From Acidobacteriaceae bacterium KBS 146 (GTDB lineage: Bacteria > Acidobacteriota > Terriglobia > Terriglobales > Acidobacteriaceae), in the NCBI GenBank assembly GCA_000688615.1, contig JHVA01000001.1, positions 3,348,001-3,412,000 of the forward strand: 64,000 nt of DNA. The letters run 5' to 3'. The notes beneath the pieces were generated by a model, which did no database searches, had not been told where the DNA came from, and saw nothing but the letters and a program-made list of their open reading frames with translations. Below are positions 1 to 64,000 of this stretch, piece by piece. Within the stretch, counting starts at the first letter, position 1. The number at the start of each line of letters is the position of its first letter. A program made the translations under genes and the position numbers.

Positions 1-50
1 AGAAGTGTTAGTTCTTTTGGGGACTTCTATTCGCTTCATTCTAGAGGGAT

Positions 51-878
51 TCAATTCATCCAGCGTTTATCGTTCGGATCACGACGAAGTTCGTCGGGGT
101 CGATATAACGGCCGTCCTTGTCGAAATGGACCTCACGGTTCTGCTTCCGCATATACACCTCGAACTTGCGGGCAGCGCGGCGGCGCTTGTACCGATAGTA
201 GGCATTACGAACGCCGTACAGGCGCTCTGTCACGCCGAAGGCAAACCCGCGTCGTGGAGCGAAGCGAACAAACAGAAGCCCTGCAAGAGCACCGGAGAGC
301 TGCAGCAACGCTCCGAAGTTATCGGATTGCTTGAGCAGAACGGCAATGGCGATCAGGATGTAGATCGCCACCATGTACTTTGCCTTGATGCGAAGCACAA
401 ACCAGAGCAGAAACTCCTGATCGCCGAAGAGCATGGCAATGGCAACCAGCAATCCAAAGATACCTGCCCACGCTCCGACAGAGACAATGTCCGGGCGAAG
501 ACCAAACAGATGGGTAAACGAGACGCCTGAAGCGATAACCGCTCCTCCAATCACGGAGGTCCAGTAAAGCTCGGTCAGCCAACGGCTTCCATAACTCCCC
601 TCCAGCAGAGATCCCGTAAACCAGAGGGTCAGCATGCTGAAGACGATCGAAAGAATTCCGGGATTGATCAGAGAGTAGGTGAAGAGCTGCCAGATCTCCC
701 CATGAACCACTGCCAGTGGCTCAAGCAGCAGATGGGATCCGAGAACGCGGCTGAGAGAAGGAGAGACCCAGGAGACAATGGCCAGCGCAAAGAAGGCGCC
801 CACATTAAGCAGGATCAGCCTGCGCACGGCTCCGCTGAAGGATGGCAGTGCGAGCGGGATGGATCCGGTGCGGCGCAT
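51..878 (-). CDS. Rhomboid-family membrane protein, probable pseudoprotease
   Basis: A polytopic membrane protein of about 275 residues with the rhomboid fold pattern: the loop-1 motif WQLFTYSL near residue 63, then several hydrophobic helices, then a basic, charged C-terminal tail. In active rhomboids the catalytic serine lies in GxSG and the histidine in a later helix next to a glycine-rich stretch. Here the corresponding sites read GAWAG (Trp137) and LQLSG (Gln193), so both catalytic residues appear lost. The start at 878 was chosen because GGAGAGAGGA lies just upstream on the minus strand; the frame stays open to 962 without a ribosome site. Likely a non-proteolytic membrane chaperone or adaptor, by analogy with iRhoms and derlins; its partner is unknown. 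Confidence 0.8.
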   Translation of the reverse strand: MRRTGSIPLALPSFSGAVRRLILLNVGAFFALAIVSWVSPSLSRVLGSHLLLEPLAVVHGEIWQLFTYSLINPGILSIVFSMLTLWFTGSLLEGSYGSRWLTELYWTSVIGGAVIASGVSFTHLFGLRPDIVSVGAWAGIFGLLVAIAMLFGDQEFLLWFVLRIKAKYMVAIYILIAIAVLLKQSDNFGALLQLSGALAGLLFVRFAPRRGFAFGVTERLYGVRNAYYRYKRRRAARKFEVYMRKQNREVHFDKDGRYIDPDELRRDPNDKRWMN

Positions 879-967
879 AATCCTCTCTCCTATTTCATCA
901 CAGCAACGCTCTTCGCGCTTAGACCGGGACCCGTGTTCCGGTGACAGCGCTTCGCGACGCACATCAT

Positions 968-2287
968 CTACATGTAATCAACGCCGTACTGGACCGGAAT
1001 CTGGGTGAAGGCAATCCGCGCCGGTGCAGACTCTCGCGCAGGCAGCATGCTGCCGAAGTGCAGAGTGGTGTGGCCGTACTTCAGGTTAAGCCGGTCCATG
1101 GCAGCGGAGAGCTGAGTCCGATTGTCGGGGTCGCCGAACAACTCTTCCTGGTGCTTCTCTTCCGGAACAAGGTCGCGGAGCGTGATTCCGACAAAGAACG
1201 GTCGCTGAAACTCCGGCCCCTGCGGACGGCGCTTCCATATGCCGCGCATCGCTTCCAGCAACGTCAGTGTGTCCTGGCACTGCGGGAAACGCGCCTCCAT
1301 ACCCCAGCCGGAGTGGCGGATTCCGCTGGTGTGCCGTTTCGAGCGCAGATTCTCTGCCTGTTCGCGAGTGAGCTGGTACCGGATGCTGACCGACATCGCA
1401 CCGGTGTAAAACTTCTCCATCCGCAGCCGCATGGAAGCCTTGTGCAGCAGCTTGTTTGCAATGGACCATGCGCCTTCTTCAGAGCGGAACTCCGGCGCCA
1501 TGACATGCGAATGGCCGAGCGATTTCTGCACATCGCTTGACACGGGCGCGCCGTTGTCGCCGGTTTCGCCGCCCTGCAGCCAGTGGTAGAGGCGGTCGCC
1601 CCACACACTGCCCCACAGGTTATGCCATCCGGTATGGTCGAGCGCCAGCAGTTGCTCCATGGTGAGGATGCCCTTTGCATTCAGGCGAGCCTCGGTGCGC
1701 GCGCCGACACCGGGCAGATCCCGCAGCTCGAGGTGCGCTATGGCCCGGGGCAGTTGCGAGGGCAGAAGGCCGATGAGGCCGTCCGGCTTCTGCATATCGC
1801 TGGCGATCTTGGCGAGATAGCGGTTAGGAGCCATCCCGATGGAGCAACGCAAAGCCTCCCCGACGTTCTCGTAGATGGACTGCTTGATCTCAAGCGCAAT
1901 CTTGCGGGCGCGTGGCGGCTCCTGCTCGCGGCCAATTAACTGGCAGACCATCTCGTCGATCGAAGGATTATGAGAGACCGGGCATGCCTTCCCGACCGCT
2001 TCGGTGATGGCGGCGGAATATTTGGCATATTCGGTATGGTTTCCTTCGACCAGAATGATGCCCGGGCACATCTTCTTTGCCTCGCCGACCTGCGTTCCTG
2101 TTTTGACGTTAAAGGCTTTGGCCTCATAGCTGGCGGCGATGCAGCAGGTCGTGTCGGCCATGGTGGGCACGACGGCGATGGGCTTGCCTCGGTATTCGGG
2201 ATGCAGTTGCTGCTCTACCGACGCAAAGAAGCTGTTGAGGTCAATGTGCAGAAACTGAAAGCGATCGGGATGGGCGACGAAGGCCAT
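968..2287 (-). CDS. Y-family DNA polymerase (DinB/Pol IV-like)
   Basis: A translesion DNA polymerase of 439 residues. The first catalytic block is HIDLNSFFASVEQ (Asp16; Phe21 as the likely steric gate against ribonucleotides). The second metal-binding block is SIDEM with Asp111 and Glu112. A helix-hairpin-helix region follows (RDLPGVGARTEARL) and then a little-finger-like C-terminal half. It is longer than E. coli DinB (about 350 residues), and I see no clear clamp-binding QLxLF motif at the C-terminus, which ends GVDYM. In DinB the second position of the DMD motif is Asp; here it is Asn18. The gene stands alone and diverges from the GH43 gene; an 11-bp-spaced direct repeat lies in its promoter region. 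Confidence 0.88.
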   Translation of the reverse strand: MAFVAHPDRFQFLHIDLNSFFASVEQQLHPEYRGKPIAVVPTMADTTCCIAASYEAKAFNVKTGTQVGEAKKMCPGIILVEGNHTEYAKYSAAITEAVGKACPVSHNPSIDEMVCQLIGREQEPPRARKIALEIKQSIYENVGEALRCSIGMAPNRYLAKIASDMQKPDGLIGLLPSQLPRAIAHLELRDLPGVGARTEARLNAKGILTMEQLLALDHTGWHNLWGSVWGDRLYHWLQGGETGDNGAPVSSDVQKSLGHSHVMAPEFRSEEGAWSIANKLLHKASMRLRMEKFYTGAMSVSIRYQLTREQAENLRSKRHTSGIRHSGWGMEARFPQCQDTLTLLEAMRGIWKRRPQGPEFQRPFFVGITLRDLVPEEKHQEELFGDPDNRTQLSAAMDRLNLKYGHTTLHFGSMLPARESAPARIAFTQIPVQYGVDYM

Positions 2288-2309
2288 GATTCGGGGCGTT
2301 CGTAATAAT

Positions 2310-2330
2310 TATATTCGCTGTATATTCGCT
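2310..2330. promoter_or_regulatory. Direct repeat TATATTCGCT x2 in the divergent promoter region
   Basis: Two exact copies of TATATTCGCT start 11 bp apart (2310 and 2321), one helical turn, between the divergent Y-family polymerase and GH43 genes. The spacing would suit a protein binding two adjacent faces, but the sequence is not a recognised LexA box and no regulator is assigned. Confidence 0.35.
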
Positions 2331-2381
2331 TCCGCGTAAGGCACAATGTTCTGCGAGTTAACCTTCCTGTGGAGAGAACAG

Positions 2382-3407
2382 TTGAAGCAACTCGCATCAT
2401 TTTTCCTTCTGATCGGCACCGCCGTTGTGGCGGCCCAGGATCTCACCTTGCCGCAGATGCCGCTGCATGATCCTTATGTCCTTGCCGACGCACCGACCCA
2501 GACCTACTACCTCTACACCTCGAATGTGTCGTCGATGACCGGGGTGAAGCGCGTCGGAACGATGGTCTACACCAGCAGGGATCTGAAGCACTGGACGCAG
2601 CCGAAGGTTGTGTTCACCGTGCCGGAAAACTTCTGGGCAGAGCAGGGAGGGTGGGCTCCTGAAGTCCACGCTTATAAAGGCAAGTATTACCTGTTTACAA
2701 CACTGCACAATGACAGCAGGCCGCTGCCGCAGCCTCTTCCTGTGGGGCATGCAACATACATGCGCGGAACGATCTCGGCAGTAGCGGAGACGCCGGAGGG
2801 TCCTTTTGTACCCATGAAGACCGATGGGCCGGTTCCGCCTGCGGATTTCATGACGCTGGACGGAACGTTGTACCTGGACCGTGGCGGCAAGCCATGGATG
2901 GTCTACGCACATGAGTGGCTTCAGGTGACGGATGGCACCATGGAGGCGGTTCCACTGCGAGAAGACCTTGCCGCAGCGAGTGGTGCTCCCATCTCCCTGT
3001 TCAAGGCCTCTGATGCTCCCTGGATCGACCAGCAGGCCGTGCCGACAACCTCTGCCTCGCGCTACGTCACCGATGGGCCGCAGCTTTATCGAACCAAAGA
3101 TGGCCATCTGTTGATGTTGTGGTCAAGCTATGAGCATCTGAGCGACAAGGCTTCCGGAAGCCATTATGTCCAGACGGTCGCGCGGTCCGAATCGGGTGAG
3201 CTGAAGGGGCCATGGGTGCAGCTGGCCCCTCTCGTCCGCAACGATAGCGGACACGGCATGTTGTTCCATACCTTCAATGGTCAGCTGATGATGGTCTTAC
3301 ATCGTCCGTTCAAAAACGCGCGTGGAAAGCTCTACGAGATGCGGGATGACGGCGACCACATCGAAGTCGTTCGGGAGCGCACCGATCTGGATGGAGACAC
3401 CCCGTAG
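2382..3407 (+). CDS. Secreted glycoside hydrolase family 43-like protein
   Basis: A predicted secreted five-bladed beta-propeller hydrolase of about 341 residues, related to arabinanases and xylosidases. The TTG start at 2382 follows GGAGAG at a good distance and opens directly into a signal peptide (KQLASFFLLIGTAVVAAQ). The upstream ATG at 2346 would add 12 residues without a ribosome site. The blade-1 general-base region is PLHDPYVL, followed by WAPEVHAYKGKYYLF and the blade containing LDGTLYLDRGGKPWMVY. The acid site reads TDGPQLY, where classical GH43 enzymes have EGP, so the acid may be Asp or elsewhere. The substrate cannot be fixed from sequence; arabinan or xylan side chains are plausible. 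Confidence 0.82.
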   Translation: MKQLASFFLLIGTAVVAAQDLTLPQMPLHDPYVLADAPTQTYYLYTSNVSSMTGVKRVGTMVYTSRDLKHWTQPKVVFTVPENFWAEQGGWAPEVHAYKGKYYLFTTLHNDSRPLPQPLPVGHATYMRGTISAVAETPEGPFVPMKTDGPVPPADFMTLDGTLYLDRGGKPWMVYAHEWLQVTDGTMEAVPLREDLAAASGAPISLFKASDAPWIDQQAVPTTSASRYVTDGPQLYRTKDGHLLMLWSSYEHLSDKASGSHYVQTVARSESGELKGPWVQLAPLVRNDSGHGMLFHTFNGQLMMVLHRPFKNARGKLYEMRDDGDHIEVVRERTDLDGDTP

Positions 3408-3443
3408 GCCTATATTGTCGCCACACTGCTAAAATCCCTGCCT

Positions 3444-5096
3444 ATGGCGGCATTGGACCAACCCACACCCTTGCAGACGAAACCGACAAAACATGAGCTC
3501 CTGTTGACCGAGTTGGCAGCGCGGCATGCCATCGCCGAAGAAGGCGGAGGCCCGGAACGCCGTGCTCGCGAAGCCGCCGCAGGAAAGCTCTCCGCGCGCG
3601 AGCGCATCGAGCTCCTGCTCGACGAAGGTACCTTCGAGGAGACGGACAAGTTCGTCACGCATCGCGCTTCGGACTTCGGCATGGACGAGCAGCGCGTTCC
3701 CGGCGATGGATTCGTCACCGGCCATGGCAAGATCGATGGCCGCGTTGTCTTCGTCTTTGCGCAGGACTTCACCGTCTTTGGCGGTTCGCTGTCTGAGGCG
3801 AATGCGGCAAAGATCGTAAAGATTATGGATATGGCCATGAGGGTCGGCGCTCCCCTGATCGGATTGAACGACTCCGGCGGTGCCCGCATCCAGGAGGGTG
3901 TGTTGTCGCTCGCCGGCTATACGGATATCTTTTTGCGCAATACGCTGGCCAGCGGTGTGGTGCCTCAGATCTCGGCGATCCTCGGACCCTGCGCAGGGGG
4001 AGCCGTCTACTCTCCGGCGATTACGGACTTTACCCTGATGACCGAGAAGACCAGCTATATGTTCGTGACCGGCCCGGACGTCATCAAAACGGTGCTGCAC
4101 GAGGATGTCAGCAAAGACGTTCTGGGCGGCGCGACCACGCACAATGAGATCTCCGGGGTTGCACACTTTATGGCGCATGACGACCGCGAATGCCTCGCCA
4201 TGATCCGTGAGCTGGTCGGGTTTATCCCCTCCAATAACCTCGACGATCCACCCCGGCGGGCCACCGGCGATTCGCCTGATCGTGCCGACCTCTCACTCGA
4301 CAGCATCATTCCGGATGAGAGTAATCAACCCTATGACATGGTCGACGTCATCACCCGGATCGTCGATGAAGGCTATCTCTTCCAGGTGCAGGAGCACTTT
4401 GCACGCAACCTCGTCGTCGGCTTCGCCCGCATGAACGGTCGACCTGTCGGCATCGTCGCCAACCAGCCGGCCGTGCTTGCGGGAGTGCTCGATATCGATG
4501 CCAGCGTCAAAGGAGCGCGCTTCGTCCGCTTCTGCGATGCGTTCAATATCCCGCTGATCACCTTTGAGGATGTTCCCGGATTTATGCCCGGCACGCGGCA
4601 GGAGCATGGAGGCATCATTCGCCACGGAGCGAAGCTGCTGTATGCCTTTGCCGAGGCGACTGTGCCCAAGCTGACCGTCATCACCCGCAAGGCCTACGGA
4701 GGAGCGTATTGCGTGATGAGCTCCAAGAACCTGCGGACCGATGTGAATCTGGGATGGCCCACGGCGGAGATTGCCGTGATGGGGCCTGAGGGTGCGGTAA
4801 ATATCGTCTATAAGCGGGAGCTCGACGCCGTCGTGCGCAGAGCGCAGGCGGTCATGCCGCAAGGCGTCTCCCTGACCGAGGAACAAAAGCTCGAGGTGCT
4901 GGCTGAGGCTCGCACGGCAAAGGTGGAAGAGTTCCGCGATCGCTTTGCGAACCCATACATCGCCGCCGAGCGCGGCTACATTGACGCGGTAATTCGGCCC
5001 AGCGAAACGCGTCGGCGTCTGAACACGGCTTTGGATATGTTGGCAACCAAGCGGGAAAAGAATCCTGCTAAAAAGCACGGAAATATCCCATTATGA
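3444..5096 (+). CDS. pccB: Acyl-CoA carboxylase carboxyltransferase (beta) subunit
   Basis: A 550-residue biotin-dependent carboxyltransferase of the propionyl/methylmalonyl-CoA type. It transfers CO2 from carboxybiotin to an acyl-CoA in the cytoplasm. The N-terminal half carries [14 protein letters not shown] and [12 protein letters not shown]; the C-terminal half carries [30 protein letters not shown] and [13 protein letters not shown], the two oxyanion-forming glycine blocks of the crotonase-like fold. Length is typical for PccB. The biotin carboxylase/carrier partner is not in this window, so it is supplied from elsewhere. Chain-length specificity (acetyl versus propionyl) is inferred from family resemblance only. 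Start is the ATG at 3444; no strong ribosome site is visible. Confidence 0.92.
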
Positions 5097-5135
5097 TTTC
5101 TGCATCGCGAGCAAACGGGCTGGCATCGTAGGAAG

Positions 5136-5489
5136 ATGCCAGCAAAAGTGATCTCTCCTGCGAACGCCGAGCACTATCTCTGGGGCAATCAGTGCGATGG
5201 GTGGTTCCTTGTTCGCACTCCTGAGCTCAACATCATTGAAGAGCGGATGCCTCCGGGCACCAGTGAAGCGCGCCATCACCACGAGCGGGCGCGGCAGTTC
5301 TTCTTTGTGCTTGAGGGCGAGCTGACCATGGAGGTCGAGCATCACGACTTCATCGTGCGTGCAGGGGAGGGGATCGAGATCGCCCCGGGTCAGTCGCATC
5401 AGGCGATCAACCGCGGCAATGCCCCTCTCCGTATCCTGGTCACCAGCCAGCCTCCAAGCCATGGAGACCGCATCGACGAAAATCGATAA
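5136..5489 (+). CDS. Small cupin-domain protein
   Basis: A single-domain cupin of 117 residues. The metal-binding cupin motif 1 is seen as RHHHERARQFFFVLEGELTMEV, with three consecutive histidines and a downstream Glu. Motif 2 is PGQSHQAINRG, with the second histidine. The pattern is complete enough for metal binding. Members act as isomerases, dioxygenases or small-ligand sensors, and the substrate cannot be deduced. It lies 40 bp after the carboxyltransferase on the same strand, so co-transcription is possible, but there is no functional link beyond proximity. Confidence 0.85.
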   Translation: MPAKVISPANAEHYLWGNQCDGWFLVRTPELNIIEERMPPGTSEARHHHERARQFFFVLEGELTMEVEHHDFIVRAGEGIEIAPGQSHQAINRGNAPLRILVTSQPPSHGDRIDENR

Positions 5490-5549
5490 GCGAGCGAGGG
5501 CCATTGCAGTCCTCGCCGATGCCAGAAAGCCGTCAGCTGCCGGAGATCT

Positions 5550-5936
5550 CTACTTGTCGTTGAGCTTCAGGTCGATATAAAAGTGATTCTTGCTGTCGAA
5601 GGAGCTGATCGTCTTGACGTCGCTCTTCTTCCCGTCCTGCTCGGCCCAGATCTCGTAGTCGGTGTTCTGCGCTAACTGGCCGAAGCGGTACTCCCCCTGA
5701 TCATTGGAGATAAAGCTCTTTACCGAGCGGCCGTCTTTCAGATAGATGACGGCACCCTTCGCCGGGGCGTTGGAATGGTTCGAGACTTTGCCTTCGACGA
5801 TCCGCTGGACCGGACCGCGTTGCTGCGCAGCAGCTGTAGCCGTCAACGCTGCAGGAACCACAGTGAAAGCGCACGACAAAGAGAAGGCCAGGGCGGCTTT
5901 GCCAAAGGAGGAGGGAAGCAGCTTAAAACCATTCAT
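5550..5936 (-). CDS. Secreted carboxypeptidase-regulatory-like (transthyretin-fold) domain protein
   Basis: A 128-residue protein with a long N-terminal signal peptide (hydrophobic stretch around residues 14-34, then TATAAAQQ) and one small beta-sandwich domain. VEGKVSNHSNAPAKGAVIYLKDG, then NDQGEYRFGQL and TDYEIWAEQDGKKSD match the carboxypeptidase regulatory-like/CNA-B pattern used in acidobacterial envelope proteins. It is not an enzyme; such domains serve as binding or stability modules. A TATACT hexamer ends only seven bases before the ATG, so the transcript may be leaderless. It lies downstream of the LysW-like gene on the same strand but probably has its own promoter. Confidence 0.8.
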   Translation of the reverse strand: MNGFKLLPSSFGKAALAFSLSCAFTVVPAALTATAAAQQRGPVQRIVEGKVSNHSNAPAKGAVIYLKDGRSVKSFISNDQGEYRFGQLAQNTDYEIWAEQDGKKSDVKTISSFDSKNHFYIDLKLNDK

Positions 5937-5942
5937 CCTTCT

Positions 5943-5948
5943 AGTATA
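5943..5948 (-). promoter_or_regulatory. Candidate -10 element giving a leaderless transcript
   Basis: On the minus strand TATACT lies at 5948-5943 and the ATG of the secreted small protein begins at 5936. A start about seven bases after the hexamer would coincide with the A of the ATG. The AGAAGG between them abuts the ATG too closely to act as a Shine-Dalgarno site. Confidence 0.4.
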
Positions 5949-5971
5949 CGGGTCGCTTGCCCGCGGCGAAA

Positions 5972-6169
5972 TTAGTCGTCTTCGTCCGCCTGCGGGTGCG
6001 AGACCTCCTCATCGTCGTAACCTTCCCCGTCGACGAGCGCAAGCGCTACAGGGTCGATCGAAACGACTTCAAGCTCAGCACCACACTCTTCACATTCGAC
6101 GGTTTCGCCTTCGTCCAGTTCGTCATTCAGATCGAGTGGACTATCACATTCAGGACATAGCACAGCCAT
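5972..6169 (-). CDS. LysW-like acidic zinc-ribbon mini-protein
   Basis: A 65-residue, strongly acidic protein. It has the LysW/ArgW-type zinc ribbon: CPECDSPLDL, then GETVECEECGAELEVVSIDP, giving four cysteines in two CxxC pairs. LysW is an amino-group carrier to which LysX ligates alpha-aminoadipate or glutamate through a C-terminal EDWGE tail. Here the tail is instead extended and ends QADEDD, so the acceptor glutamate is absent. No lysX, argX, lysZ or lysY lies nearby. The start at 6169 follows GGGAGG on the minus strand; the longer frame to 6241 lacks family support. It may be a repurposed carrier or a small zinc-ribbon adaptor; function unknown. Confidence 0.8.
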   Translation of the reverse strand: MAVLCPECDSPLDLNDELDEGETVECEECGAELEVVSIDPVALALVDGEGYDDEEVSHPQADEDD

Positions 6170-6377
6170 GACGAGCCTCCCCACAGATGCGGACATGGCG
6201 AGGCCGTTCTGGCGAAAGATCTCGCATTTCCGCTCCTTCATTTATCGACTCCCTACCGCCAGTGCGTCAAGCGAAAGAATCGCTTCATCTTCGTATGCGT
6301 TTGACAAGAAAAATGAGCAATTTTCATCAAGGTTTTGAACAACTTCAGAGAGCCTCGCCCCGGTTGCGCTGCAGAAC

Positions 6378-7241
6378 ATGCTGTCGCTGCCGCTGAGGTA
6401 CGCTTTTGGAGTGACCTCGAGCTACATCGGCCGTCTGGCACCCTCACCCACTGGTTTGCTTCACCTCGGCCATGCCGCGACCTTCTGGGCCGCCTGGCAT
6501 CGTGCACAGGAGCATAGCGGCACGCTTCTGTTGCGCAACGAAGATCTGGACCCACAGCGTTCCAGGCAGGAATATGTGGCGGCAATGATCGAAGACCTGG
6601 CATGGCTTGGAATCGAATGGGCTCCGCCGATGATTGTTCAATCGCGACGGATCTCTCTCTATCGGGAGGCGCTCTCGCGCCTGCTCACCGCGGGTTACGC
6701 TTACCCCTGCACCTGCAGCCGTCGCGATCTTGCGCAAATGGTCCAGGCGCCGCATGAAGAAAGCGACGATGAACCCGTGTACAACGGTCGCTGCCGCTCG
6801 CTCGAAGATGCTTCCTCCAAAAGGATCGAACCGGGCGTGAACTACCGCCTTCGCGTACCTGACGGAGAGACCATCCGCTTTACCGATCGCAATCTGGGGC
6901 CGCAGAACTTCGTTGCAGGTCTCGACTTCGGAGATTTTTTGATCTGGCGAAAGGACGGTCTGCCCAGTTATCAGCTCGCGTGCGTCATTGATGACGCCGC
7001 GACGCGCATCACGGAAGTGGTTCGTGGTGCAGATCTTCTGAAATCCACCGCACGACAGATCTTGCTGCAACGAGCTTTGAAGCTGCAATCTCCTGCATAC
7101 TTCCATGTGCAGCTGCTGCGCGACCAGAACGGTGCAAGGCTGGCAAAACGCCACGATGCGCTTGCGATTCGTACACTTCGCGAACAGGGGCTTACGCCTG
7201 AGATGCTGCCTATGATCTCCCACTCTCTCAAGCAAAAGTAA
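6378..7241 (+). CDS. gluQ: Glutamyl-Q tRNA(Asp) synthetase
   Basis: A 287-residue truncated paralogue of glutamyl-tRNA synthetase lacking the anticodon-binding domain. GluQ-RS activates glutamate and attaches it to queuosine at position 34 of tRNA-Asp. Visible are the class I HIGH-type block GRLAPSPTGLLHLGHA, the NEDLDPQR substrate loop, the zinc-site remnant YPCTCSRRDL, and the KMSKS-like GARLAKRHDA near the C-terminus. The length fits GluQ-RS (about 290-310) and excludes full GluRS (about 470 or more). The first ATG has no ribosome site, and a start slightly downstream is possible. The gene is isolated. Confidence 0.9.
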   Translation: MLSLPLRYAFGVTSSYIGRLAPSPTGLLHLGHAATFWAAWHRAQEHSGTLLLRNEDLDPQRSRQEYVAAMIEDLAWLGIEWAPPMIVQSRRISLYREALSRLLTAGYAYPCTCSRRDLAQMVQAPHEESDDEPVYNGRCRSLEDASSKRIEPGVNYRLRVPDGETIRFTDRNLGPQNFVAGLDFGDFLIWRKDGLPSYQLACVIDDAATRITEVVRGADLLKSTARQILLQRALKLQSPAYFHVQLLRDQNGARLAKRHDALAIRTLREQGLTPEMLPMISHSLKQK

Positions 7242-7364
7242 CAAACTGTGCGCCCGGCTCAGGAGGTTGTCTTTCCTTGGAGCATAATTTTCGAGATTCC
7301 ATGGTTCTCCGAAAGACACGGTGTTCAAGTTCTGCATCCCACCACTATTGAGGAGCATGTACGA

Positions 7365-8003
7365 ATGAGATACCCAGGAACTTCAACGCCCGTGTGGGCC
7401 GCAGCGGCGCTGGCGGTGACACTTTTGTCCAGTGGAGGATGCAACAAACACGTCGACAACACGTCGCACTTCACGGACGCCATTAACAGCTACTACACTG
7501 CACATCCGGTGTGCCTGTGGGATGCTTCCGTAAAGTTTCCTGTGCAGGCCGATACATCCGACGCGAGCAAAACCTCTGGATATGATGCTCTCGTTGACCA
7601 GGGATTGTTGGCGCGTACGACCGCGGAAAAGAAGGTCATGATTGTCGCCAGCAAGCAGGTCAATAACTACGACATCTCTGAGAAAGGGCGCGGCGCGTGG
7701 GTTCCCGATGTCGATCAGCCTGGCTTTGGCAACTTCTGCTACGGCCACCGCAAAGTCACCAGCATCGACGGTTCCACGCCGACCTCGGACGAGCGCGGCG
7801 CCACCACTCAGGTAACGTATCACTACACCGTAGCCGACGCTCCCGCCTGGGCAACGGCAGAGGAGACGCAGAATGCCTATCCGCAGATTCGCCAGAACCT
7901 GGGAGGCCCCCATACAGGTACCGCTGTGCTGATTGAAACAAATGAGGGGTGGAAGGTTGGACGTACTGCCGCATCGGCGCCACCTGCAACTCCCGCCCAA
8001 TAA
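7365..8003 (+). CDS. Probable lipoprotein of unknown function
   Basis: A 212-residue exported protein. The start at 7365 was preferred because GAGGAGC lies just upstream and the ATG opens directly into a short signal sequence ending at a candidate lipid-modified cysteine (residue 26, in SSGGCNK, a weak lipobox). The open frame to 7248 adds no family feature. The mature part contains HFTDAINSYYTAHPVCLW and a beta-rich C-terminal half with TYHYTVADAPAWA, a pattern seen in acidobacterial hypothetical proteins. No catalytic motif is recognised. It is followed by a strong terminator hairpin. Confidence 0.75.
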   Translation: MRYPGTSTPVWAAAALAVTLLSSGGCNKHVDNTSHFTDAINSYYTAHPVCLWDASVKFPVQADTSDASKTSGYDALVDQGLLARTTAEKKVMIVASKQVNNYDISEKGRGAWVPDVDQPGFGNFCYGHRKVTSIDGSTPTSDERGATTQVTYHYTVADAPAWATAEETQNAYPQIRQNLGGPHTGTAVLIETNEGWKVGRTAASAPPATPAQ

Positions 8004-8013
8004 ATAATCTTCG

Positions 8014-8054
8014 CAAAAGCAAAAGCCCGAATCTTCTCGGGCTTTTACTTTGCG
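8014..8054. terminator. Intrinsic terminator hairpin between convergent genes
   Basis: AAAAGCCCGA and TCGGGCTTTT form a 10-bp stem around a short loop, extended outward by imperfect GCAAA/TTTGC pairing. The stem carries A-tracts and T-tracts on both sides and lies between the convergent lipoprotein and DPP IV genes, so it can serve both strands. Confidence 0.8.
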
Positions 8055-8083
8055 AACATTCGGTTACGGCTGATCTCAGAAGA

Positions 8084-10468
8084 TTATTGCTGCACCGAAG
8101 CTGGGCCGTTCAAAGCTTTCTGCTCTTTATCCCAAGGCATCATTTCGTACTCCCGTGGAGGTATTTCGCCTGCGAGATACCGCACGAAATAATCCCACCG
8201 GCGACGCGTCATATAGGGCGATGCAGCCCCGTACCCGTGATGCGCATTCGGGATCAACAGCAGGTCGAAGTCTTTATTCGCCTTGATCAAGGCATCGACA
8301 AGCACAAGGGTGTTGTTCATCGGAACGTTGTCGTCCATCGTTCCATGTGCCAGCAGCAGGTGCCCCTTCAACTTCTTTACAAGGTTCTGGTTCGCCTGGC
8401 CGTCATAGTTGCTGGTCCCATCGGAGTTGACTACCTCAAGCCCGGCCCATTTTTCCGCCCAGTCGTCCTCATAATCGCGTTGATCGTGATTCCCGCTCTC
8501 CGCAATTCCAACCTTGAAGAAATCCGGATAGTTGAACATTGCTGCGGCCGTCGCATTTCCGCCGCCGGAATGTCCCCAGATTCCGGCCCGATCGATGTCG
8601 ATCCACGGATAACGTGCCGCCAGCTCCTTCATTCCAGCCACCTGATCGGAAATCGTATTGTCTCCCAGGTTGCCGTAGTAAAACTCGTGAAATGCCTTCG
8701 AGCGCCATGGCGTACCCATACCATCGATGCACACGACGACAAAGCCAAGCTCCGCCAGCGATTGCAGGTCGTGGTGTGCTGCCGTAAAGCTGCGGCTGCC
8801 GCATGATCCCGTCTGGGGACCGGGATAGACATTGTTCACGATGGGATATTTCTTTGAGGAGTCGAAGTTCGTCGGCTTGAAGAGGAAGCCGTAAAGATCC
8901 GTCTTTCCATCGCGCGCCTTCACCGTGATGGGCGTCAACGGAGCCCATCCTGCGGCGACCAGCTTGCTAATATCCTGTTTTGCTACCTCCATGACCGATC
9001 GCCCATCGTCATCCCGCACAACCGACACCTGCGGAGTTGTCGGAGTGGAAGCAACATCGACAAAGTAACGTCCGTCAGAAGACGCCGTAATCTCATGGTC
9101 TTCGTTCTCGGGTGTTAGCAGCTTCATTCCGCTGCCGTCGAAATGGATGCTGTAAAAGAACCTAAAGTACGGATCGCGGCCCTTCTCTTTCCCCGTCCCG
9201 ACGAAATACAGCTCGCGCTCGCTGGGGTCTACGATCAGGACCTGGGCGACGTTGCCTTCGCCGTGCGTGATCTGATTCTTCAGGTGTCCCGTCTTGCCGT
9301 CATACAGGTACATCTGTCCCCAGCCATCGCGCTCGCTGAACCAGAGCACCTCATCGCTTCCCCACAGATACTTCCAGTTCACATGATCGATTCCGCTCTC
9401 GAAGAACTTCGGCGCGGTCTCGCTCATGACCTCGCGCACCTCGCCAGTTTCAGTGTTCGCCACACGCAGCCACTCCTGCTTGTGATCGCGCGAGGTTGAA
9501 ACGAATGCAAGCTGTTTGCTGTCATCGCTCCATTGCACGTCTTCCCACCCGCCATTGCAGCTCACGTCGTCGCAGATGGTCGAGCGATGCTGGTCCGGCG
9601 GCATTTTCAGGCGAACCACCTTCGCCGTGTCCACTTCGATCACCACGCGTTCGATCATCGTCACGTCTTTGTCGCCCACCAGCGGATACTTCCACGCTTC
9701 GAGCTTGGGGTGACGATTCGTCACAGGAACCAGGTACATCTCGCCGGTCTTGCGCTGGTCCTGTTGGAACGTCGCGACTTTCTTTGAGTCCGGCGACCAA
9801 AGCACGATGGGCCGGTCGGTATGCTGCCAGCCGGCATTGTCTGTGCCATAGCCGTAGTCCTTCACTCCATCGCTGGTCAGTTGTGTCTCTTTTCCGGTTG
9901 CGGTGTCGCGCATCCAGAGGTTCCAGCTTCTGACAAACACCGCTTTCTTCCCATCCGGGGACACAGCCGTCGGGACATCCTGTCCCTCTTTCGATGTCTT
10001 GTCAGCCGGAGCGCATACACTCGAACCGCTGAGGTCGCAATGCCAGCGCCGTCCGTCCATCGAAAACGTAATGATCTTGTCGCCTGCGGAGAGTGACAGC
10101 TCAGACAGTTCCATCGAACCTGCCGCGAGCGCTGTTCTCCCGGCCTGCTGTTGCGCGGATGCGAGTGCGGCATTCAACGCGCTGGCCAGCTTCGCATGAT
10201 CGAATGCGGGGCCCTTGGTCTTCTTCGACGGATCGACCAGAAGGTACGTCGCTCCCTCGGCGCTGTGATCCCGATACCAGAAGCGGCCATCTTCCATCCA
10301 GGTCGGATGATCGACGCTGTGGTAGACCAGGGGATTGACGTTGTAATTCATCCATCTCTCCGCGCGTGCGTAGTCGGCCTGCGTCAGCTGCGTGGTCTGC
10401 GCTGTTGCAGCGCCTGTAAGCCAGACAAACAGGGCTGCCGACCTCAACAAAATCTTTCCTGACGACAT
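8084..10468 (-). CDS. Secreted dipeptidyl peptidase IV-type serine peptidase (S9B)
   Basis: A 794-residue prolyl dipeptidase. It has an N-terminal signal peptide (SAALFVWLTGAATAQT), a beta-propeller domain covering roughly residues 60-510 and a C-terminal alpha/beta-hydrolase domain. The catalytic triad is visible: Ser in GIWGHSGGGNA (around residue 634), Asp in HGTMDDNVP, and His in NAHHGYG. Upstream lies the Tyr loop NNVYPGPQTGSCG. It probably removes Xaa-Pro dipeptides from peptides in the periplasm or medium. The length is normal for bacterial DPP IV. The gene stands alone; TrmJ starts upstream on the same strand and ends about 60 bp away. Confidence 0.93.
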   Translation of the reverse strand: MSSGKILLRSAALFVWLTGAATAQTTQLTQADYARAERWMNYNVNPLVYHSVDHPTWMEDGRFWYRDHSAEGATYLLVDPSKKTKGPAFDHAKLASALNAALASAQQQAGRTALAAGSMELSELSLSAGDKIITFSMDGRRWHCDLSGSSVCAPADKTSKEGQDVPTAVSPDGKKAVFVRSWNLWMRDTATGKETQLTSDGVKDYGYGTDNAGWQHTDRPIVLWSPDSKKVATFQQDQRKTGEMYLVPVTNRHPKLEAWKYPLVGDKDVTMIERVVIEVDTAKVVRLKMPPDQHRSTICDDVSCNGGWEDVQWSDDSKQLAFVSTSRDHKQEWLRVANTETGEVREVMSETAPKFFESGIDHVNWKYLWGSDEVLWFSERDGWGQMYLYDGKTGHLKNQITHGEGNVAQVLIVDPSERELYFVGTGKEKGRDPYFRFFYSIHFDGSGMKLLTPENEDHEITASSDGRYFVDVASTPTTPQVSVVRDDDGRSVMEVAKQDISKLVAAGWAPLTPITVKARDGKTDLYGFLFKPTNFDSSKKYPIVNNVYPGPQTGSCGSRSFTAAHHDLQSLAELGFVVVCIDGMGTPWRSKAFHEFYYGNLGDNTISDQVAGMKELAARYPWIDIDRAGIWGHSGGGNATAAAMFNYPDFFKVGIAESGNHDQRDYEDDWAEKWAGLEVVNSDGTSNYDGQANQNLVKKLKGHLLLAHGTMDDNVPMNNTLVLVDALIKANKDFDLLLIPNAHHGYGAASPYMTRRRWDYFVRYLAGEIPPREYEMMPWDKEQKALNGPASVQQ

Positions 10469-10528
10469 TCTTCCTCTCCTGTAGTCTCCGCGGAGACCAG
10501 TCAGCTTGTATCGAAATCCGTAGATCCT

Positions 10529-11281
10529 CTACGGCGTCTTTTGCTCCTGCTCGATCTTCCAGAGCACCTGGCGCATCACTCCCATCCACACCGGAACATC
10601 TTCAGTCGTCAGGTCCATCCGCAGGACCAGCTGTCGCAGCTGCGCCTCACGGGCGTTCGCAGGATATCGTCGCAGGTATCCGCTCTTGTCCAGAACTTCA
10701 CGAAACCGTTCAAGGAACCGCTCGATCTCTTCGCCACGAGCCGCCTCTCGGATTCCCTCGGCTGCTATCTCTTCGCTTCGTATCAGTTCGTACAGGCAGA
10801 CGGCCACCGCCTGTCCAAGATTCATCGAAGGGTGACGCATCTCCTCGTGCTGATGCATCGGGATCGTCAGCAGCGAGTGACAGTGACTCAGCTCTTCATT
10901 ACTCAAACCCGTTTTTTCGGAGCCAAATAGCAGAGCCACGCGAGCGCTCGTATTCTGGATCTCGGCAAGAATCTTATGCCGTGCCTCGGCGAGCGGATAA
11001 AGCGGATGCTCCAGAGCACGGTTTCCTGCCGCTGTTGTTCCGATCACCATCGTGCAGTCCGCAACAGCGTCTGCTACCGAATCAAAGACCTTTGCTTCGG
11101 CGAGAACTTTGGAGGCATCCACCGCCGACCGCGCCGTCTCCAACGGAGGGGCATATTCGGCCACCACGCGCAGGTAGCGGAAGCCGAAGTCGTGCATCGC
11201 GCGCGCCGCTGCGCCGATATTGTTCGAATTGCGGGCTCGTACCAGAGTAACGACAACCCGGTCCAGAATCTCAGAAGTCAC
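10529..11281 (-). CDS. trmJ: tRNA 2'-O-methyltransferase of the TrmJ/SpoU family
   Basis: A 250-residue SPOUT-fold RNA methyltransferase. The three SPOUT motifs are clear: NSNNIGAAARAM at residues 18-29, LLFGSEKTGLSNEEL, and IPMHQHEEMRHPSMNLGQAVAVCLYEL, which form the trefoil-knot SAM site. A C-terminal helical extension follows, as in TrmJ, which methylates C32/U32 of tRNAs. TrmJ rather than TrmH or TrmL is inferred from the length and the C-terminal extension. It lies upstream of DPP IV on the same strand but is functionally unrelated. Confidence 0.87.
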   Translation of the reverse strand: MTSEILDRVVVTLVRARNSNNIGAAARAMHDFGFRYLRVVAEYAPPLETARSAVDASKVLAEAKVFDSVADAVADCTMVIGTTAAGNRALEHPLYPLAEARHKILAEIQNTSARVALLFGSEKTGLSNEELSHCHSLLTIPMHQHEEMRHPSMNLGQAVAVCLYELIRSEEIAAEGIREAARGEEIERFLERFREVLDKSGYLRRYPANAREAQLRQLVLRMDLTTEDVPVWMGVMRQVLWKIEQEQKTP

Positions 11282-11305
11282 AGCTTCATTCTAGGCGACA
11301 AAAAA

Positions 11306-11330
11306 ACGGCCCGGAGCTTTTCCGGGCCGT
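11306..11330 (-). terminator. Intrinsic terminator for the YXWGXW-protein gene
   Basis: Read on the minus strand, ACGGCCCGGA pairs with TCCGGGCCGT around a short loop and is followed directly by seven T residues. It lies 20 bp after the stop of the upstream minus-strand gene. Confidence 0.85.
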
Positions 11331-11349
11331 ACGTTTCAGTGAATGGCGC

Positions 11350-12294
11350 CTATCGGCGTTCGCGATCGTTGTGGGTGTCGCGATGAATCTGTTCGCTAGC
11401 GTGGTTCTGTTCCCGGTTGATCTGCTGGCGCTCCTGCTGGTTCAGGTGGCCGCCATTAGCCGCGCGATCGTTGTGAACCTGTTGATTGATGCGCGCCTGA
11501 TTATTCTCGATGTTGCGTGTCTCGCGCGGGGTCAGTTCACCTGAACGAACGCCGTTCGCAACCCGCTGCTGCCGCACATCACTGCGTTCGCCGACTCTGG
11601 ACATCGCTGTCGTCTGCGGACGCCCATGGTTGTAGGAGGCCTGCTGCATACGGTCGGACCGCATCGCCTGTTCGTGGGCCACCTGATTGGATGTTGGCTG
11701 GAAGTGACGCTCGTTGAACGCGGCCTGCTCCCGCGAATTGGCGCGTGCTGTCAGGCCGCCACGGCCGCCGTTGTAGCTCACGCGGTTCACGTTATTCACA
11801 ACAACGGTGCGGTTATAGACATTGGTCACATGGATCGAGTTGATGTTGTTGACCGAACGGTTATAAGCGAACGCCCCACCTCTCCAGTAGCCGCCCTCGT
11901 ACCCGACTCCCGTATAGCCATAGCCGTAGTTAACTCCACCGTAGAAGCCGATGTGCGGTCCCCAGTAACCGGGGTGGAAGACATAGGCCGATCCGCCCCA
12001 TCCCCAGTATCCGGGGGTCCACAACACGCCCACTGCAGGCGGGCGAACCCACACACCGGGAACCCAGTAGTATCCCGCAGGTCCCCACGCCCAGTATCCC
12101 GGCGTCCAAAGATAGCCGTCGCCCGGGCATACGGGTTGGGCATACACCGGAAGCGCAGGGGGAGGCGTATTCACAGAGACGCCAATCGCAATATTCACAG
12201 AGGCCGAAGCAACCGCGGAAAGCGTGATAACAGCTGTAGCCGCAGCCGCCAGTACAACCGTTCGGATTACTTGCATGCTCTTCAGGGAAGCCAT
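11350..12294 (-). CDS. Secreted YXWGXW-repeat protein with asparagine/glutamine-rich tail
   Basis: A 314-residue exported protein. The start at 12294 follows AGGAGTT and leads into a signal peptide (VVLAAAATAVITLSAVASA). Residues about 50-150 hold repeated aromatic units of the type GYLWTPGYWAWG, GYYWVPGVWV, LWTPGYWGWG and VFHPGYWGPH, the YXWGXW family pattern. The second half is hydrophilic, rich in Asn, Gln, Arg and His, and repetitive (AHEQAMRSDRMQQ, RINQQVHNDRAANGGHLNQQERQQ). It is probably an envelope-associated structural or adhesive protein; no enzymatic motif is seen. Its own terminator lies just downstream. Confidence 0.85.
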   Translation of the reverse strand: MASLKSMQVIRTVVLAAAATAVITLSAVASASVNIAIGVSVNTPPPALPVYAQPVCPGDGYLWTPGYWAWGPAGYYWVPGVWVRPPAVGVLWTPGYWGWGGSAYVFHPGYWGPHIGFYGGVNYGYGYTGVGYEGGYWRGGAFAYNRSVNNINSIHVTNVYNRTVVVNNVNRVSYNGGRGGLTARANSREQAAFNERHFQPTSNQVAHEQAMRSDRMQQASYNHGRPQTTAMSRVGERSDVRQQRVANGVRSGELTPRETRNIENNQARINQQVHNDRAANGGHLNQQERQQINREQNHASEQIHRDTHNDRERR

Positions 12295-12572
12295 TTTTTG
12301 TAACTCCTTCAATCGGGCACTGTTCAAAAAAAGAGCAGTGCAAGGCTCGCTGCAGAAGCGGGACTTCCAATTTCTGTCCCGCTCACCAGACTCCAGACAG
12401 ATAGACACGCATTGCTCTGCTAAGTTTTTGCCTTGTTCATAAAATCTGTGATCTACGTCGTACACAGAAAGTCACATCTCCACGAATGCAACCTTCTTCG
12501 CTGTCCCGCATCGCGATTTCGAACTCAACCTGCATCGAATAACGCAATCGAATAAACTGACCCTATCCCGCG

Positions 12573-14372
12573 GTGTCCGATAACTTCTCTCAACTCGTCA
12601 AGCAGCAGGTCGATATCGTCCGCATCATTGGCGAATACATCAAGCTGCGTAAGACCGGAGCGCAGAACTACACCGGCCTCTGTCCTTTTCATAAGGAGAA
12701 GACAGGCTCTTTCTCTGTCAACGCCAACCACGGATATTTCTACTGCTTCGGCTGTCACGAAAAAGGCGACGTCTTCACCTTCGTGATGAAGCTCGAAAGC
12801 CTTACCTTTCCTGAGGCGGTTCGCTTCGTCGCGCAGAAGGCTGGAATTCCGCTTCCAAAGCGCGAGTTCAGCTCGCCCGAAGAGGCGCGCGAAGCCGGTC
12901 TTCGCCGCCAGTTGCTGGATATTCACGAAGCCGCGACGCAATACTTTGAGGCAGCGTTGAAGTCTCCTGAAGCAGCCCGCGCTCGCGAATATCTCACCAG
13001 CCGTGGCGTTACTGCAGAGACTATTCAGAGATTCCGCATCGGTTATGCGCCCGATGACTTCAACCACATGCGCAACGCCCTCAGGCCGCACTTCAGCGAA
13101 GAGATTCTGCGCTCCAGCGGTCTCTTCAAGTCGAAGGAACAGGCCGATGGTTCGCCGGGGACTCTATACGCTGGATTTCGCAAGCGCATCATGTTTCCAA
13201 TCGCAAACGAGCAGGGTAAGACCATCGCCTTCACCGGACGCGCTCTCGACGCGCAGGATGAAAAAGGCCGCGACATCGCCAAGTACATGAACTCGCCCGA
13301 GGGCCCCATCTACACCAAGGGTCACGTCCTGTTCAATCTCGACAAGGCCCGTCAGGAGATTCGCAACCTCGGCTTCGCTCTTCTGGTTGAAGGGCAGATG
13401 GACTGCATCTCGGTCTACATGGCTGGCATTCGCAACGTCATCGCAACCTCGGGCACCGCGTTTACAGAGGCGCAGGTGCGTCTGCTCTCACGCTTCACTC
13501 CCAACAAGCAGGTCATCCTCAACTTCGACCCCGACACCGCCGGCCGCACCGCTGCCGAGAAAGCCGGAGCCATGCTCGTCGAAGAGGGCTTCGATGTCCG
13601 CATCGTTCTGCTTGAAGACGGTCTCGATCCTGATCGCTACATTCGCGAGCGCGGACTTCCCGCCTACACGGCTGCCGTGCGCGCCGCCAACCGCTACATG
13701 GATTACCTCATCGAGCGAGCCCGGCAGGAGTATCCCGCTCGCACGGCCGACGCCAAGGTCAAAGCGATGAACTTCCTGCTGCCCCATATTCGCCGGATTC
13801 CTTCCGCACTGCAGCGCGATGAATTCGCTGCGGATGCAGCCCAGAAGCTCGGCATCGACTCGGCCATCCTCCGGCAGGAACTGCGTCAGGCCGCCATGCA
13901 GCGTGTCGAAAGCGTGCGCTCGCACAGTCACGATCCTGCCAGTGAAACCGAGCGCATTCTGCTTCGTGCGCTCGTGCTGCCAGAGGATGATGCAGCCCGA
14001 CAGCTTGCAGTGGCGCGGCTCTCAGAAAATCCCGGATGGTACGACGGCCTCCCTTCCGCTGGCATCCTTGAGACCCTTGCGTTGGGAGCTCCGCCGGAAA
14101 ACCCTCTAGATGCCGCTCCCGATCAGGCCAGCCGGGTCCTGCTGGCCCGCGCGCTCCATCATCCTGATACCGAAGACCTGACGACCGCGCCCCTCTCGCT
14201 CCACGATCAGGTGGAAGATGCGCTGCACACCCTCGAACGACGGTATCTCGAACGTCGGCAACGCGAACTGAGGATCCTCATTGCGGAGGCGGAACGTCGC
14301 AGCGACGATTCCATGGTCATGACACTCACGCAGGAAAGGCTCCAGCTCGACCGTCGTTTACGCGAGCACTAA
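12573..14372 (+). CDS. dnaG: DNA primase
   Basis: The replicative primase, 599 residues, which makes RNA primers at the fork. It has an N-terminal CHC2 zinc-binding domain (CPFHKEK...YCFGCHEKGD, residues about 38-65), then the DnaG catalytic core with the Toprim block LLVEGQMDCIS and downstream NFDPDTAG and DGLDPDRYI acidic motifs, then a C-terminal helicase-binding region. The start is GTG (VSDNFSQLVKQQVDIV), which matches the conserved N-terminus of the family; there is no clear ribosome site. In many bacteria dnaG is followed directly by rpoD; here 3.5 kb intervene. Confidence 0.96.
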   Translation: MSDNFSQLVKQQVDIVRIIGEYIKLRKTGAQNYTGLCPFHKEKTGSFSVNANHGYFYCFGCHEKGDVFTFVMKLESLTFPEAVRFVAQKAGIPLPKREFSSPEEAREAGLRRQLLDIHEAATQYFEAALKSPEAARAREYLTSRGVTAETIQRFRIGYAPDDFNHMRNALRPHFSEEILRSSGLFKSKEQADGSPGTLYAGFRKRIMFPIANEQGKTIAFTGRALDAQDEKGRDIAKYMNSPEGPIYTKGHVLFNLDKARQEIRNLGFALLVEGQMDCISVYMAGIRNVIATSGTAFTEAQVRLLSRFTPNKQVILNFDPDTAGRTAAEKAGAMLVEEGFDVRIVLLEDGLDPDRYIRERGLPAYTAAVRAANRYMDYLIERARQEYPARTADAKVKAMNFLLPHIRRIPSALQRDEFAADAAQKLGIDSAILRQELRQAAMQRVESVRSHSHDPASETERILLRALVLPEDDAARQLAVARLSENPGWYDGLPSAGILETLALGAPPENPLDAAPDQASRVLLARALHHPDTEDLTTAPLSLHDQVEDALHTLERRYLERRQRELRILIAEAERRSDDSMVMTLTQERLQLDRRLREH

Positions 14373-14480
14373 GTCGACTTCCCGACACAAATTTGATGAC
14401 GGCACGACCCGCTCCATGCAGTCACAGAAATGCATCGAGATTTGCCCCGGTCATAAGAAGTGTGTCGATATCTGTCTTGA

Positions 14481-14631
14481 AGAAGCGTCAGCAACAGGAA
14501 GAAGCGTCAGCAACAGGAAGAAGTGTCAGCAACAGGAAGAAGTGTCAGCAACAGGAAGAAGTGTCAGCAACAGGAAGAAGTGTCAGCAACAGGAAGAAGT
14601 GTCAGCAACAGGAAGAGGCGTCAGCAACAGC
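14481..14631 (+). repeat. 19-bp tandem repeat (minisatellite), about eight copies
   Basis: GTCAGCAACAG recurs at 14487, 14506, 14525, 14544, 14563, 14582, 14601 and 14620, an exact 19-bp period with unit GTCAGCAACAGGAAGAAGT. Only C/T and A/G substitutions occur, in the first two and last copies. Because 19 is not a multiple of three, all three frames stay open and encode cycles of the same residues. I treat the resulting frames as non-coding. The stretch 14373-14880 holds this array and one dispersed repeat, with no convincing gene. Confidence 0.95.
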
Positions 14632-14666
14632 TTTTGAGGGAATCCTATCAATCCCTTTTCATGAGG

Positions 14667-14730
14667 GTGTCATCCTGAGCGAAGCCTCTCGCAGTTTTAT
14701 CGCGAGAGGCGAAGTCGAAGGATCTGCGGT
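14667..14730 (+). repeat. Dispersed repeat A, copy 1
   Basis: The unit begins GTGTCATCCTGAGCGAAG and ends GTCGAAGGATCTGCGGT. Between these lies a hairpin, CCTCTCGC...GCGAGAGG. The same unit recurs at 17319 and 22059 with compensating changes in the stem. Confidence 0.8.
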
Positions 14731-14880
14731 TTATCTCGATCGCGTCGGAACCTGCCTGAGCGCTCAAAAGCTGTTCTCCGCTCACAATCACACCCTCGCG
14801 TATGCAAAGAATCAATCGCTTACATGTCGCTACAGTCGTCTAACACTTCCGTAACCAACGGCTTGTTACAATCAAAGACG

Positions 14881-15879
14881 ATGGCCAAGTCCTTGACCTT
14901 CTCTGTGGGTATTCCCACCTTTAATCAGGCAGAGTACCTTGAGGCGACCATTCTCTCCCTCCTCAATCAGACTCGCCCCCCGGATGAGATCGTCATCTCG
15001 GATCACTTCAGCACGGACCATACCCCGGAGATCATTGCGAAATATGAGGGAAAGGTTCGTGGAGTCAAGCCCCCTGTCGGCTCCAACGTCGGCGCACAGT
15101 GGGACTTCACGATCTCGTGCCTCAAAGGCGACTGGATCACCCTCTTCTCCAGCGACGATATCGCCTATCCGAATTTTGTCGAAGCTCTCCTTCGCGGAGC
15201 ATCACGCCGCGAAGATGCTGTCCTCGTCCGTGCCGGATGGGAAAACATCGATAAAGATGGCAAGGTCATCGACAAGCAATATCTGCTCAGCGTAAAGGCG
15301 ACTTCGTTGCCTCCGGACAATCTCTTCGAGCAGAAACATGGACCCAAGGCCAGCTTTGCTGCCTTTGCGGTGCATCGCGAGACGCTTCAAAGATCCGGCG
15401 GCTATCACCTGGGCATGGAATCCTTCGGCGACTGGCCCATGTTCGCGCAGCTTGCTCCGTTCGGATCGTTCATCTACGAGAATGAGCTGATCAGCGGATA
15501 TCGTGTCGGCCACGATGGCGACAAGTTCCGCAAGCGTCTCGGTATGTGGATACGTGACGAGCAGCGCATGTTCTACGAGGTGTTTCCGCTGGCAGCGCAG
15601 CGGGCAGGTCTTACCGATACCACGTGGATCGCCCAGGCCAGCCGCGATAACTTCCTTCGCTACCTGACCTCGGCTCAAAACAAGCTCACGGTGGAAGAAA
15701 AAGCAAACGTGGTTCCGTTGTTCCAGTCCTGGGCCGCTAAAACCGGCTCAGAAGAGCTTCTCCGCGCCTTCGCCGAAGGCCGTCCCCTCCCCAGGTCGAT
15801 GCGTAGCATCCTCAATCAGGGCAAGAATCTCATTCGTCCCGTAGCACAACGGCTACGCGGCGCGCTGCAACGGCACTAG
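14881..15879 (+). CDS. Family 2 glycosyltransferase
   Basis: A cytoplasmic or membrane-associated GT-A glycosyltransferase of about 332 residues. It starts SVGIPTFNQAEYLEATILSLLNQT and continues DEIVISDHFSTDHTPEII, the nucleotide-sugar-binding GT2 N-terminus; the usual DDGSTD is varied to DHFSTD. The later acidic pair is seen as FSSDDIAYP. The start at 14881 places the GT2 core at the N-terminus; an ATG at 14824 is possible, and neither has a ribosome site. It ends 18 bp before the flippase gene, so the two are probably an operon for surface glycan assembly. Confidence 0.85.
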   Translation: MAKSLTFSVGIPTFNQAEYLEATILSLLNQTRPPDEIVISDHFSTDHTPEIIAKYEGKVRGVKPPVGSNVGAQWDFTISCLKGDWITLFSSDDIAYPNFVEALLRGASRREDAVLVRAGWENIDKDGKVIDKQYLLSVKATSLPPDNLFEQKHGPKASFAAFAVHRETLQRSGGYHLGMESFGDWPMFAQLAPFGSFIYENELISGYRVGHDGDKFRKRLGMWIRDEQRMFYEVFPLAAQRAGLTDTTWIAQASRDNFLRYLTSAQNKLTVEEKANVVPLFQSWAAKTGSEELLRAFAEGRPLPRSMRSILNQGKNLIRPVAQRLRGALQRH

Positions 15880-15897
15880 GCCGTAAATCGGAATCTC

Positions 15898-17298
15898 ATG
15901 GACACTTCTACCAAACGACGGCTCGTCCTCGGCTTTCTCTCCAATTGGGTCAGTAAACTGGCTACCACGATCGTCCAGCTGGTTCAGGTTCCTGTCTTTC
16001 TGCATTTCTGGAGCGTTCCCCTCTATGGCGAGTGGATGATCGTCACCGCCATCCCGTCCTATCTCAACGTCAGCAACTTCGGCTTTGGAAACGTCGCCGG
16101 AAACGAGATGACGATGATGACCGCGCGAGGAGATCGCGACGGTGCGCTGCGTGTCTTTCAAAGCTGCTGGTGGCTCATTACCCTCATCTGCTCGGCCTGT
16201 ATCGTTCTTCTTGGCCTGGTGCTCTACTACACTCCCGCAGCCCGCCTGCTCAAGCTTCATGCCATCGACGCAAGCGACACCAAGTGGATCATCTTCTACC
16301 TCGGCTGCTCCGTTCTGCTCGGCCAGCTTGAGGCGCTCCTGCAGTCGGCCTATCGTTGTGTGGGCCGGTATCCCTATGGATCCTTTATCAAGAGCATCTT
16401 CTCTCTCGCCGCCTTCGGCGTAATGCTCATCCCTGTCTGCCTCGGCGGAGGAGCCCGCGTCACCGCTCTTGTCTTCGCCTCCGCCAACGCCTTCTTCACC
16501 ATCGTCCTCTGCATCATGGTGCGCCGCGATCTGCCCTGGATTCGTTACGGCTGGAATCATGCCAGCTTCGCCGAAATTCGCCGCCTCACCGCACCGGCCT
16601 TTGCTTTCATGGCTTTCCCCATCGGCAACGCCTTGAACCTGCAGGGAACCCTGATGGCGGTCGGATACGCTCTCGGACCCACCGCCGTCGTCATCTTCGG
16701 CACCGCCCGCACCGTCTCCCGCGTCGCGCTCCAGCTGGTCCAGATGGTCAACAACACCTTCTGGCCTGAACTCTCCACAGCCTTTGGAACCAATGACATC
16801 GCGCTCACCCGCACCCTCCACCGGCGTTCCTGCCAGCTCGGGCTGATCATCGCCGTCGTCATCGTCGCTGCCATGATGACCCTTGGGCCCTGGTTTCTCA
16901 CCCACTGGACCGGAGGCCATGTTCCTCCCAGCCGTGGCCTGCTCACCATCCTCCTGATGGTGGTCGTCGCCTACTCCCTCTGGTCGACCAGCTCCACTCT
17001 GCTGGCTGCGGTCAATAAACATCAGCGGCTTGCGGTCTGGTACCTCTTTGGAACCAGCGTCACGGTCGTGCTGACCTATGTGCTGGCCAGGCAGTTCGGT
17101 CTCTATTGGGCCGCCGCATCCCTGCTCGTCTCCGAGCTGGTGATGAACATGTACGTTCTGCCGGCATCGCTCAAGCTCTCGCACGACACCTTCCCGGCGT
17201 TTCTGGCCAGCATGACGCAGTATCCGCAGTCGCTCCGTCCGGCAGCGCTGCTGGCCCGGATTCGCCGCACCTCGCGGCCTTCCTCTTTGACCTCGTGA
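15898..17298 (+). CDS. Polysaccharide flippase (Wzx/MOP superfamily)
   Basis: A 466-residue polytopic membrane protein with about 12-14 hydrophobic helices. It is consistent with the MOP exporter superfamily that moves lipid-linked oligosaccharides across the inner membrane. The N-terminus KRRLVLGFLSNWVSKLATTIVQLVQVPVFLHFWSVPLYGEWM is typical of O-antigen and exopolysaccharide flippases. It is translationally close to the GT2 gene. The cognate polymerase and further transferases are not in the window, so this is a small glycan satellite rather than a full locus. Confidence 0.85.
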   Translation: MDTSTKRRLVLGFLSNWVSKLATTIVQLVQVPVFLHFWSVPLYGEWMIVTAIPSYLNVSNFGFGNVAGNEMTMMTARGDRDGALRVFQSCWWLITLICSACIVLLGLVLYYTPAARLLKLHAIDASDTKWIIFYLGCSVLLGQLEALLQSAYRCVGRYPYGSFIKSIFSLAAFGVMLIPVCLGGGARVTALVFASANAFFTIVLCIMVRRDLPWIRYGWNHASFAEIRRLTAPAFAFMAFPIGNALNLQGTLMAVGYALGPTAVVIFGTARTVSRVALQLVQMVNNTFWPELSTAFGTNDIALTRTLHRRSCQLGLIIAVVIVAAMMTLGPWFLTHWTGGHVPPSRGLLTILLMVVVAYSLWSTSSTLLAAVNKHQRLAVWYLFGTSVTVVLTYVLARQFGLYWAAASLLVSELVMNMYVLPASLKLSHDTFPAFLASMTQYPQSLRPAALLARIRRTSRPSSLTS

Positions 17299-17318
17299 TC
17301 GGCCCTACCTCTGAAGCA

Positions 17319-17389
17319 AGTCATCCCGAGCGAAACCTTTCGCAGCTTCATCGCGAAAGGCGCGGTCGAAGGATCCGCGGATCTGCGGT
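17319..17389 (+). repeat. Dispersed repeat A, copy 2
   Basis: Begins AGTCATCCCGAGCGAAA and ends GGTCGAAGGATCCGCGG plus a partial duplication of the end. The internal stem is CCTTTCGC...GCGAAAGG, which differs from copy 1 at paired positions but keeps the pairing. Confidence 0.8.
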
Positions 17390-17445
17390 CCCTCGGAACC
17401 ACGTATGTAACTCCATGTGGCGCAGCCATTTACAATACTAAAAGC

Positions 17446-17691
17446 ATGCCTCGACACCAGACCACAGACCCCGGATATCGCAACAAGCACGGCCAGGTCG
17501 TCGTTGCCCGGACGGGTTTTCCCTCCGAGAGCTTTCCCGGCCAGACCATCTATCATCTCCGCTGTAGTCACTGCGGGCATGATTACGGCTCCAACGGAAC
17601 CGATATCCACCTCAGGCGCTGTCCCTCACACCAGGGAGGAGCCCGTGGCGAGCCTCTTCGAGAGCCGCCGCCGAATCTTTTTTCCATCTGA
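17446..17691 (+). CDS. Small zinc-ribbon protein of unknown function
   Basis: An 81-residue protein with N-terminal DPGYRNKHGQVVVARTG and a metal-binding block CSHCGHDYGSNGTDIHLRRCPSHQGG (CxxC plus a later Cys and His). This arrangement is a conserved small hypothetical family that I have seen in several bacterial phyla, with no assigned role. The start ATG at 17446 has only a weak AAAGC upstream. It lies between a repeat A copy and the structured region upstream of rpoD, on the same strand. Confidence 0.7.
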   Translation: MPRHQTTDPGYRNKHGQVVVARTGFPSESFPGQTIYHLRCSHCGHDYGSNGTDIHLRRCPSHQGGARGEPLREPPPNLFSI

Positions 17692-17705
17692 ATCGTCTAA
17701 ATCTA

Positions 17706-17850
17706 TGTGGTATCCTGTGATTCGCTGGGGAAGTGTGCCCTCGAATGCCCTGACCTCTCGGAAGGTCCGGCTGGCCAAAGCGGTCTTTACCGCTATCTGC
17801 TCCCTGACACCACGGAAATAACCCCGGGATAGCTACGTTCGGAGACCACA
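17706..17850 (+). ncRNA. Candidate structured RNA upstream of rpoD (6S-like topology)
   Basis: A 218-bp gap before rpoD folds by eye into a long rod. TGTGGTATCC (17706-17715) pairs with GGAGACCACA (17841-17850) with one mismatch, then GCT/AGC and GGGG/CCCC pair further in, then GTGT/ACAC. Two local hairpins sit inside: GACCT...AGGTC at about 17751-17766 and AGCGGT...ACCGCT at about 17779-17794. A 145-nt closed rod with interior bubbles resembles 6S RNA, but I cannot match conserved 6S positions. A cis-acting rpoD leader is the main alternative. Confidence 0.35.
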
Positions 17851-17908
17851 GCACCTTGCCTGAGCGGCATCCCAATCAAAGAATTTATTCGCAGGAGCGC
17901 GCACCCTC

Positions 17909-19615
<1,707 letters not shown>

Positions 19616-19640
19616 GTAACATCAACCTAGAAACACCAAA

Positions 19641-19670
19641 GAGGCCGCGAGCAATCGCGGCCTCGTTTAT
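19641..19670. terminator. Bidirectional terminator after rpoD
   Basis: GAGGCCGCGA and TCGCGGCCTC form a 10-bp GC-rich stem with a four-base loop (GCAA), followed by GTTTATTTC on the plus strand. It lies between the convergent rpoD and POTRA-protein genes. Confidence 0.88.
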
Positions 19671-20758
19671 TTCTTATAGAAGTGCAGCGTTAGATCAACA
19701 ACGTGTTTCTCTTTATCCTCTTTTGGCGAATACGAAACGTCATATCCGTCCAAAGGCGAACCATCGAGCTTTCGTGAAAACATAGTCACGGCCAATGCGT
19801 CGTAGATGTCACCTTGTTTGAGTCCTAATAGCGTGAGTGCCTTCACCTGCTGCTCAGCACTTAGATTCTCAATCTTCACGCTGCCGAGATGGTACAACTC
19901 TCCCGGTATCACTTTGAATTCATATGATGCCAGCGCTCCGTCACGATCAAGCGTTGGAGATCCGCTGAACTCGACATCCGGATAACCGAAGTGCCAGTAG
20001 TAGGAACGCAATTGACCGGTAAGGCTGCCAAAAGGATTTGGAGTCGCCACGTCCCCAGGCTTGAGAGAAAAATATGGAGACAAATCGCGACCCTTTAGAA
20101 GAGGTCCTCCGTCCGCTTTGATGGTCGAGACGTGATATTGAGACCCTGCGGTAATCTCCGCGTTGATTGGAACCCAATATTGGTCACCTTCTTTGCGCGC
20201 TAAACCTCCGTTTAAAACAGCCGCAGCTGACAAATAGCCTGTTCTCGCCATAGCATCTCTCATTTGCATCTCGACAGACCAGAAGCTCGTTGACGCATAC
20301 TGCCTACCCTGCATCCGCGCTGCAATTTCCTGAAGACCTTCAACCGACGCTGCTGGCGCATTAAATAAAACCAACTTGTCCACCTTGATATCCGGAGGTG
20401 TGGCGATGCTGAAGACTATTGACGGCTGTGGAGCTTCTGGAATGCGTTTCTGTGACCACACATCGGCAGATGGTTCCAGCGATTGAACATGAGCCTCAAC
20501 TCCTTTGTCACGCAGCAACTTCGTCAGAGCTGTTCGTACAGCTTCCTCTTGCGTTGATCCACGAGCGAACTCGTCACCCAATGAGGGTATTCGTTTTTTC
20601 AGTTCTGCTCGAAGTTCCCTGTCGCTCCACCAAACGAAATTACTGAAGGAATAGCCAAACTTGTCATTATGAGTGGCACCCGTTGACTGCACTTGTGCAT
20701 GCGCCGATAACAAACAAACCACGAAGGCCAGGGGAACGAACATCCTCACTTGTTTCAT
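19667..20758 (-). CDS. Secreted POTRA-like domain protein without a beta-barrel
   Basis: A 363-residue exported protein (signal peptide FVPLAFVVCLLSAHAQ). The body looks like consecutive POTRA modules of the BamA/TamA/FhaC type. The best-conserved piece is PLLKGRDLSPYFSLKPGDVATPNPFGSLTGQLRSYYWHFGYPDVEF, where the helix-strand pattern and the GYPDVEF strand are typical. A second module starts GELYHLGSVKIENL. No membrane beta-barrel follows. Such free POTRA proteins may act as periplasmic chaperones or scaffolds, which is inference. Flanked by a shared terminator downstream and repeat B copy 1 upstream. Confidence 0.7.
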   Translation of the reverse strand: MKQVRMFVPLAFVVCLLSAHAQVQSTGATHNDKFGYSFSNFVWWSDRELRAELKKRIPSLGDEFARGSTQEEAVRTALTKLLRDKGVEAHVQSLEPSADVWSQKRIPEAPQPSIVFSIATPPDIKVDKLVLFNAPAASVEGLQEIAARMQGRQYASTSFWSVEMQMRDAMARTGYLSAAAVLNGGLARKEGDQYWVPINAEITAGSQYHVSTIKADGGPLLKGRDLSPYFSLKPGDVATPNPFGSLTGQLRSYYWHFGYPDVEFSGSPTLDRDGALASYEFKVIPGELYHLGSVKIENLSAEQQVKALTLLGLKQGDIYDALAVTMFSRKLDGSPLDGYDVSYSPKEDKEKHVVDLTLHFYKK

Positions 20759-20820
20759 GGCAGCATCCTACAGTCTGCACAACACCTCACCTATCTCTTT
20801 TCCGTTGTGAATACCTCGGA

Positions 20821-20964
20821 CGGGTGCCCCATTCGAGTGAAGCTCGAACCGCCTCGCTTAAGGGCACGGCTTCAGCCGTGCCAAGACAAACAACCGCGAA
20901 GCGCCCTACCATTCTGCCGAAGGCCGGAGTGTAGCCCGAAGGGCGAAACGACAGGCGGGTGGCC
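20821..20964. repeat. Dispersed palindromic repeat B, copy 1 (long form)
   Basis: Contains GGGTGCCCCATTCGAGTGAAGCTCGAACC, then the perfect stem GGCACGGCTTCAGCCGTGCC (20863-20882), then CTGCCGAAGGCCGGAGTGTAGCCCGAAGGGCGAAACGAC-type sequence (20914-20952). The block fills the gap between the POTRA and methyltransferase genes. Confidence 0.8.
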
Positions 20965-20972
20965 TATACATC

Positions 20973-21797
20973 TCACGAAGTGAGTTCATCTCGGAACTCT
21001 TTACTCGCAACGTACAGATATCTCAGCAGACGCTTTTCGCTCGTCAAAACATGCACGCACGCGAGGAACCGTTGCAGTCCCATGAAGTTAGTAGTGCCTT
21101 CCGCCGCGACCAGTTCCTCTTTCCTCTTCTCCCTTGCGTCATACCACCGCTTCGCGATCCGAGCCGCGCTCTCCGTTGTATCTGTTACGCGGATCTGTCG
21201 AAACTCCGCTCGCTCCATGAGGCGTTCATTCTCTCCAGGCGGGCTGTACACGTAAAAGCCGATCGAGCTACGCGTAGCGATCTCTTCCTGGGAAACCATT
21301 CCGCCAATTACCAGAGCGTCGCTGAACAGCATCCGTCCGCCTGGCTTTAGTACGCGAAACATCTCAACCAACACCTCGGGTCTCCCCGGAAGATGGCACA
21401 GAGCGTCATTCGAGAACACGGCATCAAAGGTGTTGTCGTCGAAAGGTAGCCTCTTCGAGGCGTCGCACTGTTCAAAACGCACCTGGGAAGCGAGGCCTCT
21501 TGCCACCGCAAGCTGGTTCGCATTGCGAACTCCCGGTTCATTAATGTCCAGCCCTATCAGCCGACAGCCCACCTTCTCTCCAAGGTGCAAGGCATATCCC
21601 CCCGAACCGCACCCCACTTCCAGCACAAACGAATCGGATCTCAGTCCCAGCAGCTGGGGGATGGCATTCGATTCTTCCGTGGTCACCCAGCTCGTTTGCC
21701 CAAAATCCTCGCCATAGGTCTCGATGCGTACCTGGCGGTAAGTAGCCGACTCATAGTTGCCATACGCGCTATCGTAGAGATCCACTTCCGCTGACAT
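20973..21797 (-). CDS. SAM-dependent class I methyltransferase
   Basis: A 274-residue methyltransferase. Motif I is VLEVGCGSGGYALHLG with the acidic residue of motif II in LIGLDINEP; motif IV is FDAVFSNDALCHLP and the post-I VLKPGGRMLFSD block follows. The layout resembles small-molecule and sterol- or glycine-type methyltransferases, but the acceptor cannot be named. The start at 21797 has AGGAGG seven bases upstream on the minus strand; the longer frame runs back into repeat B and is not used. Both ends abut repeat B copies. Confidence 0.85.
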   Translation of the reverse strand: MSAEVDLYDSAYGNYESATYRQVRIETYGEDFGQTSWVTTEESNAIPQLLGLRSDSFVLEVGCGSGGYALHLGEKVGCRLIGLDINEPGVRNANQLAVARGLASQVRFEQCDASKRLPFDDNTFDAVFSNDALCHLPGRPEVLVEMFRVLKPGGRMLFSDALVIGGMVSQEEIATRSSIGFYVYSPPGENERLMERAEFRQIRVTDTTESAARIAKRWYDAREKRKEELVAAEGTTNFMGLQRFLACVHVLTSEKRLLRYLYVASKEFRDELTS

Positions 21798-21838
21798 GCT
21801 CGATCCTCCTCGCCCAGGCTCTACCGGGCTCCATCGGA

Positions 21839-21980
21839 ACGGGTGGCCCACATCTGACCGAAGCATACACATTGGTGGCTGGGTGGCCCACACACAAACC
21901 GCCCATACCTTGGGGGTGCCCCATTCATGCGGCTTCCTCGCATGAGTGGGATCATTCGAGCAAAGCTCGAACCTGTCATC
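21839..21980. repeat. Dispersed repeat B, copy 2 (degenerate)
   Basis: GGGTGGCCCA occurs at 21841 and 21881, followed by GGGGTGCCCCATTCATGCGG, CGCATGAGTGGGATC and the palindrome ATTCGAGCAAAGCTCGAACC (21954-21973). Outer arms CCATTCATGCG and CGCATGAGTGG pair imperfectly. Confidence 0.75.
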
Positions 21981-22058
21981 CAGGAGAGCATGGTGACCAC
22001 CCCGTTCAGCAATACAGTTTTCGAGCGAAGGGACACCAACCATTCAGTTCCCATACAG

Positions 22059-22122
22059 GTGTCATCCTGAGCGAAGCTTCTCGCATGCTTTACCGCGAGA
22101 AGCGTAGTCGAAGGATCTGCGG
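22059..22122 (+). repeat. Dispersed repeat A, copy 3
   Basis: Starts GTGTCATCCTGAGCGAAGC and ends GTCGAAGGATCTGCGGT. The internal stem is AGCTTCTCGC...GCGAGAAGC, again altered at paired positions relative to copies 1 and 2. Confidence 0.8.
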
Positions 22123-22154
22123 TCTCCTCGCTTCATCAAGAATCCTCAAAACCG

Positions 22155-22320
22155 CCGGGTGCCCCATTCATGACGCAGTCTCATCGCGGCATGAGTGGGA
22201 CACTCGAGCGAAGCTCGAACCGCTCTGCTCAAGGGCACGGCTTTAGTCGTCACAAAATAAATCGCGAAGTCCCCACCCCTCTGCCGAAGGCCGGAGGGAA
22301 GCCCGCAGGGCGAAACGACC
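22155..22320. repeat. Dispersed repeat B, copy 3 (long form)
   Basis: Has all modules in order: GGGTGCCCCATTCATG, CATGAGTGGGACACTCGAGC, GAAGCTCGAACCGCT, CAAGGGCACGGCTT, CTGCCGAAGGCCGGAGGG and CGAAACGAC. The gap 21798-22674 (877 bp) holds repeat B2, A3, B3 and a terminator, and no gene I can support. Confidence 0.75.
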
Positions 22321-22477
22321 GATCTATCCTCAACTCCTGTCAAGGCCCCAACCCGCGCAGGACGACTCCAAAAAATTCCCTATCTAAGTCCATCCAAAAC
22401 ACTTCCCCGCCAGAAAATAAGCCGCTCAAAAGTGCGCATTCCCATGGCTCCGTTCCCTACAATAGAGAGAGCAACAA

Positions 22478-22510
22478 AGAAGCCCCGGCACCTGCCGGGG
22501 CTTCTTGCTT
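22478..22510 (-). terminator. Strong intrinsic terminator hairpin
   Basis: AGAAGCCCCGGCA and TGCCGGGGCTTCT form a perfect stem with a short loop and T-rich flanks on either strand. The only upstream gene it can serve is the minus-strand outer-membrane protein, whose stop lies about 165 bp away. Confidence 0.7.
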
Positions 22511-22674
22511 TATCCGACAAAGAAACCTGTTTCCAATACTTTGCAAGATTTCCGAGTGACTTCCTTGGGCTTTTCACATTTGGCCACGTGATTGCATCCG
22601 GAGTCCAGGCCTAAATGCTCTATTTTGAAGACTTTGAGCAAAAACAAGGGGGAGTACCATGGACGACACCAGCA

Positions 22675-23529
22675 TCACCGCAGCCGCCGCCCAAACACCA
22701 GAGCGATCGTCGAACCCACGCTCGCCGCGTGGTCGCTCACCCCGAACCGCATCCCGCCATCGATCCCGAACGCCTCGCCCAGCTGGCGATAGAACCCGCC
22801 AAACACATACGTCCCCGGCGGCGTGTTCGACTGCGACACGTTCTGCCCGAAGACCTCCGCATACAGCCGCGTCTGCTTGTTCAAGTGGTAGCTCATCGCA
22901 AACGACTGCTGCCCGCCGTAGCTGCATCCCGTCCTCGTCTGGCAGTCCGTCTGCACCACTGAGCCGTTGGCGATCACATCCAGGTCGCCATCCTTGCCAT
23001 AGTGGTGATTCACCATTAGCGTCGCCTGCTGCCCATATCCCTGCAGCGCATGCTCCGACGCCGTCGGAAGCTCTGCCTCGTACTGCAATGCAAACCCGGG
23101 AGCAGCGCGATGATAGGCTTCCTTCTTCAGCACGACCTTGCCGCCGATCTGTATCGTGCCGACCCCATTGGTCACGTCCTCATCCTCCTGCTGATGATTG
23201 AAGGCCGACCAAAGCATGTCCAGCCGAAGTCGATCCAGCGGGGCATACGTCACCAGCGTGTCCACCGTCTGCTGATTGCCGGGAACGCTCTGCGGATAAG
23301 CATCATAGCCCGCCTCCACCTGCAGCACGCCCTTGCTCTGAATCGTCGCTCCATTCGCCACCGTGGGCCGCGTCGGACTCAGAGTCAAGTCCTGCCCGAA
23401 CGCATAGCCCCCGGAGACGAGCATCGCCGCCGCTGCAACGGAACAAGCAATCCGCACCACCACGCTCCGAACCAGTCTGCCGCGCACACGCGTACACCCC
23501 GCACGTGACACCTCCGTGCATTGCATCAT
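22675..23529 (-). CDS. Putative outer-membrane beta-barrel protein (transporter/phenol-MetA-like)
   Basis: An exported protein of about 284 residues. A basic N-terminus precedes a signal peptide (VVVRIACSVAAAAMLVSGGYAFGQ). The mature part is beta-rich with alternating hydrophobic strands: VLQVEAGYDAYPQS, LRLDMLWSAFNHQQ, QIGGKVVLKKEA, FALQYEAELPTA, SFAMSYHLNKQTRLYAEVFGQ and FGGFYRQLGEAFGIDGGMRFGVSD. This matches the small 'MetA-pathway of phenol degradation' barrel type, which is inference from pattern. The start is uncertain: two adjacent ATGs at 23529 and 23526, and a later start just before the signal peptide is possible. Confidence 0.65.
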   Translation of the reverse strand: MMQCTEVSRAGCTRVRGRLVRSVVVRIACSVAAAAMLVSGGYAFGQDLTLSPTRPTVANGATIQSKGVLQVEAGYDAYPQSVPGNQQTVDTLVTYAPLDRLRLDMLWSAFNHQQEDEDVTNGVGTIQIGGKVVLKKEAYHRAAPGFALQYEAELPTASEHALQGYGQQATLMVNHHYGKDGDLDVIANGSVVQTDCQTRTGCSYGGQQSFAMSYHLNKQTRLYAEVFGQNVSQSNTPPGTYVFGGFYRQLGEAFGIDGGMRFGVSDHAASVGSTIALVFGRRLR

Positions 23530-23606
23530 CTTCCAACCATCCTGTATCTTGGAGTACCCTGCATCAGATGCGCCTGGCCTCAAGTCTGTGGCCTGACATC
23601 AGGAGC

Positions 23607-23662
23607 CATGTGCCCCACATCTCGATCTTGAGATGTGGGACATTCGAGCGAAGCTTGAACCG
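23607..23662. repeat. Dispersed repeat B, copy 4 (short form)
   Basis: CCCACATCTC and GAGATGTGGG form a perfect 10-bp stem, followed by ACATTCGAGCGAAGCTTGAACC. The first stem is unrelated in sequence to that of other copies but occupies the same position, so only the pairing is kept. Confidence 0.75.
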
Positions 23663-23675
23663 ATGGCGCACAACC

Positions 23676-24722
23676 TCACCGCCCCAGCTCTCGATCAAAG
23701 AACTCCGCCATATACCCCCACGCCTCCCGCGACTCCGGCAGCTGATTGTTATTCCAGAAGCAGTGCGGCAAGCCATCGAACACAATCAGCTGCGACTGGT
23801 TCCCCGCGCGCAGAAACGCGCGATGCAGCATGCTCGTCGAGCTCAGCAGCAGATCGCGCTCGCTCGTGAGGAACAGCGTCGGCGGCATATCGTGCAGATC
23901 GGCATAGATCGGCGACAACACTGGATCGCGCCGGTCCGTCTTCCCCACATACTCCGCATTCTGCATTCCGTCCTGGACCGGAACATATCCGCGCCATCCA
24001 TCCGTGTTGTACAACGACCGTGAATCGCCGCCTTCCACCATGCTCGCCGACGACGAGAACGGCCCCAGCGCCGCAGGCATCGGCATCTTCAACCGTTTCA
24101 TCTTCACCGCGACCTCCAGCGTAAGCGCCGCGCCAGCGCTGCTCCCGAAGATGCCAATGCGGTTCGGCTTGTATGTCTTCAGCAAATCCTTGTAGACCGC
24201 AATCACATCGTCCACACCCGCAGGAAACGGATTCTCCGGCGCTATCCGGTACAGCACGCTCACCACGCGGACGCCCATCAGCCCCGCCACTGGAATCGAC
24301 TCCGAATACGAACCCGAATCCGCATTGAACCCGCCGCCGTGCAGACAGATCAGCACGCGGTCCTTGTGCTTGATCGTCTCCGGAACCACCTCGCGTACCG
24401 GCACGCCTGCCACCGTGCTGTCCTTTACGGTCACGGGAAACATCTTCAGCAGCTCATCACGATGCCGCGCCTGCGAGGCATCCTGCATCGCGCGCCGCTG
24501 CTCAATGGTCTGCGGCACATTTGCATCCGTTGGCATCGGACGGCTCAGCCACGCCTTCGCCTCCGGACTAAGCCATTGCGGCAGCGGAATGACGCGCTGC
24601 TCCCGCACGGTGCCATTGGCCTCTGTTACCGCATGATTCTCCGTAATCTTCGCCGCTGGATTCTCCTGCGCAACTGCCACCAGCCCTACCGACAACGTTG
24701 CTACAACAATGAGCAGTTTCAT
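23676..24722 (-). CDS. Secreted alpha/beta-hydrolase, hormone-sensitive-lipase-type esterase
   Basis: A 348-residue esterase. The start at 24722 follows GGAGG by eight bases and gives a signal peptide (LLIVVATLSVGLVAVAQ). The HSL oxyanion-hole motif HGGGF lies in LICLHGGGFNAD, the nucleophile elbow is GIFGSSAGAAL, the acid lies in the TLFLTSERDLLLS region and the histidine in GLPHCFW, so the triad is complete. It probably hydrolyses short acyl esters in the periplasm. It stands alone, with repeat B4 downstream. Confidence 0.9.
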   Translation of the reverse strand: MKLLIVVATLSVGLVAVAQENPAAKITENHAVTEANGTVREQRVIPLPQWLSPEAKAWLSRPMPTDANVPQTIEQRRAMQDASQARHRDELLKMFPVTVKDSTVAGVPVREVVPETIKHKDRVLICLHGGGFNADSGSYSESIPVAGLMGVRVVSVLYRIAPENPFPAGVDDVIAVYKDLLKTYKPNRIGIFGSSAGAALTLEVAVKMKRLKMPMPAALGPFSSSASMVEGGDSRSLYNTDGWRGYVPVQDGMQNAEYVGKTDRRDPVLSPIYADLHDMPPTLFLTSERDLLLSSTSMLHRAFLRAGNQSQLIVFDGLPHCFWNNNQLPESREAWGYMAEFFDRELGR

Positions 24723-25435
24723 CAATCCGGCCTCCGCCAACCAATATTGCAGGTTGCGCGGTGATCGGTACAGATAACGCTCAGGATTTAATTGGTCAAG
24801 ACAAGGGCCCAACTTGGCGGCGAAGCGGCTAAGGTGGGGAAGTCTTGCCGATGCGAGGCGTTCAGATATACCGCCTGCCTCGAGCCACTCTGCTCCGCGG
24901 CGATTGAGACATGTGGATCGAAATCCCTACGGTCACGCGCTCCGTCTCTGCGTCGGCAGAGTAGGCGTCACCGTCATCCACTCGTGAACAGCCAGCACAA
25001 TCAGAGGAGGACAACTCTCTCTCGTCCCATAGCCTGGGCAGGGCGAGTGCCCGTCGCACTCTCTCCGTAACCGCGCCGTGTGCGTACAAGTGCGGCAACT
25101 TCCGCTACAGGCAGCCGTCGGTGATTTAGGCAGGATCATGGAAAACTCCTGCGAGCAGCTTCTTGCAACACCATATCGAGTCGCTGTGACCGCGATCACA
25201 GCTGTGGTAGACGCGCTTCGATGAAAGAGAGCGATCATTCGTACAAAACTTGAACCTACTCGCCAGGCTATGAATTCCGTCGTGACATACTTGCTGGGTC
25301 GAGGTCGATAGGGAATGACACGATGACGACAAATCCCTGACAACTCTCATCCCGCAGAAAACCTAGACTCGTAGCGGCGATGGATTGCACATCTCTTATC
25401 GTCCCGTCCTGTGCGCCTCGCCAAGGAGGCAAGCC
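24723..25435. other. 713-bp region without a supported gene
   Basis: Short open frames occur on both strands but lack ribosome sites, family motifs or typical codon use. A decayed copy of the repeat B palindrome is recognisable at 25237-25257 (ATTCGTACAAAACTTGAACC). The last 20 bp hold the AAGGAGG ribosome site of the next gene. Confidence 0.6.
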
Positions 25436-26554
25436 ATGGAGCCGCAACACACCCTCTTCGCGCGAGTCCATCTGTCGGGCCTGGCCCTGTTCGTCACCTT
25501 CGCCGTTACTGGCACCGCCGTCGCCCAGCATCGATCCTTCCTTAAGCGCCTCGATACGATAACTACTCTCAGCACGACCGTGCCCGGAAATGGCGACGTC
25601 AATCCCTACGGAGTCGCGCAGGTGCCGCAGACAAAGGGCAAACTCGTTGAAGGCCGCTTTCTGATCAGCAACTTCAACAACGGAGCCAATCAGCAGGGAA
25701 CAGGAACGACTATCGTCCAGATCGCACCCAACGGAGCATTCAGCCTCTTCGCGCAGATCGATCCAACAAAGATCTCCTGTCCCGGGGGCGTAGGACTGAC
25801 CACTGCGCTCGTCGCACTACGCAGCGGGTTCGTCATTGTTGGCAGCCTTCCAACGACGGATGGCAGCTCGGCGACTGCAGCGGCGGGCTGCCTTATCGTG
25901 TTGAACAGCATGGGCAATGTTGTTGAAACCTTTTCCGGCCACCACCTCAATGGCCCCTGGGACATGACCGCGGTCGATGGTGGCCCGCTCGTCGTCCTGT
26001 TCGTCACCAATGTCCTCAATGGAACCGTGGCCGCGAATGGCAACGTTGTGAATCGCGGAAACGTGATCCGTATGTTGCTCGCCATCCCTGACGGCCAGTC
26101 GCCGCAGTTGGTCGACAGCTCGGTAATTGCGTCCGGCTTCCCCGAACGCACCGATCCCGCGGCGCTCGTCATCGGTCCGACGGGAGTCGTATTCGACCAT
26201 TCCACCGGAAACCTCTACGTCGCCGACAGCCTCGACAATCGCATTGCAGCAGTTCCTAACGCACTCTTCCGAAAGAGTGTGTCGAATGGTGGCCTGACGG
26301 TTACTGAAGGGAAAGCGCTCAACGACCCGCTTGGCATAACATTGACGCCCAATCATCACCTTGTGTCTGCAAACGGAAACGATGGAAACCTTGTCGAAAC
26401 AAATCCTGACACCGGACATCAGGTTGCTTTGAAGCTCGTCGACAACTCAGGCGGACCCCCTCCAGGAGCAGGCGCTCTGTTCGGCTTGATCGCGGTCACC
26501 GACGGCGTCTACTTCGTCGACGACGCCACCAACACATTCAATCTTCTTCACTGA
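25436..26554 (+). CDS. Secreted NHL/YncE-like beta-propeller protein
   Basis: A 372-residue exported protein. The ATG at 25436 has AAGGAGG six bases upstream and leads into a signal peptide (LALFVTFAVTGTAVAQ). The body has repeated propeller-type strands: VNPYGVAQVP, LISNFNNGANQQGTGTTIVQIAPNG, GPTGVVFDHSTGNLYVADSLDNRI and PLGITLTPNHHLVSANGNDGNLVETNP. The NHL signature (LYVADSLDNRI) is clear. Such proteins are binding scaffolds or lactonase-like enzymes; no catalytic residues can be assigned. Repeat B5 follows its stop. Confidence 0.82.
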   Translation: MEPQHTLFARVHLSGLALFVTFAVTGTAVAQHRSFLKRLDTITTLSTTVPGNGDVNPYGVAQVPQTKGKLVEGRFLISNFNNGANQQGTGTTIVQIAPNGAFSLFAQIDPTKISCPGGVGLTTALVALRSGFVIVGSLPTTDGSSATAAAGCLIVLNSMGNVVETFSGHHLNGPWDMTAVDGGPLVVLFVTNVLNGTVAANGNVVNRGNVIRMLLAIPDGQSPQLVDSSVIASGFPERTDPAALVIGPTGVVFDHSTGNLYVADSLDNRIAAVPNALFRKSVSNGGLTVTEGKALNDPLGITLTPNHHLVSANGNDGNLVETNPDTGHQVALKLVDNSGGPPPGAGALFGLIAVTDGVYFVDDATNTFNLLH

Positions 26555-26577
26555 TCACTGCTTCCAACCCGGCCACC

Positions 26578-26756
26578 GTCGGGTGTCCCATCTTCGACGC
26601 GAAGCGACATGCCACGACCGGGTGCCCCGTTCATGCGGTTTCATCGTATGAGTGGGGCATTCGAGCAAAGCTCGACTCGCTTCGCTTAACGGCACGGCTT
26701 CAGTCATGGCGAAATATCTCTGCACGGAGAAGGGGCATCAGCCCCTGAGGTACGCC
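26578..26756. repeat. Dispersed repeat B, copy 5, with terminator-like hairpin
   Basis: Contains GGGTGCCCCGTTCATGCGG, CGTATGAGTGGGGCATTCGAGC, AAAGCTCGA and GGCACGGCTTCAG. The end AGGGGCATCAGCCCCT (26731-26746) forms a 6-bp stem just after the stop of the minus-strand AIG-repeat gene. Confidence 0.7.
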
Positions 26757-26996
26757 TCAGCCTTCTTCCCGACGATTCTTGATCACAAGCTCATCCACCG
26801 TAAGCTTGCCGATACTCAACTCCTCGATCCTTCCTGTCCCCATGCCCAGCGAGTTGATCCCCAGTGCGCCGATTGCGAGCGCGCCGATCGCCAGAGCTCC
26901 CACGGCCATCGCCCCTACCGCCGTCCCCACCATGGCCACGCCAACAAAGGCCGCCCCCTTCAGGGCAGTCGTCTTCAGGCTGCGTCTGCGTATCAT
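26757..26996 (-). CDS. Small AIG-repeat protein
   Basis: A 79-residue protein with a basic N-terminus (MIRRRSLK) and a hydrophobic glycine/alanine stretch: VGAMAVGALAIGALAIGALGINSLG, a five-residue AIGAL periodicity. A hydrophilic C-terminal part repeats a similar five-residue rhythm (IEELSIGKLTVDELVIKN). Pentapeptide-like or left-handed-helix folding is possible. The start at 26996 has GGAG about 13 bases upstream. The family is small and uncharacterised. Flanked by repeat B copies on both sides. Confidence 0.6.
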   Translation of the reverse strand: MIRRRSLKTTALKGAAFVGVAMVGTAVGAMAVGALAIGALAIGALGINSLGMGTGRIEELSIGKLTVDELVIKNRREEG

Positions 26997-27035
26997 GCAG
27001 ATGATCTTACTCCGACCAATTCGCCCCGAACCCCA

Positions 27036-27130
27036 ACCTGCCGGGCGCCCCATTCGTGCAGCTTCCTCGCATAAATCAGCGGTTCGAGCAAAGCTCGAAC
27101 CGCTGATTTATGGGTAACGGCTTCAGCTAT
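27036..27130. repeat. Dispersed repeat B, copy 6, with perfect 20-bp inverted repeat
   Basis: CATAAATCAGCGGTTCGAGC (27070-27089) and its exact reverse complement (27093-27112) are separated by AAA. The usual GGCGCCCCATTC start and a GGCTTCAGC remnant flank it. It overlaps the stop of the omega-like gene and could act as its terminator. Confidence 0.85.
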
Positions 27131-27317
27131 GCCGAACCACAGGCTTGACCGCCACGACCGGCGTATCGCCGGCAATCTTCTCGAGTGCGCTGTTAATCGT
27201 GTCTTGCGGGTTGCGCGAGGCAACATGCATCCGGCGTGTGGCCTTCGCCACCGTCTGGCAAAGCTCATATCGATTTGAAACGGTCTCTTTTGCACGAAAA
27301 ATGGCTTCAGAACGCAT
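27123..27317 (-). CDS. Small RNA polymerase omega-like protein
   Basis: A 64-residue protein. The start at 27317 has GGAGG five bases upstream. The sequence MRSEAIFRAKETVSNRYELCQTVAKATRRMH resembles the conserved first helices of acidobacterial omega (RpoZ) proteins, where NRYxLxxxAxKATRxxH is typical, followed by DTINSALEKIAGDTP. Omega stabilises the beta-prime subunit. It is shorter than usual omega and lies amid repeats, away from gmk or spoT, so it may be a second, divergent copy. The assignment rests on motif memory and needs an alignment. Confidence 0.6.
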   Translation of the reverse strand: MRSEAIFRAKETVSNRYELCQTVAKATRRMHVASRNPQDTINSALEKIAGDTPVVAVKPVVRHS

Positions 27318-27730
27318 ACATGCCTCCGATACTTCTTTGCGGCGGATCAGATGGTTCCGTGGTCTCTGAGGCGCGGATGAACTGCAGAGTCTTGTTTCGT
27401 GAGCAGGCGATGATGGAGTGCCTGTTACTCCGGCCTGTCGCTCCACCGTGGATCAGAGAGCGAGGCTTTGTATCGATTAACCCATCATAGTCCTTTAAAT
27501 TTGGCGACGCCGGGTGCTCATCTATAAGCCTCCATCTATCCATCGGACGCCTCTGTTTGCCCGCGCAATTAGCGCCGTCGCGGCGCGCACCTTTTTGCAA
27601 GATAAGGTGCATCGAATGATGAATTTCCGAAGATCGACCAAACATTTGGCTGCCTGCTGGCATCGCATCTTCTATACCCACCTTCAAGACGGGCCCCTCC
27701 GACAATTTTTCGTTCCGTGGAGATTTCACA
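27318..27730. other. 413-bp region without a supported gene
   Basis: Holds the upstream region of the PEP-CTERM gene and no convincing reading frame. A GC-rich imperfect palindrome (GCGCCGTCGCGGCGCGC) lies at about 27570-27587. GGGTGCTCATCTAT at 27512 resembles the start of repeat B but is not followed by the rest. Confidence 0.5.
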
Positions 27731-28465
27731 ATGAGGATCAAAATCAATTGGGCTCTGCGAATCGTTCTCTTACTTTCCCTCGTCGGCATGGGAAACGCGT
27801 CGGCGTCAGCTGACACCTTCTACGTCACTCCTCTTGCACCCGGAGTTCAGTCGCCCATCGGCATCACCAGCAACTATGAGACCTTCAACAGCGGTGGAAC
27901 CGCAAACGGCTTTACGACCAACTTCAACGGCAGCAGCTACATCGGCACGTACACCGGAGACATAAACTTCTTCGCGGCGGACTTCTTCGGCGGAGCAGGC
28001 GGAACCGGCTTCTTTCCCCTGGCTTATGGCGCCGGGGCGGCATACACCCTTCATCTCAACCAGGGAGCAACCTATTTCGGGCTTTGGTTTTCTGCACTCG
28101 ATGCCGGAAATCTGATTCAGTTCTACCGCGGCAACACGCTCCTCTATACCTTCCCTCCGCAGGCCTTCATAAACCTCGTCGGAGTATGCCCAGGCAATTC
28201 CTATTGCGGTAATCCAAACAACGGACTCGATGACTATGAACAGTTCGCCTATCTGAACTTTTACGATCTCAACGGTACGTTCGACTCTATCGAGTTCATC
28301 CAGACCACGGCAAACGCAGGTTTCGAGACCGACAACCACGCCGTCGGAATGCTGTCTCCAGTTCCAGAACCATTGCCTTTGCTATACCTAGCCACGGGCT
28401 TGTTTGCATTGGTGGCGATCCGGTATCGATATATGGCGTCAGCCTGTTCGAAAGTGTCTGATTGA
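27731..28465 (+). CDS. PEP-CTERM-type exported protein
   Basis: A 244-residue secreted protein. It has an N-terminal signal peptide (ALRIVLLLSLVGMGNASASA), a beta-rich body with TFNSGGTANGFTTNFNGSSYIGTYTG and IEFIQTTANAGFETDNHAVG, and a C-terminal VPEPLPLLYLATGLFALVAIRYR. The last is the PEP motif plus a transmembrane helix plus basic residues recognised by exosortase/EpsH. The protein is probably processed and attached to, or secreted with, extracellular polysaccharide. No exosortase gene is in the window. The body has no catalytic motif. Confidence 0.85.
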   Translation: MRIKINWALRIVLLLSLVGMGNASASADTFYVTPLAPGVQSPIGITSNYETFNSGGTANGFTTNFNGSSYIGTYTGDINFFAADFFGGAGGTGFFPLAYGAGAAYTLHLNQGATYFGLWFSALDAGNLIQFYRGNTLLYTFPPQAFINLVGVCPGNSYCGNPNNGLDDYEQFAYLNFYDLNGTFDSIEFIQTTANAGFETDNHAVGMLSPVPEPLPLLYLATGLFALVAIRYRYMASACSKVSD

Positions 28466-28651
28466 GGCGGCCTGTAAAGAAAGCGTCACAGCGCTCGAGC
28501 CCGATCCTGCTAGTCATTCCGAGATCACCACTAGCAACAGGAGCATCGGCCTCGTGGCGATAACCCGGAAGTGCAGCTTAGTGTGATCGAGTGCGCCGAG
28601 GACATCGTTCATAAAGGCAGCAGCCGATGCTGTGTCACGACGGCGTAATTC

Positions 28652-28681
28652 TTGTACAACATTCGCTGCGTCAACTATAGT
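28652..28681 (+). promoter_or_regulatory. Candidate sigma-70 promoter
   Basis: TTGTAC (28652-28657) and TATAGT (28676-28681) are separated by 18 bp, about 50 bp before the ATG of the secreted protein that starts at 28734. The match to consensus is good at both hexamers; no experimental support. Confidence 0.45.
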
Positions 28682-28733
28682 GATTCCTCGGCCCCGGGCC
28701 TTCCCCTAAAAATTCAATTGAGGTTGGAACATT

Positions 28734-30050
28734 ATGACCTTGCCGCCGAACCGTGGAATCTCCGCGCGCCTCTTTCTCGCGCTTTTCTGCGCCATTGCGC
28801 TCTGCCAGGCGAGCTATGCGCAGCTGGCACTTCCTCTCACCCTTGGATGCTCATGGCCTTTCAAGACCACGCCTGACACCCTGAACGTTATGTACCCTGA
28901 CTCCAACGCCATCTATTGGACGACGCCCTATGTTCTGCTCCCCAGTAGCAGGATCGAGATCAAGGGCGACTTCTTCCCCACGCGCTTTCTCTCCATCAAC
29001 ACCTACAACACGCTGGGCGAATCTCTCTCCTCGACCTACGACACCCAGTTCGTCCTCAACAAAGGCAGCGAAAATCCCTTCCTCGATTCCACTGCCACAG
29101 GCGGCAGCTTCCATGCCACCATCGCTCCCAGCCCCGTCGCGGGAAGTCCCGCCCCAACCCCGCCCGCCGGTAGCGATATCGTCTACGGTCCACACATCAA
29201 TCAGTACGGATTCTCGCAGGGCTATGTCGTCATCCGCTCCTATATTCCCAATGGCCAGGTTTCGCAGAGCGAGCTCCCCAAGCTCACCATCTCTGTCGCG
29301 GGCCACACCATCGCAACCGTCTCGCCCTGCAAGACTCTCTCATCCAGCCTGCGCCTGCTGCTCTACAACGCGCTTATTCGTTACTGGAACGGCCAGTTCA
29401 ACGCTCCCGGTGCCACTGAGCCCGATCAGCTTACCTTCCGGCCGCCGCTGTCAACCCAGGCAGGCGGAGCCTTCCCCAATGACTACAACAAGTATGTCGT
29501 CACCGGAATGAGCTACCAAAAGGGACTCATCGCCGTCGTGCGCGGTCGCGCTGCCACGGTGCCATCCTTTGGCACAAACGGCTATCCGCTCCTCAAAGGT
29601 CAGGAGCTGCGTTACTGGTCCATGTGCAACTACGACCATATCTTCCCGTTCCCGGTGGTCGAGCAGTCCGGTCAACCGGGCTGTGCTGCTGACTATCAGA
29701 CCGCCCTCGACGCTGACACCTACTACACCTACATCGTCGCGGCGCCAGGCGATATTCCGGCGAACGCGAAGACCGATAAGACGGTGACCATCCTTCCTTG
29801 GGGAAAGACCCAGGTTGAGAAGGCACTCATCTTCCGCAACATGCTTCCCGACAGCAGCTTCACCATGACCACGCAGACCGCCAACCTCAAATGCGCCGAT
29901 CCCAACCAAACCATCGAGCAGAACGCCGCCTGCACCGCAAACTACATGGGGCCCTACTATCCTCAGGCGACTTACTGCCAGAAGACGGTTTATGAGCAAG
30001 GCGGATGGCAGGCCTGCTTCCAGAATCCGACTCAGGTCCGAAAAAACTGA
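28734..30050 (+). CDS. Secreted protein of unknown function
   Basis: A 438-residue exported protein with signal peptide ISARLFLALFCAIALCQASYAQ. The mature part has the features of a beta-rich periplasmic protein: SRIEIKGDFFPTRFLSINTYNTLGES, QGYVVIRSYIPNGQ, a C-terminal GQELRYWSMCNYDHI and several cysteines (in SMCNY, QPGCAAD, LKCAD, AACTANY and TYCQK). Similar RYWSxC patterns occur in secreted DUF1214-like hypothetical proteins, but the resemblance is weak. No enzymatic site can be assigned. It is preceded by a promoter-like sequence and followed by a GC-rich hairpin at 30081-30105 lacking a T-tract. Confidence 0.7.
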   Translation: MTLPPNRGISARLFLALFCAIALCQASYAQLALPLTLGCSWPFKTTPDTLNVMYPDSNAIYWTTPYVLLPSSRIEIKGDFFPTRFLSINTYNTLGESLSSTYDTQFVLNKGSENPFLDSTATGGSFHATIAPSPVAGSPAPTPPAGSDIVYGPHINQYGFSQGYVVIRSYIPNGQVSQSELPKLTISVAGHTIATVSPCKTLSSSLRLLLYNALIRYWNGQFNAPGATEPDQLTFRPPLSTQAGGAFPNDYNKYVVTGMSYQKGLIAVVRGRAATVPSFGTNGYPLLKGQELRYWSMCNYDHIFPFPVVEQSGQPGCAADYQTALDADTYYTYIVAAPGDIPANAKTDKTVTILPWGKTQVEKALIFRNMLPDSSFTMTTQTANLKCADPNQTIEQNAACTANYMGPYYPQATYCQKTVYEQGGWQACFQNPTQVRKN

Positions 30051-30151
30051 TTGCTTCGTCTCTGCGAAAAAACGAACGGCCCCGGAGGATTCAATCTCCT
30101 CCGGGCTTGCCGGTGCGGTCCCCAATACCGACAATTTATGATTAGTAGAAA

Positions 30152-30865
30152 GTGACCTATACCATCGCAGCCTTCTATCGTTTCGTTCACATCCCCGAAC
30201 CCGCGGTTCTCAGGGAGCAACTGCTTGCCAGCTTTGGCGACAGCGATCTTCTCGGCACCCTGCTGATCGCCGGGGAAGGCATCAACGGAACCATGGCGGG
30301 CTCGGCTGCGACCATCGGTCGTCTTTTGCAGTCATTGTCTGAGCGCGCAGGCCTCGACCTCGCAGAGGTCAAGTTCTCTTCCTCCGAAGAGCCTCCTTTC
30401 AAGCGCCTGAAGTTCAAGGTCAAGGCAGAGATCATCACCTTCCGCAACGTCGCGGTCGATCCAACCAAGCCAGGACAATATGTTGAGCCGCAGGAATGGA
30501 ATGCGCTGATCTCCGACCCCGATGTTCTCGTTCTCGACACGCGAAATACCTACGAGACCGAGGTCGGAACCTTTGCAGGAGCCGTGACTCCGGAGATTGA
30601 GAACTTCTCAGACTTCGTGACCTACGTGCGCGAAAATCTCGACACGGCAAAGCATCGGAAGGTGGCAATGTTCTGCACCGGGGGTATCCGCTGCGAGAAG
30701 GCGTCAGCCTTCATGCTGCAGGAGGGCTTCGAAGAGGTCTATCACCTGAAGGGCGGCATCCTGAAGTATCTGGAGAAGACGCCAAAGCACGACAGCAAGT
30801 GGCAAAACGAGTGCTACGTCTTTGACCGCAGAACGTCGGTCGACCACGACACCTTCGAAGACTGA
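30152..30865 (+). CDS. trhO: tRNA uridine-34 hydroxylase (TrhO/YceA rhodanese family), short form
   Basis: A 237-residue rhodanese-domain enzyme that hydroxylates U34 of tRNAs. The N-terminal acylphosphatase-like domain contains GTLLIAGEGINGTMAG, and the rhodanese domain has VLDTRNTYETEVGTFAGA and the active loop MFCTGGIRCEKA (the catalytic cysteine is the first of the CTGGIRC loop). Typical members continue after CYVFDxRxxVxH with a C-terminal cysteine-rich segment; this one stops at DHDTFED, so that segment is missing. Many shorter homologues exist, so it need not be broken. The start is a GTG at 30152; there is no strong ribosome site. Confidence 0.9.
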   Translation: MTYTIAAFYRFVHIPEPAVLREQLLASFGDSDLLGTLLIAGEGINGTMAGSAATIGRLLQSLSERAGLDLAEVKFSSSEEPPFKRLKFKVKAEIITFRNVAVDPTKPGQYVEPQEWNALISDPDVLVLDTRNTYETEVGTFAGAVTPEIENFSDFVTYVRENLDTAKHRKVAMFCTGGIRCEKASAFMLQEGFEEVYHLKGGILKYLEKTPKHDSKWQNECYVFDRRTSVDHDTFED

Positions 30866-30976
30866 TGTTTCGCAGGTCAGGCCTCCGTCGATTGCCGCCT
30901 GTATGCCCGCTCCTTCGTTGCCATCGCATCCAGTGACCGGGAATCGAAGCTTCTTCCGCGACATCCAATCAAGAGT

Positions 30977-31855
30977 ATGGCGTACGGTATAACCACCTCG
31001 ATCATCCGGGGTAAATCGCAGCGTCTTGCCTCCAGTCTCGATCTTGGCTGGACGGGCTTCGGCGTCGAGCGGCACATCGTCGGCCCCGGACATAAACCGG
31101 AGACTCCAACCGATCTTCTCGTCCTCTCTATCTCTGTCGGAGAAGCCTCTCACGGCCAGCGCGTCAACGAGCGTGGACGCGTTGAGCCATACACCAAAGA
31201 GCCTGATACCCTCTCCATCTTTCCTGCAGGAGGGCTTCCCGCCATCTATCCGGCGACCGACACACAGCTCATCGTCTGCGCCTTCGAACGCAGCTTCGTG
31301 GAATCTGTCGCGGCCGAGTCCGGCATCTGGCAGATCCCGCAGATGCGCCCTCAAGAGGGTGTGCGGGATGGCAACATGGTGTCGCTCGGACATCTCCTCT
31401 CGAACGAGGCTGCCTCCCGGGGTCTGTCAGGCCGGCTCTACGTTGACCATCTCGCACGCGCGCTCGTCCATCGCCTGCTTGGCTTTTGGGGGCTGTTTCG
31501 GCCTGTCACAGGGCGACGTGCGGATTCGTTGCCGACCCGCCCCATGCGGCGTGTCCTTGATCGCATGCACTCTGATCTCTCCGCAGACCTGAGCCTGAAG
31601 GAACTTGCCGACGAGAGCGGCTTCAGCCGCAACCACTTCATCCGCATCTTCCAAAAGACTACCGGAGAGACCCCGCATCGCTACCTCCTGAGGCAGCGAG
31701 TGGAGAAGGCGAAAGCGCTCATTCGCAAAAAGGAGATGCGCCTGATCGATGTCGCGGCCTCGTGCGGCTTCTCAAGCGAAGCCCAGCTCTCTCGCGTCTT
31801 TCGCAGTCTCCTTGGTACCACCCCTAGCGAATATCGCCGTAATATTTTCTCGTGA
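30977..31855 (+). CDS. AraC-family transcriptional regulator
   Basis: A 292-residue DNA-binding regulator. The C-terminal third has two helix-turn-helix motifs of AraC type: LSLKELADESGFSRNHFIRIFQKTTGETPHRYLLRQRVEKAKALI, then IDVAASCGFSSEAQLSRVFRSLLGTTPSEYRR. The N-terminal part is a ligand-binding region with no named domain. It lies 110 bp upstream of, and co-directional with, a UGT-type glycosyltransferase, which is its most likely target; the inducer is unknown. Confidence 0.92.
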   Translation: MAYGITTSIIRGKSQRLASSLDLGWTGFGVERHIVGPGHKPETPTDLLVLSISVGEASHGQRVNERGRVEPYTKEPDTLSIFPAGGLPAIYPATDTQLIVCAFERSFVESVAAESGIWQIPQMRPQEGVRDGNMVSLGHLLSNEAASRGLSGRLYVDHLARALVHRLLGFWGLFRPVTGRRADSLPTRPMRRVLDRMHSDLSADLSLKELADESGFSRNHFIRIFQKTTGETPHRYLLRQRVEKAKALIRKKEMRLIDVAASCGFSSEAQLSRVFRSLLGTTPSEYRRNIFS

Positions 31856-31969
31856 TTTCGCGCATGGAAGGTGCTTTTCCGCAAGTATTCACCTGGCTAA
31901 ACCAATAGATTCGTCCTCATGGCTTCGCGGCAATATCGTCACACAGCGAAGCCGGGAAGGAAGTTATCG

Positions 31970-33265
31970 ATGGGCAAAATCCTTGTCGCCTCTACTCCTT
32001 TGTTGGGGCACGTCTCCCCCATGCTGGCCGTCGCCGCCGCCCTCAAGCAGAACGGCCACGACGTGGTTTTTCTCACAGGCGAAGCCTTTCGCCACCGGGT
32101 TACGGAGCAGGGAATTGCTTTCGCCAGTCTGCAGGGTTATGCCAACTACGACTGGCAGAATCTCAACGTCCTCCTCACGCCGGAAGAAGCTGTAGCGCAA
32201 GGGCTCGAAGGCCACATCGTCCACCTCAAGCGCCTCTTTGCCGATGCGATTCCGGACCAGTACCGCAGCCTTGAGGATGCAATCCACCGGCACAACGCAG
32301 AGCTGGTCGTCGTTGATGTTCTCTACATGGGTGTTCTCCAGCTACTGCTTAGGCGCGGAAGCCGTCCGCCCGTGATCTCCTGCGGAGTGATCGCGCCTAT
32401 GTGGCGGGACGCAGGCTTCTCTCCCTCCCGCGGCGCCGGCAACTCACCGGAAGCGCAGGCGAGAAACATCGCGGACGGCCTTCAGTTCGACGCTGCTGTA
32501 CGGCCCGGAACCATCTATATAGACCAGGTGCTCGAGAGCCTCGGAGTCGCCGTTCCCGGCGGTTTCCGCATGTTCGATACCATGTACCGGCTGCCCGACA
32601 AACTGCTGCAGTTCACCACGAAGGAGTTTGAATATCCTCTTGTAGAAAGCCGGGACAATCTCCTCTTCGTTGGACCTATCCTGAGTTCTCCGGCACAGGA
32701 ACGGCAAACGCCCAAGTGGCTCCGCGAACTCGATGCCAGCAAGCCGCTGGTGCTCGTCACCCAGGGCACCCTGGCTAACACGAACTTCGACCAGTTAGTG
32801 AACCCCGTCATCACCGCCCTCGCTGGCGAGCCGGTGACGGTGGTCGCCACGGCGGGCGGCGGGGATGCGAGTCGAATTCTGCGCGCCTCAAACGCGATCG
32901 TGGAATCATACATTCCCTATGATCTTGTCCTGCCTCGCGCCAGCGTACTGGTCACCAACGGAGGCTACAACGGCGTCCAGCAGGCGCTCGCCTTTGGAGT
33001 TCCCGTGGTTTCTGCGGGCGCGACGGAAGACAAGCCGTATGTCTCAGCACGCGTTGCATGGAGCGGCGCAGGCATTGATCTCAAGACCGGAAATCCCACC
33101 CCCGAACAGGTGCGTCTCGCCGTGCAGCAGGTGCTTCAAGCCCCGCACTTTCGCCAGCGTGCGTTGACGCTCAGCGAGAGCATCCGCGCAACGGATGCCC
33201 TTACCACCGTAGCCTCCGTCGTAAACGCCTTACTCCCGCGCCTGTCTCATTCGCCGTCATTCTGA
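31970..33265 (+). CDS. UDP-glycosyltransferase-like protein (GT1/MGT family)
   Basis: A 431-residue GT-B glycosyltransferase. The start at 31970 has AAGGAAG upstream and opens into KILVASTPLLGHVSPMLAVAAALKQNGHDVVFLTGE, the N-terminal domain of macrolide-type glycosyltransferases. The donor-binding motif near the C-terminus reads VLVTNGGYNGVQQALAFGVPVV, with TNGG in place of the common THGG. It transfers a sugar from a nucleotide donor to a small hydrophobic acceptor, and acceptors in this family are very diverse. It probably belongs with the AraC regulator just upstream. Confidence 0.87.
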   Translation: MGKILVASTPLLGHVSPMLAVAAALKQNGHDVVFLTGEAFRHRVTEQGIAFASLQGYANYDWQNLNVLLTPEEAVAQGLEGHIVHLKRLFADAIPDQYRSLEDAIHRHNAELVVVDVLYMGVLQLLLRRGSRPPVISCGVIAPMWRDAGFSPSRGAGNSPEAQARNIADGLQFDAAVRPGTIYIDQVLESLGVAVPGGFRMFDTMYRLPDKLLQFTTKEFEYPLVESRDNLLFVGPILSSPAQERQTPKWLRELDASKPLVLVTQGTLANTNFDQLVNPVITALAGEPVTVVATAGGGDASRILRASNAIVESYIPYDLVLPRASVLVTNGGYNGVQQALAFGVPVVSAGATEDKPYVSARVAWSGAGIDLKTGNPTPEQVRLAVQQVLQAPHFRQRALTLSESIRATDALTTVASVVNALLPRLSHSPSF

Positions 33266-33294
33266 GCGCAGCGACGACGAGTCCCTGTATTTTG
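33255..33294 (+). repeat. Dispersed repeat A-prime, copy 1
   Basis: CGTCATTCTGAGCGCAGCGACGACGAGTCCCTGTATTTT-type sequence that begins inside the last codons of the glycosyltransferase. It shares the GTCATTCTGAGCG core with four other intergenic sites (37624, 39453, 44948, 45046) and is related to family A. Confidence 0.55.
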
Positions 33295-33369
33295 CCAATG
33301 CAGCCACAACCGGTGGCGTAAGGCAGAAGATACATCAGCCGCTATGACCGAACGCAGAGGAACAGAAGG

Positions 33370-33391
33370 GGGCCGCGAGACCTCGCGGCCC
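33370..33391 (-). terminator. Terminator hairpin for the alcohol dehydrogenase gene
   Basis: GGGCCGCGAG and CTCGCGGCCC form a perfect 10-bp stem closed by AC, three bases beyond the stop of the minus-strand gene. The T-tract on the minus strand is weak (CCTTCT). Confidence 0.65.
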
Positions 33392-33394
33392 GCC

Positions 33395-34411
33395 CTACTC
33401 CATCGTCATCACCACGCGGAATCGCGCCTTTCCGCTCATCATGCGGTCGTACGCTTCCTTGTACTGTTCAAACTTATAGATCTCGTTCATCGACCTGACT
33501 CCCTCGAGCAAGCTGAAGTTCAGCGTGTCTTCCGAATCGATCGATGTTCCGGAGTACCATCCCTGCACGTTCTGTGAGTTCAGCAACAGCTGGATTGCAG
33601 GAACCTCCACCTTCGGAACCGCGCCCACGATCATGAACGTCCCCTTCACCGCGAGCCCGCCCATTACCGCCGCCATCGCGTCCGCATTTATAACCGTAGC
33701 AAGCACAACCTTTGCTCCGCCCAGCTTTTGCAACTCAGCGGCAGGGTCCTGCGCCTGGCTGTCGATGTAGACATCCGCTCCGAGCTTCTTCGCCAGCTCC
33801 GCCTTGTCCGCTCCACGCGCAATCGCAACCGTCCGGAACCCCATCTTCGCCGCGTACTGCACTCCAAGGTGTCCCAGTCCACCCAGACCAAGCACCGCAA
33901 CCACATCGCCCGGCCGAGCGCCCGCGTTCCTCAGACAATTGAAGGTCGTCAGTCCCGCGCACATCAGCGGAGCTCCTTCCGCCGCGCTCAACCCCTCCGG
34001 CATCTCCGCCAGACCGATCGCAGGAACCACAACATACTCGGCATAACCCCCATCGAAGGTCACGCCGGTCGTTTGCAGGTCGTTGGTGCAGGCAAAGAAG
34101 TTTCCTCGACGGCAGTTGTGACAGTACCCGCAGTTGCCGCCGTGCCATCCAATGCCGACACGCTGGCCCACCCGCCATCCTTTGGCGCCCTCGCCCACCT
34201 TGTCTACGACCCCGACGATCTCATGCCCAGGAACCCGCGGATATTGAATCCCCGGAAACAATCCTTCCTTGGTTACGGAGTCGCTGTGACAGATCCCACA
34301 TGCCTGCACCTTGACCCGAACCTTTCCCGGTCCCGGCTCCGGAATCTCCCGCTCCACCAACTCCCACTCGCCGCCCGCCTTGGGGACCTGCACCGCACGC
34401 ATCTTCGCCAT
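33395..34411 (-). CDS. Zinc-dependent alcohol dehydrogenase (MDR superfamily)
   Basis: A 338-residue oxidoreductase. The start at 34411 has GGAGG five bases upstream. Catalytic zinc ligands are in VQACGICHSD and PGHEIVG; the structural zinc lobe is NCGYCHNCRRGNFFAC; the Rossmann NAD(P) motif is VLGLGGLGHLGVQYAAKMG. It reversibly oxidises primary alcohols to aldehydes with NAD(P) in the cytoplasm. Substrate preference is not fixed by sequence; the family resembles cinnamyl or propanol-type ADHs. The gene stands alone on the minus strand. Confidence 0.92.
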   Translation of the reverse strand: MAKMRAVQVPKAGGEWELVEREIPEPGPGKVRVKVQACGICHSDSVTKEGLFPGIQYPRVPGHEIVGVVDKVGEGAKGWRVGQRVGIGWHGGNCGYCHNCRRGNFFACTNDLQTTGVTFDGGYAEYVVVPAIGLAEMPEGLSAAEGAPLMCAGLTTFNCLRNAGARPGDVVAVLGLGGLGHLGVQYAAKMGFRTVAIARGADKAELAKKLGADVYIDSQAQDPAAELQKLGGAKVVLATVINADAMAAVMGGLAVKGTFMIVGAVPKVEVPAIQLLLNSQNVQGWYSGTSIDSEDTLNFSLLEGVRSMNEIYKFEQYKEAYDRMMSGKARFRVVMTME

Positions 34412-34584
34412 AAAAACCTCCTCTTGCCATCCTCTCGATAGATTTAGAAACCCGGGCCCAAGATACCCTGATGCCAATACCTCAGCAGCGTCGTATGACA
34501 CTGTGATAAACCATCACCGTCGGCCTTCTATGTTCCGTGGACTACCGGTGATCCAAAGCATCATCTTAAGCCATCCAACTCCAC

Positions 34585-35541
34585 ATGACGCTTCACTCGC
34601 CATCTTCGGAGGACCAGCTTCTTGAACAGCTGGACCAGCGACTCGGAAAGGTGCATGCGCGACAGCGTCTGGGGATGGAGAAGGATCATGAAGACATCTT
34701 CGGCCATGGGCTCAACTTCTTCCACCCTGAAAACTGGTATTCGGCCCACTCCCTGTTTCGCGCAGCTCTGAAGATCACCGGCCTCTACGGGCGTGGGCAC
34801 AGAAACACCCGCCAGATCCAGATCCGGCACAACGAGATTGCCGTGCGGCGACTCCCTTCGCTCTTCGAAGGCTTCACGCTGCTCCACATCACCGACATGC
34901 ATGCCGACATGAATTCCGAGGCGATGGCGCGGCTCGTCGATCTGGTCGGCGATCTCTCCTACGACATCTGCGTGCTGACCGGAGACTTTCGCGGCCAGAC
35001 CTTCGGGCCCTGCGACGCCTCGATGGACATCCTCCGACAGGTTCGCAGTCATCTTCGCGGGCCCGTCTATGGTGTTCTCGGAAATCACGACTCCATCCGA
35101 ATGTTGCCTGCAATTGAGCAGATGCAGATCCGCATGTTGATGAATGAATCCGAAGCTCTCGTCCGTGGCGACCAGGCTATCTATCTCAGTGGCGTTGACG
35201 ATGCCCACTACTATCGCGCCGACAATATCCACCAGGCCGCCAGTGCCATACCACCCGGTAAAGTCTCCATTCTGCTCTCGCATACTCCGGAGATCTATCG
35301 TCAAGCCGCACACGCCGGTTTTTCCCTCATGCTGAGCGGCCACACTCATGGTGGTCAAATCTGTCTGCCCGGTTCCGTTCCGATCACCCTCGATGCCGCT
35401 CTGCCCCGATCCATGGGAGCAGGATCATGGGCTTATCACGACATGTCCGGCTACACCTCGGTTGGTGTCGGTTGCTCTATCGTCCCCGTCCGTTTCAACT
35501 GTCCTCCCGAAATCACTCTCCACCACCTGGTGCGTGCGTAA
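34585..35541 (+). CDS. Calcineurin-like metallophosphoesterase
   Basis: A 318-residue binuclear-metal phosphoesterase. All signature blocks are visible: DxH in LLHITDMHAD, GD in CVLTGDFRG, GNHD in GVLGNHDS, a histidine in ILLSHTPE and GHTHGGQ near residue 250. There is no signal peptide; the first 70 residues hold a family-specific N-terminal region. Similar proteins act as UDP-2,3-diacylglucosamine-type or cyclic-nucleotide phosphodiesterases, but the substrate is unknown. It is divergent from the ADH gene and convergent with the CDP-archaeol synthase-like gene. Confidence 0.9.
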   Translation: MTLHSPSSEDQLLEQLDQRLGKVHARQRLGMEKDHEDIFGHGLNFFHPENWYSAHSLFRAALKITGLYGRGHRNTRQIQIRHNEIAVRRLPSLFEGFTLLHITDMHADMNSEAMARLVDLVGDLSYDICVLTGDFRGQTFGPCDASMDILRQVRSHLRGPVYGVLGNHDSIRMLPAIEQMQIRMLMNESEALVRGDQAIYLSGVDDAHYYRADNIHQAASAIPPGKVSILLSHTPEIYRQAAHAGFSLMLSGHTHGGQICLPGSVPITLDAALPRSMGAGSWAYHDMSGYTSVGVGCSIVPVRFNCPPEITLHHLVRA

Positions 35542-35559
35542 TCATCCAGAGCATTCCTT

Positions 35560-36048
35560 CTAATAAGGCCGCTCCCTGAGATGCAGCCGAAAGAAAACGA
35601 CAGACAACGCCATCTCTCCCAGCAAAAAAGCTGCAGTCGTCACCAGAATGTCCAGGACGCTCAGAGAGAGCGCATGACGCGCCGCGAGTACAGGGAACAA
35701 GGACTCAGGGATCTGATCGAGTCCGGTTGCGCGGTCTCCGGACGGGAGACGCAAGCGGCGCTTTAAAAAACTCGAGGAAAGGTCCCCAATCATCGCTAGC
35801 GCCCCAATCGCTGCTCCCAGCCTCCAGTCCATCCCCAGCAAAACTGCGCCTGCCGCAGTTGCAAAGAGAGAACAGACGATGCCGCGGATCGTCTTGGACG
35901 ATCCGAATAAACGCTGTTGATCCGAGAGAATCAAACCGCCATCGAGTGGGCAGGACCATCGCGAGCCGACCAGGCGATGGACCAGCACAGGGGTTCCGTT
36001 CGCAAGTCCGAGAAGTATCAGGAGTTCGCAAACGATATGAACGTGCAA
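35560..36048 (-). CDS. CDP-archaeol synthase-like membrane protein (DUF46/CarS family)
   Basis: A 162-residue membrane protein with about four hydrophobic helices. Two motifs match the CDP-archaeol synthase family: LFGSSKTIRG (residues 47-56) and GDLSSSFLKRRLRLPSGDRATGLDQIPESL (the GDxxxSFxKRR and DQ pair that bind the nucleotide and metal). In archaea the enzyme makes CDP-archaeol from CTP and unsaturated archaetidic acid; in bacteria the lipid substrate is unknown. It lies 31 bp after the SpoIIE gene on the same strand, so co-transcription is possible. No archaeal-type lipid genes are nearby. Confidence 0.8.
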   Translation of the reverse strand: MHVHIVCELLILLGLANGTPVLVHRLVGSRWSCPLDGGLILSDQQRLFGSSKTIRGIVCSLFATAAGAVLLGMDWRLGAAIGALAMIGDLSSSFLKRRLRLPSGDRATGLDQIPESLFPVLAARHALSLSVLDILVTTAAFLLGEMALSVVFFRLHLRERPY

Positions 36049-36079
36049 CTCTCACCCCCCTGAAGAAACCATCGGAATC

Positions 36080-37150
36080 CTATCCGGCAACCGTGTCTGC
36101 TACCGGCTCCGCTTCATTCTTCTCATTCACACGCTTGATGACCACCGCTGTCAGATCATCCATCTGTCTTGTGCCGTCCGCAAACGTCTTTACCGCGGTA
36201 TAAAGCTCTGCGATGATCTGCTCCGATGGTAGATGACGTGCATCGCGAACTACCTGGGTCAGCCTCGTAAACCCGAACTGCTCGCCTTCCGCATTCTCCC
36301 ACTCGAAAAAGCCATCCGTCGCCAGCACCACCATGTCGCCGGGCTCCAGATCAACGAGGACGGGCTCTGACGAATTCAACTCCGGAAGCAGACCCAGCGG
36401 AATCGCCTGTGCTGACAGTTCGTGGAAGCTGTCGAGGGCCGACGAGTACACGAACAGAGGACCATGCCCTGCAGACAGCAGCTCCACTCTTCCACCGTCT
36501 CCGGAGCACACTGCCGCCACGAAGGTTGCAAATCGGCCACCGCCGATTAGGTCCTCTCCAAAAAACTCATTGATATGTTCGAGCGCCTTCACCAGATCGT
36601 TATGCGTATCGAAGCTCGATCTTGCATAGGCGCGGCATACGGAGGCCAGCAGCGCGGGCCCGATGCCATGGCCCGTTACGTCGGCCAGCGTTACGACCAG
36701 ACGACCGTCCCGCATCCGCTTCCAATCGAAGTAGTCGCCGCCCGTAGCATCGGCCGGCAGGTTCCACCCGCTGATCTCCATGCCATCGATGGTCGGCCGG
36801 ATTCGCGGCAGCAACGACTGTTGAATCGACCGTGCAACCTCCAGGTCGTGCTCCACCTGCTTCAGGTGCCGCGTCGTCTCTGCCTCATGCAGCGCAGCTC
36901 GCACGTGCTTCGTGATCTCGTTGCTGACCAGCGCTGCAATAAAGCCGCTTGCCAGCAGGATGGCCGCATAGAAGACCACCGCCGTCTGCACGACTGTATG
37001 CTCGCTGAGGTTGTGGATGCTGGGCCGCCACCCAATGACATACGCCGCGATCAGATAACCTGCCGCGGCCGCAGCTCCGGCGATCCGCGAAACACGGGGA
37101 TTCAGGCGCAACACCGACACGTAATCAGCGGAAAGAACGCCAGAATCCAT
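36080..37150 (-). CDS. SpoIIE/PP2C-type serine phosphatase, C-terminal part (frameshifted)
   Basis: A membrane-linked PP2C-like phosphatase domain. After two hydrophobic segments (GAAAAAGYLIAAYVIGW and AVVFYAAILLASGFIAAL) comes a coiled linker (EVARSIQQSLLPRIRPT), then the catalytic blocks GGDYFDW, LADVTGHGIGPALLAS, LSAGHGPLF and LATDGFFEW, which hold the metal-binding aspartates. It resembles RsbU and other sigma-regulating phosphatases. The N-terminal membrane portion continues in another frame (37102-37509), so this piece probably lacks its true start; the ATG at 37150 has no ribosome site. Confidence 0.75.
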   Translation of the reverse strand: MDSGVLSADYVSVLRLNPRVSRIAGAAAAAGYLIAAYVIGWRPSIHNLSEHTVVQTAVVFYAAILLASGFIAALVSNEITKHVRAALHEAETTRHLKQVEHDLEVARSIQQSLLPRIRPTIDGMEISGWNLPADATGGDYFDWKRMRDGRLVVTLADVTGHGIGPALLASVCRAYARSSFDTHNDLVKALEHINEFFGEDLIGGGRFATFVAAVCSGDGGRVELLSAGHGPLFVYSSALDSFHELSAQAIPLGLLPELNSSEPVLVDLEPGDMVVLATDGFFEWENAEGEQFGFTRLTQVVRDARHLPSEQIIAELYTAVKTFADGTRQMDDLTAVVIKRVNEKNEAEPVADTVAG

Positions 37151-37509
37151 GGTGTTCCGATCGGTCTGTACTCTCCCAACCGCGGGCTCGAAAAATAGGC
37201 GATGCCCAACGCCGTCGCTGCAATCTCCAATACGATGTTCAGTATCCACACCGTGCTCGAAACATCCTGCTGCCTCGCAAGCGCACGCTTCACGGCAGCA
37301 AGCGTCCAGGCCTCATACGCTACCAGCAGCAGAAGAAGCAAGATGCCCCAAGGATTCATGTGCGAGGAAAAAACGGTAACCCGCAACGTGATCGCAACCG
37401 CAAAAATAAGCAGAAAAACCGTGACGCCGTAGATGCGCCGTTGCTCGCTCTCAAGCACGGCCCTGCGAAAGGCCACCGAGTCCACGTTCACATCGTTCAT
37501 CGGACCCAT
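37102..37509 (-). CDS. N-terminal membrane part of the SpoIIE phosphatase gene (frameshifted)
   Basis: Encodes two or three transmembrane segments (VTVFLLIFAVAITLRVTVF, PWGILLLLLLVAYEAW and NIVLEIAATALGIAYF), ending PWILAFFPLITCRCCA before a stop. Frame -1 relative to it continues with YVSVLRLNPRVSRIAG, which reads as the natural extension into the phosphatase. The overlap 37102-37150 therefore looks like one gene split by a 1-nt deletion. The tract there (GGCGTTCTTTCCGCTG) is not a typical slippery site, so a mutation or sequencing error is more likely than programmed frameshifting. Confidence 0.7.
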   Translation of the reverse strand: MGPMNDVNVDSVAFRRAVLESEQRRIYGVTVFLLIFAVAITLRVTVFSSHMNPWGILLLLLLVAYEAWTLAAVKRALARQQDVSSTVWILNIVLEIAATALGIAYFSSPRLGEYRPIGTPWILAFFPLITCRCCA

Positions 37510-37623
37510 CTGCGTCGATGCTCTCTTCCTTCAAAGATAGAGGCCTGCGTGGAACATAATATCCTTCTTCCTCAAAAAGGCCGTGTATTTTCAACGGAAC
37601 CAAACAACTTCATCCCGCACCGA

Positions 37624-37664
37624 AGTGTCATTCCGAGCGCCGCGAGGAAACCGCGCATTTTGCG
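37624..37664 (+). repeat. Dispersed repeat A-prime, copy 2
   Basis: AAGTGTCATTCCGAGCGCCGCGAGGAAACCGCGCATTTTGCGATGC, the A-prime core with its own tail GCATTTTGCGATGC. The 308-bp gap 37510-37817 holds this copy and the GH79 gene's leader; nothing else is supported. Confidence 0.5.
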
Positions 37665-37817
37665 ATGCCCCTGTGCGCGCAGCCAACCGCTGTGAACCCA
37701 TCAGCCTATTTACCGAAACCAACATGCAACCCGCTGCACAAGCATGTATGCTTTCGAATACCATCCCACCGGTGCAGCGTCGAAGCAGGCACAAATCCGA
37801 AAGTGGTGAGGTCAAAA

Positions 37818-39431
37818 ATGCGATTTGCAGACCTGAGATCCGTGGCGTTCTTCTGCGGCCTGTTCCTTCCCTCCAGCCTTCCTGCTCTTGCGCAGGTCAC
37901 GCTTCATCCGCAGACGATGGCAAAGGCGGGAGAGGTCGATCCCCGTTTCCTCTCCTACAACGTTGAGGCGGTCGAAGTCACAGGCGGCCGCTTCTGGAAG
38001 CCCTACGATCAGGAGGTCGAGGCCCGACTCGCTGCAGCATCCGAGGCCGGTCCCCGGCAGAACCAGCCCATCGGCATGGACCCCAGCCTCTTTCAATACC
38101 GCGCACCCATCGACCTCAGCAATGCCCGCCTCAGGAAGCTCGCAAAAAATCTCGAGCCTGCCTACATTCGCGTCAGCGGAACCTGGCGCAACAGCACCTT
38201 CTTTCAGGACAATGATGAGCCCGCGCTCAAGACTCCACCGGAAGGGTTCAATGGCGTTCTCACCCGTGCCCAGTGGAAGGGAGTCGTCGACTTTGCCCAT
38301 GCTGTTGGTGCGGAGATCATGACCTCCGTCGCCACCAGCACAGGCACCAGAGATGCCAGCGGCCTGTGGACGCCGAAGAAAGCGAAAGCGTTCTTCGACT
38401 ACACCCGGCAGATCGGCGGACACATCGCTGCCACCGAGTTCATGAACGAGCCCAACTATGCCGTCATCGGTGGCGCCCCCAAGGGGTACGATGCTCAAGC
38501 CTTCGGAAGAGACGTGAAGGCCTTTCGTGCCTTCCTCAAAAGTGAATCACCCTCAACCCTCTTCCTCGGTCCCGGCAGTGTCGGAGAAGGGATCTTGCTC
38601 GTTCCACCCGGATCTGGCCCCAGCATGCCCTTCATCAAGACCGAAGACATGCTCAAGGCCACCGGCCCTGCATTCGATGTCTTCTCCTATCACTTCTATG
38701 GAGCCATCTCGCACCGTTGCGCAGCCAGCCTTGGGCCGGCCGCGGGAATGTCCGCCGACAAAGCGCTCACCCCGGAGTGGTTCGAACGCAATCTCGCCGT
38801 AGAAGCCTTCTACGCGAAGCTGCGGGATCAATATGTCCCCGGTAAAGACATCTGGCTCAATGAAACCGGCGAAGCCGCCTGCGGTGGCGACAAGTGGGCC
38901 GCCGACTTCATCGACAGCTTCCGTTATCTCGATCAACTGGGTTCACTCGCGCAAAAGAGCGTCAAGGTCGTGGCCCACAACACCCTCGCCTCCAGTGACT
39001 ACGGGTTGCTCGACGAACAGACCCTCGAGCCCAGGCCCAACTACTGGGCGGCTCTCCTCTGGAAGCGAACCATGGGAACGCGTTCGCTCAAGCCCGGCAT
39101 CGCGCCGAACTCGTCCCTGAGGATCTACGCGCAGTGCATGAAGGACGCTCCCGGAGGCGTGACGCTGCTCGTCATGAACATCGATGCCACAGCAGAACAC
39201 TCTATCTCTGTACCGTTGGCCGGTGAGCGTTACACCCTCTCCGCATCCGAGCTGACCAGCAGGACCGTACTCCTCAACGGAACCGAGCTGAAGCTGACGC
39301 CGGAGGGAGATCTCCCTTCCATCCAGGGGCAACCCGCGCCAAAGGGCACGCTGCACCTGGCCCCCCTGACCATCAGCTTCCTCACGCTGCCCAGGGCAGC
39401 CAATTCCGCCTGCCAGCTACCCCGCTCATAA
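37818..39431 (+). CDS. Secreted GH79 (heparanase-like) glycoside hydrolase
   Basis: A 537-residue exported TIM-barrel glycosidase. The ATG at 37818 follows GTGAGG and gives signal peptide SVAFFCGLFLPSSLPALAQ. The acid/base glutamate is in ATEFMNEPNYA (heparanase: GNEPN) and the nucleophile lies in WLNETGEAACGG, followed by DSFRYLDQLGSLAQKSVKVVAHNTLASSDYGLLDE and PRPNYWAALLWKRTMG, which match the heparanase C-terminal domain layout. It probably releases glucuronic acid from plant or fungal glycans such as glucuronoxylan or arabinogalactan. It is followed by a GH43 gene on the same strand about 1.4 kb downstream. Confidence 0.86.
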   Translation: MRFADLRSVAFFCGLFLPSSLPALAQVTLHPQTMAKAGEVDPRFLSYNVEAVEVTGGRFWKPYDQEVEARLAAASEAGPRQNQPIGMDPSLFQYRAPIDLSNARLRKLAKNLEPAYIRVSGTWRNSTFFQDNDEPALKTPPEGFNGVLTRAQWKGVVDFAHAVGAEIMTSVATSTGTRDASGLWTPKKAKAFFDYTRQIGGHIAATEFMNEPNYAVIGGAPKGYDAQAFGRDVKAFRAFLKSESPSTLFLGPGSVGEGILLVPPGSGPSMPFIKTEDMLKATGPAFDVFSYHFYGAISHRCAASLGPAAGMSADKALTPEWFERNLAVEAFYAKLRDQYVPGKDIWLNETGEAACGGDKWAADFIDSFRYLDQLGSLAQKSVKVVAHNTLASSDYGLLDEQTLEPRPNYWAALLWKRTMGTRSLKPGIAPNSSLRIYAQCMKDAPGGVTLLVMNIDATAEHSISVPLAGERYTLSASELTSRTVLLNGTELKLTPEGDLPSIQGQPAPKGTLHLAPLTISFLTLPRAANSACQLPRS

Positions 39432-39452
39432 CGGCAGCAGGTTCCTTCCAGC

Positions 39453-39491
39453 CATCATTCTGAGCGTAGTGAAAAATCCTTGTATCTCGCT
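39453..39491 (+). repeat. Dispersed repeat A-prime, copy 3
   Basis: CATCATTCTGAGCGTAGTGAAAAATCCTTGTATCTCGC follows the GH79 stop, the same GTCATTCTGAGCG-type core as 33255 with a GTATCTCGC end. Confidence 0.5.
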
Positions 39492-39543
39492 CGCGGTTCC
39501 ACCGAAATCTTCGATCGGCCCCAGGCCAGGAGCCATACCGCAT

Positions 39544-40701
39544 TTACACCTTCGCCGCATCGCTGATCTTTTGCGGAATCTGTTTATAAAGGAACCGGTT
39601 CGTTAGCCACTTGCGCAACGGCTCGTCGTAAAGCTTCAGGCAGGCATACGCCATCGCGACAGCAGTCACGAACAACAGCACTCCGAAAACCGCTCCTTTG
39701 GGCCACGGAATGTTGTCGCGCTGCACCCACGCCGTGTACACGTAGATCAGCGGATAGTGCGTGATATACAGCGGATAAGAGACGTCTCCGAAGAACTTGC
39801 ACACCTTCTCGGTCGCTCCTGTGACGGTTCCGCCCGCGCCCATCGCAACGATGATCGGGAACATCACAATGATGCAGAACGACTCGTAGATCCCGTTCAT
39901 CCACAGATGCTCCCGACCCCCGATCCTCGGGATGGCGAAGAGAACCAACAGCAACAGGCTGCATAGCGCGAAGGCATGGCGGATGTGTATGCGCTTCCCC
40001 ACCCGCATCAGCAGCATTCCTGCAAAGAACGGAAACAGCAGGCGAGCGAAGCCCACGTGCAGCTCCTTCGCGCTGATCGTCCATCCCCCAATCACATCCC
40101 CTCTCGGTCCCATCACGGTCAGGTGAATCAACAGAGCCGCCGAAAGCACAACCAGCACCGTCAGCACCTTCTTCGAAACCTTGTGCAGTCCAAGTGCGTA
40201 AAGCAGGTTCGCGACATACTCGAAAAAAAGCGACCACGCCGGGCCATCCAGCGGATGCATCTCCTGCCAGCCGCGAATGTCCATCGAAGGCAGCAGCGGA
40301 ATCATCGTAAAGCCCACCAGCATCACCAGCAGCATCTTCCACACCGGCGTCGTATGCACCGTCGGAAACATCGCAGAGCTCTGAAAATAAAAGAGTGCAG
40401 CGCCGATGATATTTCCCATGATCACCATCGGCTGCAGCCGGATCAGGCGACGTTTGTAAAAGTCTGCCTGCGTCATCTTTCCCCAGCGGTCGTCATAGGC
40501 ATATGCCACCACAAAGCCCGACAGCAGAAAGAAAAAATCCACCGCGAGATAGCCATGATTGAGTAGCTGCGTGAAGGGGTTGTCCATGTGATACGCCTCG
40601 AAGGTGTGGAAGATGACCACCAACATCGCAGCCACGCCACGCAGCCCGTCGAGAATCTCGTAGTGAGCCTTGGTTTGCAGGTATCCAGTTCTCTGGGTCA
40701 T
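39544..40701 (-). CDS. Acyltransferase 3 family membrane protein
   Basis: A 385-residue integral membrane protein of the OafA/NodX type. The N-terminus has the conserved HYEILDGLRGVAAMLVVIFHTFEA, with the catalytic-type histidine in helix 1, and VDFFFLLSGFVVAYAYDDRW follows. About ten transmembrane helices are visible. It transfers acetyl or other acyl groups to surface sugars. The start at 40701 was taken because the core motif begins 14 residues later; the ribosome site is weak. It lies between two secreted glycosidase genes on the opposite strand. Confidence 0.88.
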   Translation of the reverse strand: MTQRTGYLQTKAHYEILDGLRGVAAMLVVIFHTFEAYHMDNPFTQLLNHGYLAVDFFFLLSGFVVAYAYDDRWGKMTQADFYKRRLIRLQPMVIMGNIIGAALFYFQSSAMFPTVHTTPVWKMLLVMLVGFTMIPLLPSMDIRGWQEMHPLDGPAWSLFFEYVANLLYALGLHKVSKKVLTVLVVLSAALLIHLTVMGPRGDVIGGWTISAKELHVGFARLLFPFFAGMLLMRVGKRIHIRHAFALCSLLLLVLFAIPRIGGREHLWMNGIYESFCIIVMFPIIVAMGAGGTVTGATEKVCKFFGDVSYPLYITHYPLIYVYTAWVQRDNIPWPKGAVFGVLLFVTAVAMAYACLKLYDEPLRKWLTNRFLYKQIPQKISDAAKV

Positions 40702-40812
40702 AAAGTTCCAATCAGCATAAAGACAACGACTCCTGCAGGAAACCACCCTCAGCTTCAGTCGTCGCGCATGTTATCTCCGACCCATACAATCATCTTCAGC
40801 GATCGTGCCGCA

Positions 40813-41901
40813 ATGGCCACGCGCATATTTCTAAGATTGGATGGACCAGTGTCTCGCTGCCTTCGCACTGCATTTGCTCTTGCAATCGTTCTTGCTCCGA
40901 TCTCCATGCAGGCGCAGGCCTCTCGCAACCTTGCGCAGCAGGGCTGGTATGCCGACCCCGAAATTCGGGTCTTCGCCGGTCAATACTGGATCTATCCCAC
41001 CTCCTCCAGTCCCGATCCCGATAGTCATCAACCTGATTTCAACCCTCTCCAGCAGAAGCTGCGCAGCGGGCACGTCATCCACAAGGTCTACCTGCTCCAC
41101 ACCTCGCTCGACGCCTTCTCCTCGCCGGACCTCGTTCATTGGACGCGTCATCCGCGAGTGCTCGATATCAAAAATGTGGCGTGGGCCGCGTATGCCATCT
41201 GGGCGCCCTCTGCGATTCATCTGAATGGAAAGTACTATCTCTTCTTCGCCGCCAACGACATTCAGAAGAACGACACCTTCCTCGGAGGAATCGGCGTCGC
41301 CGTCAGCGACCGGCCCGAAGGCCCCTTCTTTGACGCACTCGGCAAGCCCCTCATTGGTGAGTTCCACAACGGAGCCCAGCCCATCGACCCATTCGTCTTC
41401 AAAGATGACGATGGCTCCATCTACCTGTATTACGGTGGCCAGGGCCACTGCAACGTGGCGCGGTTGTCTCCCGATCTCAAGCGTGTCATCCCCATGAAGG
41501 ATGGTTCTCTCTACAAAGAGATCACGCCAGAGCACTACGTCGAAGGTCCCTTCGTCATCAAGCGGAAGGGCGTGTACTACTTCATGTGGTCCGAAGGCGA
41601 CTGGGGCAACTCCACCTATGGCGTTGCCTATGCCCGTAGCAGCAGTCCTACGGGACCCTTCGAACGCGCGGGCAAGATCCTCGAGACCGACCCCGCCGTC
41701 GCCAACGGTCCGGGCCATCACTCCGTTCTTCAGGTTCCCGGAACCGATGACTGGTACATCGTCTATCACCGTCACCCGCTCGGGACCACAGGACCGAATC
41801 AGCGTGTCATGGCGATCGACAGGATGTACTTCGACGCGGATGGAAAGATCCCGCCAATCAAGATGACACCAGACGGCCCTGCGGCGCGGCCCCTCAAGTA
41901 G
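40813..41901 (+). CDS. Secreted GH43 glycoside hydrolase
   Basis: A 362-residue exported GH43 enzyme. The signal peptide is FALAIVLAPISMQAQA. The three GH43 acidic residues are present: general base Asp in WYADPEIRVFAGQYWIYPT, pKa-tuning Asp in PIDPFVFKDDDGSIYLYYGG, and acid Glu in YVEGPFVIKRKGVYYFMWSEGDW. A further conserved segment is WAPSAIHLNGKYYLFF. It probably removes arabinose or xylose side chains. The ATG at 40813 has no strong ribosome site. With the GH79 gene and the acyltransferase it forms a loose carbohydrate-active group. Confidence 0.87.
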   Translation: MATRIFLRLDGPVSRCLRTAFALAIVLAPISMQAQASRNLAQQGWYADPEIRVFAGQYWIYPTSSSPDPDSHQPDFNPLQQKLRSGHVIHKVYLLHTSLDAFSSPDLVHWTRHPRVLDIKNVAWAAYAIWAPSAIHLNGKYYLFFAANDIQKNDTFLGGIGVAVSDRPEGPFFDALGKPLIGEFHNGAQPIDPFVFKDDDGSIYLYYGGQGHCNVARLSPDLKRVIPMKDGSLYKEITPEHYVEGPFVIKRKGVYYFMWSEGDWGNSTYGVAYARSSSPTGPFERAGKILETDPAVANGPGHHSVLQVPGTDDWYIVYHRHPLGTTGPNQRVMAIDRMYFDADGKIPPIKMTPDGPAARPLK

Positions 41902-41914
41902 ACCTTGTCACGGC

Positions 41915-42208
41915 TCACCTGCTGAAGAGCAGAATCCCGGCGATACCTGCGGTCACTCCGGTGACGATCTCGAGATAGATCGCCATATAGATCGCATTCA
42001 CATGCGACTGATAAAACTCTTCGGAGCTCATACTCTTCTGACGCCGATACATCGCTCGTACCGCAGTCGCATACCTTACCAGTCTGCGCCGAATCTCGAT
42101 CTTTAGTGAAGGCTTCAAAACCGAGTGCATCGACCGTGTCGTAGGAAATTGAGTGTTGGCATGGGCCGGTGCGGGTTGTTGGATCATGATCGAACGAAGG
42201 GAGTTCAT
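41915..42208 (-). CDS. Small tail-anchored membrane protein of unknown function
   Basis: A 97-residue protein. The start at 42208 has AGGAGG eight bases upstream on the minus strand. The N-terminal two thirds are basic and hydrophilic (SLKIEIRRRLVRYATAVRAMYRRQKSMSSEEFYQ), and the last 20 residues form one hydrophobic helix (MAIYLEIVTGVTAGIAGILLF). This is a typical single-pass tail anchor with a cytosolic basic domain. The frame extends back to 42814 as a shadow of the amidohydrolase. Role unknown; the gene is convergent with the GH43 gene. Confidence 0.75.
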   Translation of the reverse strand: MNSLRSIMIQQPAPAHANTQFPTTRSMHSVLKPSLKIEIRRRLVRYATAVRAMYRRQKSMSSEEFYQSHVNAIYMAIYLEIVTGVTAGIAGILLFSR

Positions 42209-42325
42209 GGGGAGTTCCTCCTTGATTGATAGAACAATAGGTCCATCTCCTGACGAGCGCCACGACTTAAACCCATCAAAAACGGACATCCTGTTTCCGC
42301 GACTGCATTGGCTATACTTCCAACC

Positions 42326-43573
42326 ATGCTTCGCATTCTGGCTTCTGCCCTTCTTGTCTGCGCTCTCTCTGCCCAAGCGCAGCAGTACGATGTCGTTCTC
42401 CGCAACGGCCACCTCATCGACCCGAAGAACAACATCGACACCCAGCGCGACGTCGCCATTCGCGATGGAAAGATCGCTGCCATCGAAGCTTCGATTCCGG
42501 CCAGCGCGGCAAAGCGCTCCGTCGATATCTCCGGCCTCTACCTCACCCCCGGCCTCATCGATATTCACGAGCATGTCTTCATCGGCCTCCGCCACAACGC
42601 GTGGGGCAACGGTGATCTTTCCGTGCAGGCCGATGTCATGGCGGTTCCCAACGGAGTCACAACCATCGCCGATGCGGGCTCCTCCGGCTGGCGGGACTTT
42701 CCCGAGTTCCGGCATCGTGTCATCGACACCGCCAAGACCCGCATCTTCGCGTTCATCAACATCGTCGGCGCGGGTATGGCCAACGCCGACGACGTGGCCG
42801 AGCAGAACGAGCACGACATGGACCTCGACGCGCTCTCAAAAACGATCGCCGAAAACAAGGGCATCATCGTCGGCATCAAGACCGCGCACTGGCAGCAGCC
42901 CAACTTCGATTCCGTCCAGAAGGCCGTCGCAGCAGGCACACGCAACCATCTTCCTGTCATGGTCGATTTCGGCTGGTTCGACAACAAGTCGTATGAGCAG
43001 ATGATCCGTACCATCCTTCGTCCCGGAGACATCAGCACCCACGTCTTCCGCATGCCCGCTCCTCTGCTCACCCCTGATGGCAAACCCGCGCCCTACATGC
43101 TCGATGCCCGGCGACGAGGCATCAAGTTCGACGTTGGCCACGGCGGCGGCTCCTTCAACTTCGCCTTGGCCGAACCCATGGTGAAGGGAGGCTTCTTCCC
43201 CGATTCCATCTCAACCGATCTCCATGTCGATTCGGCCACCGGCGTCATGCTCAACCTGCCCAACGTCATGAGCAAGATGCTGGCCCTAGGCGTTCCCTTC
43301 GTCGAAGTCATTCGCGAATCCACCACGAATCCCGCCACCGAGATCGGCCACCCCGAACTCGGCCAGCTCGCCGTCGGAGCCGTCGCCGACATCGCCGTCC
43401 TTCGTCTCGACCACGGCCACTACAGCTACGCTGACCTCGCTGGAGGAAAGGTCGACGGCACCGAACGCATCGTGCCGGAGATGACCCTCCGCGCCGGGCA
43501 TATCGTCTTCGACCTCAACGCGCGAACCGCCGTCCCCTGGCGCCAGGGTCATCTAAAATATGCCACCCGGTAG
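42326..43573 (+). CDS. Secreted amidohydrolase/deacetylase family protein
   Basis: A 415-residue metal-dependent hydrolase with a signal peptide (MLRILASALLVCALSAQAQ), so periplasmic. Metal ligands of the amidohydrolase barrel are seen: DIHEHV (first strand), the carboxylated-lysine region GIKTAHW, histidines in STHVFRMPAP and FDVGHGGGSFN, and Asp in SISTDLHVDS. It resembles the deacetylase clade related to dihydroorotases and N-acyl-D-amino acid hydrolases, often found near SelA-like PLP enzymes; here such an enzyme lies 15 kb away. The start at 42326 was chosen because it begins the signal peptide. Confidence 0.85.
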   Translation: MLRILASALLVCALSAQAQQYDVVLRNGHLIDPKNNIDTQRDVAIRDGKIAAIEASIPASAAKRSVDISGLYLTPGLIDIHEHVFIGLRHNAWGNGDLSVQADVMAVPNGVTTIADAGSSGWRDFPEFRHRVIDTAKTRIFAFINIVGAGMANADDVAEQNEHDMDLDALSKTIAENKGIIVGIKTAHWQQPNFDSVQKAVAAGTRNHLPVMVDFGWFDNKSYEQMIRTILRPGDISTHVFRMPAPLLTPDGKPAPYMLDARRRGIKFDVGHGGGSFNFALAEPMVKGGFFPDSISTDLHVDSATGVMLNLPNVMSKMLALGVPFVEVIRESTTNPATEIGHPELGQLAVGAVADIAVLRLDHGHYSYADLAGGKVDGTERIVPEMTLRAGHIVFDLNARTAVPWRQGHLKYATR

Positions 43574-43643
43574 AAGGCAAAGCATGGCGCCCGCTTCCCA
43601 AATAAGGGAACTGCAATTGCTGATACCCTGAAGGTCTCCGGTT

Positions 43644-44918
43644 ATGGCGATCCCGCACACGCCCCGGTGCCCTTCCTGCTGCAGAGGAGTCTTCCTTCTA
43701 CTGCTCACGCCTCTTCTTTGCTCGGCGCAAATCCCAAAATCTTCGACTCCCTCCGCGACCCAGACCCAGGAGGATGCCACAGACGATCTCGAAAGCTGTC
43801 GCATTCATCGCGTCACCACGCTTCCCGGAACCCACCAGTTCGCGGGGGACTTTATCGAGACCATCGCCACCGACCCCGATCCTGCAGCGTATGACCCTGA
43901 TGCCTTCTGGGCGCTCACCGCCGATCTCAGTGAAGCCGTTCCGCCTCAGGATCGAGCGATGTACATCTCAAAATCGACCGACGGCGGCCTTAGGTGGGCG
44001 CAGGTGGCACGCATCGACTCCCGTTACTTCAACGCCCGCATCGGCGAAGGCCTGCGAAATGGATTGAGCGTCGCTCCCGGGGGATCGTCCTTCGTCCTCA
44101 CAACCCAGCGCGGGGCCTTCGAGATCATCCCGCAGCCGGGTTCCTCCTCACCACTGATCAAAGCAATCGCGGGCCCCCGAGTTCCGGACACGCCTCCAAA
44201 AGTGATCATCCCCAAAAAGGCCGGCGAGCCGGTGCGCGCGAATGTGGTCGAGATCACCCCGGATGGCAGGCGGCTCATCCTCGGTTACGGATACTTCGAC
44301 CTCGACCCCCAACTCTTCACCTACCACCGGGACGCCAGCGGAGCCTGGGTCCAGGATGCCACTCTCCCGCGTATTCCCACCGACATGGACCTTCTCTCCA
44401 TGCAATTCGACGACACAAAAGCGTCCGATCCGCGATTCCTCTATGTAGGAACCGGCGATCAGGTCTTCCTTCTCAATCTCAAGTCCTTGAAGTGGAGCCG
44501 CGTTGAGGGGGTAGGACCGGACTCCGCAATCCACGGCATGGACGTAGTGGGAGGACTCCATCTGGCCGCCTGCTGGGGGATTTACTATCCAACCGGACCC
44601 GGCATGGTGCGCCGCGTGACCGACGCGCATTTCCTCATCCATCGAACCTCCGATGAGGCAGGGTCCAACCTCCGCGCCTACAGCATCGAGGTCGATCGTT
44701 CCCGGACCAATCGCGAAGTCGTGACCTCGCTCACTGGTGTCTACGTCACTCAGGATCGCGGCGAAACCTGGCGAAGACTCAACGACCTTCCCCAGGAAGA
44801 GTTCCGCACCTCCCACATCAACTCCGACGGAACCATCCTCGTCTCCGGAATCGCAGGCACCTTCCTCGTCAATCCCTACTCAGACGCCTGCGCACCACGT
44901 CTTCTCCGCAGAAAATAA
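43644..44918 (+). CDS. Secreted BNR/sialidase-like beta-propeller protein
   Basis: A 424-residue exported protein (signal peptide GVFLLLLTPLLCSAQ). It has BNR/Asp-box-type repeats: SKSTDGGLRWAQVARI near residue 105 and VTQDRGETWRRLNDL near residue 375, with propeller strands between. Sialidase catalytic arginines are not evident, so a binding propeller (VPS10/BNR-type) is more likely than a glycosidase. It follows the amidohydrolase by 70 bp on the same strand and may be co-transcribed. Confidence 0.75.
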   Translation: MAIPHTPRCPSCCRGVFLLLLTPLLCSAQIPKSSTPSATQTQEDATDDLESCRIHRVTTLPGTHQFAGDFIETIATDPDPAAYDPDAFWALTADLSEAVPPQDRAMYISKSTDGGLRWAQVARIDSRYFNARIGEGLRNGLSVAPGGSSFVLTTQRGAFEIIPQPGSSSPLIKAIAGPRVPDTPPKVIIPKKAGEPVRANVVEITPDGRRLILGYGYFDLDPQLFTYHRDASGAWVQDATLPRIPTDMDLLSMQFDDTKASDPRFLYVGTGDQVFLLNLKSLKWSRVEGVGPDSAIHGMDVVGGLHLAACWGIYYPTGPGMVRRVTDAHFLIHRTSDEAGSNLRAYSIEVDRSRTNREVVTSLTGVYVTQDRGETWRRLNDLPQEEFRTSHINSDGTILVSGIAGTFLVNPYSDACAPRLLRRK

Positions 44919-44947
44919 CTCTCCCTGGATCGGTCATCCCCGTCAAC

Positions 44948-45081
44948 GTGTCATTCCGAACGCAGCGCGTAGCACGTAGCCCAGGAACCCCGCATATTGC
45001 GGATGCCAAGGATAGCCATTGATGGACGTGAATCATTACAACCCCGTCATTCGGAGCGTAGCGAAGAATCTCTGTATTTCG
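44948..45081 (+). repeat. Dispersed repeat A-prime, copies 4 and 5
   Basis: GTGTCATTCCGAACGCAGCGC at 44948 with the tail CCCGCATATTGCGGATGC, and CCGTCATTCGGAGCGTAGCGAAGAATCTCTGTATTTCG at 45044. The two are oriented alike in the 229-bp gap after the BNR-protein gene. Confidence 0.55.
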
Positions 45082-45147
45082 TCGGGATTGCCACAAGACT
45101 GAACTGTTCGCGAGAAGCAGCCGATCACAGCCAAACCGCAAAGCCGT

Positions 45148-45540
45148 CTATGCGCGTTTCCGTCGGCCTTCCCATGCAAAGAAGAACAAGACCACGACAC
45201 CCAGCACAGTAAAGATCGGCCCGAACTCCCTTAATCGCCTGCGCTCCCGGCCGCCAATCGCATAGGTATGGTTTGCATCAGGAACATAGCTTCCTCCGGT
45301 TGCTGTTGACCCAGCCTCCGTACTGCCAGTCCCGCCGTAGTAATAGCGATACGAAGAGCTCGCCGCAGGCTTCTCTCCCAGCACCCTCTGCTCTCCGTTG
45401 CTGTGGCAGAAGTCCTCGTCCACGACGACATTCTGCTGATCAACACATCGCTGCATCTCCGGCTTGCGGCAACCGGTCATCCATAAGAGACCGGTTGCCA
45501 CAAAAAGAAGAGCTGCGAGTTGGAGGCTCGAGCGTTTCAC
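45148..45540 (-). CDS. Small lipoprotein with C-terminal transmembrane helix
   Basis: A roughly 130-residue protein. The GTG start at 45540 opens into a signal sequence ending MTGCRKPE, a plausible lipobox with Cys24. The mature part has MQRCVDQQNVVVDEDFCHSN, a Cys-containing conserved block seen in acidobacterial hypothetical proteins, a serine/glycine/tyrosine linker, and a C-terminal hydrophobic helix (FGPIFTVLGVVVLFFFAW). It starts 22 bp after the aminotransferase stop and is probably its operon partner. Function unknown. Confidence 0.6.
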   Translation of the reverse strand: MKRSSLQLAALLFVATGLLWMTGCRKPEMQRCVDQQNVVVDEDFCHSNGEQRVLGEKPAASSSYRYYYGGTGSTEAGSTATGGSYVPDANHTYAIGGRERRRLREFGPIFTVLGVVVLFFFAWEGRRKRA

Positions 45541-45562
45541 TTCAGCTGGATCGCTCCGGAGG

Positions 45563-46747
45563 TTATTTTGCGGTTCGCTCGACAAACGTCTTCTGAGCGG
45601 CGATGAGGCCGTCTCCGAAGGCAAAGCCGGGCAGTGGAAGTTTGGTGGCGACCGCGACCTGCTCGAGAGCGCCGAGGATCGCAATCGTGTCCATGTAGTC
45701 GAAGAAGCCGAGGTGAGCAATGCGGAAGAGATGACCCTTCATCTCACCCTGTCCATCGGTGACGATGGCGGCGAACTGCGACTTCAGTCCCTTGACGATC
45801 ACGCCGGAGTCGGTGCCCTCAGGCGCAAGAATCGCTGTGGCCGCTGCGGCCTCGTACCCGGCAGGCGCGAACAGCTTCAGGCCCATCGCGATCGCTGCTG
45901 CGCGCGTCATTGCGGCACAGGTCTCGGCGTTATCGACCAGCTTCTTGCGTCCCTCTGCAAGATTGCCTCCCGCCTGTCCCGCGATGTAGTCCAGCGACGC
46001 TCCCAGCGCGGCGATCAGCGCCACCGACGGAGTGTAGGCACTCTCGCCCTTGGCGGCGTTCTTTCTCTCCTTGCGCAGGTCGAAGTAGTAGCGCGGATTG
46101 TAGGTCGACTCCATGCGGTCCCAGGCCCTCTGGCTGACTGCCAGGTAGGCAAGGCCCGGGGGAATCATCACAGCCTTCTGCGATCCGCCGATGAGCACAT
46201 CGATGCCCCATCCATCCATGTCGAGATGTGTGGTTCCCAGCCCGGTGATTCCATCGACAATCAACAGAGCCTCGGAGTTTTCTTTCTTCAGCAGCTCGGC
46301 GATTCCCTTGATGTCATGCCGTACACCGGTCGAGGACTCGGTCGCCTGAACGAATACGGCGCGGGTCTCCAGCTTCAGTGCAGCCTTAACCTCATCCAGC
46401 GTGAAGGTCTGTCCGTAGGGCTTTTCCACCACATCGACGTGGCAGCCGAAGGCCTTCGTCAGCGCGCTCCAGCGCTCGCCGAACTTCCCTGCCGTCAACA
46501 CCAGGACGCGGTCTCCCGGTGACGTCAGGTTCGAGACCGAGGCCTCCATGGCTCCCGTGCCGCCGCTCGAAAGGATGATGACGTCGTTGGTGGTTCCGAC
46601 GAACTCCTTCAGCTGGGCAAGAACACGGGTGTACAAAGCGCGAAACTCAGGAGTGCGGTGGTGGATGTCGGCAGCCGCCATGGCAAATTGGGCGGCGGGC
46701 AGCAGGGGCGTTGGCCCCGGGGTAAAGAGGCGCGTTTTCCGGATCAT
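45563..46747 (-). CDS. Class V aminotransferase (serine-pyruvate/alanine-glyoxylate type)
   Basis: A 394-residue PLP-dependent aminotransferase. The N-terminal TPGPTPLLPAAQ and HHRTPEFRALY, the SSGGTGAMEASVSNL phosphate-binding loop, the VDGITGLGTTHLDMDGWGIDVLIGGSQKAV block (PLP lysine in GSQK) and YYFDLRKERKN are all typical of the alanine-glyoxylate/serine-glyoxylate and cysteine-desulfurase-like clade. It interconverts glyoxylate or pyruvate with the matching amino acid. Substrate choice (alanine, serine or phosphonate) is not settled. The start at 46747 has no obvious ribosome site. Confidence 0.9.
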   Translation of the reverse strand: MIRKTRLFTPGPTPLLPAAQFAMAAADIHHRTPEFRALYTRVLAQLKEFVGTTNDVIILSSGGTGAMEASVSNLTSPGDRVLVLTAGKFGERWSALTKAFGCHVDVVEKPYGQTFTLDEVKAALKLETRAVFVQATESSTGVRHDIKGIAELLKKENSEALLIVDGITGLGTTHLDMDGWGIDVLIGGSQKAVMIPPGLAYLAVSQRAWDRMESTYNPRYYFDLRKERKNAAKGESAYTPSVALIAALGASLDYIAGQAGGNLAEGRKKLVDNAETCAAMTRAAAIAMGLKLFAPAGYEAAAATAILAPEGTDSGVIVKGLKSQFAAIVTDGQGEMKGHLFRIAHLGFFDYMDTIAILGALEQVAVATKLPLPGFAFGDGLIAAQKTFVERTAK

Positions 46748-46831
46748 GCCTCTATTGTATCGACCACAGCCCGGGCAGCGGGCGTTCTATGATGAAGAGT
46801 CAGTGTCAAAGCATTTGAGGAGAGCAACGGA

Positions 46832-47299
46832 ATGACCATCGTGCAGAAGATCGACGCCGATATTGTGGCCGCCATGAAGGCCCGGGAAGAACACAAGCTG
46901 ACCACACTCCGCATGGTCAAATCGGCCCTGAAGAATAAGGCGATCGATAAACGCGCAGAGCTGACCGACGCCGAGCAGTCCCAGATCCTCTCCACCCTCA
47001 TCAAGCAGCGCCGCGAATCCATCGAGAGCTTCACCAAGGGCAATCGCCCCGAGCTGGCCGAGAAAGAGCGCCTCGAGATCGTCTTCATCGAGAGCTATCT
47101 TCCCAAGGAAGCCGGAGAGGACGAGGTCCGCGCTGTCGTCCAGGGAGCCATCGCCCAGCTCGCCGAGACAGGCACCAAACCCGGCCCCAAAGACATGGGA
47201 GCTGCCATGAAGATCGTCCAGCAGCGCATCATGGCGAACGGCTTGCGAGCCGACGGCAAGCTGGTGAGCGAGATCGTAAAGGCAGAGCTGGCAAAGTAG
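46832..47299 (+). CDS. GatB/YqeY domain protein
   Basis: A 155-residue cytoplasmic protein with the YqeY fold. Visible are TTLRMVKSALKNKAIDKRAELTDAEQSQILSTLIKQRRESIESF, then ERLEIVFIESYLPKEAGEDEVRAVV and KDMGAAMKIVQQRIMANGLRADGKLVSEIVK. YqeY is homologous to the C-terminal tRNA-binding domain of GatB but is free-standing; its exact role in tRNA metabolism is not established. GAGGAGAG lies eight bases before the ATG. It diverges from the aminotransferase gene across a 84-bp gap. Confidence 0.9.
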   Translation: MTIVQKIDADIVAAMKAREEHKLTTLRMVKSALKNKAIDKRAELTDAEQSQILSTLIKQRRESIESFTKGNRPELAEKERLEIVFIESYLPKEAGEDEVRAVVQGAIAQLAETGTKPGPKDMGAAMKIVQQRIMANGLRADGKLVSEIVKAELAK

Positions 47300-47357
47300 A
47301 CCTGCACATCCAAGGACGCGTCATCGCGTGCGCAGCCTGCCAGCCTCGCTCTGGAGG

Positions 47358-47395
47358 ATGTGTCCTTCCGAGCACAGCGAGGAACCTGCAGCCTG
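47358..47395 (+). repeat. Degenerate dispersed repeat (A-prime related)
   Basis: GTGTCCTTCCGAGCACAGCGAGGAACCTGCAGC retains the spacing of A-prime but is mutated in the core. It lies in the 278-bp gap between yqeY and the lysozyme gene. Confidence 0.4.
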
Positions 47396-47522
47396 TCAAG
47401 AGCCACAACCCTCCCATAACCCCGCAACCCGCTGATTCCATGGCCATAATCAAGCCCCAACTATCTGCCGATTTCATAGATTCCGATTGTTATTCTTAAA
47501 AAGTCGGGTTAGATTTGTGAAC

Positions 47523-47560
47523 GAAATGGGAAGGGGTCCTCGCAGGCTCTTTCCCATTTC
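47523..47560 (+). other. Leader hairpin upstream of the lysozyme gene
   Basis: GAAATGGGAA (47523-47532) and TTCCCATTTC (47551-47560) are exact reverse complements with an 18-nt loop, placed 18 bp before the ATG, just ahead of the ribosome site GGGAGG. It could be an attenuator or a terminator remnant. Confidence 0.45.
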
Positions 47561-47577
47561 TCGTTTCGGGAGGGTGC

Positions 47578-48150
47578 ATGGCCAACTTCAAATACGGCGC
47601 AAGCGGTCTGGCGCTGACCAAAAAATCAGAGAGCCTGCGGCTCGATGCCTATCAGGACAGCGTTGGCGTCTGGACGATCGGCTACGGACATACCGGCTCG
47701 GATGTGCACGCAGGCATGACCATCACGGAACAGCAGGCCGCCATCCTGCTCGCCGCCGATGTGGCCTGGGCCGTCACCTGCGTCAACAAATCCGTAACCT
47801 CCGCAATCAATCAGAACCAGTTTGATGCTCTGGTCGACTTTACCTTCAATCTCGGCTGTGCCAGCCTAGGCCAGTCCACGTTGCTGCGGCTTTTGAACGC
47901 GGGCGACTTCGCCGGAGCCGCTGGACAGTTTTTGCGATGGAACAAAGCGGGTGGCCAGGTACTGCGAGGGCTCACTATCCGTCGTCAGGCCGAGTTGGAC
48001 CTGTTCAACACCCCGGTATCAGCACCCACCGCCACGCCACTGCAGGCATCGGCAGCTTCGCGTCCGGCCCTCAGGCCAGCGGGTAGCGCTCTCGTAAAGC
48101 CCGCCGCGAAAAATTCTGTAGCAAAGAAAGCTGCGAAACCAGGCGTATAA
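47578..48150 (+). CDS. GH24 phage-type lysozyme (endolysin-like)
   Basis: A 190-residue muramidase of the T4/lambdoid GH24 type. The catalytic Glu lies in KKSESLRLDAYQDSVGVWTIGYGHT (ESxRLxAYxDxxGxWTIGYGHT), followed by the Thr of the triad in GYGHT and the helical lobe QNQFDALVDFTFNLG. There is no signal peptide. The last 40 residues form an alanine/lysine/proline-rich basic tail, like a histone-type or cell-wall-binding extension. GGGAGG precedes the ATG. No other phage genes are in the window, so it looks like a domesticated lysozyme or an orphan. Confidence 0.9.
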   Translation: MANFKYGASGLALTKKSESLRLDAYQDSVGVWTIGYGHTGSDVHAGMTITEQQAAILLAADVAWAVTCVNKSVTSAINQNQFDALVDFTFNLGCASLGQSTLLRLLNAGDFAGAAGQFLRWNKAGGQVLRGLTIRRQAELDLFNTPVSAPTATPLQASAASRPALRPAGSALVKPAAKNSVAKKAAKPGV

Positions 48151-48183
48151 ACCCGAGCTGCTTGTCAGCCAAGGAGGCTGGTC

Positions 48184-48546
48184 ATGAGTTCATCGAAGAA
48201 CGGAAAGATCTGCTACATCGAGATGCCCACAACCGACCCCGCGCGTTCGGCTGACTTTTACCGCAGCGTCTTCGGCTGGAACATCCGGGAAAGGGGAGAC
48301 GGCGCGACCGCTTTCGATGACATCACCGGCAAGGTCAGCGGCGCATTCGTGACCGGCAGGCATTCGCAATGTCCGGGTTTCGTCGTGTATGTGCAGGTCG
48401 ACGACGCCGAAGCCATGGTCAAAAAGCTCAAGGCCAACGGTGCCGAAATCGTGCAGCCCATCGGTGGCGACCCCGGCGAGCTCACCGCACGCTTCCGCGA
48501 TCCATCAGGAAACGTCCTCGCCATCTATCAGGAACCGAAGCAATAG
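48184..48546 (+). CDS. VOC-superfamily (glyoxalase/bleomycin-resistance-like) protein
   Basis: A 120-residue single-VOC-domain protein. It begins GKICYIEMPTTDPARSADFYRSVFGWNIRERGDGATAFDD and ends FRDPSGNVLAIYQEP, the paired beta-alpha-beta-beta-beta units that bind a metal ion, with glutamates in CYIEMP and at the C-terminus. Resembles the 27-kDa antigen CFP30B-like group. The substrate is unknown. AAGGAGG lies six bases before the ATG. It follows the lysozyme gene by 33 bp, and an operon is possible. Confidence 0.88.
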   Translation: MSSSKNGKICYIEMPTTDPARSADFYRSVFGWNIRERGDGATAFDDITGKVSGAFVTGRHSQCPGFVVYVQVDDAEAMVKKLKANGAEIVQPIGGDPGELTARFRDPSGNVLAIYQEPKQ

Positions 48547-48601
48547 CTCCACTGCACGCCTCCAAGGCATAAGGGCTCAGCACAAAATCCAACGCGCCTC
48601 T

Positions 48602-50440
48602 CTAGTGCCCACGCATGCTCAGGATCAGCTCTGCCCCCGCCATCACCGTGCGTCCCTGCACCGGAACCCCCGGAATCTCCCGATAGGACGTATCCGTAAG
48701 GTTCAGCACGCGAACATAAGGCCGCACGCGCCCCGTATCTCTCGACAGCGAAAGATCCCACAGCGGATAAGGCGCCTGCGTTGTCTTCTGAATAACAGCC
48801 AGCTGCGAGCGTGCCACCATCTGCGCCGGCAGCTTTCCCGTCCATGCAATCAAGGCCGACTGCGCGGCATAGTTGAAGGCATACTCCGAGATCAGTCCCT
48901 TCGGCGGAGAAGTCGCCTGCACCGCCGTGTAACCCAGCTGCAGCTGCTGCGCCGCCGGTAGCCTCACGCGAAAGCTCGCCTCGCCGCCGTTGTAGGCAAA
49001 GTCGGCGACGTTGACCGCCTGCCACGGATGCGACAGATCGTACTTCGAGTAATCGATGCCGTTCTTCTGGTGCAGGCTGAAACCTGTCGCGCTCAGCACA
49101 AATGTTCCGCTCGCAGGCGTCCAATCCACCCCGCCCTCATAGCTCCACGAAGACTCCGGCTTAAGATTCGGATTCCCGATCGTCGCCGGGTCCGCGTAAT
49201 ACAGGTCGAGATACGTCGGCAGTCGATAGCCGTGTCCCACTGAACCTCGCAGCCGGACCGTACTCGTAAGCGTGTAGGCCGCAGCCACATTCGGAGAAAA
49301 GACCGAGTTCCCTCCTGAAAAGATCTGCTCCCGCGCGCCCAGCGAAAGGGAGAGACGCTTCAGCGACCGCAGCGATAGATTCGCATACCCCGCTCCCTGG
49401 TTCCGCGCATGGACTCCCAGGTTCGTGCTGTGGATTGAATCGCCATTCGCCTCCAGCCCATACGATAGCGTCGTATTCGTTCCAATCCCATCCGCTCTGC
49501 GCAAAGCTCCCTGCCACGCCGTGGTGATGTGGTTATTCCTGTAGTAGTTTGGCCGGTCCAGCAGCAGCACAAACAGGTCCGTATGGCGCCGATACGCAAA
49601 GCTCGCTGAGGTCCGCTGTCCCAGCTGTTGCTGCAGCGCCGCAAACCATCCCTTCGTCCGCTCCCATGAGTCGTACGCTCCGTAGAACTGGTTGGCTCCA
49701 TACGGTCGGTCGCTTCCCGCCAGCAGAATATCCGTCGTTCCCGGCTTCAGCACGCTCAGCCACGTCTCCGACGCCAGCGCATTGCTGGAGTAATTACGGT
49801 CGGGCATAAAGCCGTTCGAGGTATCGCGGCTTCCCGTCAACTGCTCGCTCGCCCGAGACGTGCTCAGGTCTGCGCGCAGATGATTCTCAAGCGAGCCATA
49901 GTTCCCCGCGCCCGACTTCGCAATCAGCGAAAACCGCGCATCCGGCGAAGGCCGCTCCGTAATCAGATTAACTGCGCCTCCAATCGCATCCGAGCCGTAA
50001 AACGTCGAACCCGACCCATGCAGCACCTCCACCCTCGAAAGCGCATCGAGCGGTACCGGGATATCGAGGTTCATGTGCGCCGTCTCCGGATCGTTGATGC
50101 GAAGGCCGTTCAGCAGCACCAGCGACTGCTCAAAGGTCGTTCCTCGGATCGACAGATCGGCCTGCACTCCATTGGGGGCACGAGACTGCAGATTGATCGT
50201 CGTGTCCTGCCGCAGATAGTCGGTGACGTTGTTGTAGAGCAGCGGTTGCTCGCGGGTATCCAGCGTGACCACTGATCGGTTCGACTCCGAGAGTGGAATC
50301 GGCGGAATCGCCGTCGTCACCGTAACGTTCTCCTGGACGGGGCCCATCGGTTGAAGCGAGGAAGAGTCTTGCGCTGCAAGCGGCATCGATGCAAGGACGA
50401 TCAACAGGGCTGGCCTAAAGGAAATCACAAGAAAAATCAT
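48602..50440 (-). CDS. TonB-dependent outer-membrane receptor (BtuB-like)
   Basis: A 612-residue receptor. A signal peptide (LLIVLASMPLAAQ) is followed by an N-terminal plug: VTVTTAIPPIPLSESNRSVVTLD (TonB-box-like), then NLQSRAPNGVQADLSIRGTTFEQSLVLLNGLRINDPETAH and VEVLHGSGSTFYGSDAIGGAVNLIT, the classic plug motif. The rest is a 22-strand barrel pattern with typical GYRLPTYLDLYY and NPNLKPESSWSYEGGV near the C-terminus. It takes up a metal chelate or cobalamin-like compound; the ligand is unknown and no B12 riboswitch is seen upstream. It is divergent from a MarR gene with a palindrome between them. Confidence 0.9.
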   Translation of the reverse strand: MIFLVISFRPALLIVLASMPLAAQDSSSLQPMGPVQENVTVTTAIPPIPLSESNRSVVTLDTREQPLLYNNVTDYLRQDTTINLQSRAPNGVQADLSIRGTTFEQSLVLLNGLRINDPETAHMNLDIPVPLDALSRVEVLHGSGSTFYGSDAIGGAVNLITERPSPDARFSLIAKSGAGNYGSLENHLRADLSTSRASEQLTGSRDTSNGFMPDRNYSSNALASETWLSVLKPGTTDILLAGSDRPYGANQFYGAYDSWERTKGWFAALQQQLGQRTSASFAYRRHTDLFVLLLDRPNYYRNNHITTAWQGALRRADGIGTNTTLSYGLEANGDSIHSTNLGVHARNQGAGYANLSLRSLKRLSLSLGAREQIFSGGNSVFSPNVAAAYTLTSTVRLRGSVGHGYRLPTYLDLYYADPATIGNPNLKPESSWSYEGGVDWTPASGTFVLSATGFSLHQKNGIDYSKYDLSHPWQAVNVADFAYNGGEASFRVRLPAAQQLQLGYTAVQATSPPKGLISEYAFNYAAQSALIAWTGKLPAQMVARSQLAVIQKTTQAPYPLWDLSLSRDTGRVRPYVRVLNLTDTSYREIPGVPVQGRTVMAGAELILSMRGH

Positions 50441-50489
50441 CTCCGATCCCGGGCTGTATCGCGGAGTAGTTTTGTTCTATGGTAAGTAG

Positions 50490-50506
50490 TTGATAGGCTA
50501 AATCAA
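50490..50506. promoter_or_regulatory. TTGAT-N7-ATCAA inverted repeat, candidate MarR operator
   Basis: TTGAT (50490-50494) and ATCAA (50502-50506) are exact inverted arms in the 100-bp divergent region between the TonB receptor and the MarR gene. Half-site spacing and position fit an autoregulatory MarR-type site. Confidence 0.5.
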
Positions 50507-50540
50507 ATTGGTCGCTCAGCAAGCCAGGAAGGCAAGAAGC

Positions 50541-51008
50541 ATGCGAATCGAATCGTTCCTCCGGCAGAGCCCGGCCTTTCAGACCAGCAGGATCGCCCGT
50601 CGCATCGAAGCTTCGCTGAATACGTTCCTGAAACAGGAAGAACTGACCTTCTCCGAATCCCTGATGCTGGCGGCGATCTTCCTCGAAAAAAAGCGTGTGA
50701 GTCCATCCGATCTGGCCCGAACGTTCGAGACGACACGCGGAAATGTCAGCCATGTGGTCTCGTCGCTCGAGGCGAAGCGGCTGGTGCGCCGCCGCATCAA
50801 CGCCGAAGACGCGCGAGGATTTCTTCTGGAGCTCGAACCCGCAGGCAGAAAGCGGGCCGTCCGCGTGACGGCGATCCTCGACCGGATGCAGACCCTCATG
50901 GAAAAAGAGATTGGTACCACCCGTCTGGAGGCCATGTTGCGGCAAATGACCGAGGTGGAACAGTTATGTTCTCGCCTCAGAACAGCAGGCGACAGCGCGC
51001 ACGCGTGA
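50541..51008 (+). CDS. MarR-family winged-helix regulator
   Basis: A 155-residue transcription factor. The winged-helix core is visible as FSESLMLAAIFLEKKRVSPSDLARTFETTRGNVSHVVSSLEAKRLVRRRINAEDARGFLLELEPAG, which is typical of MarR including the beta-wing with conserved DxRG-like residues (EDARGF). The ATG at 50541 follows AGGAAGG; the frame opens earlier with TTG at 50508 but adds only basic residues. It probably represses itself and the divergent TonB receptor through the palindrome upstream; its ligand is unknown. Confidence 0.88.
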   Translation: MRIESFLRQSPAFQTSRIARRIEASLNTFLKQEELTFSESLMLAAIFLEKKRVSPSDLARTFETTRGNVSHVVSSLEAKRLVRRRINAEDARGFLLELEPAGRKRAVRVTAILDRMQTLMEKEIGTTRLEAMLRQMTEVEQLCSRLRTAGDSAHA

Positions 51009-51075
51009 AGTGCGAAAAATCATAGCGCCGCCGGAGCTGGAGAGCGTATAGTCCTCGCCCATCGAGGTGACCGCT

Positions 51076-51531
51076 ATGCGGAAGATCATGCTTGCGTTAA
51101 CGTTGTTCGCTCTTGCGACGCCGCTTTTTGCGAAGGATCCTTTTGCTGGAACCTGGAAGCTCAACTCGGAGAAGAGCGAATATAAAGCCGGAGCTCCACC
51201 AAAAGAAGTGACTCTCGTGATCGAAGATCAGGGAACCACCGTTCAGGTAACGGCCACAGGGACCTATGCGGACGGCTCGCCCCTCTCTGTGAAGTACACC
51301 ATTCCTGCAAAGGGTGGAAAGGGTACCCCCGAAGCAGGTGACTTCGACGCCGTCAGTGCAAAGATGGTCAGCGACCATGTTCGCGAACTTCACTACATGA
51401 AGGATGGAAAACAGCTGCGGACGCGCCGGTTGGAGGTCTCTGCGGACGGCAAAACGCTAAAGACCACCGTGAAGGGAACTGACCCCAAGGGCAGCATGAT
51501 GGCCGGAACCGACGTCTTCGACAAGGAGTGA
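51076..51531 (+). CDS. Small secreted lipocalin-like protein
   Basis: A 151-residue exported protein with signal peptide KIMLALTLFALATPLFAKD. The mature start DPFAGTWKLNSEKSEY and the later strands VTLVIEDQGTTVQVTATGTYADG, SVKYTIPAKGG, KMVSDHVRELHYMKDGKQLRTRRLEVSADGKTLKTTVKGT match a common acidobacterial lipocalin-type beta-barrel family. It probably binds a hydrophobic ligand; none is named. The ATG at 51076 follows GAGG by eight bases. A terminator follows. Confidence 0.75.
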   Translation: MRKIMLALTLFALATPLFAKDPFAGTWKLNSEKSEYKAGAPPKEVTLVIEDQGTTVQVTATGTYADGSPLSVKYTIPAKGGKGTPEAGDFDAVSAKMVSDHVRELHYMKDGKQLRTRRLEVSADGKTLKTTVKGTDPKGSMMAGTDVFDKE

Positions 51532-51541
51532 TCCCACAGGC

Positions 51542-51570
51542 AGAGAGCGGCTCATCGAAAGCCGCTCTCT
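51542..51570. terminator. Hairpin between convergent genes
   Basis: AGAGAGCGGCT and AGCCGCTCTCT form an 11-bp perfect stem with a seven-base loop, between the lipocalin-like gene and RNase HI. The T-tract is weak on both strands. Confidence 0.7.
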
Positions 51571-51584
51571 AATCTCCCAGTCGG

Positions 51585-52259
51585 TTACTCCGGGAGGATC
51601 TTTACGAAGATCCCATCAGGCAGCGTCTGTCCACCCAGCACATGCACCACGCCATCCCGGGTAAATCCGCGCAGCATCGTGCCGGAGCCTGCAGCCCGGC
51701 CCGCATCGGGGTCCGGAGGAGCGGAGGATCGTGTCGGGTACGGCGTCGCCTTCAGGGGAGCGGGTGCAGGCTGACCCGGAGCCTGAGGCCGCTTCATCCC
51801 TCGATCCATCGCCTGGTTCGCCAGCCGGTCGGCGTCCTTGTTCTTATGCCGCAGCGCATGGCTGATCTCAAATCCGTCCAGCCGCGCAATGCGGTTCTTG
51901 GCCTCCTGCCACAGAGGCTTCAGGTCAGGAGAGTTGACCCTATACTTCCCCTGGATCTGCTTGACCATCAGCTCGGAGTCCGAGACGACCCGCAGCCGCC
52001 GGTGCCCATGTTCCAGTGCATAAGCAAGCACCGCCAGCAGCCCGGAGTACTCGGCATAGTTGTTCGTGCGGATGCCGAGAAACTCGCTCAGCTCCGCCAC
52101 CAGCTCCCCACCGGGCCCGGTCAACACCGCGCCGTACCCCGCAGGCCCCGGATTCCCACGGGCCCCACCATCGCAGTGGGCATTAACCCACCCGGCCTGG
52201 GAGGCAGAAGAAGCAGAGGGATCGGCAAACAGGCCCGGAGAGACAGATCGTGTAGGCAT
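51585..52259 (-). CDS. Ribonuclease HI-family protein with proline-rich extension
   Basis: A roughly 224-residue RNase H-fold nuclease. The four acidic residues are present: Asp in AHCDGGARGNPGPAGYG, Glu in NNYAEYSGLL, Asp in RVVSDSELMVKQI and Asp in HKNKDADRLAN. This is the short, archaeal/Bacillus YpdQ-like type that lacks the basic protrusion of E. coli RNase HI. A C-terminal extension is proline-rich (AQPAPAPLKATP-type) and ends in a beta-rich tail (GVVHVLGGQTLPDGIFVKI). It removes RNA from RNA-DNA hybrids. The start at 52259 is a choice between several ATGs without a ribosome site. Confidence 0.85.
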   Translation of the reverse strand: MPTRSVSPGLFADPSASSASQAGWVNAHCDGGARGNPGPAGYGAVLTGPGGELVAELSEFLGIRTNNYAEYSGLLAVLAYALEHGHRRLRVVSDSELMVKQIQGKYRVNSPDLKPLWQEAKNRIARLDGFEISHALRHKNKDADRLANQAMDRGMKRPQAPGQPAPAPLKATPYPTRSSAPPDPDAGRAAGSGTMLRGFTRDGVVHVLGGQTLPDGIFVKILPE

Positions 52260-52747
52260 AGATTTCAGTCTAAGCGAACCCGTACAGAGGACCGTAGCGC
52301 GCCACAGCATGCGCCGCTCATCTAAAAACCCGGAAAGCGCGGGAAAGTCAGCAAACTCAGGAAAACCAAGGGAAGTTGACAAACTCAGAACCTCCCAAGG
52401 AAGCCAACCGCAGCAAATCCTCGGGGAATTGCCATTTCGACCGAAGGCCAGAAGGGGCGGCAGTGGAGAGATCGGCGTCTAACCCGCCCATCCACGCCCA
52501 TCTAGGCCCATCCAGGCACAGGCACAAGGCAAGCAGCCCTCCCTTGCTTACCTTTCTGTGACATTTCGGTCTATCCAGACAGGAAATGGTTGTTCCTGAC
52601 TCCGGAGTCAGACGTATGAAAGCTGAAGCGATTGGGATTACTCCAGGCGGAGAGTTGGCTTCAAGGCTCTCTTTGGCCTCTCATGGGCGCAAATCCAGCC
52701 CTTTTGCTCTGGGTTTGCGGGATGCGGCGGTAGAATCGTTGCCAGGT
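52260..52747. other. 488-bp region upstream of the ECF sigma factor
   Basis: No gene is supported. A short tandem motif GCCCATC occurs three times at 52491-52512 (CGCCCATCCACGCCCATCTAGGCCCATCC). It holds the leader of the sigma-factor gene; an ATG at 52586 opens the same frame but would add 54 residues not found in family members. Confidence 0.5.
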
Positions 52748-53407
52748 ATGGCGAAGGCAGCGACGCAACCCGGCGCGAGAAACGGACGGCTGACCCCGGC
52801 CCAGCTCGAGGCACGCGCACAGCAGCGCATCGAAGACGATGAGCTGATCCGCGAGGCCCAAAAGGGCCAGCGGGGAGCGTTTGATACCCTCGTGCGCCGC
52901 TACGATCAGAGCGTTCTCCGACTCGCGCTTCACATGCTGGGCAACGAGCAGGACGCTCAGGATGTGCATCAAGAGGCCTTCATCAAGGCATATCGCCATC
53001 TCGGGAACTTCCGGTTCGAGTGCAGCTTCTACACCTGGCTGTACCGGATCGTGACCAACCTCTGCCTCGATCAACTCCGCCGCCGCAAGAGCCGCAGAGA
53101 AGATCCGGCCACGATGGTGGACTCCAGCGGGGATGAACTCGACCTGCTGGCAAATATCTCCGACGACCGGGCGATGTCCAACCCGGCCCGGGAGCTGGAA
53201 CGCAAACTCATGGGCGAGAGAATTGTCGCCGCTCTTGAAAAGCTGACCCCGCGCGAGCGGATGGTCTTTGAACTGAAGCACTATCAGGGTCTGAAATTGA
53301 GAACGATTGGCGAGATGTTAAACACCACAGAAGAGACGGCAAAGAACACCCTCTTCCGCGCTACAAGAAAACTGCGTGCCAACCTTGCAGAGTTGCGGGG
53401 CGCGTAG
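52748..53407 (+). CDS. ECF RNA polymerase sigma factor (RpoE-like)
   Basis: A 219-residue group IV sigma factor. Region 2 begins DDELIREAQKGQRGAFDTLVRRYDQSVLRLALHMLGNEQDAQDVHQEAFIKAYRHLGNFRFECSFYTWLYRIVTNLCLDQLRRRK, region 4 is LTPRERMVFELKHYQGLKLRTIGEMLNTTEETAKNTLFRATRKL. The first cistron of a set with the membrane anti-sigma and PDZ genes (103 and 53 bp apart). It probably responds to envelope stress. The ATG at 52748 is preferred because the ORF upstream has no homology features; AGGT lies close to it. Confidence 0.9.
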   Translation: MAKAATQPGARNGRLTPAQLEARAQQRIEDDELIREAQKGQRGAFDTLVRRYDQSVLRLALHMLGNEQDAQDVHQEAFIKAYRHLGNFRFECSFYTWLYRIVTNLCLDQLRRRKSRREDPATMVDSSGDELDLLANISDDRAMSNPARELERKLMGERIVAALEKLTPRERMVFELKHYQGLKLRTIGEMLNTTEETAKNTLFRATRKLRANLAELRGA

Positions 53408-53509
53408 AACGGGACATGTAGGTGCAGTACGTAAGAACCCATAAGAGACGGGCGCATAGACCCGCGGTCGCAGTACAGGAATTTTTGAGGCTGGTAGAGG
53501 TATACCGAA

Positions 53510-54469
53510 ATGAAGTGTGAGATGGCGAGAGACAACGTAATCCTGGCATACTACGGCGAACTGCCGGACGAGCTATCAGGCGCGTTGGAACAGCATCTGT
53601 TGACCTGCCACGAGTGCCGCGAGGAGCTGGAGCTCCTTCAGGGAATGGAGAGCCGGTTGGCGGTTCTTCCGGTTGTAGAGCCTACGCCCAATCTGTTGGC
53701 TCAGTCGCGAATGCGGCTTGAGGATGCGCTCGACGCAATTCCTCCTCATGGGCTTCTTACAAGGCTCCGAACGAACTTCTTTGTCTGGATGGGGCACGTT
53801 CGCACCGCCCCGGCTCTTGCGACCCTGCTGGTCGGTGTAGGGTTCATCGGCGGCAACTTCCTCAATCGGTATGAGGTGTCCAAAGTCCCCGTACCCCACA
53901 CCCCCACCGGCTACAGCAACCCCGCCCAAAGCGTGGTCGCCAACGTCACCGGAATCGATCGCACCCCTGACTCCGAGCTGGTACAGGTCCATTACAACCG
54001 CATCGTTCCGGAGACCATGGAAGGCTCGCTCGACAATAAAGAGATTCGCGACCTGCTGATGAAGGCGACGACCGCGTCGGCAGAAGGCGTCCGAGCAAAC
54101 TCCGTTCAACTGTTGGCCAGCGAGTGCAAGGCCGGTCACGAGTGCCCGGCCCGAGAAGACGGAAAGGGCGTTCGTGGAGCGCTTCTTGTCTCACTGCGTT
54201 ACGACAAGGACCCTGGGGTTCGCCTGAAGGCGCTCGAAGGTCTTGAGACCTACATCGGTCAGGACCAGAGAGTTCGCGATGCTGTCCTCGAATCGCTGGC
54301 GCACGATCCCGATGCGCAGGTGCGGATGGCCGCCGTCGGGCTGCTCGCTCCGGTCCAGCACGACTCCAGTGTCCGTAAGGTATTGCGCACCGTCTCCACA
54401 CAGGACGAAAATCCATACATCCGCACCGTGAGCTTCAACACCCTGCAAGGATCGGATTCGATCCAGTAA
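53510..54469 (+). CDS. Membrane anti-sigma factor with zinc-binding domain and HEAT-like repeats
   Basis: A 319-residue single-pass membrane protein. The N-terminal ZAS domain has the HxxxCxxC motif (His29, Cys33, Cys36, plus Cys3), which binds zinc and sequesters the ECF sigma factor. One transmembrane helix (ALATLLVGVGFIGG, about residues 102-116) follows. The extracytoplasmic part contains HEAT-like helical pairs (EIRDLLMKATTASAEGVRANSVQLL, GVRGALLVSLRYDKDPGVRLKALEGL, DAVLESLAHDPDAQVRMAAVGLL). This is unusual for anti-sigma factors, whose sensor domains vary; the repeats may bind a peptide or the PDZ protein downstream. It lies directly after its sigma gene. Confidence 0.85.
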   Translation: MKCEMARDNVILAYYGELPDELSGALEQHLLTCHECREELELLQGMESRLAVLPVVEPTPNLLAQSRMRLEDALDAIPPHGLLTRLRTNFFVWMGHVRTAPALATLLVGVGFIGGNFLNRYEVSKVPVPHTPTGYSNPAQSVVANVTGIDRTPDSELVQVHYNRIVPETMEGSLDNKEIRDLLMKATTASAEGVRANSVQLLASECKAGHECPAREDGKGVRGALLVSLRYDKDPGVRLKALEGLETYIGQDQRVRDAVLESLAHDPDAQVRMAAVGLLAPVQHDSSVRKVLRTVSTQDENPYIRTVSFNTLQGSDSIQ

Positions 54470-54521
54470 CCGTCGCTGTTCCCGGTCGTCAAAACAGGCA
54501 GAGGGATGTGAGGAAGTTGCA

Positions 54522-55751
54522 ATGAGGTACGTGAGGTCGTTTGGCGTTCTGGTTCTGGCAACGGGCGTCGGTCTGCTGGCCGAGCCTCTCTCCTTGGCGC
54601 AATCGCGGTTGCGCCACACGGAAGCCGTGTTTCGGATGGTTGGCCTTACCAGCAAAACTACCCAGGGCTATCTCGGCGTCGATCTGCGCGACGTCAGTGA
54701 AGACCGTCTCACCACACTCAAGCTGAAAGAAGCCCATGGAGCCGAGGTCGTCGGCGTCGATCACGACGCGCCGGCCTGCAAAGCAGGCATGCAGCTCCAT
54801 GACGTCATCCTGCAGATGAACGGTCAGCCCGTCGACGGCGAGGTGCAGCTTCGCCGCATGTTGCGCGAGACCCCCCCGGGACGCCAGGTCACCTTTGTGA
54901 TCAGCCGCGAGGGCCAGCAGAAGACCATCCAGACGCAGCTCGCCGACCGCGATGAGGTCGAGCGCGAGGCATGGGATAACCACTACACCGTTCCTGAACC
55001 GCCCAGCATGGACTCAGGACACGGCTCCGTACCTCACGCCGGCAACTCTTTTCTGAACTCCTCCAAGGCACGAGTGCTCAAAGACACGCACGCGTTTCTA
55101 GGAACTACGATGCTCGTCAGCTCTTCCTACACTGGAGCCAAGCTTGAGGTCATGGGGCCACAGCTTGCCGAGTTCTTCGGTGCACAGGGAAGCGCGGGCC
55201 TGCTGGTGCGCAGCGTCGAGCCCAACAGCCCCGCCGCCGACGCCGGAATGAAGGCAGGCGACGTCGTCGTCAAGGTCAACTCCATCGAGATCGCGAACGG
55301 AAGCGACTGGTCGAAGACCATTCACGAGAATCGTGGAAAGACCGTCAGCGTCGTAGTCCTCCGCGATAAGAAGGCCCAGAACCTGAACCTGGTCCCCGAC
55401 TCCAAAAAGCGCTCCTCGGTTGAGCCCTGGGCAAACCTCGAAGGCTTCTTCGGCAACTCCCCTCAGGCCCTCGAGACCCGCTCCACCCTGGCGGAGTTGG
55501 AGCCTATGCTCGATGCCATGGCTGCAAAGCTCCGCAACAGCCTCGAAGAGGTCCGCGACACCCCTGAGATGAACCAGATGATGGCGACGTTCGATTCCTG
55601 GTCCACCAACCCCCAGTTCGCCCGTCAGATGGAGCTTGCCCGAAAGCAGGTTCGCGCTGCCGCCGTTCGCATGCGAGAAGAATCCCCCGCGTTGCGCGAC
55701 CGCATCAACGCTCTCCACGGCCAGATGCAGAATGTCGTCCGCCTGGATTAG
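54522..55751 (+). CDS. Secreted two-PDZ protein without protease domain
   Basis: A 409-residue exported protein (signal peptide FGVLVLATGVGLLAEPLSLAQ). PDZ1 spans about residues 47-125 (GYLGVDLRDVSEDRLTTLKL, APACKAGMQLHDVILQMNGQPV), PDZ2 about 190-280 (GSAGLLVRSVEPNSPAADAGMKAGDVVVKVNSIEI). The C-terminal 120 residues are helical and hydrophilic. It lacks the trypsin-like domain of DegP/DegQ, so it is a PDZ binder rather than a protease. It follows the anti-sigma gene, and by analogy with the RseA/RseB and DegS systems it may sense misfolded proteins and relay to the anti-sigma factor; this is inference. Confidence 0.8.
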   Translation: MRYVRSFGVLVLATGVGLLAEPLSLAQSRLRHTEAVFRMVGLTSKTTQGYLGVDLRDVSEDRLTTLKLKEAHGAEVVGVDHDAPACKAGMQLHDVILQMNGQPVDGEVQLRRMLRETPPGRQVTFVISREGQQKTIQTQLADRDEVEREAWDNHYTVPEPPSMDSGHGSVPHAGNSFLNSSKARVLKDTHAFLGTTMLVSSSYTGAKLEVMGPQLAEFFGAQGSAGLLVRSVEPNSPAADAGMKAGDVVVKVNSIEIANGSDWSKTIHENRGKTVSVVVLRDKKAQNLNLVPDSKKRSSVEPWANLEGFFGNSPQALETRSTLAELEPMLDAMAAKLRNSLEEVRDTPEMNQMMATFDSWSTNPQFARQMELARKQVRAAAVRMREESPALRDRINALHGQMQNVVRLD

Positions 55752-55856
55752 TAACGCAATAGCGCTAAATTTTCATCACCGCAGAAGCCAGCAGCTATTC
55801 AATCCAGGGTCGCTCCTGCTCTATTGCAAAATCATGATCCTAAAATCATGGATGTT

Positions 55857-55922
55857 AAGGGCACTGCTTCAGCCGTGCCGATAGATGCCGAAGAGAAAAG
55901 CGGCTTCAGCCGCTGAGGGTCA
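55857..55922. repeat. Dispersed repeat B, copy 7 (partial)
   Basis: GGCACTGCTTCAGCCGTGCC (55860-55879) is the repeat B stem with one mismatch; AGCGGCTTCAGCCGCT (55899-55914) is a second perfect stem. It lies in the 341-bp gap after the PDZ gene; the rest of that gap shows no gene. Confidence 0.7.
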
Positions 55923-56092
55923 TATTGCAGCCTGCCCCTCAGTGGATGACCGAACCCTGCGCCGTTTTAGTAACCATCCATTTTGACTGCTCGCTCAACG
56001 CTGCCCCCAATCCGCCATTAGCCCGGACGAGGGGGGAGACGACAGCCCACTGCGGTTGTGTCGAACTGAGTCCGTTTGCTAGTTTGACAGGC

Positions 56093-57364
56093 ATGCCGCC
56101 GAATGCGCCCGAAGATCTGAGCAGGACCATAGAGGATCTTTACCGGTCGGAATCGGGCAGAATTCTGGCTACGCTGGTGCGCCTGATCGGCGATCTCGAT
56201 CTCGCTGAAGAGGCCATGCACGAGGCTTTCGCGGCCGCGCTGGAGACGTGGCCGCAGACCGGCCTTCCGGACAAGCCGCGCCCCTGGCTCATATCGGCTG
56301 GGCGATTCAAGGCCATCGACGCGATGCGCCGGCGGGGACGCCTGGACGCCGCACAGAGTGACCTTGCACTCCAACTCGAAGCGCGCGTCAACGAAACCCT
56401 TCAGGAAGCGCCTCAGGAAGAGGAGATGGAGGACGATCGTCTTCGTCTCATCTTTACCTGTTGCCATCCTGCACTGCCATCGGAGGGGCAGGTTGCACTC
56501 ACACTGCGTGAAGTCTGCGGCCTGACAACAGAGGAGATCGCCCGGGCATTTCTCGTTACCCCGTCGACGCTCGCTCAACGCATCGTTCGCGCGAAAGCCG
56601 TCATCCGCGATAAAGCGATTCCTTACCAGGTGCCCGTGTCACAGGAGCTATCGGAGAGATTGGGGGCCGTACTTCAGGTTGTGTACCTGGTCTTCAACGC
56701 TGGTTATTCCGCGGAAGCGACAGGAGCTGGATTGAGCCGCGAGGCGATCCGTCTGGGTAGACTGCTCCTCGACGTTCCGGGCCCGGACCTTCTGCCGGAA
56801 CCCGAGGTGATGGGCCTGTTGGGACTGATGCTGTTGCAGGAATCGCGCCGCGCCGCTCGAAGCTCCGCGGAAGGAGATGTGATTCTGCTGGACCGGCAGG
56901 ATCGCTCCCTGTGGGATCGAGATCAGATCGCCGAAGGCATCGCTCTCACCGAGAGAGCTCTTCGGTCGCGCCGCTTCGGCGCTTACACACTGCAGGCGGC
57001 CATCGCGGCAGTTCATGCTGAAAGTTCCTCGGCGGCGTCCACGGACTGGCGCCAGATCACGCTGCTCTACGACCGTCTGATTCGGATTCAGCCGTCTCCG
57101 GTTGTGGAACTCAACCGTGCCGTTGCCATCGCCATGTACGCAGGTCCGGAGCAGGGGCTTTCTCTCATCGATGACCTTCTGGCGCGCGAGGAACTCGCCG
57201 ACTATCCGCTCGCGTACTCCGCCCGTGCGGATCTGTGTCGCAGGCTAGGGCGGGTTGCGGAGGCCCGTGCAGCGTATGAGAAGGCGCTTGTCCTGATTCC
57301 GGATGAGGCTCGGCAGCAGCCAGAGCGGCGTTTCCTTTTGGGGCGCCTCGAGGAACTGAAATAA
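56093..57364 (+). CDS. ECF42-type sigma factor with C-terminal extension
   Basis: A 423-residue large ECF sigma factor. Region 2 is DLYRSESGRILATLVRLIGDLDLAEEAMHEAFAAALETWP, region 4 is VALTLREVCGLTTEEIARAFLVTPSTLAQRIVRAK, and a C-terminal TPR-like extension (LYDRLIRIQPSPVVELNRAVAIAMYAGPEQGL, AYSARADLCRRLGRVAEARAAYEKAL) follows. This layout and the adjacent DGPF/YCII gene are characteristic of the ECF42 group, in which the extension rather than a separate anti-sigma factor controls activity. The ATG at 56093 has only a weak AGG upstream. Confidence 0.92.
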   Translation: MPPNAPEDLSRTIEDLYRSESGRILATLVRLIGDLDLAEEAMHEAFAAALETWPQTGLPDKPRPWLISAGRFKAIDAMRRRGRLDAAQSDLALQLEARVNETLQEAPQEEEMEDDRLRLIFTCCHPALPSEGQVALTLREVCGLTTEEIARAFLVTPSTLAQRIVRAKAVIRDKAIPYQVPVSQELSERLGAVLQVVYLVFNAGYSAEATGAGLSREAIRLGRLLLDVPGPDLLPEPEVMGLLGLMLLQESRRAARSSAEGDVILLDRQDRSLWDRDQIAEGIALTERALRSRRFGAYTLQAAIAAVHAESSSAASTDWRQITLLYDRLIRIQPSPVVELNRAVAIAMYAGPEQGLSLIDDLLAREELADYPLAYSARADLCRRLGRVAEARAAYEKALVLIPDEARQQPERRFLLGRLEELK

Positions 57365-57489
57365 AACTGACTGCAGAATTTTCAAAAAAATTAAGACTCT
57401 ACTGTCGATTTCCCGTCCGCCCGACGACTATAGGGTGAACCATCCAGTACACGGGTTGCGCTACTGGCAACCAACATAAGGAGAGACCT

Positions 57490-57891
57490 ATGAAATACAT
57501 CTGTTTGGGCTACTACGATCCAGCAAAACACGCTGGCATGACCGAAGCCGAGCGAAACGCAATGGTCGACGAATGTTTCGAGTACGACGACCATCTGCGC
57601 GCGAACGGGCACTTTGCTGCAGGAGAGGCTCTTCAACCTCGTGAAACCGGGTTGACCTTGTATTGGAAGAACGGCAAAGTCGCGTCTACCGACGGTCCCT
57701 ATGCCGAAACCAAGGAACAACTCGGCGGCATTCTTGTGCTTGAGGCACGCGACATGAATCATGCGATTCAGCTCATATCGCAGCATCCGGCCCTCAAATA
57801 CGGGTCGCTCTTCGAGATACGTCCAGCTGGCGACTTGAGTGAAATGATGAAGGCAAGCGAGCAGCGACGGGGCAAGCTCACCGCACGCTGA
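57490..57891 (+). CDS. DGPF/YCII-domain protein
   Basis: A 133-residue protein with KYICLGYYDPAKHAGMTEAERNAMVDECFEYDDHLRANGHF, GEALQPRETGLTLYWKNGKVASTDGPYAETKEQLGGILVLEA; the DGPY...KEQLGG block is the DGPF (YCII-related) signature. These proteins are the conserved genomic partner and probable target of ECF42 sigma factors. The biochemical role is unknown; YCII homologues can have ligand-binding or dehydrochlorinase-like activity. AAGGAGAG lies seven bases before the ATG. Follows the sigma gene. Confidence 0.9.
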   Translation: MKYICLGYYDPAKHAGMTEAERNAMVDECFEYDDHLRANGHFAAGEALQPRETGLTLYWKNGKVASTDGPYAETKEQLGGILVLEARDMNHAIQLISQHPALKYGSLFEIRPAGDLSEMMKASEQRRGKLTAR

Positions 57892-57936
57892 AGGCTATAA
57901 AGAATCAGCACAGCCACATTGAGGGAGAGGGTTGCG

Positions 57937-58584
57937 ATGTCAAAGGTTCGAGTTGCGGGATTTGGTGTTTCGTTGGACGGCTTCGGCGCTGGGATCGAAC
58001 AGAGCCTGGAGAATCCGCTGGGTAAGCGGGGGCCGGAGCTGTTTCAGTGGTTCTTTCACACGAATACCTTTTGCTCCATGCACCGGCGGGAGGGGGGAAC
58101 CACGGGGGATGTGGACGATATGTTCGCCCAACGGGCGATGGACAACTTTGGCGCCTTCATCCTCGGCCGCAACATGTTCGGTCCGGTGCGCGGCCCATGG
58201 CCAGACGACTCATGGAAGGGCTGGTGGGGTGACAATCCGCCGTACCACACACCCACCTTCGTTCTCACACATCACGAGCGCGAACCTCTGGTGATGGAAG
58301 GTGGAACCACCTTCCACTTTGTGACGGGCGGCATCGAGCAGGCGCTGGCCCTTGCGAAGCAGGCTGCCGGCAGCAAAGACGTCAAGATCGGAGGCGGTGT
58401 GAGCACAGTGCGGCAGTATCTAAAAGCTGGCCTGATCGACTCTCTCCACATCGCGTCGGCACCCGTTCTTCTCGGTCAGGGAGAACTCCTGTTCGACGGT
58501 CTGGACCTTCATGCGTTGGGGTTTTCCGTAGCTGAACGCAAGACTTCGGAATACGCGACTCATCTTGTGCTTGAGAAAGCGTAG
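57937..58584 (+). CDS. Dihydrofolate reductase-like (RibD C-terminal) protein
   Basis: A 215-residue reductase-fold protein of the RibD_C/DHFR superfamily. It begins KVRVAGFGVSLDGFGAG, has a central GPVRGPWPDDSWKGWWGDNPPYHTPTFVLTHHEREPLVMEGGTTFHFVTGG and ends with the nucleotide-binding SKDVKIGGGVSTVRQYLKAGLIDSLHIASAPVLLGQGELLFDGLD. It is probably an NADPH-dependent reductase; the substrate is not known, and it is not the folate enzyme in the strict sense. The ATG at 57937 follows GGGAGAGGG. Lies with the ECF42/DGPF pair, often a member of the same regulon. Confidence 0.87.
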   Translation: MSKVRVAGFGVSLDGFGAGIEQSLENPLGKRGPELFQWFFHTNTFCSMHRREGGTTGDVDDMFAQRAMDNFGAFILGRNMFGPVRGPWPDDSWKGWWGDNPPYHTPTFVLTHHEREPLVMEGGTTFHFVTGGIEQALALAKQAAGSKDVKIGGGVSTVRQYLKAGLIDSLHIASAPVLLGQGELLFDGLDLHALGFSVAERKTSEYATHLVLEKA

Positions 58585-58633
58585 AGCCAGGCTCCGTGGC
58601 GACGGATCCGTGTCCGTCCCGCTGGGCCTGGCT
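58585..58633. terminator. Bidirectional two-part terminator structure
   Basis: AGCCAGGC (58585-58592) pairs with GCCTGGCT (58626-58633), and inside lies GACGGA/TCCGTC (58601-58606 and 58613-58618). It occupies almost the whole gap between the convergent DHFR-like and SelA-like genes. Confidence 0.7.
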
Positions 58634-58640
58634 CATCTCC

Positions 58641-59951
58641 TTAGAGCCTGATCGGCACTGCCGCAGGATCGTAGCTCCCCACTGACTTGGGGTTCTTGAG
58701 CGTCTTGCGGATCTGTTCGCCCACGATCTTGTCCTGGCCTGGGAAGAGCAACATCGCGGTGACGACGAGCGCATTCGGCATGGGGTCCACGCCCTGCGAA
58801 GCCTTCGTCGCGCCCGTGTGCGGATTGATCTCGATCGCCGGATTTCCGGATGAGAGGCGCGCCCTGATCTCTCGCGGCGTTGCTCCGATCACCTTGGGGT
58901 CGAACTCCACCACCAGTTGCGGGTAGTGGTTGGCGACCGCAGGGACGATCACCCGCGTCTTCACGCTGGGGACGTCCTTCAGAATGGAGGCCATTACGGC
59001 GAGACGGTCGTTGGACTCCTTGAACAGACTCTCATCGGTCTGCGCGAGGATCCAGTCCACGGCTGCCACCATGCCGACGAGCTGCTCCTTGGCTACCTTC
59101 ATGCCGCGCGCCACACCCTCCACCGGAGGCAGCATGGCGTTGGCCAGGTCGGTGTACTTCTTCTTGCCCAGCAACAGCCCCGCGCTCTGCGGACCGCGAA
59201 TGCCCTTGCCGCCGGAGAAGCAGACCAGGTCCCACTTCTCAGCAAGCGTCCACAGGTTCGAGATCGGCGGCATGTCTGCAGCGGCATCGAGATGGCAGGG
59301 GACGCCGTGTTCTTTCGCCACGGCCAGCCAATCTTCCACCGGGATCTTGACCGTCTCGGCTGCGTTTTCGTGGTTGGTCATCACGGTGTTCTCGTTGAAG
59401 GCACGCTTGTACTCCTCTAACGTGTTCACGACCACGATCTTCGCGCCGCAGAGGACCATTCCCTCGTCGTATCCATACGGTGTCTGCGTAATGATCTCGT
59501 TCTTCGGGTATTTGGGCGTGCCGATGAGGCGCGGAATGTCGATCGGCTTGCAGTTGTTCGCCGCCTGAATGCAGGCCGCTGCGGCCATCGTTATCGCCGA
59601 AGCGGCTCCTGCAGTGATGCAGCAACCCTCAGCCTTGAGACGGTTGGCGATATAGGCGCCGCCCTTCTGCTGCAGCTCCCGGATATGCACCCACTTCTTG
59701 GCTGCACGTGCAACAGCCTCCTGCACAGACTCCGGCATACAGGCAGAGCTAAGGTCGGTGTAGGTGCCCGCTGCATTGATGAACGTCTGCACACCAAGCT
59801 TGTCGTAGTAGTCCACCCCGGCCGCGGATTTTTCGTGGGTTGCCACTGCCAGAGCCGGCATGGGAGCCGCTGCTGCTGCTGCCGCAAATGCGGCCTGGGC
59901 GCGGAGAAAGCCTCTACGCGTAACCTTCGTCTTGCTTTTAGAATTCGACAT
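58641..59951 (-). CDS. Tat-exported SelA-like PLP-dependent enzyme
   Basis: A 436-residue PLP enzyme of the SelA/DgaE-like fold-type I. The N-terminus TRRGFLRAQAAFAAAAAAAPMPALA is a Tat signal with twin arginines, so the folded holoenzyme is probably exported. The domain begins YYDKLGVQTFINAAGTYTDLS, a typical SelA-like N-terminus, and the PLP lysine lies in CFSGGKGIRGPQSAGLLLG. Aspartate for the pyridine nitrogen is in CHLDAAADMPP. SelA-like proteins include D-glucosaminate-6-phosphate ammonia-lyase; the substrate is unknown. The start at 59951 follows AAAGGGTGA; the longer frame to 60005 is unnecessary. Confidence 0.88.
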   Translation of the reverse strand: MSNSKSKTKVTRRGFLRAQAAFAAAAAAAPMPALAVATHEKSAAGVDYYDKLGVQTFINAAGTYTDLSSACMPESVQEAVARAAKKWVHIRELQQKGGAYIANRLKAEGCCITAGAASAITMAAAACIQAANNCKPIDIPRLIGTPKYPKNEIITQTPYGYDEGMVLCGAKIVVVNTLEEYKRAFNENTVMTNHENAAETVKIPVEDWLAVAKEHGVPCHLDAAADMPPISNLWTLAEKWDLVCFSGGKGIRGPQSAGLLLGKKKYTDLANAMLPPVEGVARGMKVAKEQLVGMVAAVDWILAQTDESLFKESNDRLAVMASILKDVPSVKTRVIVPAVANHYPQLVVEFDPKVIGATPREIRARLSSGNPAIEINPHTGATKASQGVDPMPNALVVTAMLLFPGQDKIVGEQIRKTLKNPKSVGSYDPAAVPIRL

Positions 59952-60394
59952 GAAATCACCCTTTCCCTTATGAAGCGATCGCTCCCTGCCTCTAGCCACA
60001 CACATTGCTGATCTGGGACTGCAAAGATGCTGTTAACGAGGAAGGAAAACATAGTAGAACAACGGGCACAACCCGTCATGGGACAATTAGCCGTGTCGGG
60101 CTGCACCGTGGTCTGTTAGCGCGCTTTCTTCGGGAGCGGGAGTGTTGTCCTGATCTTTGTAGAATGCTCCCCCCGCTCCTGTCTTAGCGGAGAACCCCCC
60201 AGAACACACGACTTAAAGGGAGCACTCTCGCACTTCCGCCCGTAAGGACGGGTTCGGGACATACTCGTGCCCGCTCCTGACCGGAACGTCCAACCAATGC
60301 TTTGGTATGGAATCGATACGTTCGTCTAATGGTTTCGTCGTTGCGCTTCTGCCATTCTTGCCCTGCAGAGTCGGTCAATCTGACGTCGAAAGGA

Positions 60395-60599
60395 CGACAG
60401 CAGCGTTACCTGCAGGACTTTGATCAGCTACAGAAAACCGCGACATCCGGGGCAGCAGCTGTTCGATCAGATGACGGCGCTGTACCCGCATTGGGGTAGC
60501 CAGTCAGTCGCGGCTAATCTTCGGACTCCCCGGGCCATAACTCACATCAACCGGGATGGCTCGTCCGTGCGCACTTTAGGAGCAAGCCGCGGACGATGA
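60395..60599 (+). pseudogene. Remnant of a coding sequence with a +1 frameshift
   Basis: In frame one the text reads YLQDFDQLQKTATSG and then loses sense, whereas shifting by one base after a GGGG run (60449-60452) gives GQQLFDQMTALYPHWGSQSVAANLR and continues to a stop at 60597. Removing one G joins them as TSGQQLF. The joined text resembles the C-terminal helices of MBL-fold hydrolases, a low-confidence recollection. No N-terminal part is recognisable. The 697-bp gap 59952-60648 contains this remnant, short spurious frames and the leader of the next gene. Confidence 0.35.
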
Positions 60600-60648
60600 G
60601 CCAGCTCATATTCAACAGAACAGAATTCGATTTCAAAGAGGAGAAAAA

Positions 60649-61461
60649 ATGACAACCAAAGGAAAAGTCTTAGTGCTGGTCTCGAGCGGTCGTGGCTTGC
60701 CCTTGAAAGATGGCAAGGTTTACAGCGGCGCAGGCTACTACCTCAACGAGCTCACGGTTCCTGTTCGTGCCCTGATGAGTGAGGGCTACGAAATCACGTT
60801 CGCGAATCCCAAAGGCAACACGCCCCAGATGGATGTCCATTCGGCTGTAGCCGACTTCTTCGGTGGAGACGAGGCGAAGCTTCAGGACTATCTAAAGTTC
60901 CGTGACACCCTGACGGGGCTCAAAAATCCATCCCGTATCTCGGATGTCATCGCATCGGGTCTGGATCAATATGACGCTGTTTTCGTCCCGGGCGGCCATG
61001 GCCCGATGATGGACCTGCTTGATGATCCCGACGCTGGCACCGTGCTGAGACACTTTCATGAAACATCCAAGCCTACGGCGGTGCTTTGCCATGGTCCCAT
61101 TTCACTTCTCTCGGCGCTTCCAAATTCGAAAGAGGTGGTCGCGGCGCTGTCGGCGGGCGATGTCGCTGGAGCACACGCAAAGGCTCAAGGCTGGATCTAC
61201 GCCGGGTATAAGATGACTATTTTTTCGACAGCGGAAGAGCAGCAGCGCGAGCCGCTTGAGATTAATGGCAAGGTTCTCTTCTACCCGGACTTCGCGTTGA
61301 GTACGGCGGGCGGTAACGTAAGTGTGCTCGCTCCATGGACGAGCTACGTCGTTCATGATCGCGAGCTGATCTCGGGCCAGAACCCCTTTTCTGATCAAGC
61401 GCTTCTGAAACTTCTTTTGCCTGCACTCGATGCGAAGAAGAAGTCGGTTTCAGCGGCATAG
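60649..61461 (+). CDS. DJ-1/PfpI-family protein (Hsp31-like glyoxalase/chaperone)
   Basis: A 270-residue class I glutamine-amidotransferase-like protein. The nucleophile elbow is AVLCHGPISLL with the reactive cysteine, and upstream GHGPMMDLL lies in the FVPGGHGP loop. A glutamate in LNELTVPV and the C-terminal GGNVSVLAPW complete the pattern. It is longer than DJ-1 (about 190) and resembles Hsp31-type proteins, which convert methylglyoxal to lactate or act as holding chaperones. AAAGAGGAG lies close to the ATG. It begins a carbonyl-stress-like pair with the VOC protein that follows. Confidence 0.88.
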   Translation: MTTKGKVLVLVSSGRGLPLKDGKVYSGAGYYLNELTVPVRALMSEGYEITFANPKGNTPQMDVHSAVADFFGGDEAKLQDYLKFRDTLTGLKNPSRISDVIASGLDQYDAVFVPGGHGPMMDLLDDPDAGTVLRHFHETSKPTAVLCHGPISLLSALPNSKEVVAALSAGDVAGAHAKAQGWIYAGYKMTIFSTAEEQQREPLEINGKVLFYPDFALSTAGGNVSVLAPWTSYVVHDRELISGQNPFSDQALLKLLLPALDAKKKSVSAA

Positions 61462-61621
61462 GAATCGGAGACGCCCAGAAGAGGTAATTGAGAGAGGGAC
61501 GACAGTCTTCGAGGGCGTAACTATCGATGGAAACCACCTTCGGTGTTTTTGCTGATACCGCCGAAAATCAGGCAAGTGTGGCCACCCAGAGGAGCACCGT
61601 TCATCGGAAATGGAGTCGTCA

Positions 61622-62068
61622 ATGAGCAGCGTACAAGTCGATCAGAAGAGCTATGAGATGCCCCCGAAGGAGGGGATGAGCATCGCGCATTTTCTAACCG
61701 TGGGCGACATCAACAGATCGCTCGACTACTACGAGAAGGTCTTCGGCGCTCGCATTCTGAGCAGAGGCGACGGCAACGCGCCCGGGTACCTTCAGCTTGC
61801 AAATATCTGGATGATTCTGAACGTAGGGGGCGGGCCAACCCCGGATAAGCCGACGGTAACGCTCAGCGTCCCCGACCCGAATCACATCAACAGCTTTATG
61901 AACTTCCGCGTTGCGGATATTCAAGCGTGCTACAAATTATGGAAAAGTCGAGGGGCGGACTTCATCACGGAGCCGATCCCCAAGTACGGCGAGACGCGCT
62001 GCTACATCCGCGATCCTGACGGATATATTATCGAGGTCGGACAGAGCACCGACCAGACGTACGGTTGA
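61622..62068 (+). CDS. VOC-superfamily protein
   Basis: A 148-residue VOC-domain protein: SIAHFLTVGDINRSLDYYEKVFGARILSRGDGN, a central IWMILNVGGGPTPDKPTVTLSVPD, and CYIRDPDGYIIEVGQST at the end, the paired VOC halves with metal-site histidine and glutamates. The second VOC protein in the window (cf. 48184). The start at 61622 has GGAG six bases upstream. It follows the DJ-1 gene by 160 bp; a shared role in aldehyde detoxification is plausible but not shown. Confidence 0.87.
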   Translation: MSSVQVDQKSYEMPPKEGMSIAHFLTVGDINRSLDYYEKVFGARILSRGDGNAPGYLQLANIWMILNVGGGPTPDKPTVTLSVPDPNHINSFMNFRVADIQACYKLWKSRGADFITEPIPKYGETRCYIRDPDGYIIEVGQSTDQTYG

Positions 62069-62191
62069 CGCCCGCCCCGGGAAACCCAGACTTCTGCTGC
62101 GGCGCATTCTGCAAACGACTCAGTAACCAACCCTCCGTTCATTGTCATAAATTCTGGCGCGTATCCGAACTTTTTGGATTCGCCAACGTAT

Positions 62192-62223
62192 TTGACTCCT
62201 ATGGACATTGCAAAGGAGATAAT
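62192..62223 (+). promoter_or_regulatory. Candidate promoter of the PadR-ADOP operon
   Basis: TTGACT (62192-62197) and GATAAT (62218-62223) are separated by 20 bp, longer than the ideal 17. The -10-like hexamer lies in the loop of the inverted repeat, so a regulator bound to both arms would clash with RNA polymerase. Confidence 0.45.
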
Positions 62224-62250
62224 GGTATTCCTTTGCAATGTCCATAGGAG
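62196..62250. promoter_or_regulatory. Perfect 22-bp inverted repeat with the padR ribosome site in one arm
   Basis: The left arm (62196-62217) starts CTCCTATGGACATTGC and the right arm (62229-62250) is its exact reverse complement, with an 11-nt loop. AGGAG at 62246-62250 is the PadR Shine-Dalgarno site and lies in the right arm, six bases before the ATG. As DNA it is a likely PadR operator; as RNA it would sequester the ribosome site. Confidence 0.7.
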
Positions 62251-62256
62251 CGGCGC

Positions 62257-62601
62257 ATGCCCACAGATAAATCGGAAGTTCTACAAGGAACGCTGGATCT
62301 GATGATCCTCAAGACGCTGCACGCGCTGGGTCCCTTGCATGGCTTCGGCATCGCCCGGCGTATCGAGCAGTTGAGTGAAGACGTGCTCACGCTGAACGAA
62401 GGAACCGTCTACACCTCGCTCCTCCGCCTCCAGCAAAAGAACTGGATCGCCAGCGAATGGGGCCAGTCGGAGAACAACCGCCGCGCGCGGTTCTACAACA
62501 TCACCAGGCGCGGCTTGAAGCAGCTCGCACTGGAGACCGAAAACTGGGAACGGATCTCCGCCGTAATAAGCCGTGTCCTTGCTCTTGAAGTGAAGGCGTA
62601 G
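62257..62601 (+). CDS. PadR-family transcriptional regulator
   Basis: A 114-residue winged-helix regulator. It starts KSEVLQGTLDLMILKTLHALGPLHGFGIARRIEQLSEDVLTLNEGTVYTSLLRLQQKNWIASEWGQSENNRRARFYNITRRGLKQLA, the complete PadR wHTH with the GTVYTSLLRL recognition helix. It is the small PadR class without a long C-terminal dimerisation helix. In acidobacteria it commonly precedes ADOP permeases, as here with two bases between stop and next start. It probably represses this operon via the inverted repeat upstream. Confidence 0.93.
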   Translation: MPTDKSEVLQGTLDLMILKTLHALGPLHGFGIARRIEQLSEDVLTLNEGTVYTSLLRLQQKNWIASEWGQSENNRRARFYNITRRGLKQLALETENWERISAVISRVLALEVKA

Positions 62602-62603
62602 CC

Positions 62604-64000
62604 ATGACTGACCGCATACTCATCTTTTTCGCGAAGCTCAAAGCGGTCTTCGGTCAATCGAAGGACGACACTGCCTTCAGCGAAGAGGTCAATGCTCACC
62701 TCGATCTTTTGTCCGAACAGTTCGAGAGACAGGGAATGTCTCCGGCAGAAGCCACGCAGGCTGCGCGACGCCAGTTCGGAAATCTGACATTACTGACACA
62801 GCGAAGAAAGGAAGCCAGGACAACCATGTTCTTCTCCAACCTTGCCCGTGATCTGAAGTATGGCGTACGCCAGCTTGTAAAGACGCCCGTCTTCACCATC
62901 GTCTGTGTCCTCACTCTGGCGCTCGGTGTAGGAGCAAACACTGCGGTGTTCAGCGTGATGCATGCCGTCCTGATGAAAATGCTGCCCGTGCACGATGCGT
63001 CGAAGGTCGTCTATGTACATACCACTGGTTTTCCCGCTGGTGCACACAATACGGGCGACGAGGCTACCTCATTTTCTTACGCCACATATCGCGAACTGCG
63101 CGAGCACAGCGGCCTCGAGGAGGTCATCGGCTTCATTCCGATGTCCTCAAGCGGAAAGGCGCCTGTGCGGGTTGGTACTGCCCCGGAAGAAGCAGCAGGA
63201 GACATGGTCAGCGGCAACTACTTCAGCGGCCTGGGCGTCGGTGTCGAGCTGGGTCGAGGATTCGTACAGAAGGACGAAGACGATCACGCAGCAACCACAG
63301 TAATCAGCGAGAACTTCTGGACGACCCACTATTCCCGCAACCCGAACGTAATCGGGAAGACGCTCTTCATCAAGTCACACCCCTTCACGATCGTCGGTGT
63401 CGCAGCAAAAAGGTTCGAAGGAACCGAAGGCCGTCTTCCACTGGACTTCTGGATTCCCCTTCAAAGCCACCCCGACTTCAATGCCTGGGGAAACCCAGCG
63501 GAGGACGGCACCTATCTGACGATCCCTCAGTTCTGGTGCATGCGCCTGATGGCTCGCATCCCGGCGGGAGTAAGCACTGATCAGGCACTGGCAAAAGCGC
63601 AGGGCATCTTCCAGCAGGCTGCCTATCTCGGCATCGCGCAAAAGCGCGCGGGCGAAAGAATCCCACAGCTTTCGTTCCTCCCCGCAAAACAGTTCGACAG
63701 TCAGGACGACACCTTCGCGCGCTCGCTCAAGACGCTGATGGCCATGGTCGGCCTCGTGCTCCTGATTGCGATATGCAACGTCGTGATGCTGCTGATGTCC
63801 CGCAACGCGAACCGACAAAGAGAGTTCAGCATTCGATTGGCGTTAGGCGCAGGACGCAGGGTGATCGCAAGACAGCTACTGACCGAAAGCTTTCTGCTTG
63901 TCTCACTCGGAGGAGCGGCAGCATGGATCTTCGCCTTGGCAGCAACACGCGCTCTCGGCGCATGGGCACGAATCGACTCCAACCTTCAGCCTGACTCGGT
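62604..64000 (+). CDS. ADOP/MacB-like ABC transporter permease (5' part, runs off window)
   Basis: The first 465 codons of a MacB/FtsX-type permease. The N-terminal extension (SKDDTAFSEEVNAHLDLLSEQFERQGMSPAEATQAARRQFGNL) is the DUF found on acidobacterial duplicated orphan permeases. It is followed by a first transmembrane helix (VFTIVCVLTLALGVGANTAVFSVMHAVL), a MacB periplasmic domain, and the FtsX helices (LMAMVGLVLLIAICNVVMLLMSRNANRQREFSIRLALGAG, then LLVSLGGAAAWIFALA). No stop is reached, and the second half lies beyond 64000. No ATPase is adjacent, as is usual for 'orphan' permeases. Confidence 0.9.
   Translation, partial: MTDRILIFFAKLKAVFGQSKDDTAFSEEVNAHLDLLSEQFERQGMSPAEATQAARRQFGNLTLLTQRRKEARTTMFFSNLARDLKYGVRQLVKTPVFTIVCVLTLALGVGANTAVFSVMHAVLMKMLPVHDASKVVYVHTTGFPAGAHNTGDEATSFSYATYRELREHSGLEEVIGFIPMSSSGKAPVRVGTAPEEAAGDMVSGNYFSGLGVGVELGRGFVQKDEDDHAATTVISENFWTTHYSRNPNVIGKTLFIKSHPFTIVGVAAKRFEGTEGRLPLDFWIPLQSHPDFNAWGNPAEDGTYLTIPQFWCMRLMARIPAGVSTDQALAKAQGIFQQAAYLGIAQKRAGERIPQLSFLPAKQFDSQDDTFARSLKTLMAMVGLVLLIAICNVVMLLMSRNANRQREFSIRLALGAGRRVIARQLLTESFLLVSLGGAAAWIFALAATRALGAWARIDSNLQPDS

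Follow-up and report, generated by a model that had tools for sequence, protein, structure and literature searches.

A perfect inverted repeat upstream of an acidobacterial padR-ADOP gene pair as a probable pair of PadR operators

A padR gene of Acidobacteriaceae bacterium KBS 146 is preceded by a long inverted repeat, the right arm of which contains the ribosome site of the gene. Such an element could act as an operator in the DNA, as a hairpin in the mRNA, or as both, and the original prediction, made from the sequence of the locus, had proposed both functions. To which of them does the repeat owe its form? We analysed the element within a 64,000-nucleotide stretch of the genome (contig JHVA01000001.1, positions 3,348,001 to 3,412,000; hereafter the window) and compared it with the leaders of padR genes in the same genome, the family and the phylum.

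Two dyads in front of padR

The left arm of the repeat, CTCCTATGGACATTGCAAAGGA, occupies positions 62196-62217, and its exact reverse complement follows at 62229-62250 after a loop of 11 nt. The arms are complementary at 22/22 positions, as originally described; by chance, about 1.4e-7 repeats of this kind (arm of at least 22, loop of 3-40, equal base frequencies) would be expected per 64 kb. The Shine-Dalgarno sequence AGGAG was also found within the right arm, at 62246-62250, ahead of the padR ATG at 62257. ATGG/CCAT and ACAT/ATGT half-sites are present in the element, in agreement with the original prediction. The canonical PadR box ATGT-N8-ACAT was ruled out: it is absent from the element, which has one ACAT and one ATGT in the order ACAT...ATGT.

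Extended by one base, each arm is itself a 23-bp quasi-palindrome, with 8/11 symmetric pairs around 62207 on the left and 7/11 around 62239 on the right. The element therefore consists of two dyads in opposite orientation, with centres 32 bp apart, and not only of one large dyad. The features of the locus are as follows (bits for the two sites refer to the operator matrix of the next section).

62196..62218, no strand: left (distal) candidate PadR operator, 23-bp quasi-palindrome CTCCTATGGACATTGCAAAGGAG, centre 62207, 22.9 bits
62202..62207, plus strand: probable -35, TGGACA, within the left operator
62218..62223, plus strand: GATAAT, the -10 of the original prediction (5/6 matches to TATAAT), judged not to be the conserved promoter element
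62223..62231, plus strand: probable extended -10, TG-G-TATTCC, 18 nt past the -35 and between the two operators
62228..62250, no strand: right (proximal) candidate PadR operator, TTCCTTTGCAATGTCCATAGGAG, centre 62239, inverted relative to the left site, 22.4 bits
62237..62238, plus strand: putative transcription start, within the right operator, about 7 nt past the -10
62246..62250, plus strand: Shine-Dalgarno AGGAG, at the outer edge of the right operator
62257..62601, plus strand: padR, 114 aa, padR_acidobact family (Pfam PF03551, 64.1 bits)
62604..63998, plus strand: ADOP-type duplicated permease with MacB_PCD and FtsX domains, cut by the window end

PadR scored 137.9 bits with TIGR03433, above the curated cut-off of 101.8. 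The ADOP gene scored 331.5 bits with TIGR03434 over model positions 1-352 of 803, the whole-protein cut-off being 622.3 and the gene being cut by the window end. The AlphaFold model of PadR (pLDDT 88.5) has helices at residues 10-24, 29-39, 48-60 and 84-109 and strands at 64-70 and 76-82; this predicted structure corresponds to the PadR-s2 fold, with a winged helix-turn-helix, a beta-wing and a C-terminal helix. In a fold search of the PDB, LmrR and other PadR structures were its best matches. Upstream, on the same strand, lie a DJ-1/PfpI (HchA-like) gene (60649-61461) and a glyoxalase-family gene (61610-62068).

Long and perfect inverted repeats frequently prove to be terminators or transposon ends, and the window contains another at 27070-27112, with 20-bp arms, a 3-nt loop and a terminator-like form. 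The idea that the padR element is likewise a mobile-element remnant, a terminator or some other structural palindrome unrelated to PadR can nevertheless be practically dismissed. Apart from the two arm copies, the 21-base pattern of the arm (all except the first base) has no match in the 5.0-Mb genome at up to 3 mismatches, and a repeated mobile element was ruled out on this ground. A terminator was ruled out as well, the stem being followed by no T-run and none being called in 61900-62400. Moreover, two sites stand at the same place before padR in the orthologs of other species.

Paired sites in padR leaders and the recognition helix

ADOP permeases and PadR regulators are multiplied in the genomes of Acidobacteriota. 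The genome analysed has 22 PadR loci, 17 of them with an ADOP-like gene downstream, and many of the paralog leaders share the layout of the window's element with other sequences. In one of them (L002) the repeat is again perfect, with 22-bp arms and an 11-nt loop, and differs in sequence from that of the window; four others (L006, L010, L014, L016) have imperfect inverted repeats, and in three (L005, L007, L011) the copies are direct repeats. The direct-repeat leaders keep the spacing (32 in L005 and L156, 30 in L007). Judged by eye, L007 apparently has three direct copies of an operator-like site.

The first leader set comprised 159 distinct leaders from 164 loci (21 from the same genome, 109 from the family and 29 from the phylum), one locus without a tblastn match (L022) and four duplicates having been left out. 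Searched for pairs of good dyads with no motif model, these leaders showed a peak at 33-34 bp, with 19 and 13 leaders at the two spacings against 0.3 and 0.1 in shuffles. A palindromic matrix trained on them converged on yTCCTnTkG-n5-CmAnAGGAr. A held-out scan (5-fold, all spacings allowed), with random folds that placed near relatives in both training and test sets, found two sites in 108/159 leaders and in 0/159 with the reversed control. By origin, these were 8/21 from the same genome, 86/109 from the family and 14/29 from the phylum; the spacing was usually 32-34 bp, with a peak at 33-34. Over the 64-kb window, the matrix found ten sites above 6 bits, including both arm sites, and 62207/62239 was the sole above-threshold pair 29-37 bp apart.

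A second set contained 62 leaders of 64 loci (L228, a 21-residue match, and L195, for which no start was found, were left out; 3/62 duplicate the first set), the closest members coming from Edaphobacter, Granulicella and Terriglobus. An ADOP-like gene follows in 60/62, and two sites were found in 39/62 against 0/62 with the reversed control. A model-free repeat test (spacings 18-45) gave a similar picture: 154/218 leaders reached 15/21, where 6.0 were expected from shuffles, with a peak at 32-33. In the same genome this level was reached at some spacing by 13/17 ADOP-linked PadR leaders and by 0/4 testable PadR leaders without ADOP.

The paired sites vary in sequence from locus to locus. Between any two of the 8 two-site leaders of the same genome, even the most similar sites show 3-11 differences in 23 bases. 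These comparisons suggest that many padR-transporter pairs in the phylum share the layout, each with a private site sequence. Two matrix sites were lacking in 51/159 leaders (13/21 in the same genome) and in 23/62 of the second set; some of these leaders may contain a different type of site or have a wrongly placed start. A class with two-turn spacing (22-25) contains few leaders and is too small to claim. A degenerate operator pattern was also tried as a regulon finder and rejected as too loose, with 65 places in the genome against 52 for the reversed pattern; unlike this plain pattern scan, the matrix pair test was specific.

Two further observations concern the range of the layout. In eight leaders (L003, L004, L152, L157, L158, L160, L161 and L163) the repeat reaches or overlaps the start codon, which suggests leaderless transcripts at these loci. 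In three loci labelled Opitutaceae, Didemnitutus or Verrucomicrobia (L199, L204 and L206), padR and an ADOP-like gene are preceded by one or more operator sites of the type described here, with two matrix sites in L199 only; either horizontal transfer or mis-binned MAGs would account for them.

For the analyses below, the two-site leaders were merged into one set of 139 (103/159 and 36/59). Employing 138 of these, we tabulated PadR residues against operator bases. At half-site position 4, the majority base was G in 55/56 leaders with T53 or A53 and in 10/82 with P53. Position 6 was mostly G with Q48 (56/77) and A with Y48 (21/23); with E48 it was T in 25 and A in 7 of 34 leaders. A first covariation ranking was obscured, probably by effects of clade and by columns of almost no variation; these probably account also for high scores of columns L9, D14, R57 and W63. 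A test on tree-independent pairs took its place, on a tree from which columns 46-62 (the recognition helix) had been omitted. The pairs agreed in 9/9 cases for Q48-G6, 4/4 for E48-T6, 5/5 for residue 53 (not P)-G4 and 1/1 for Y48-A6. Residue 54 alone was weaker, with 5 for, 1 against and 2 ties.

The contrasts at Q48, E48, Y48 and residue 53 had been chosen after the data were seen, and 3025 residue-base combinations were tested afterwards (covering residues that occur in 8 or more sequences and are absent from 8 or more, at half-site positions 2, 4, 6 and 7 only). Q48-G6 came first by p-value (0.002), and residue 53-G4 came first by effect among tests with at least 4 informative pairs; the top p-values would fail a Bonferroni correction over 3025 tests, and the strength of the association lies in rank, effect size and location. 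Residues 48 and 53 both fall in alpha3 (48-60) of the predicted fold. Compared with the rest, all alpha3 columns together had a borderline mean covariation (p 0.052). The recurrence of the operator in padR leaders of the family and the phylum, together with bases that track residues of the recognition helix, argues for the predicted role of the element as a DNA operator for PadR.

Promoter, ribosome site and pairing of the arms

For the finer comparison we assembled a group of 37 orthologous leaders, 13 at 70% identity or more (including the window, and L033 and L034 at 72%) and 24 from the second set at 74% or more. Only leaders with both sites were admitted: the 32 second-set loci at this identity comprised 27 with both sites (3 of them duplicates), 4 without and 1 with no start.

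Across the 139 two-site leaders, TTGACA-like bases lie at -5..0 of the left centre, with a mean of 4.3/6 matches compared to 3.0 at the equivalent positions of the right site, and the best mean match to TATAAT is at +18 of the left centre. TGnTA occurs at +14..+18 in 32/37 orthologous leaders; the window's own -10 has just 3/6 matches to TATAAT. The extended -10 is not general, because TGn(T/C)A was found in only 34 of the other 102 two-site leaders. A sigma-70 scan at the element found no promoter. The TAAT-type -10 predicted in the loop does exist as GATAAT, but it is not conserved: among the 37 orthologous leaders, window included, only the window has 5/6 TATAAT matches at this position, and GATAAT was set aside as the promoter. 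AGGAG-like bases (at least 4/5) occupy +7..+11 of the right site in 115/139 leaders. Probably, then, the -35 is part of the left operator, and the right operator contains the ribosome site and would also contain the transcription start. With the probable -35 in the left site and the probable extended -10 following it ahead of the right site, transcripts would be expected to begin in the right site and to lack the left arm.

This arrangement bears directly on the other predicted function, in which the arms would pair in the padR transcript, hide the Shine-Dalgarno sequence and place translation under the control of RNA structure. The RNA of 62192-62262 does fold strongly (-42.9 kcal/mol, z -10.1 against 200 shuffles). 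Folding was extended to 130/139 leaders; in the other 9, over 40 nt separate the right centre from the start codon. In a transcript that spans the entire element, the Shine-Dalgarno sequence would be mostly paired, with a mean unpaired value of 0.21 and values below 0.3 in 91/130 leaders. Any promoter within the element, however, leaves the left arm untranscribed, and in the predicted transcript the Shine-Dalgarno sequence is mostly open (mean 0.55; below 0.3 in 16/130).

In the orthologs, inter-arm pairing ranged from 14 to 22 of 23 positions and reached 22 in the window only; the other orthologous leaders keep the two sites with imperfect arms (14-21 of 23). Over the 37 leaders it was kept at 642/851 cells and exceeded within-arm pairing (544/814), in favour of a hairpin, but pairing of both arms also arises when one protein binds both of them. 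Among inter-arm mismatches G-U exceeded A-C by 63 to 37. The same excess was found within the arms (49 to 20), where it cannot reflect an inter-arm hairpin; over 105 leaders the difference (146 to 127) was not significant (p 0.28). In one ortholog (L026) the predicted fold consists of two small hairpins within the arms, and the direct-repeat leaders are unable to form the inter-arm hairpin at all. Covariation with the recognition helix would be unexpected for an RNA element. A known RNA family was ruled out, since a scan of 61900-62700 against Rfam gave no match at the gathering score (four microRNA matches had 20.4-23.6 bits, where 74-90 are needed). With the left arm untranscribed from a promoter inside the element, with direct-repeat leaders and with inter-arm pairing partly lost in orthologs, masking of the Shine-Dalgarno sequence as the main function is unsupported and highly improbable.

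What does speak for a hairpin is the orientation of the copies. Inverted order outnumbered direct order by 70 to 29 with 6 ties (105 of 159 leaders), by 103 to 47 with 4 ties in the model-free test, by 29 to 6 with 2 ties in the orthologs and by 14 to 5 (p 0.06) when 19 cluster representatives were counted. Because inverted order is commoner and inter-arm pairing exceeds within-arm pairing, two independent dyads leave part of the symmetry unexplained. Inner and outer half-sites differ systematically, and the 55-bp element has a symmetry of its own, which we tentatively read as a contact between two dimers or as the trace of an inverted duplication. In the PadR class of the window, as defined by residues 48/53/54, the outer half-site has TGG and the inner mostly TGC; in the Y48 class the outer has mostly TTG and the inner mostly TGG, again a second-level symmetry of the element.

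The favoured inverted order would also fit a combination in which PadR binds the DNA pair and, in read-through RNA from the glyoxalase-family gene, the full hairpin shuts off translation of padR. No terminator-like site was found in 61900-62400, and the full-length RNA sequesters the Shine-Dalgarno sequence in the 91/130 leaders mentioned above. We consider this combination unlikely: read-through from the glyoxalase gene is hypothetical, direct-repeat leaders manage without a hairpin, and the preference for inverted order is also explicable by symmetric dimer contacts or inverted duplication.

The proposed circuit and known PadR systems

Very probably, judging from the comparison of leaders and proteins, the element is an operator pair for the PadR encoded directly downstream, at which two dimers would autorepress padR-ADOP. 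Each arm would bind one PadR dimer, and the site centres, 32 bp apart, would be separated by about three helical turns. With the -35 in the left site, the -10 between the sites and the transcription start and Shine-Dalgarno sequence in the right site, two bound dimers, possibly in cooperation, would block RNA polymerase, and expression of padR and the ADOP permease gene would stay low. Release of PadR from the DNA, presumably upon binding of a small molecule, would end the repression. The 22-bp perfect hairpin would result because two nearly symmetric copies of the site stand in opposite orientation, and it is most likely a by-product of the paired operators.

A broader reading is offered tentatively, as a possibility that we would not yet rely upon. 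Acidobacteriota may possess sets of parallel padR-ADOP circuits, insulated from one another by private operator pairs whose bases would be dictated by a short recognition code in helix 3 of PadR, with dimers that meet symmetrically across the -10, and with inner and outer half-sites that differ systematically. The code would pair Q48 with G6, Y48 with A6 and E48 with T6 or A6; P53 would go mostly with T4, and T53 or A53 with G4.

In the literature covered, outside which most subscription papers and preprints fell, we found no description of the control of ADOP permeases and their PadR regulators or of the operators of the acidobacterial padR-ADOP family; the available parts of PMC3174227 and PMC5900883 do not treat these operators. 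The element provides a concrete, predictable operator for many padR-ADOP pairs and a testable protein-DNA code, which would permit operator prediction for uncharacterised PadR proteins. It also raises the question of how some 17 similar repressors per cell avoid one another's promoters, and illustrates that a spectacular DNA hairpin can arise as a by-product of paired operators.

Among families already named, the locus falls under TIGR03433 (padR_acidobact) and TIGR03434 (ADOP), with padR as a family member and an ADOP-type permease next to it. Among characterised regulators, and as far as the parts of the reports available to us extend, it is comparable with three. LmrR is a small, autoregulated PadR repressor beside the transporter genes that it controls, with two dimers per operator (PMC5428041). 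The window's small PadR likewise stands beside a transporter gene and matches LmrR and other PadR structures in sequence and predicted fold. The two dimers of LmrR bind one 33-bp operator fragment, whereas two separate 23-bp sites are found here, and ATGT-N8-ACAT, a form of the PadR box ATGT-N8/10-ACAT (PMC5428041; boxes of the ATGT/ACAT type also in PMC4534193 and PMC4517056), is absent. For bcPadR1 of Bacillus cereus, an alpha3 motif EGT(L/I)YPxLxRLE has been reported (PMC3506622); aligned by eye, residues 48 and 53 here correspond to its E and P. Unlike what the available text describes for bcPadR1, the operator here is not the same in all paralogs, and it changes with residues 48 and 53.

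The closest layout is that of cdPadR1 of Clostridium difficile R20291. Two boxes, each an inverted repeat TACT-N11/12-AGTA, lie 25 and 52 bp ahead of its ORF, the more distant one covering the predicted -35/-10; both are reported to be sequence-specific sites, consistent with autoregulation, and about 200 further regions of the genome are reported to contain the motif (PMC5050560). In both systems two dyads precede the regulator's own gene and one covers the promoter, which is putative here, as is the binding. By the reported positions, the cdPadR1 boxes are about 27 bp apart, compared to mostly 32-34 bp here, and the box sequence differs. The cdPadR1 motif recurs in some 200 further regions, whereas the window's site is unique in its genome. 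Here, the Shine-Dalgarno sequence is shared with the right site; the available text of PMC5050560 does not mention such sharing. Double boxes before a padR gene are thus already known from cdPadR1, and the layout in the window is a variant of that arrangement.
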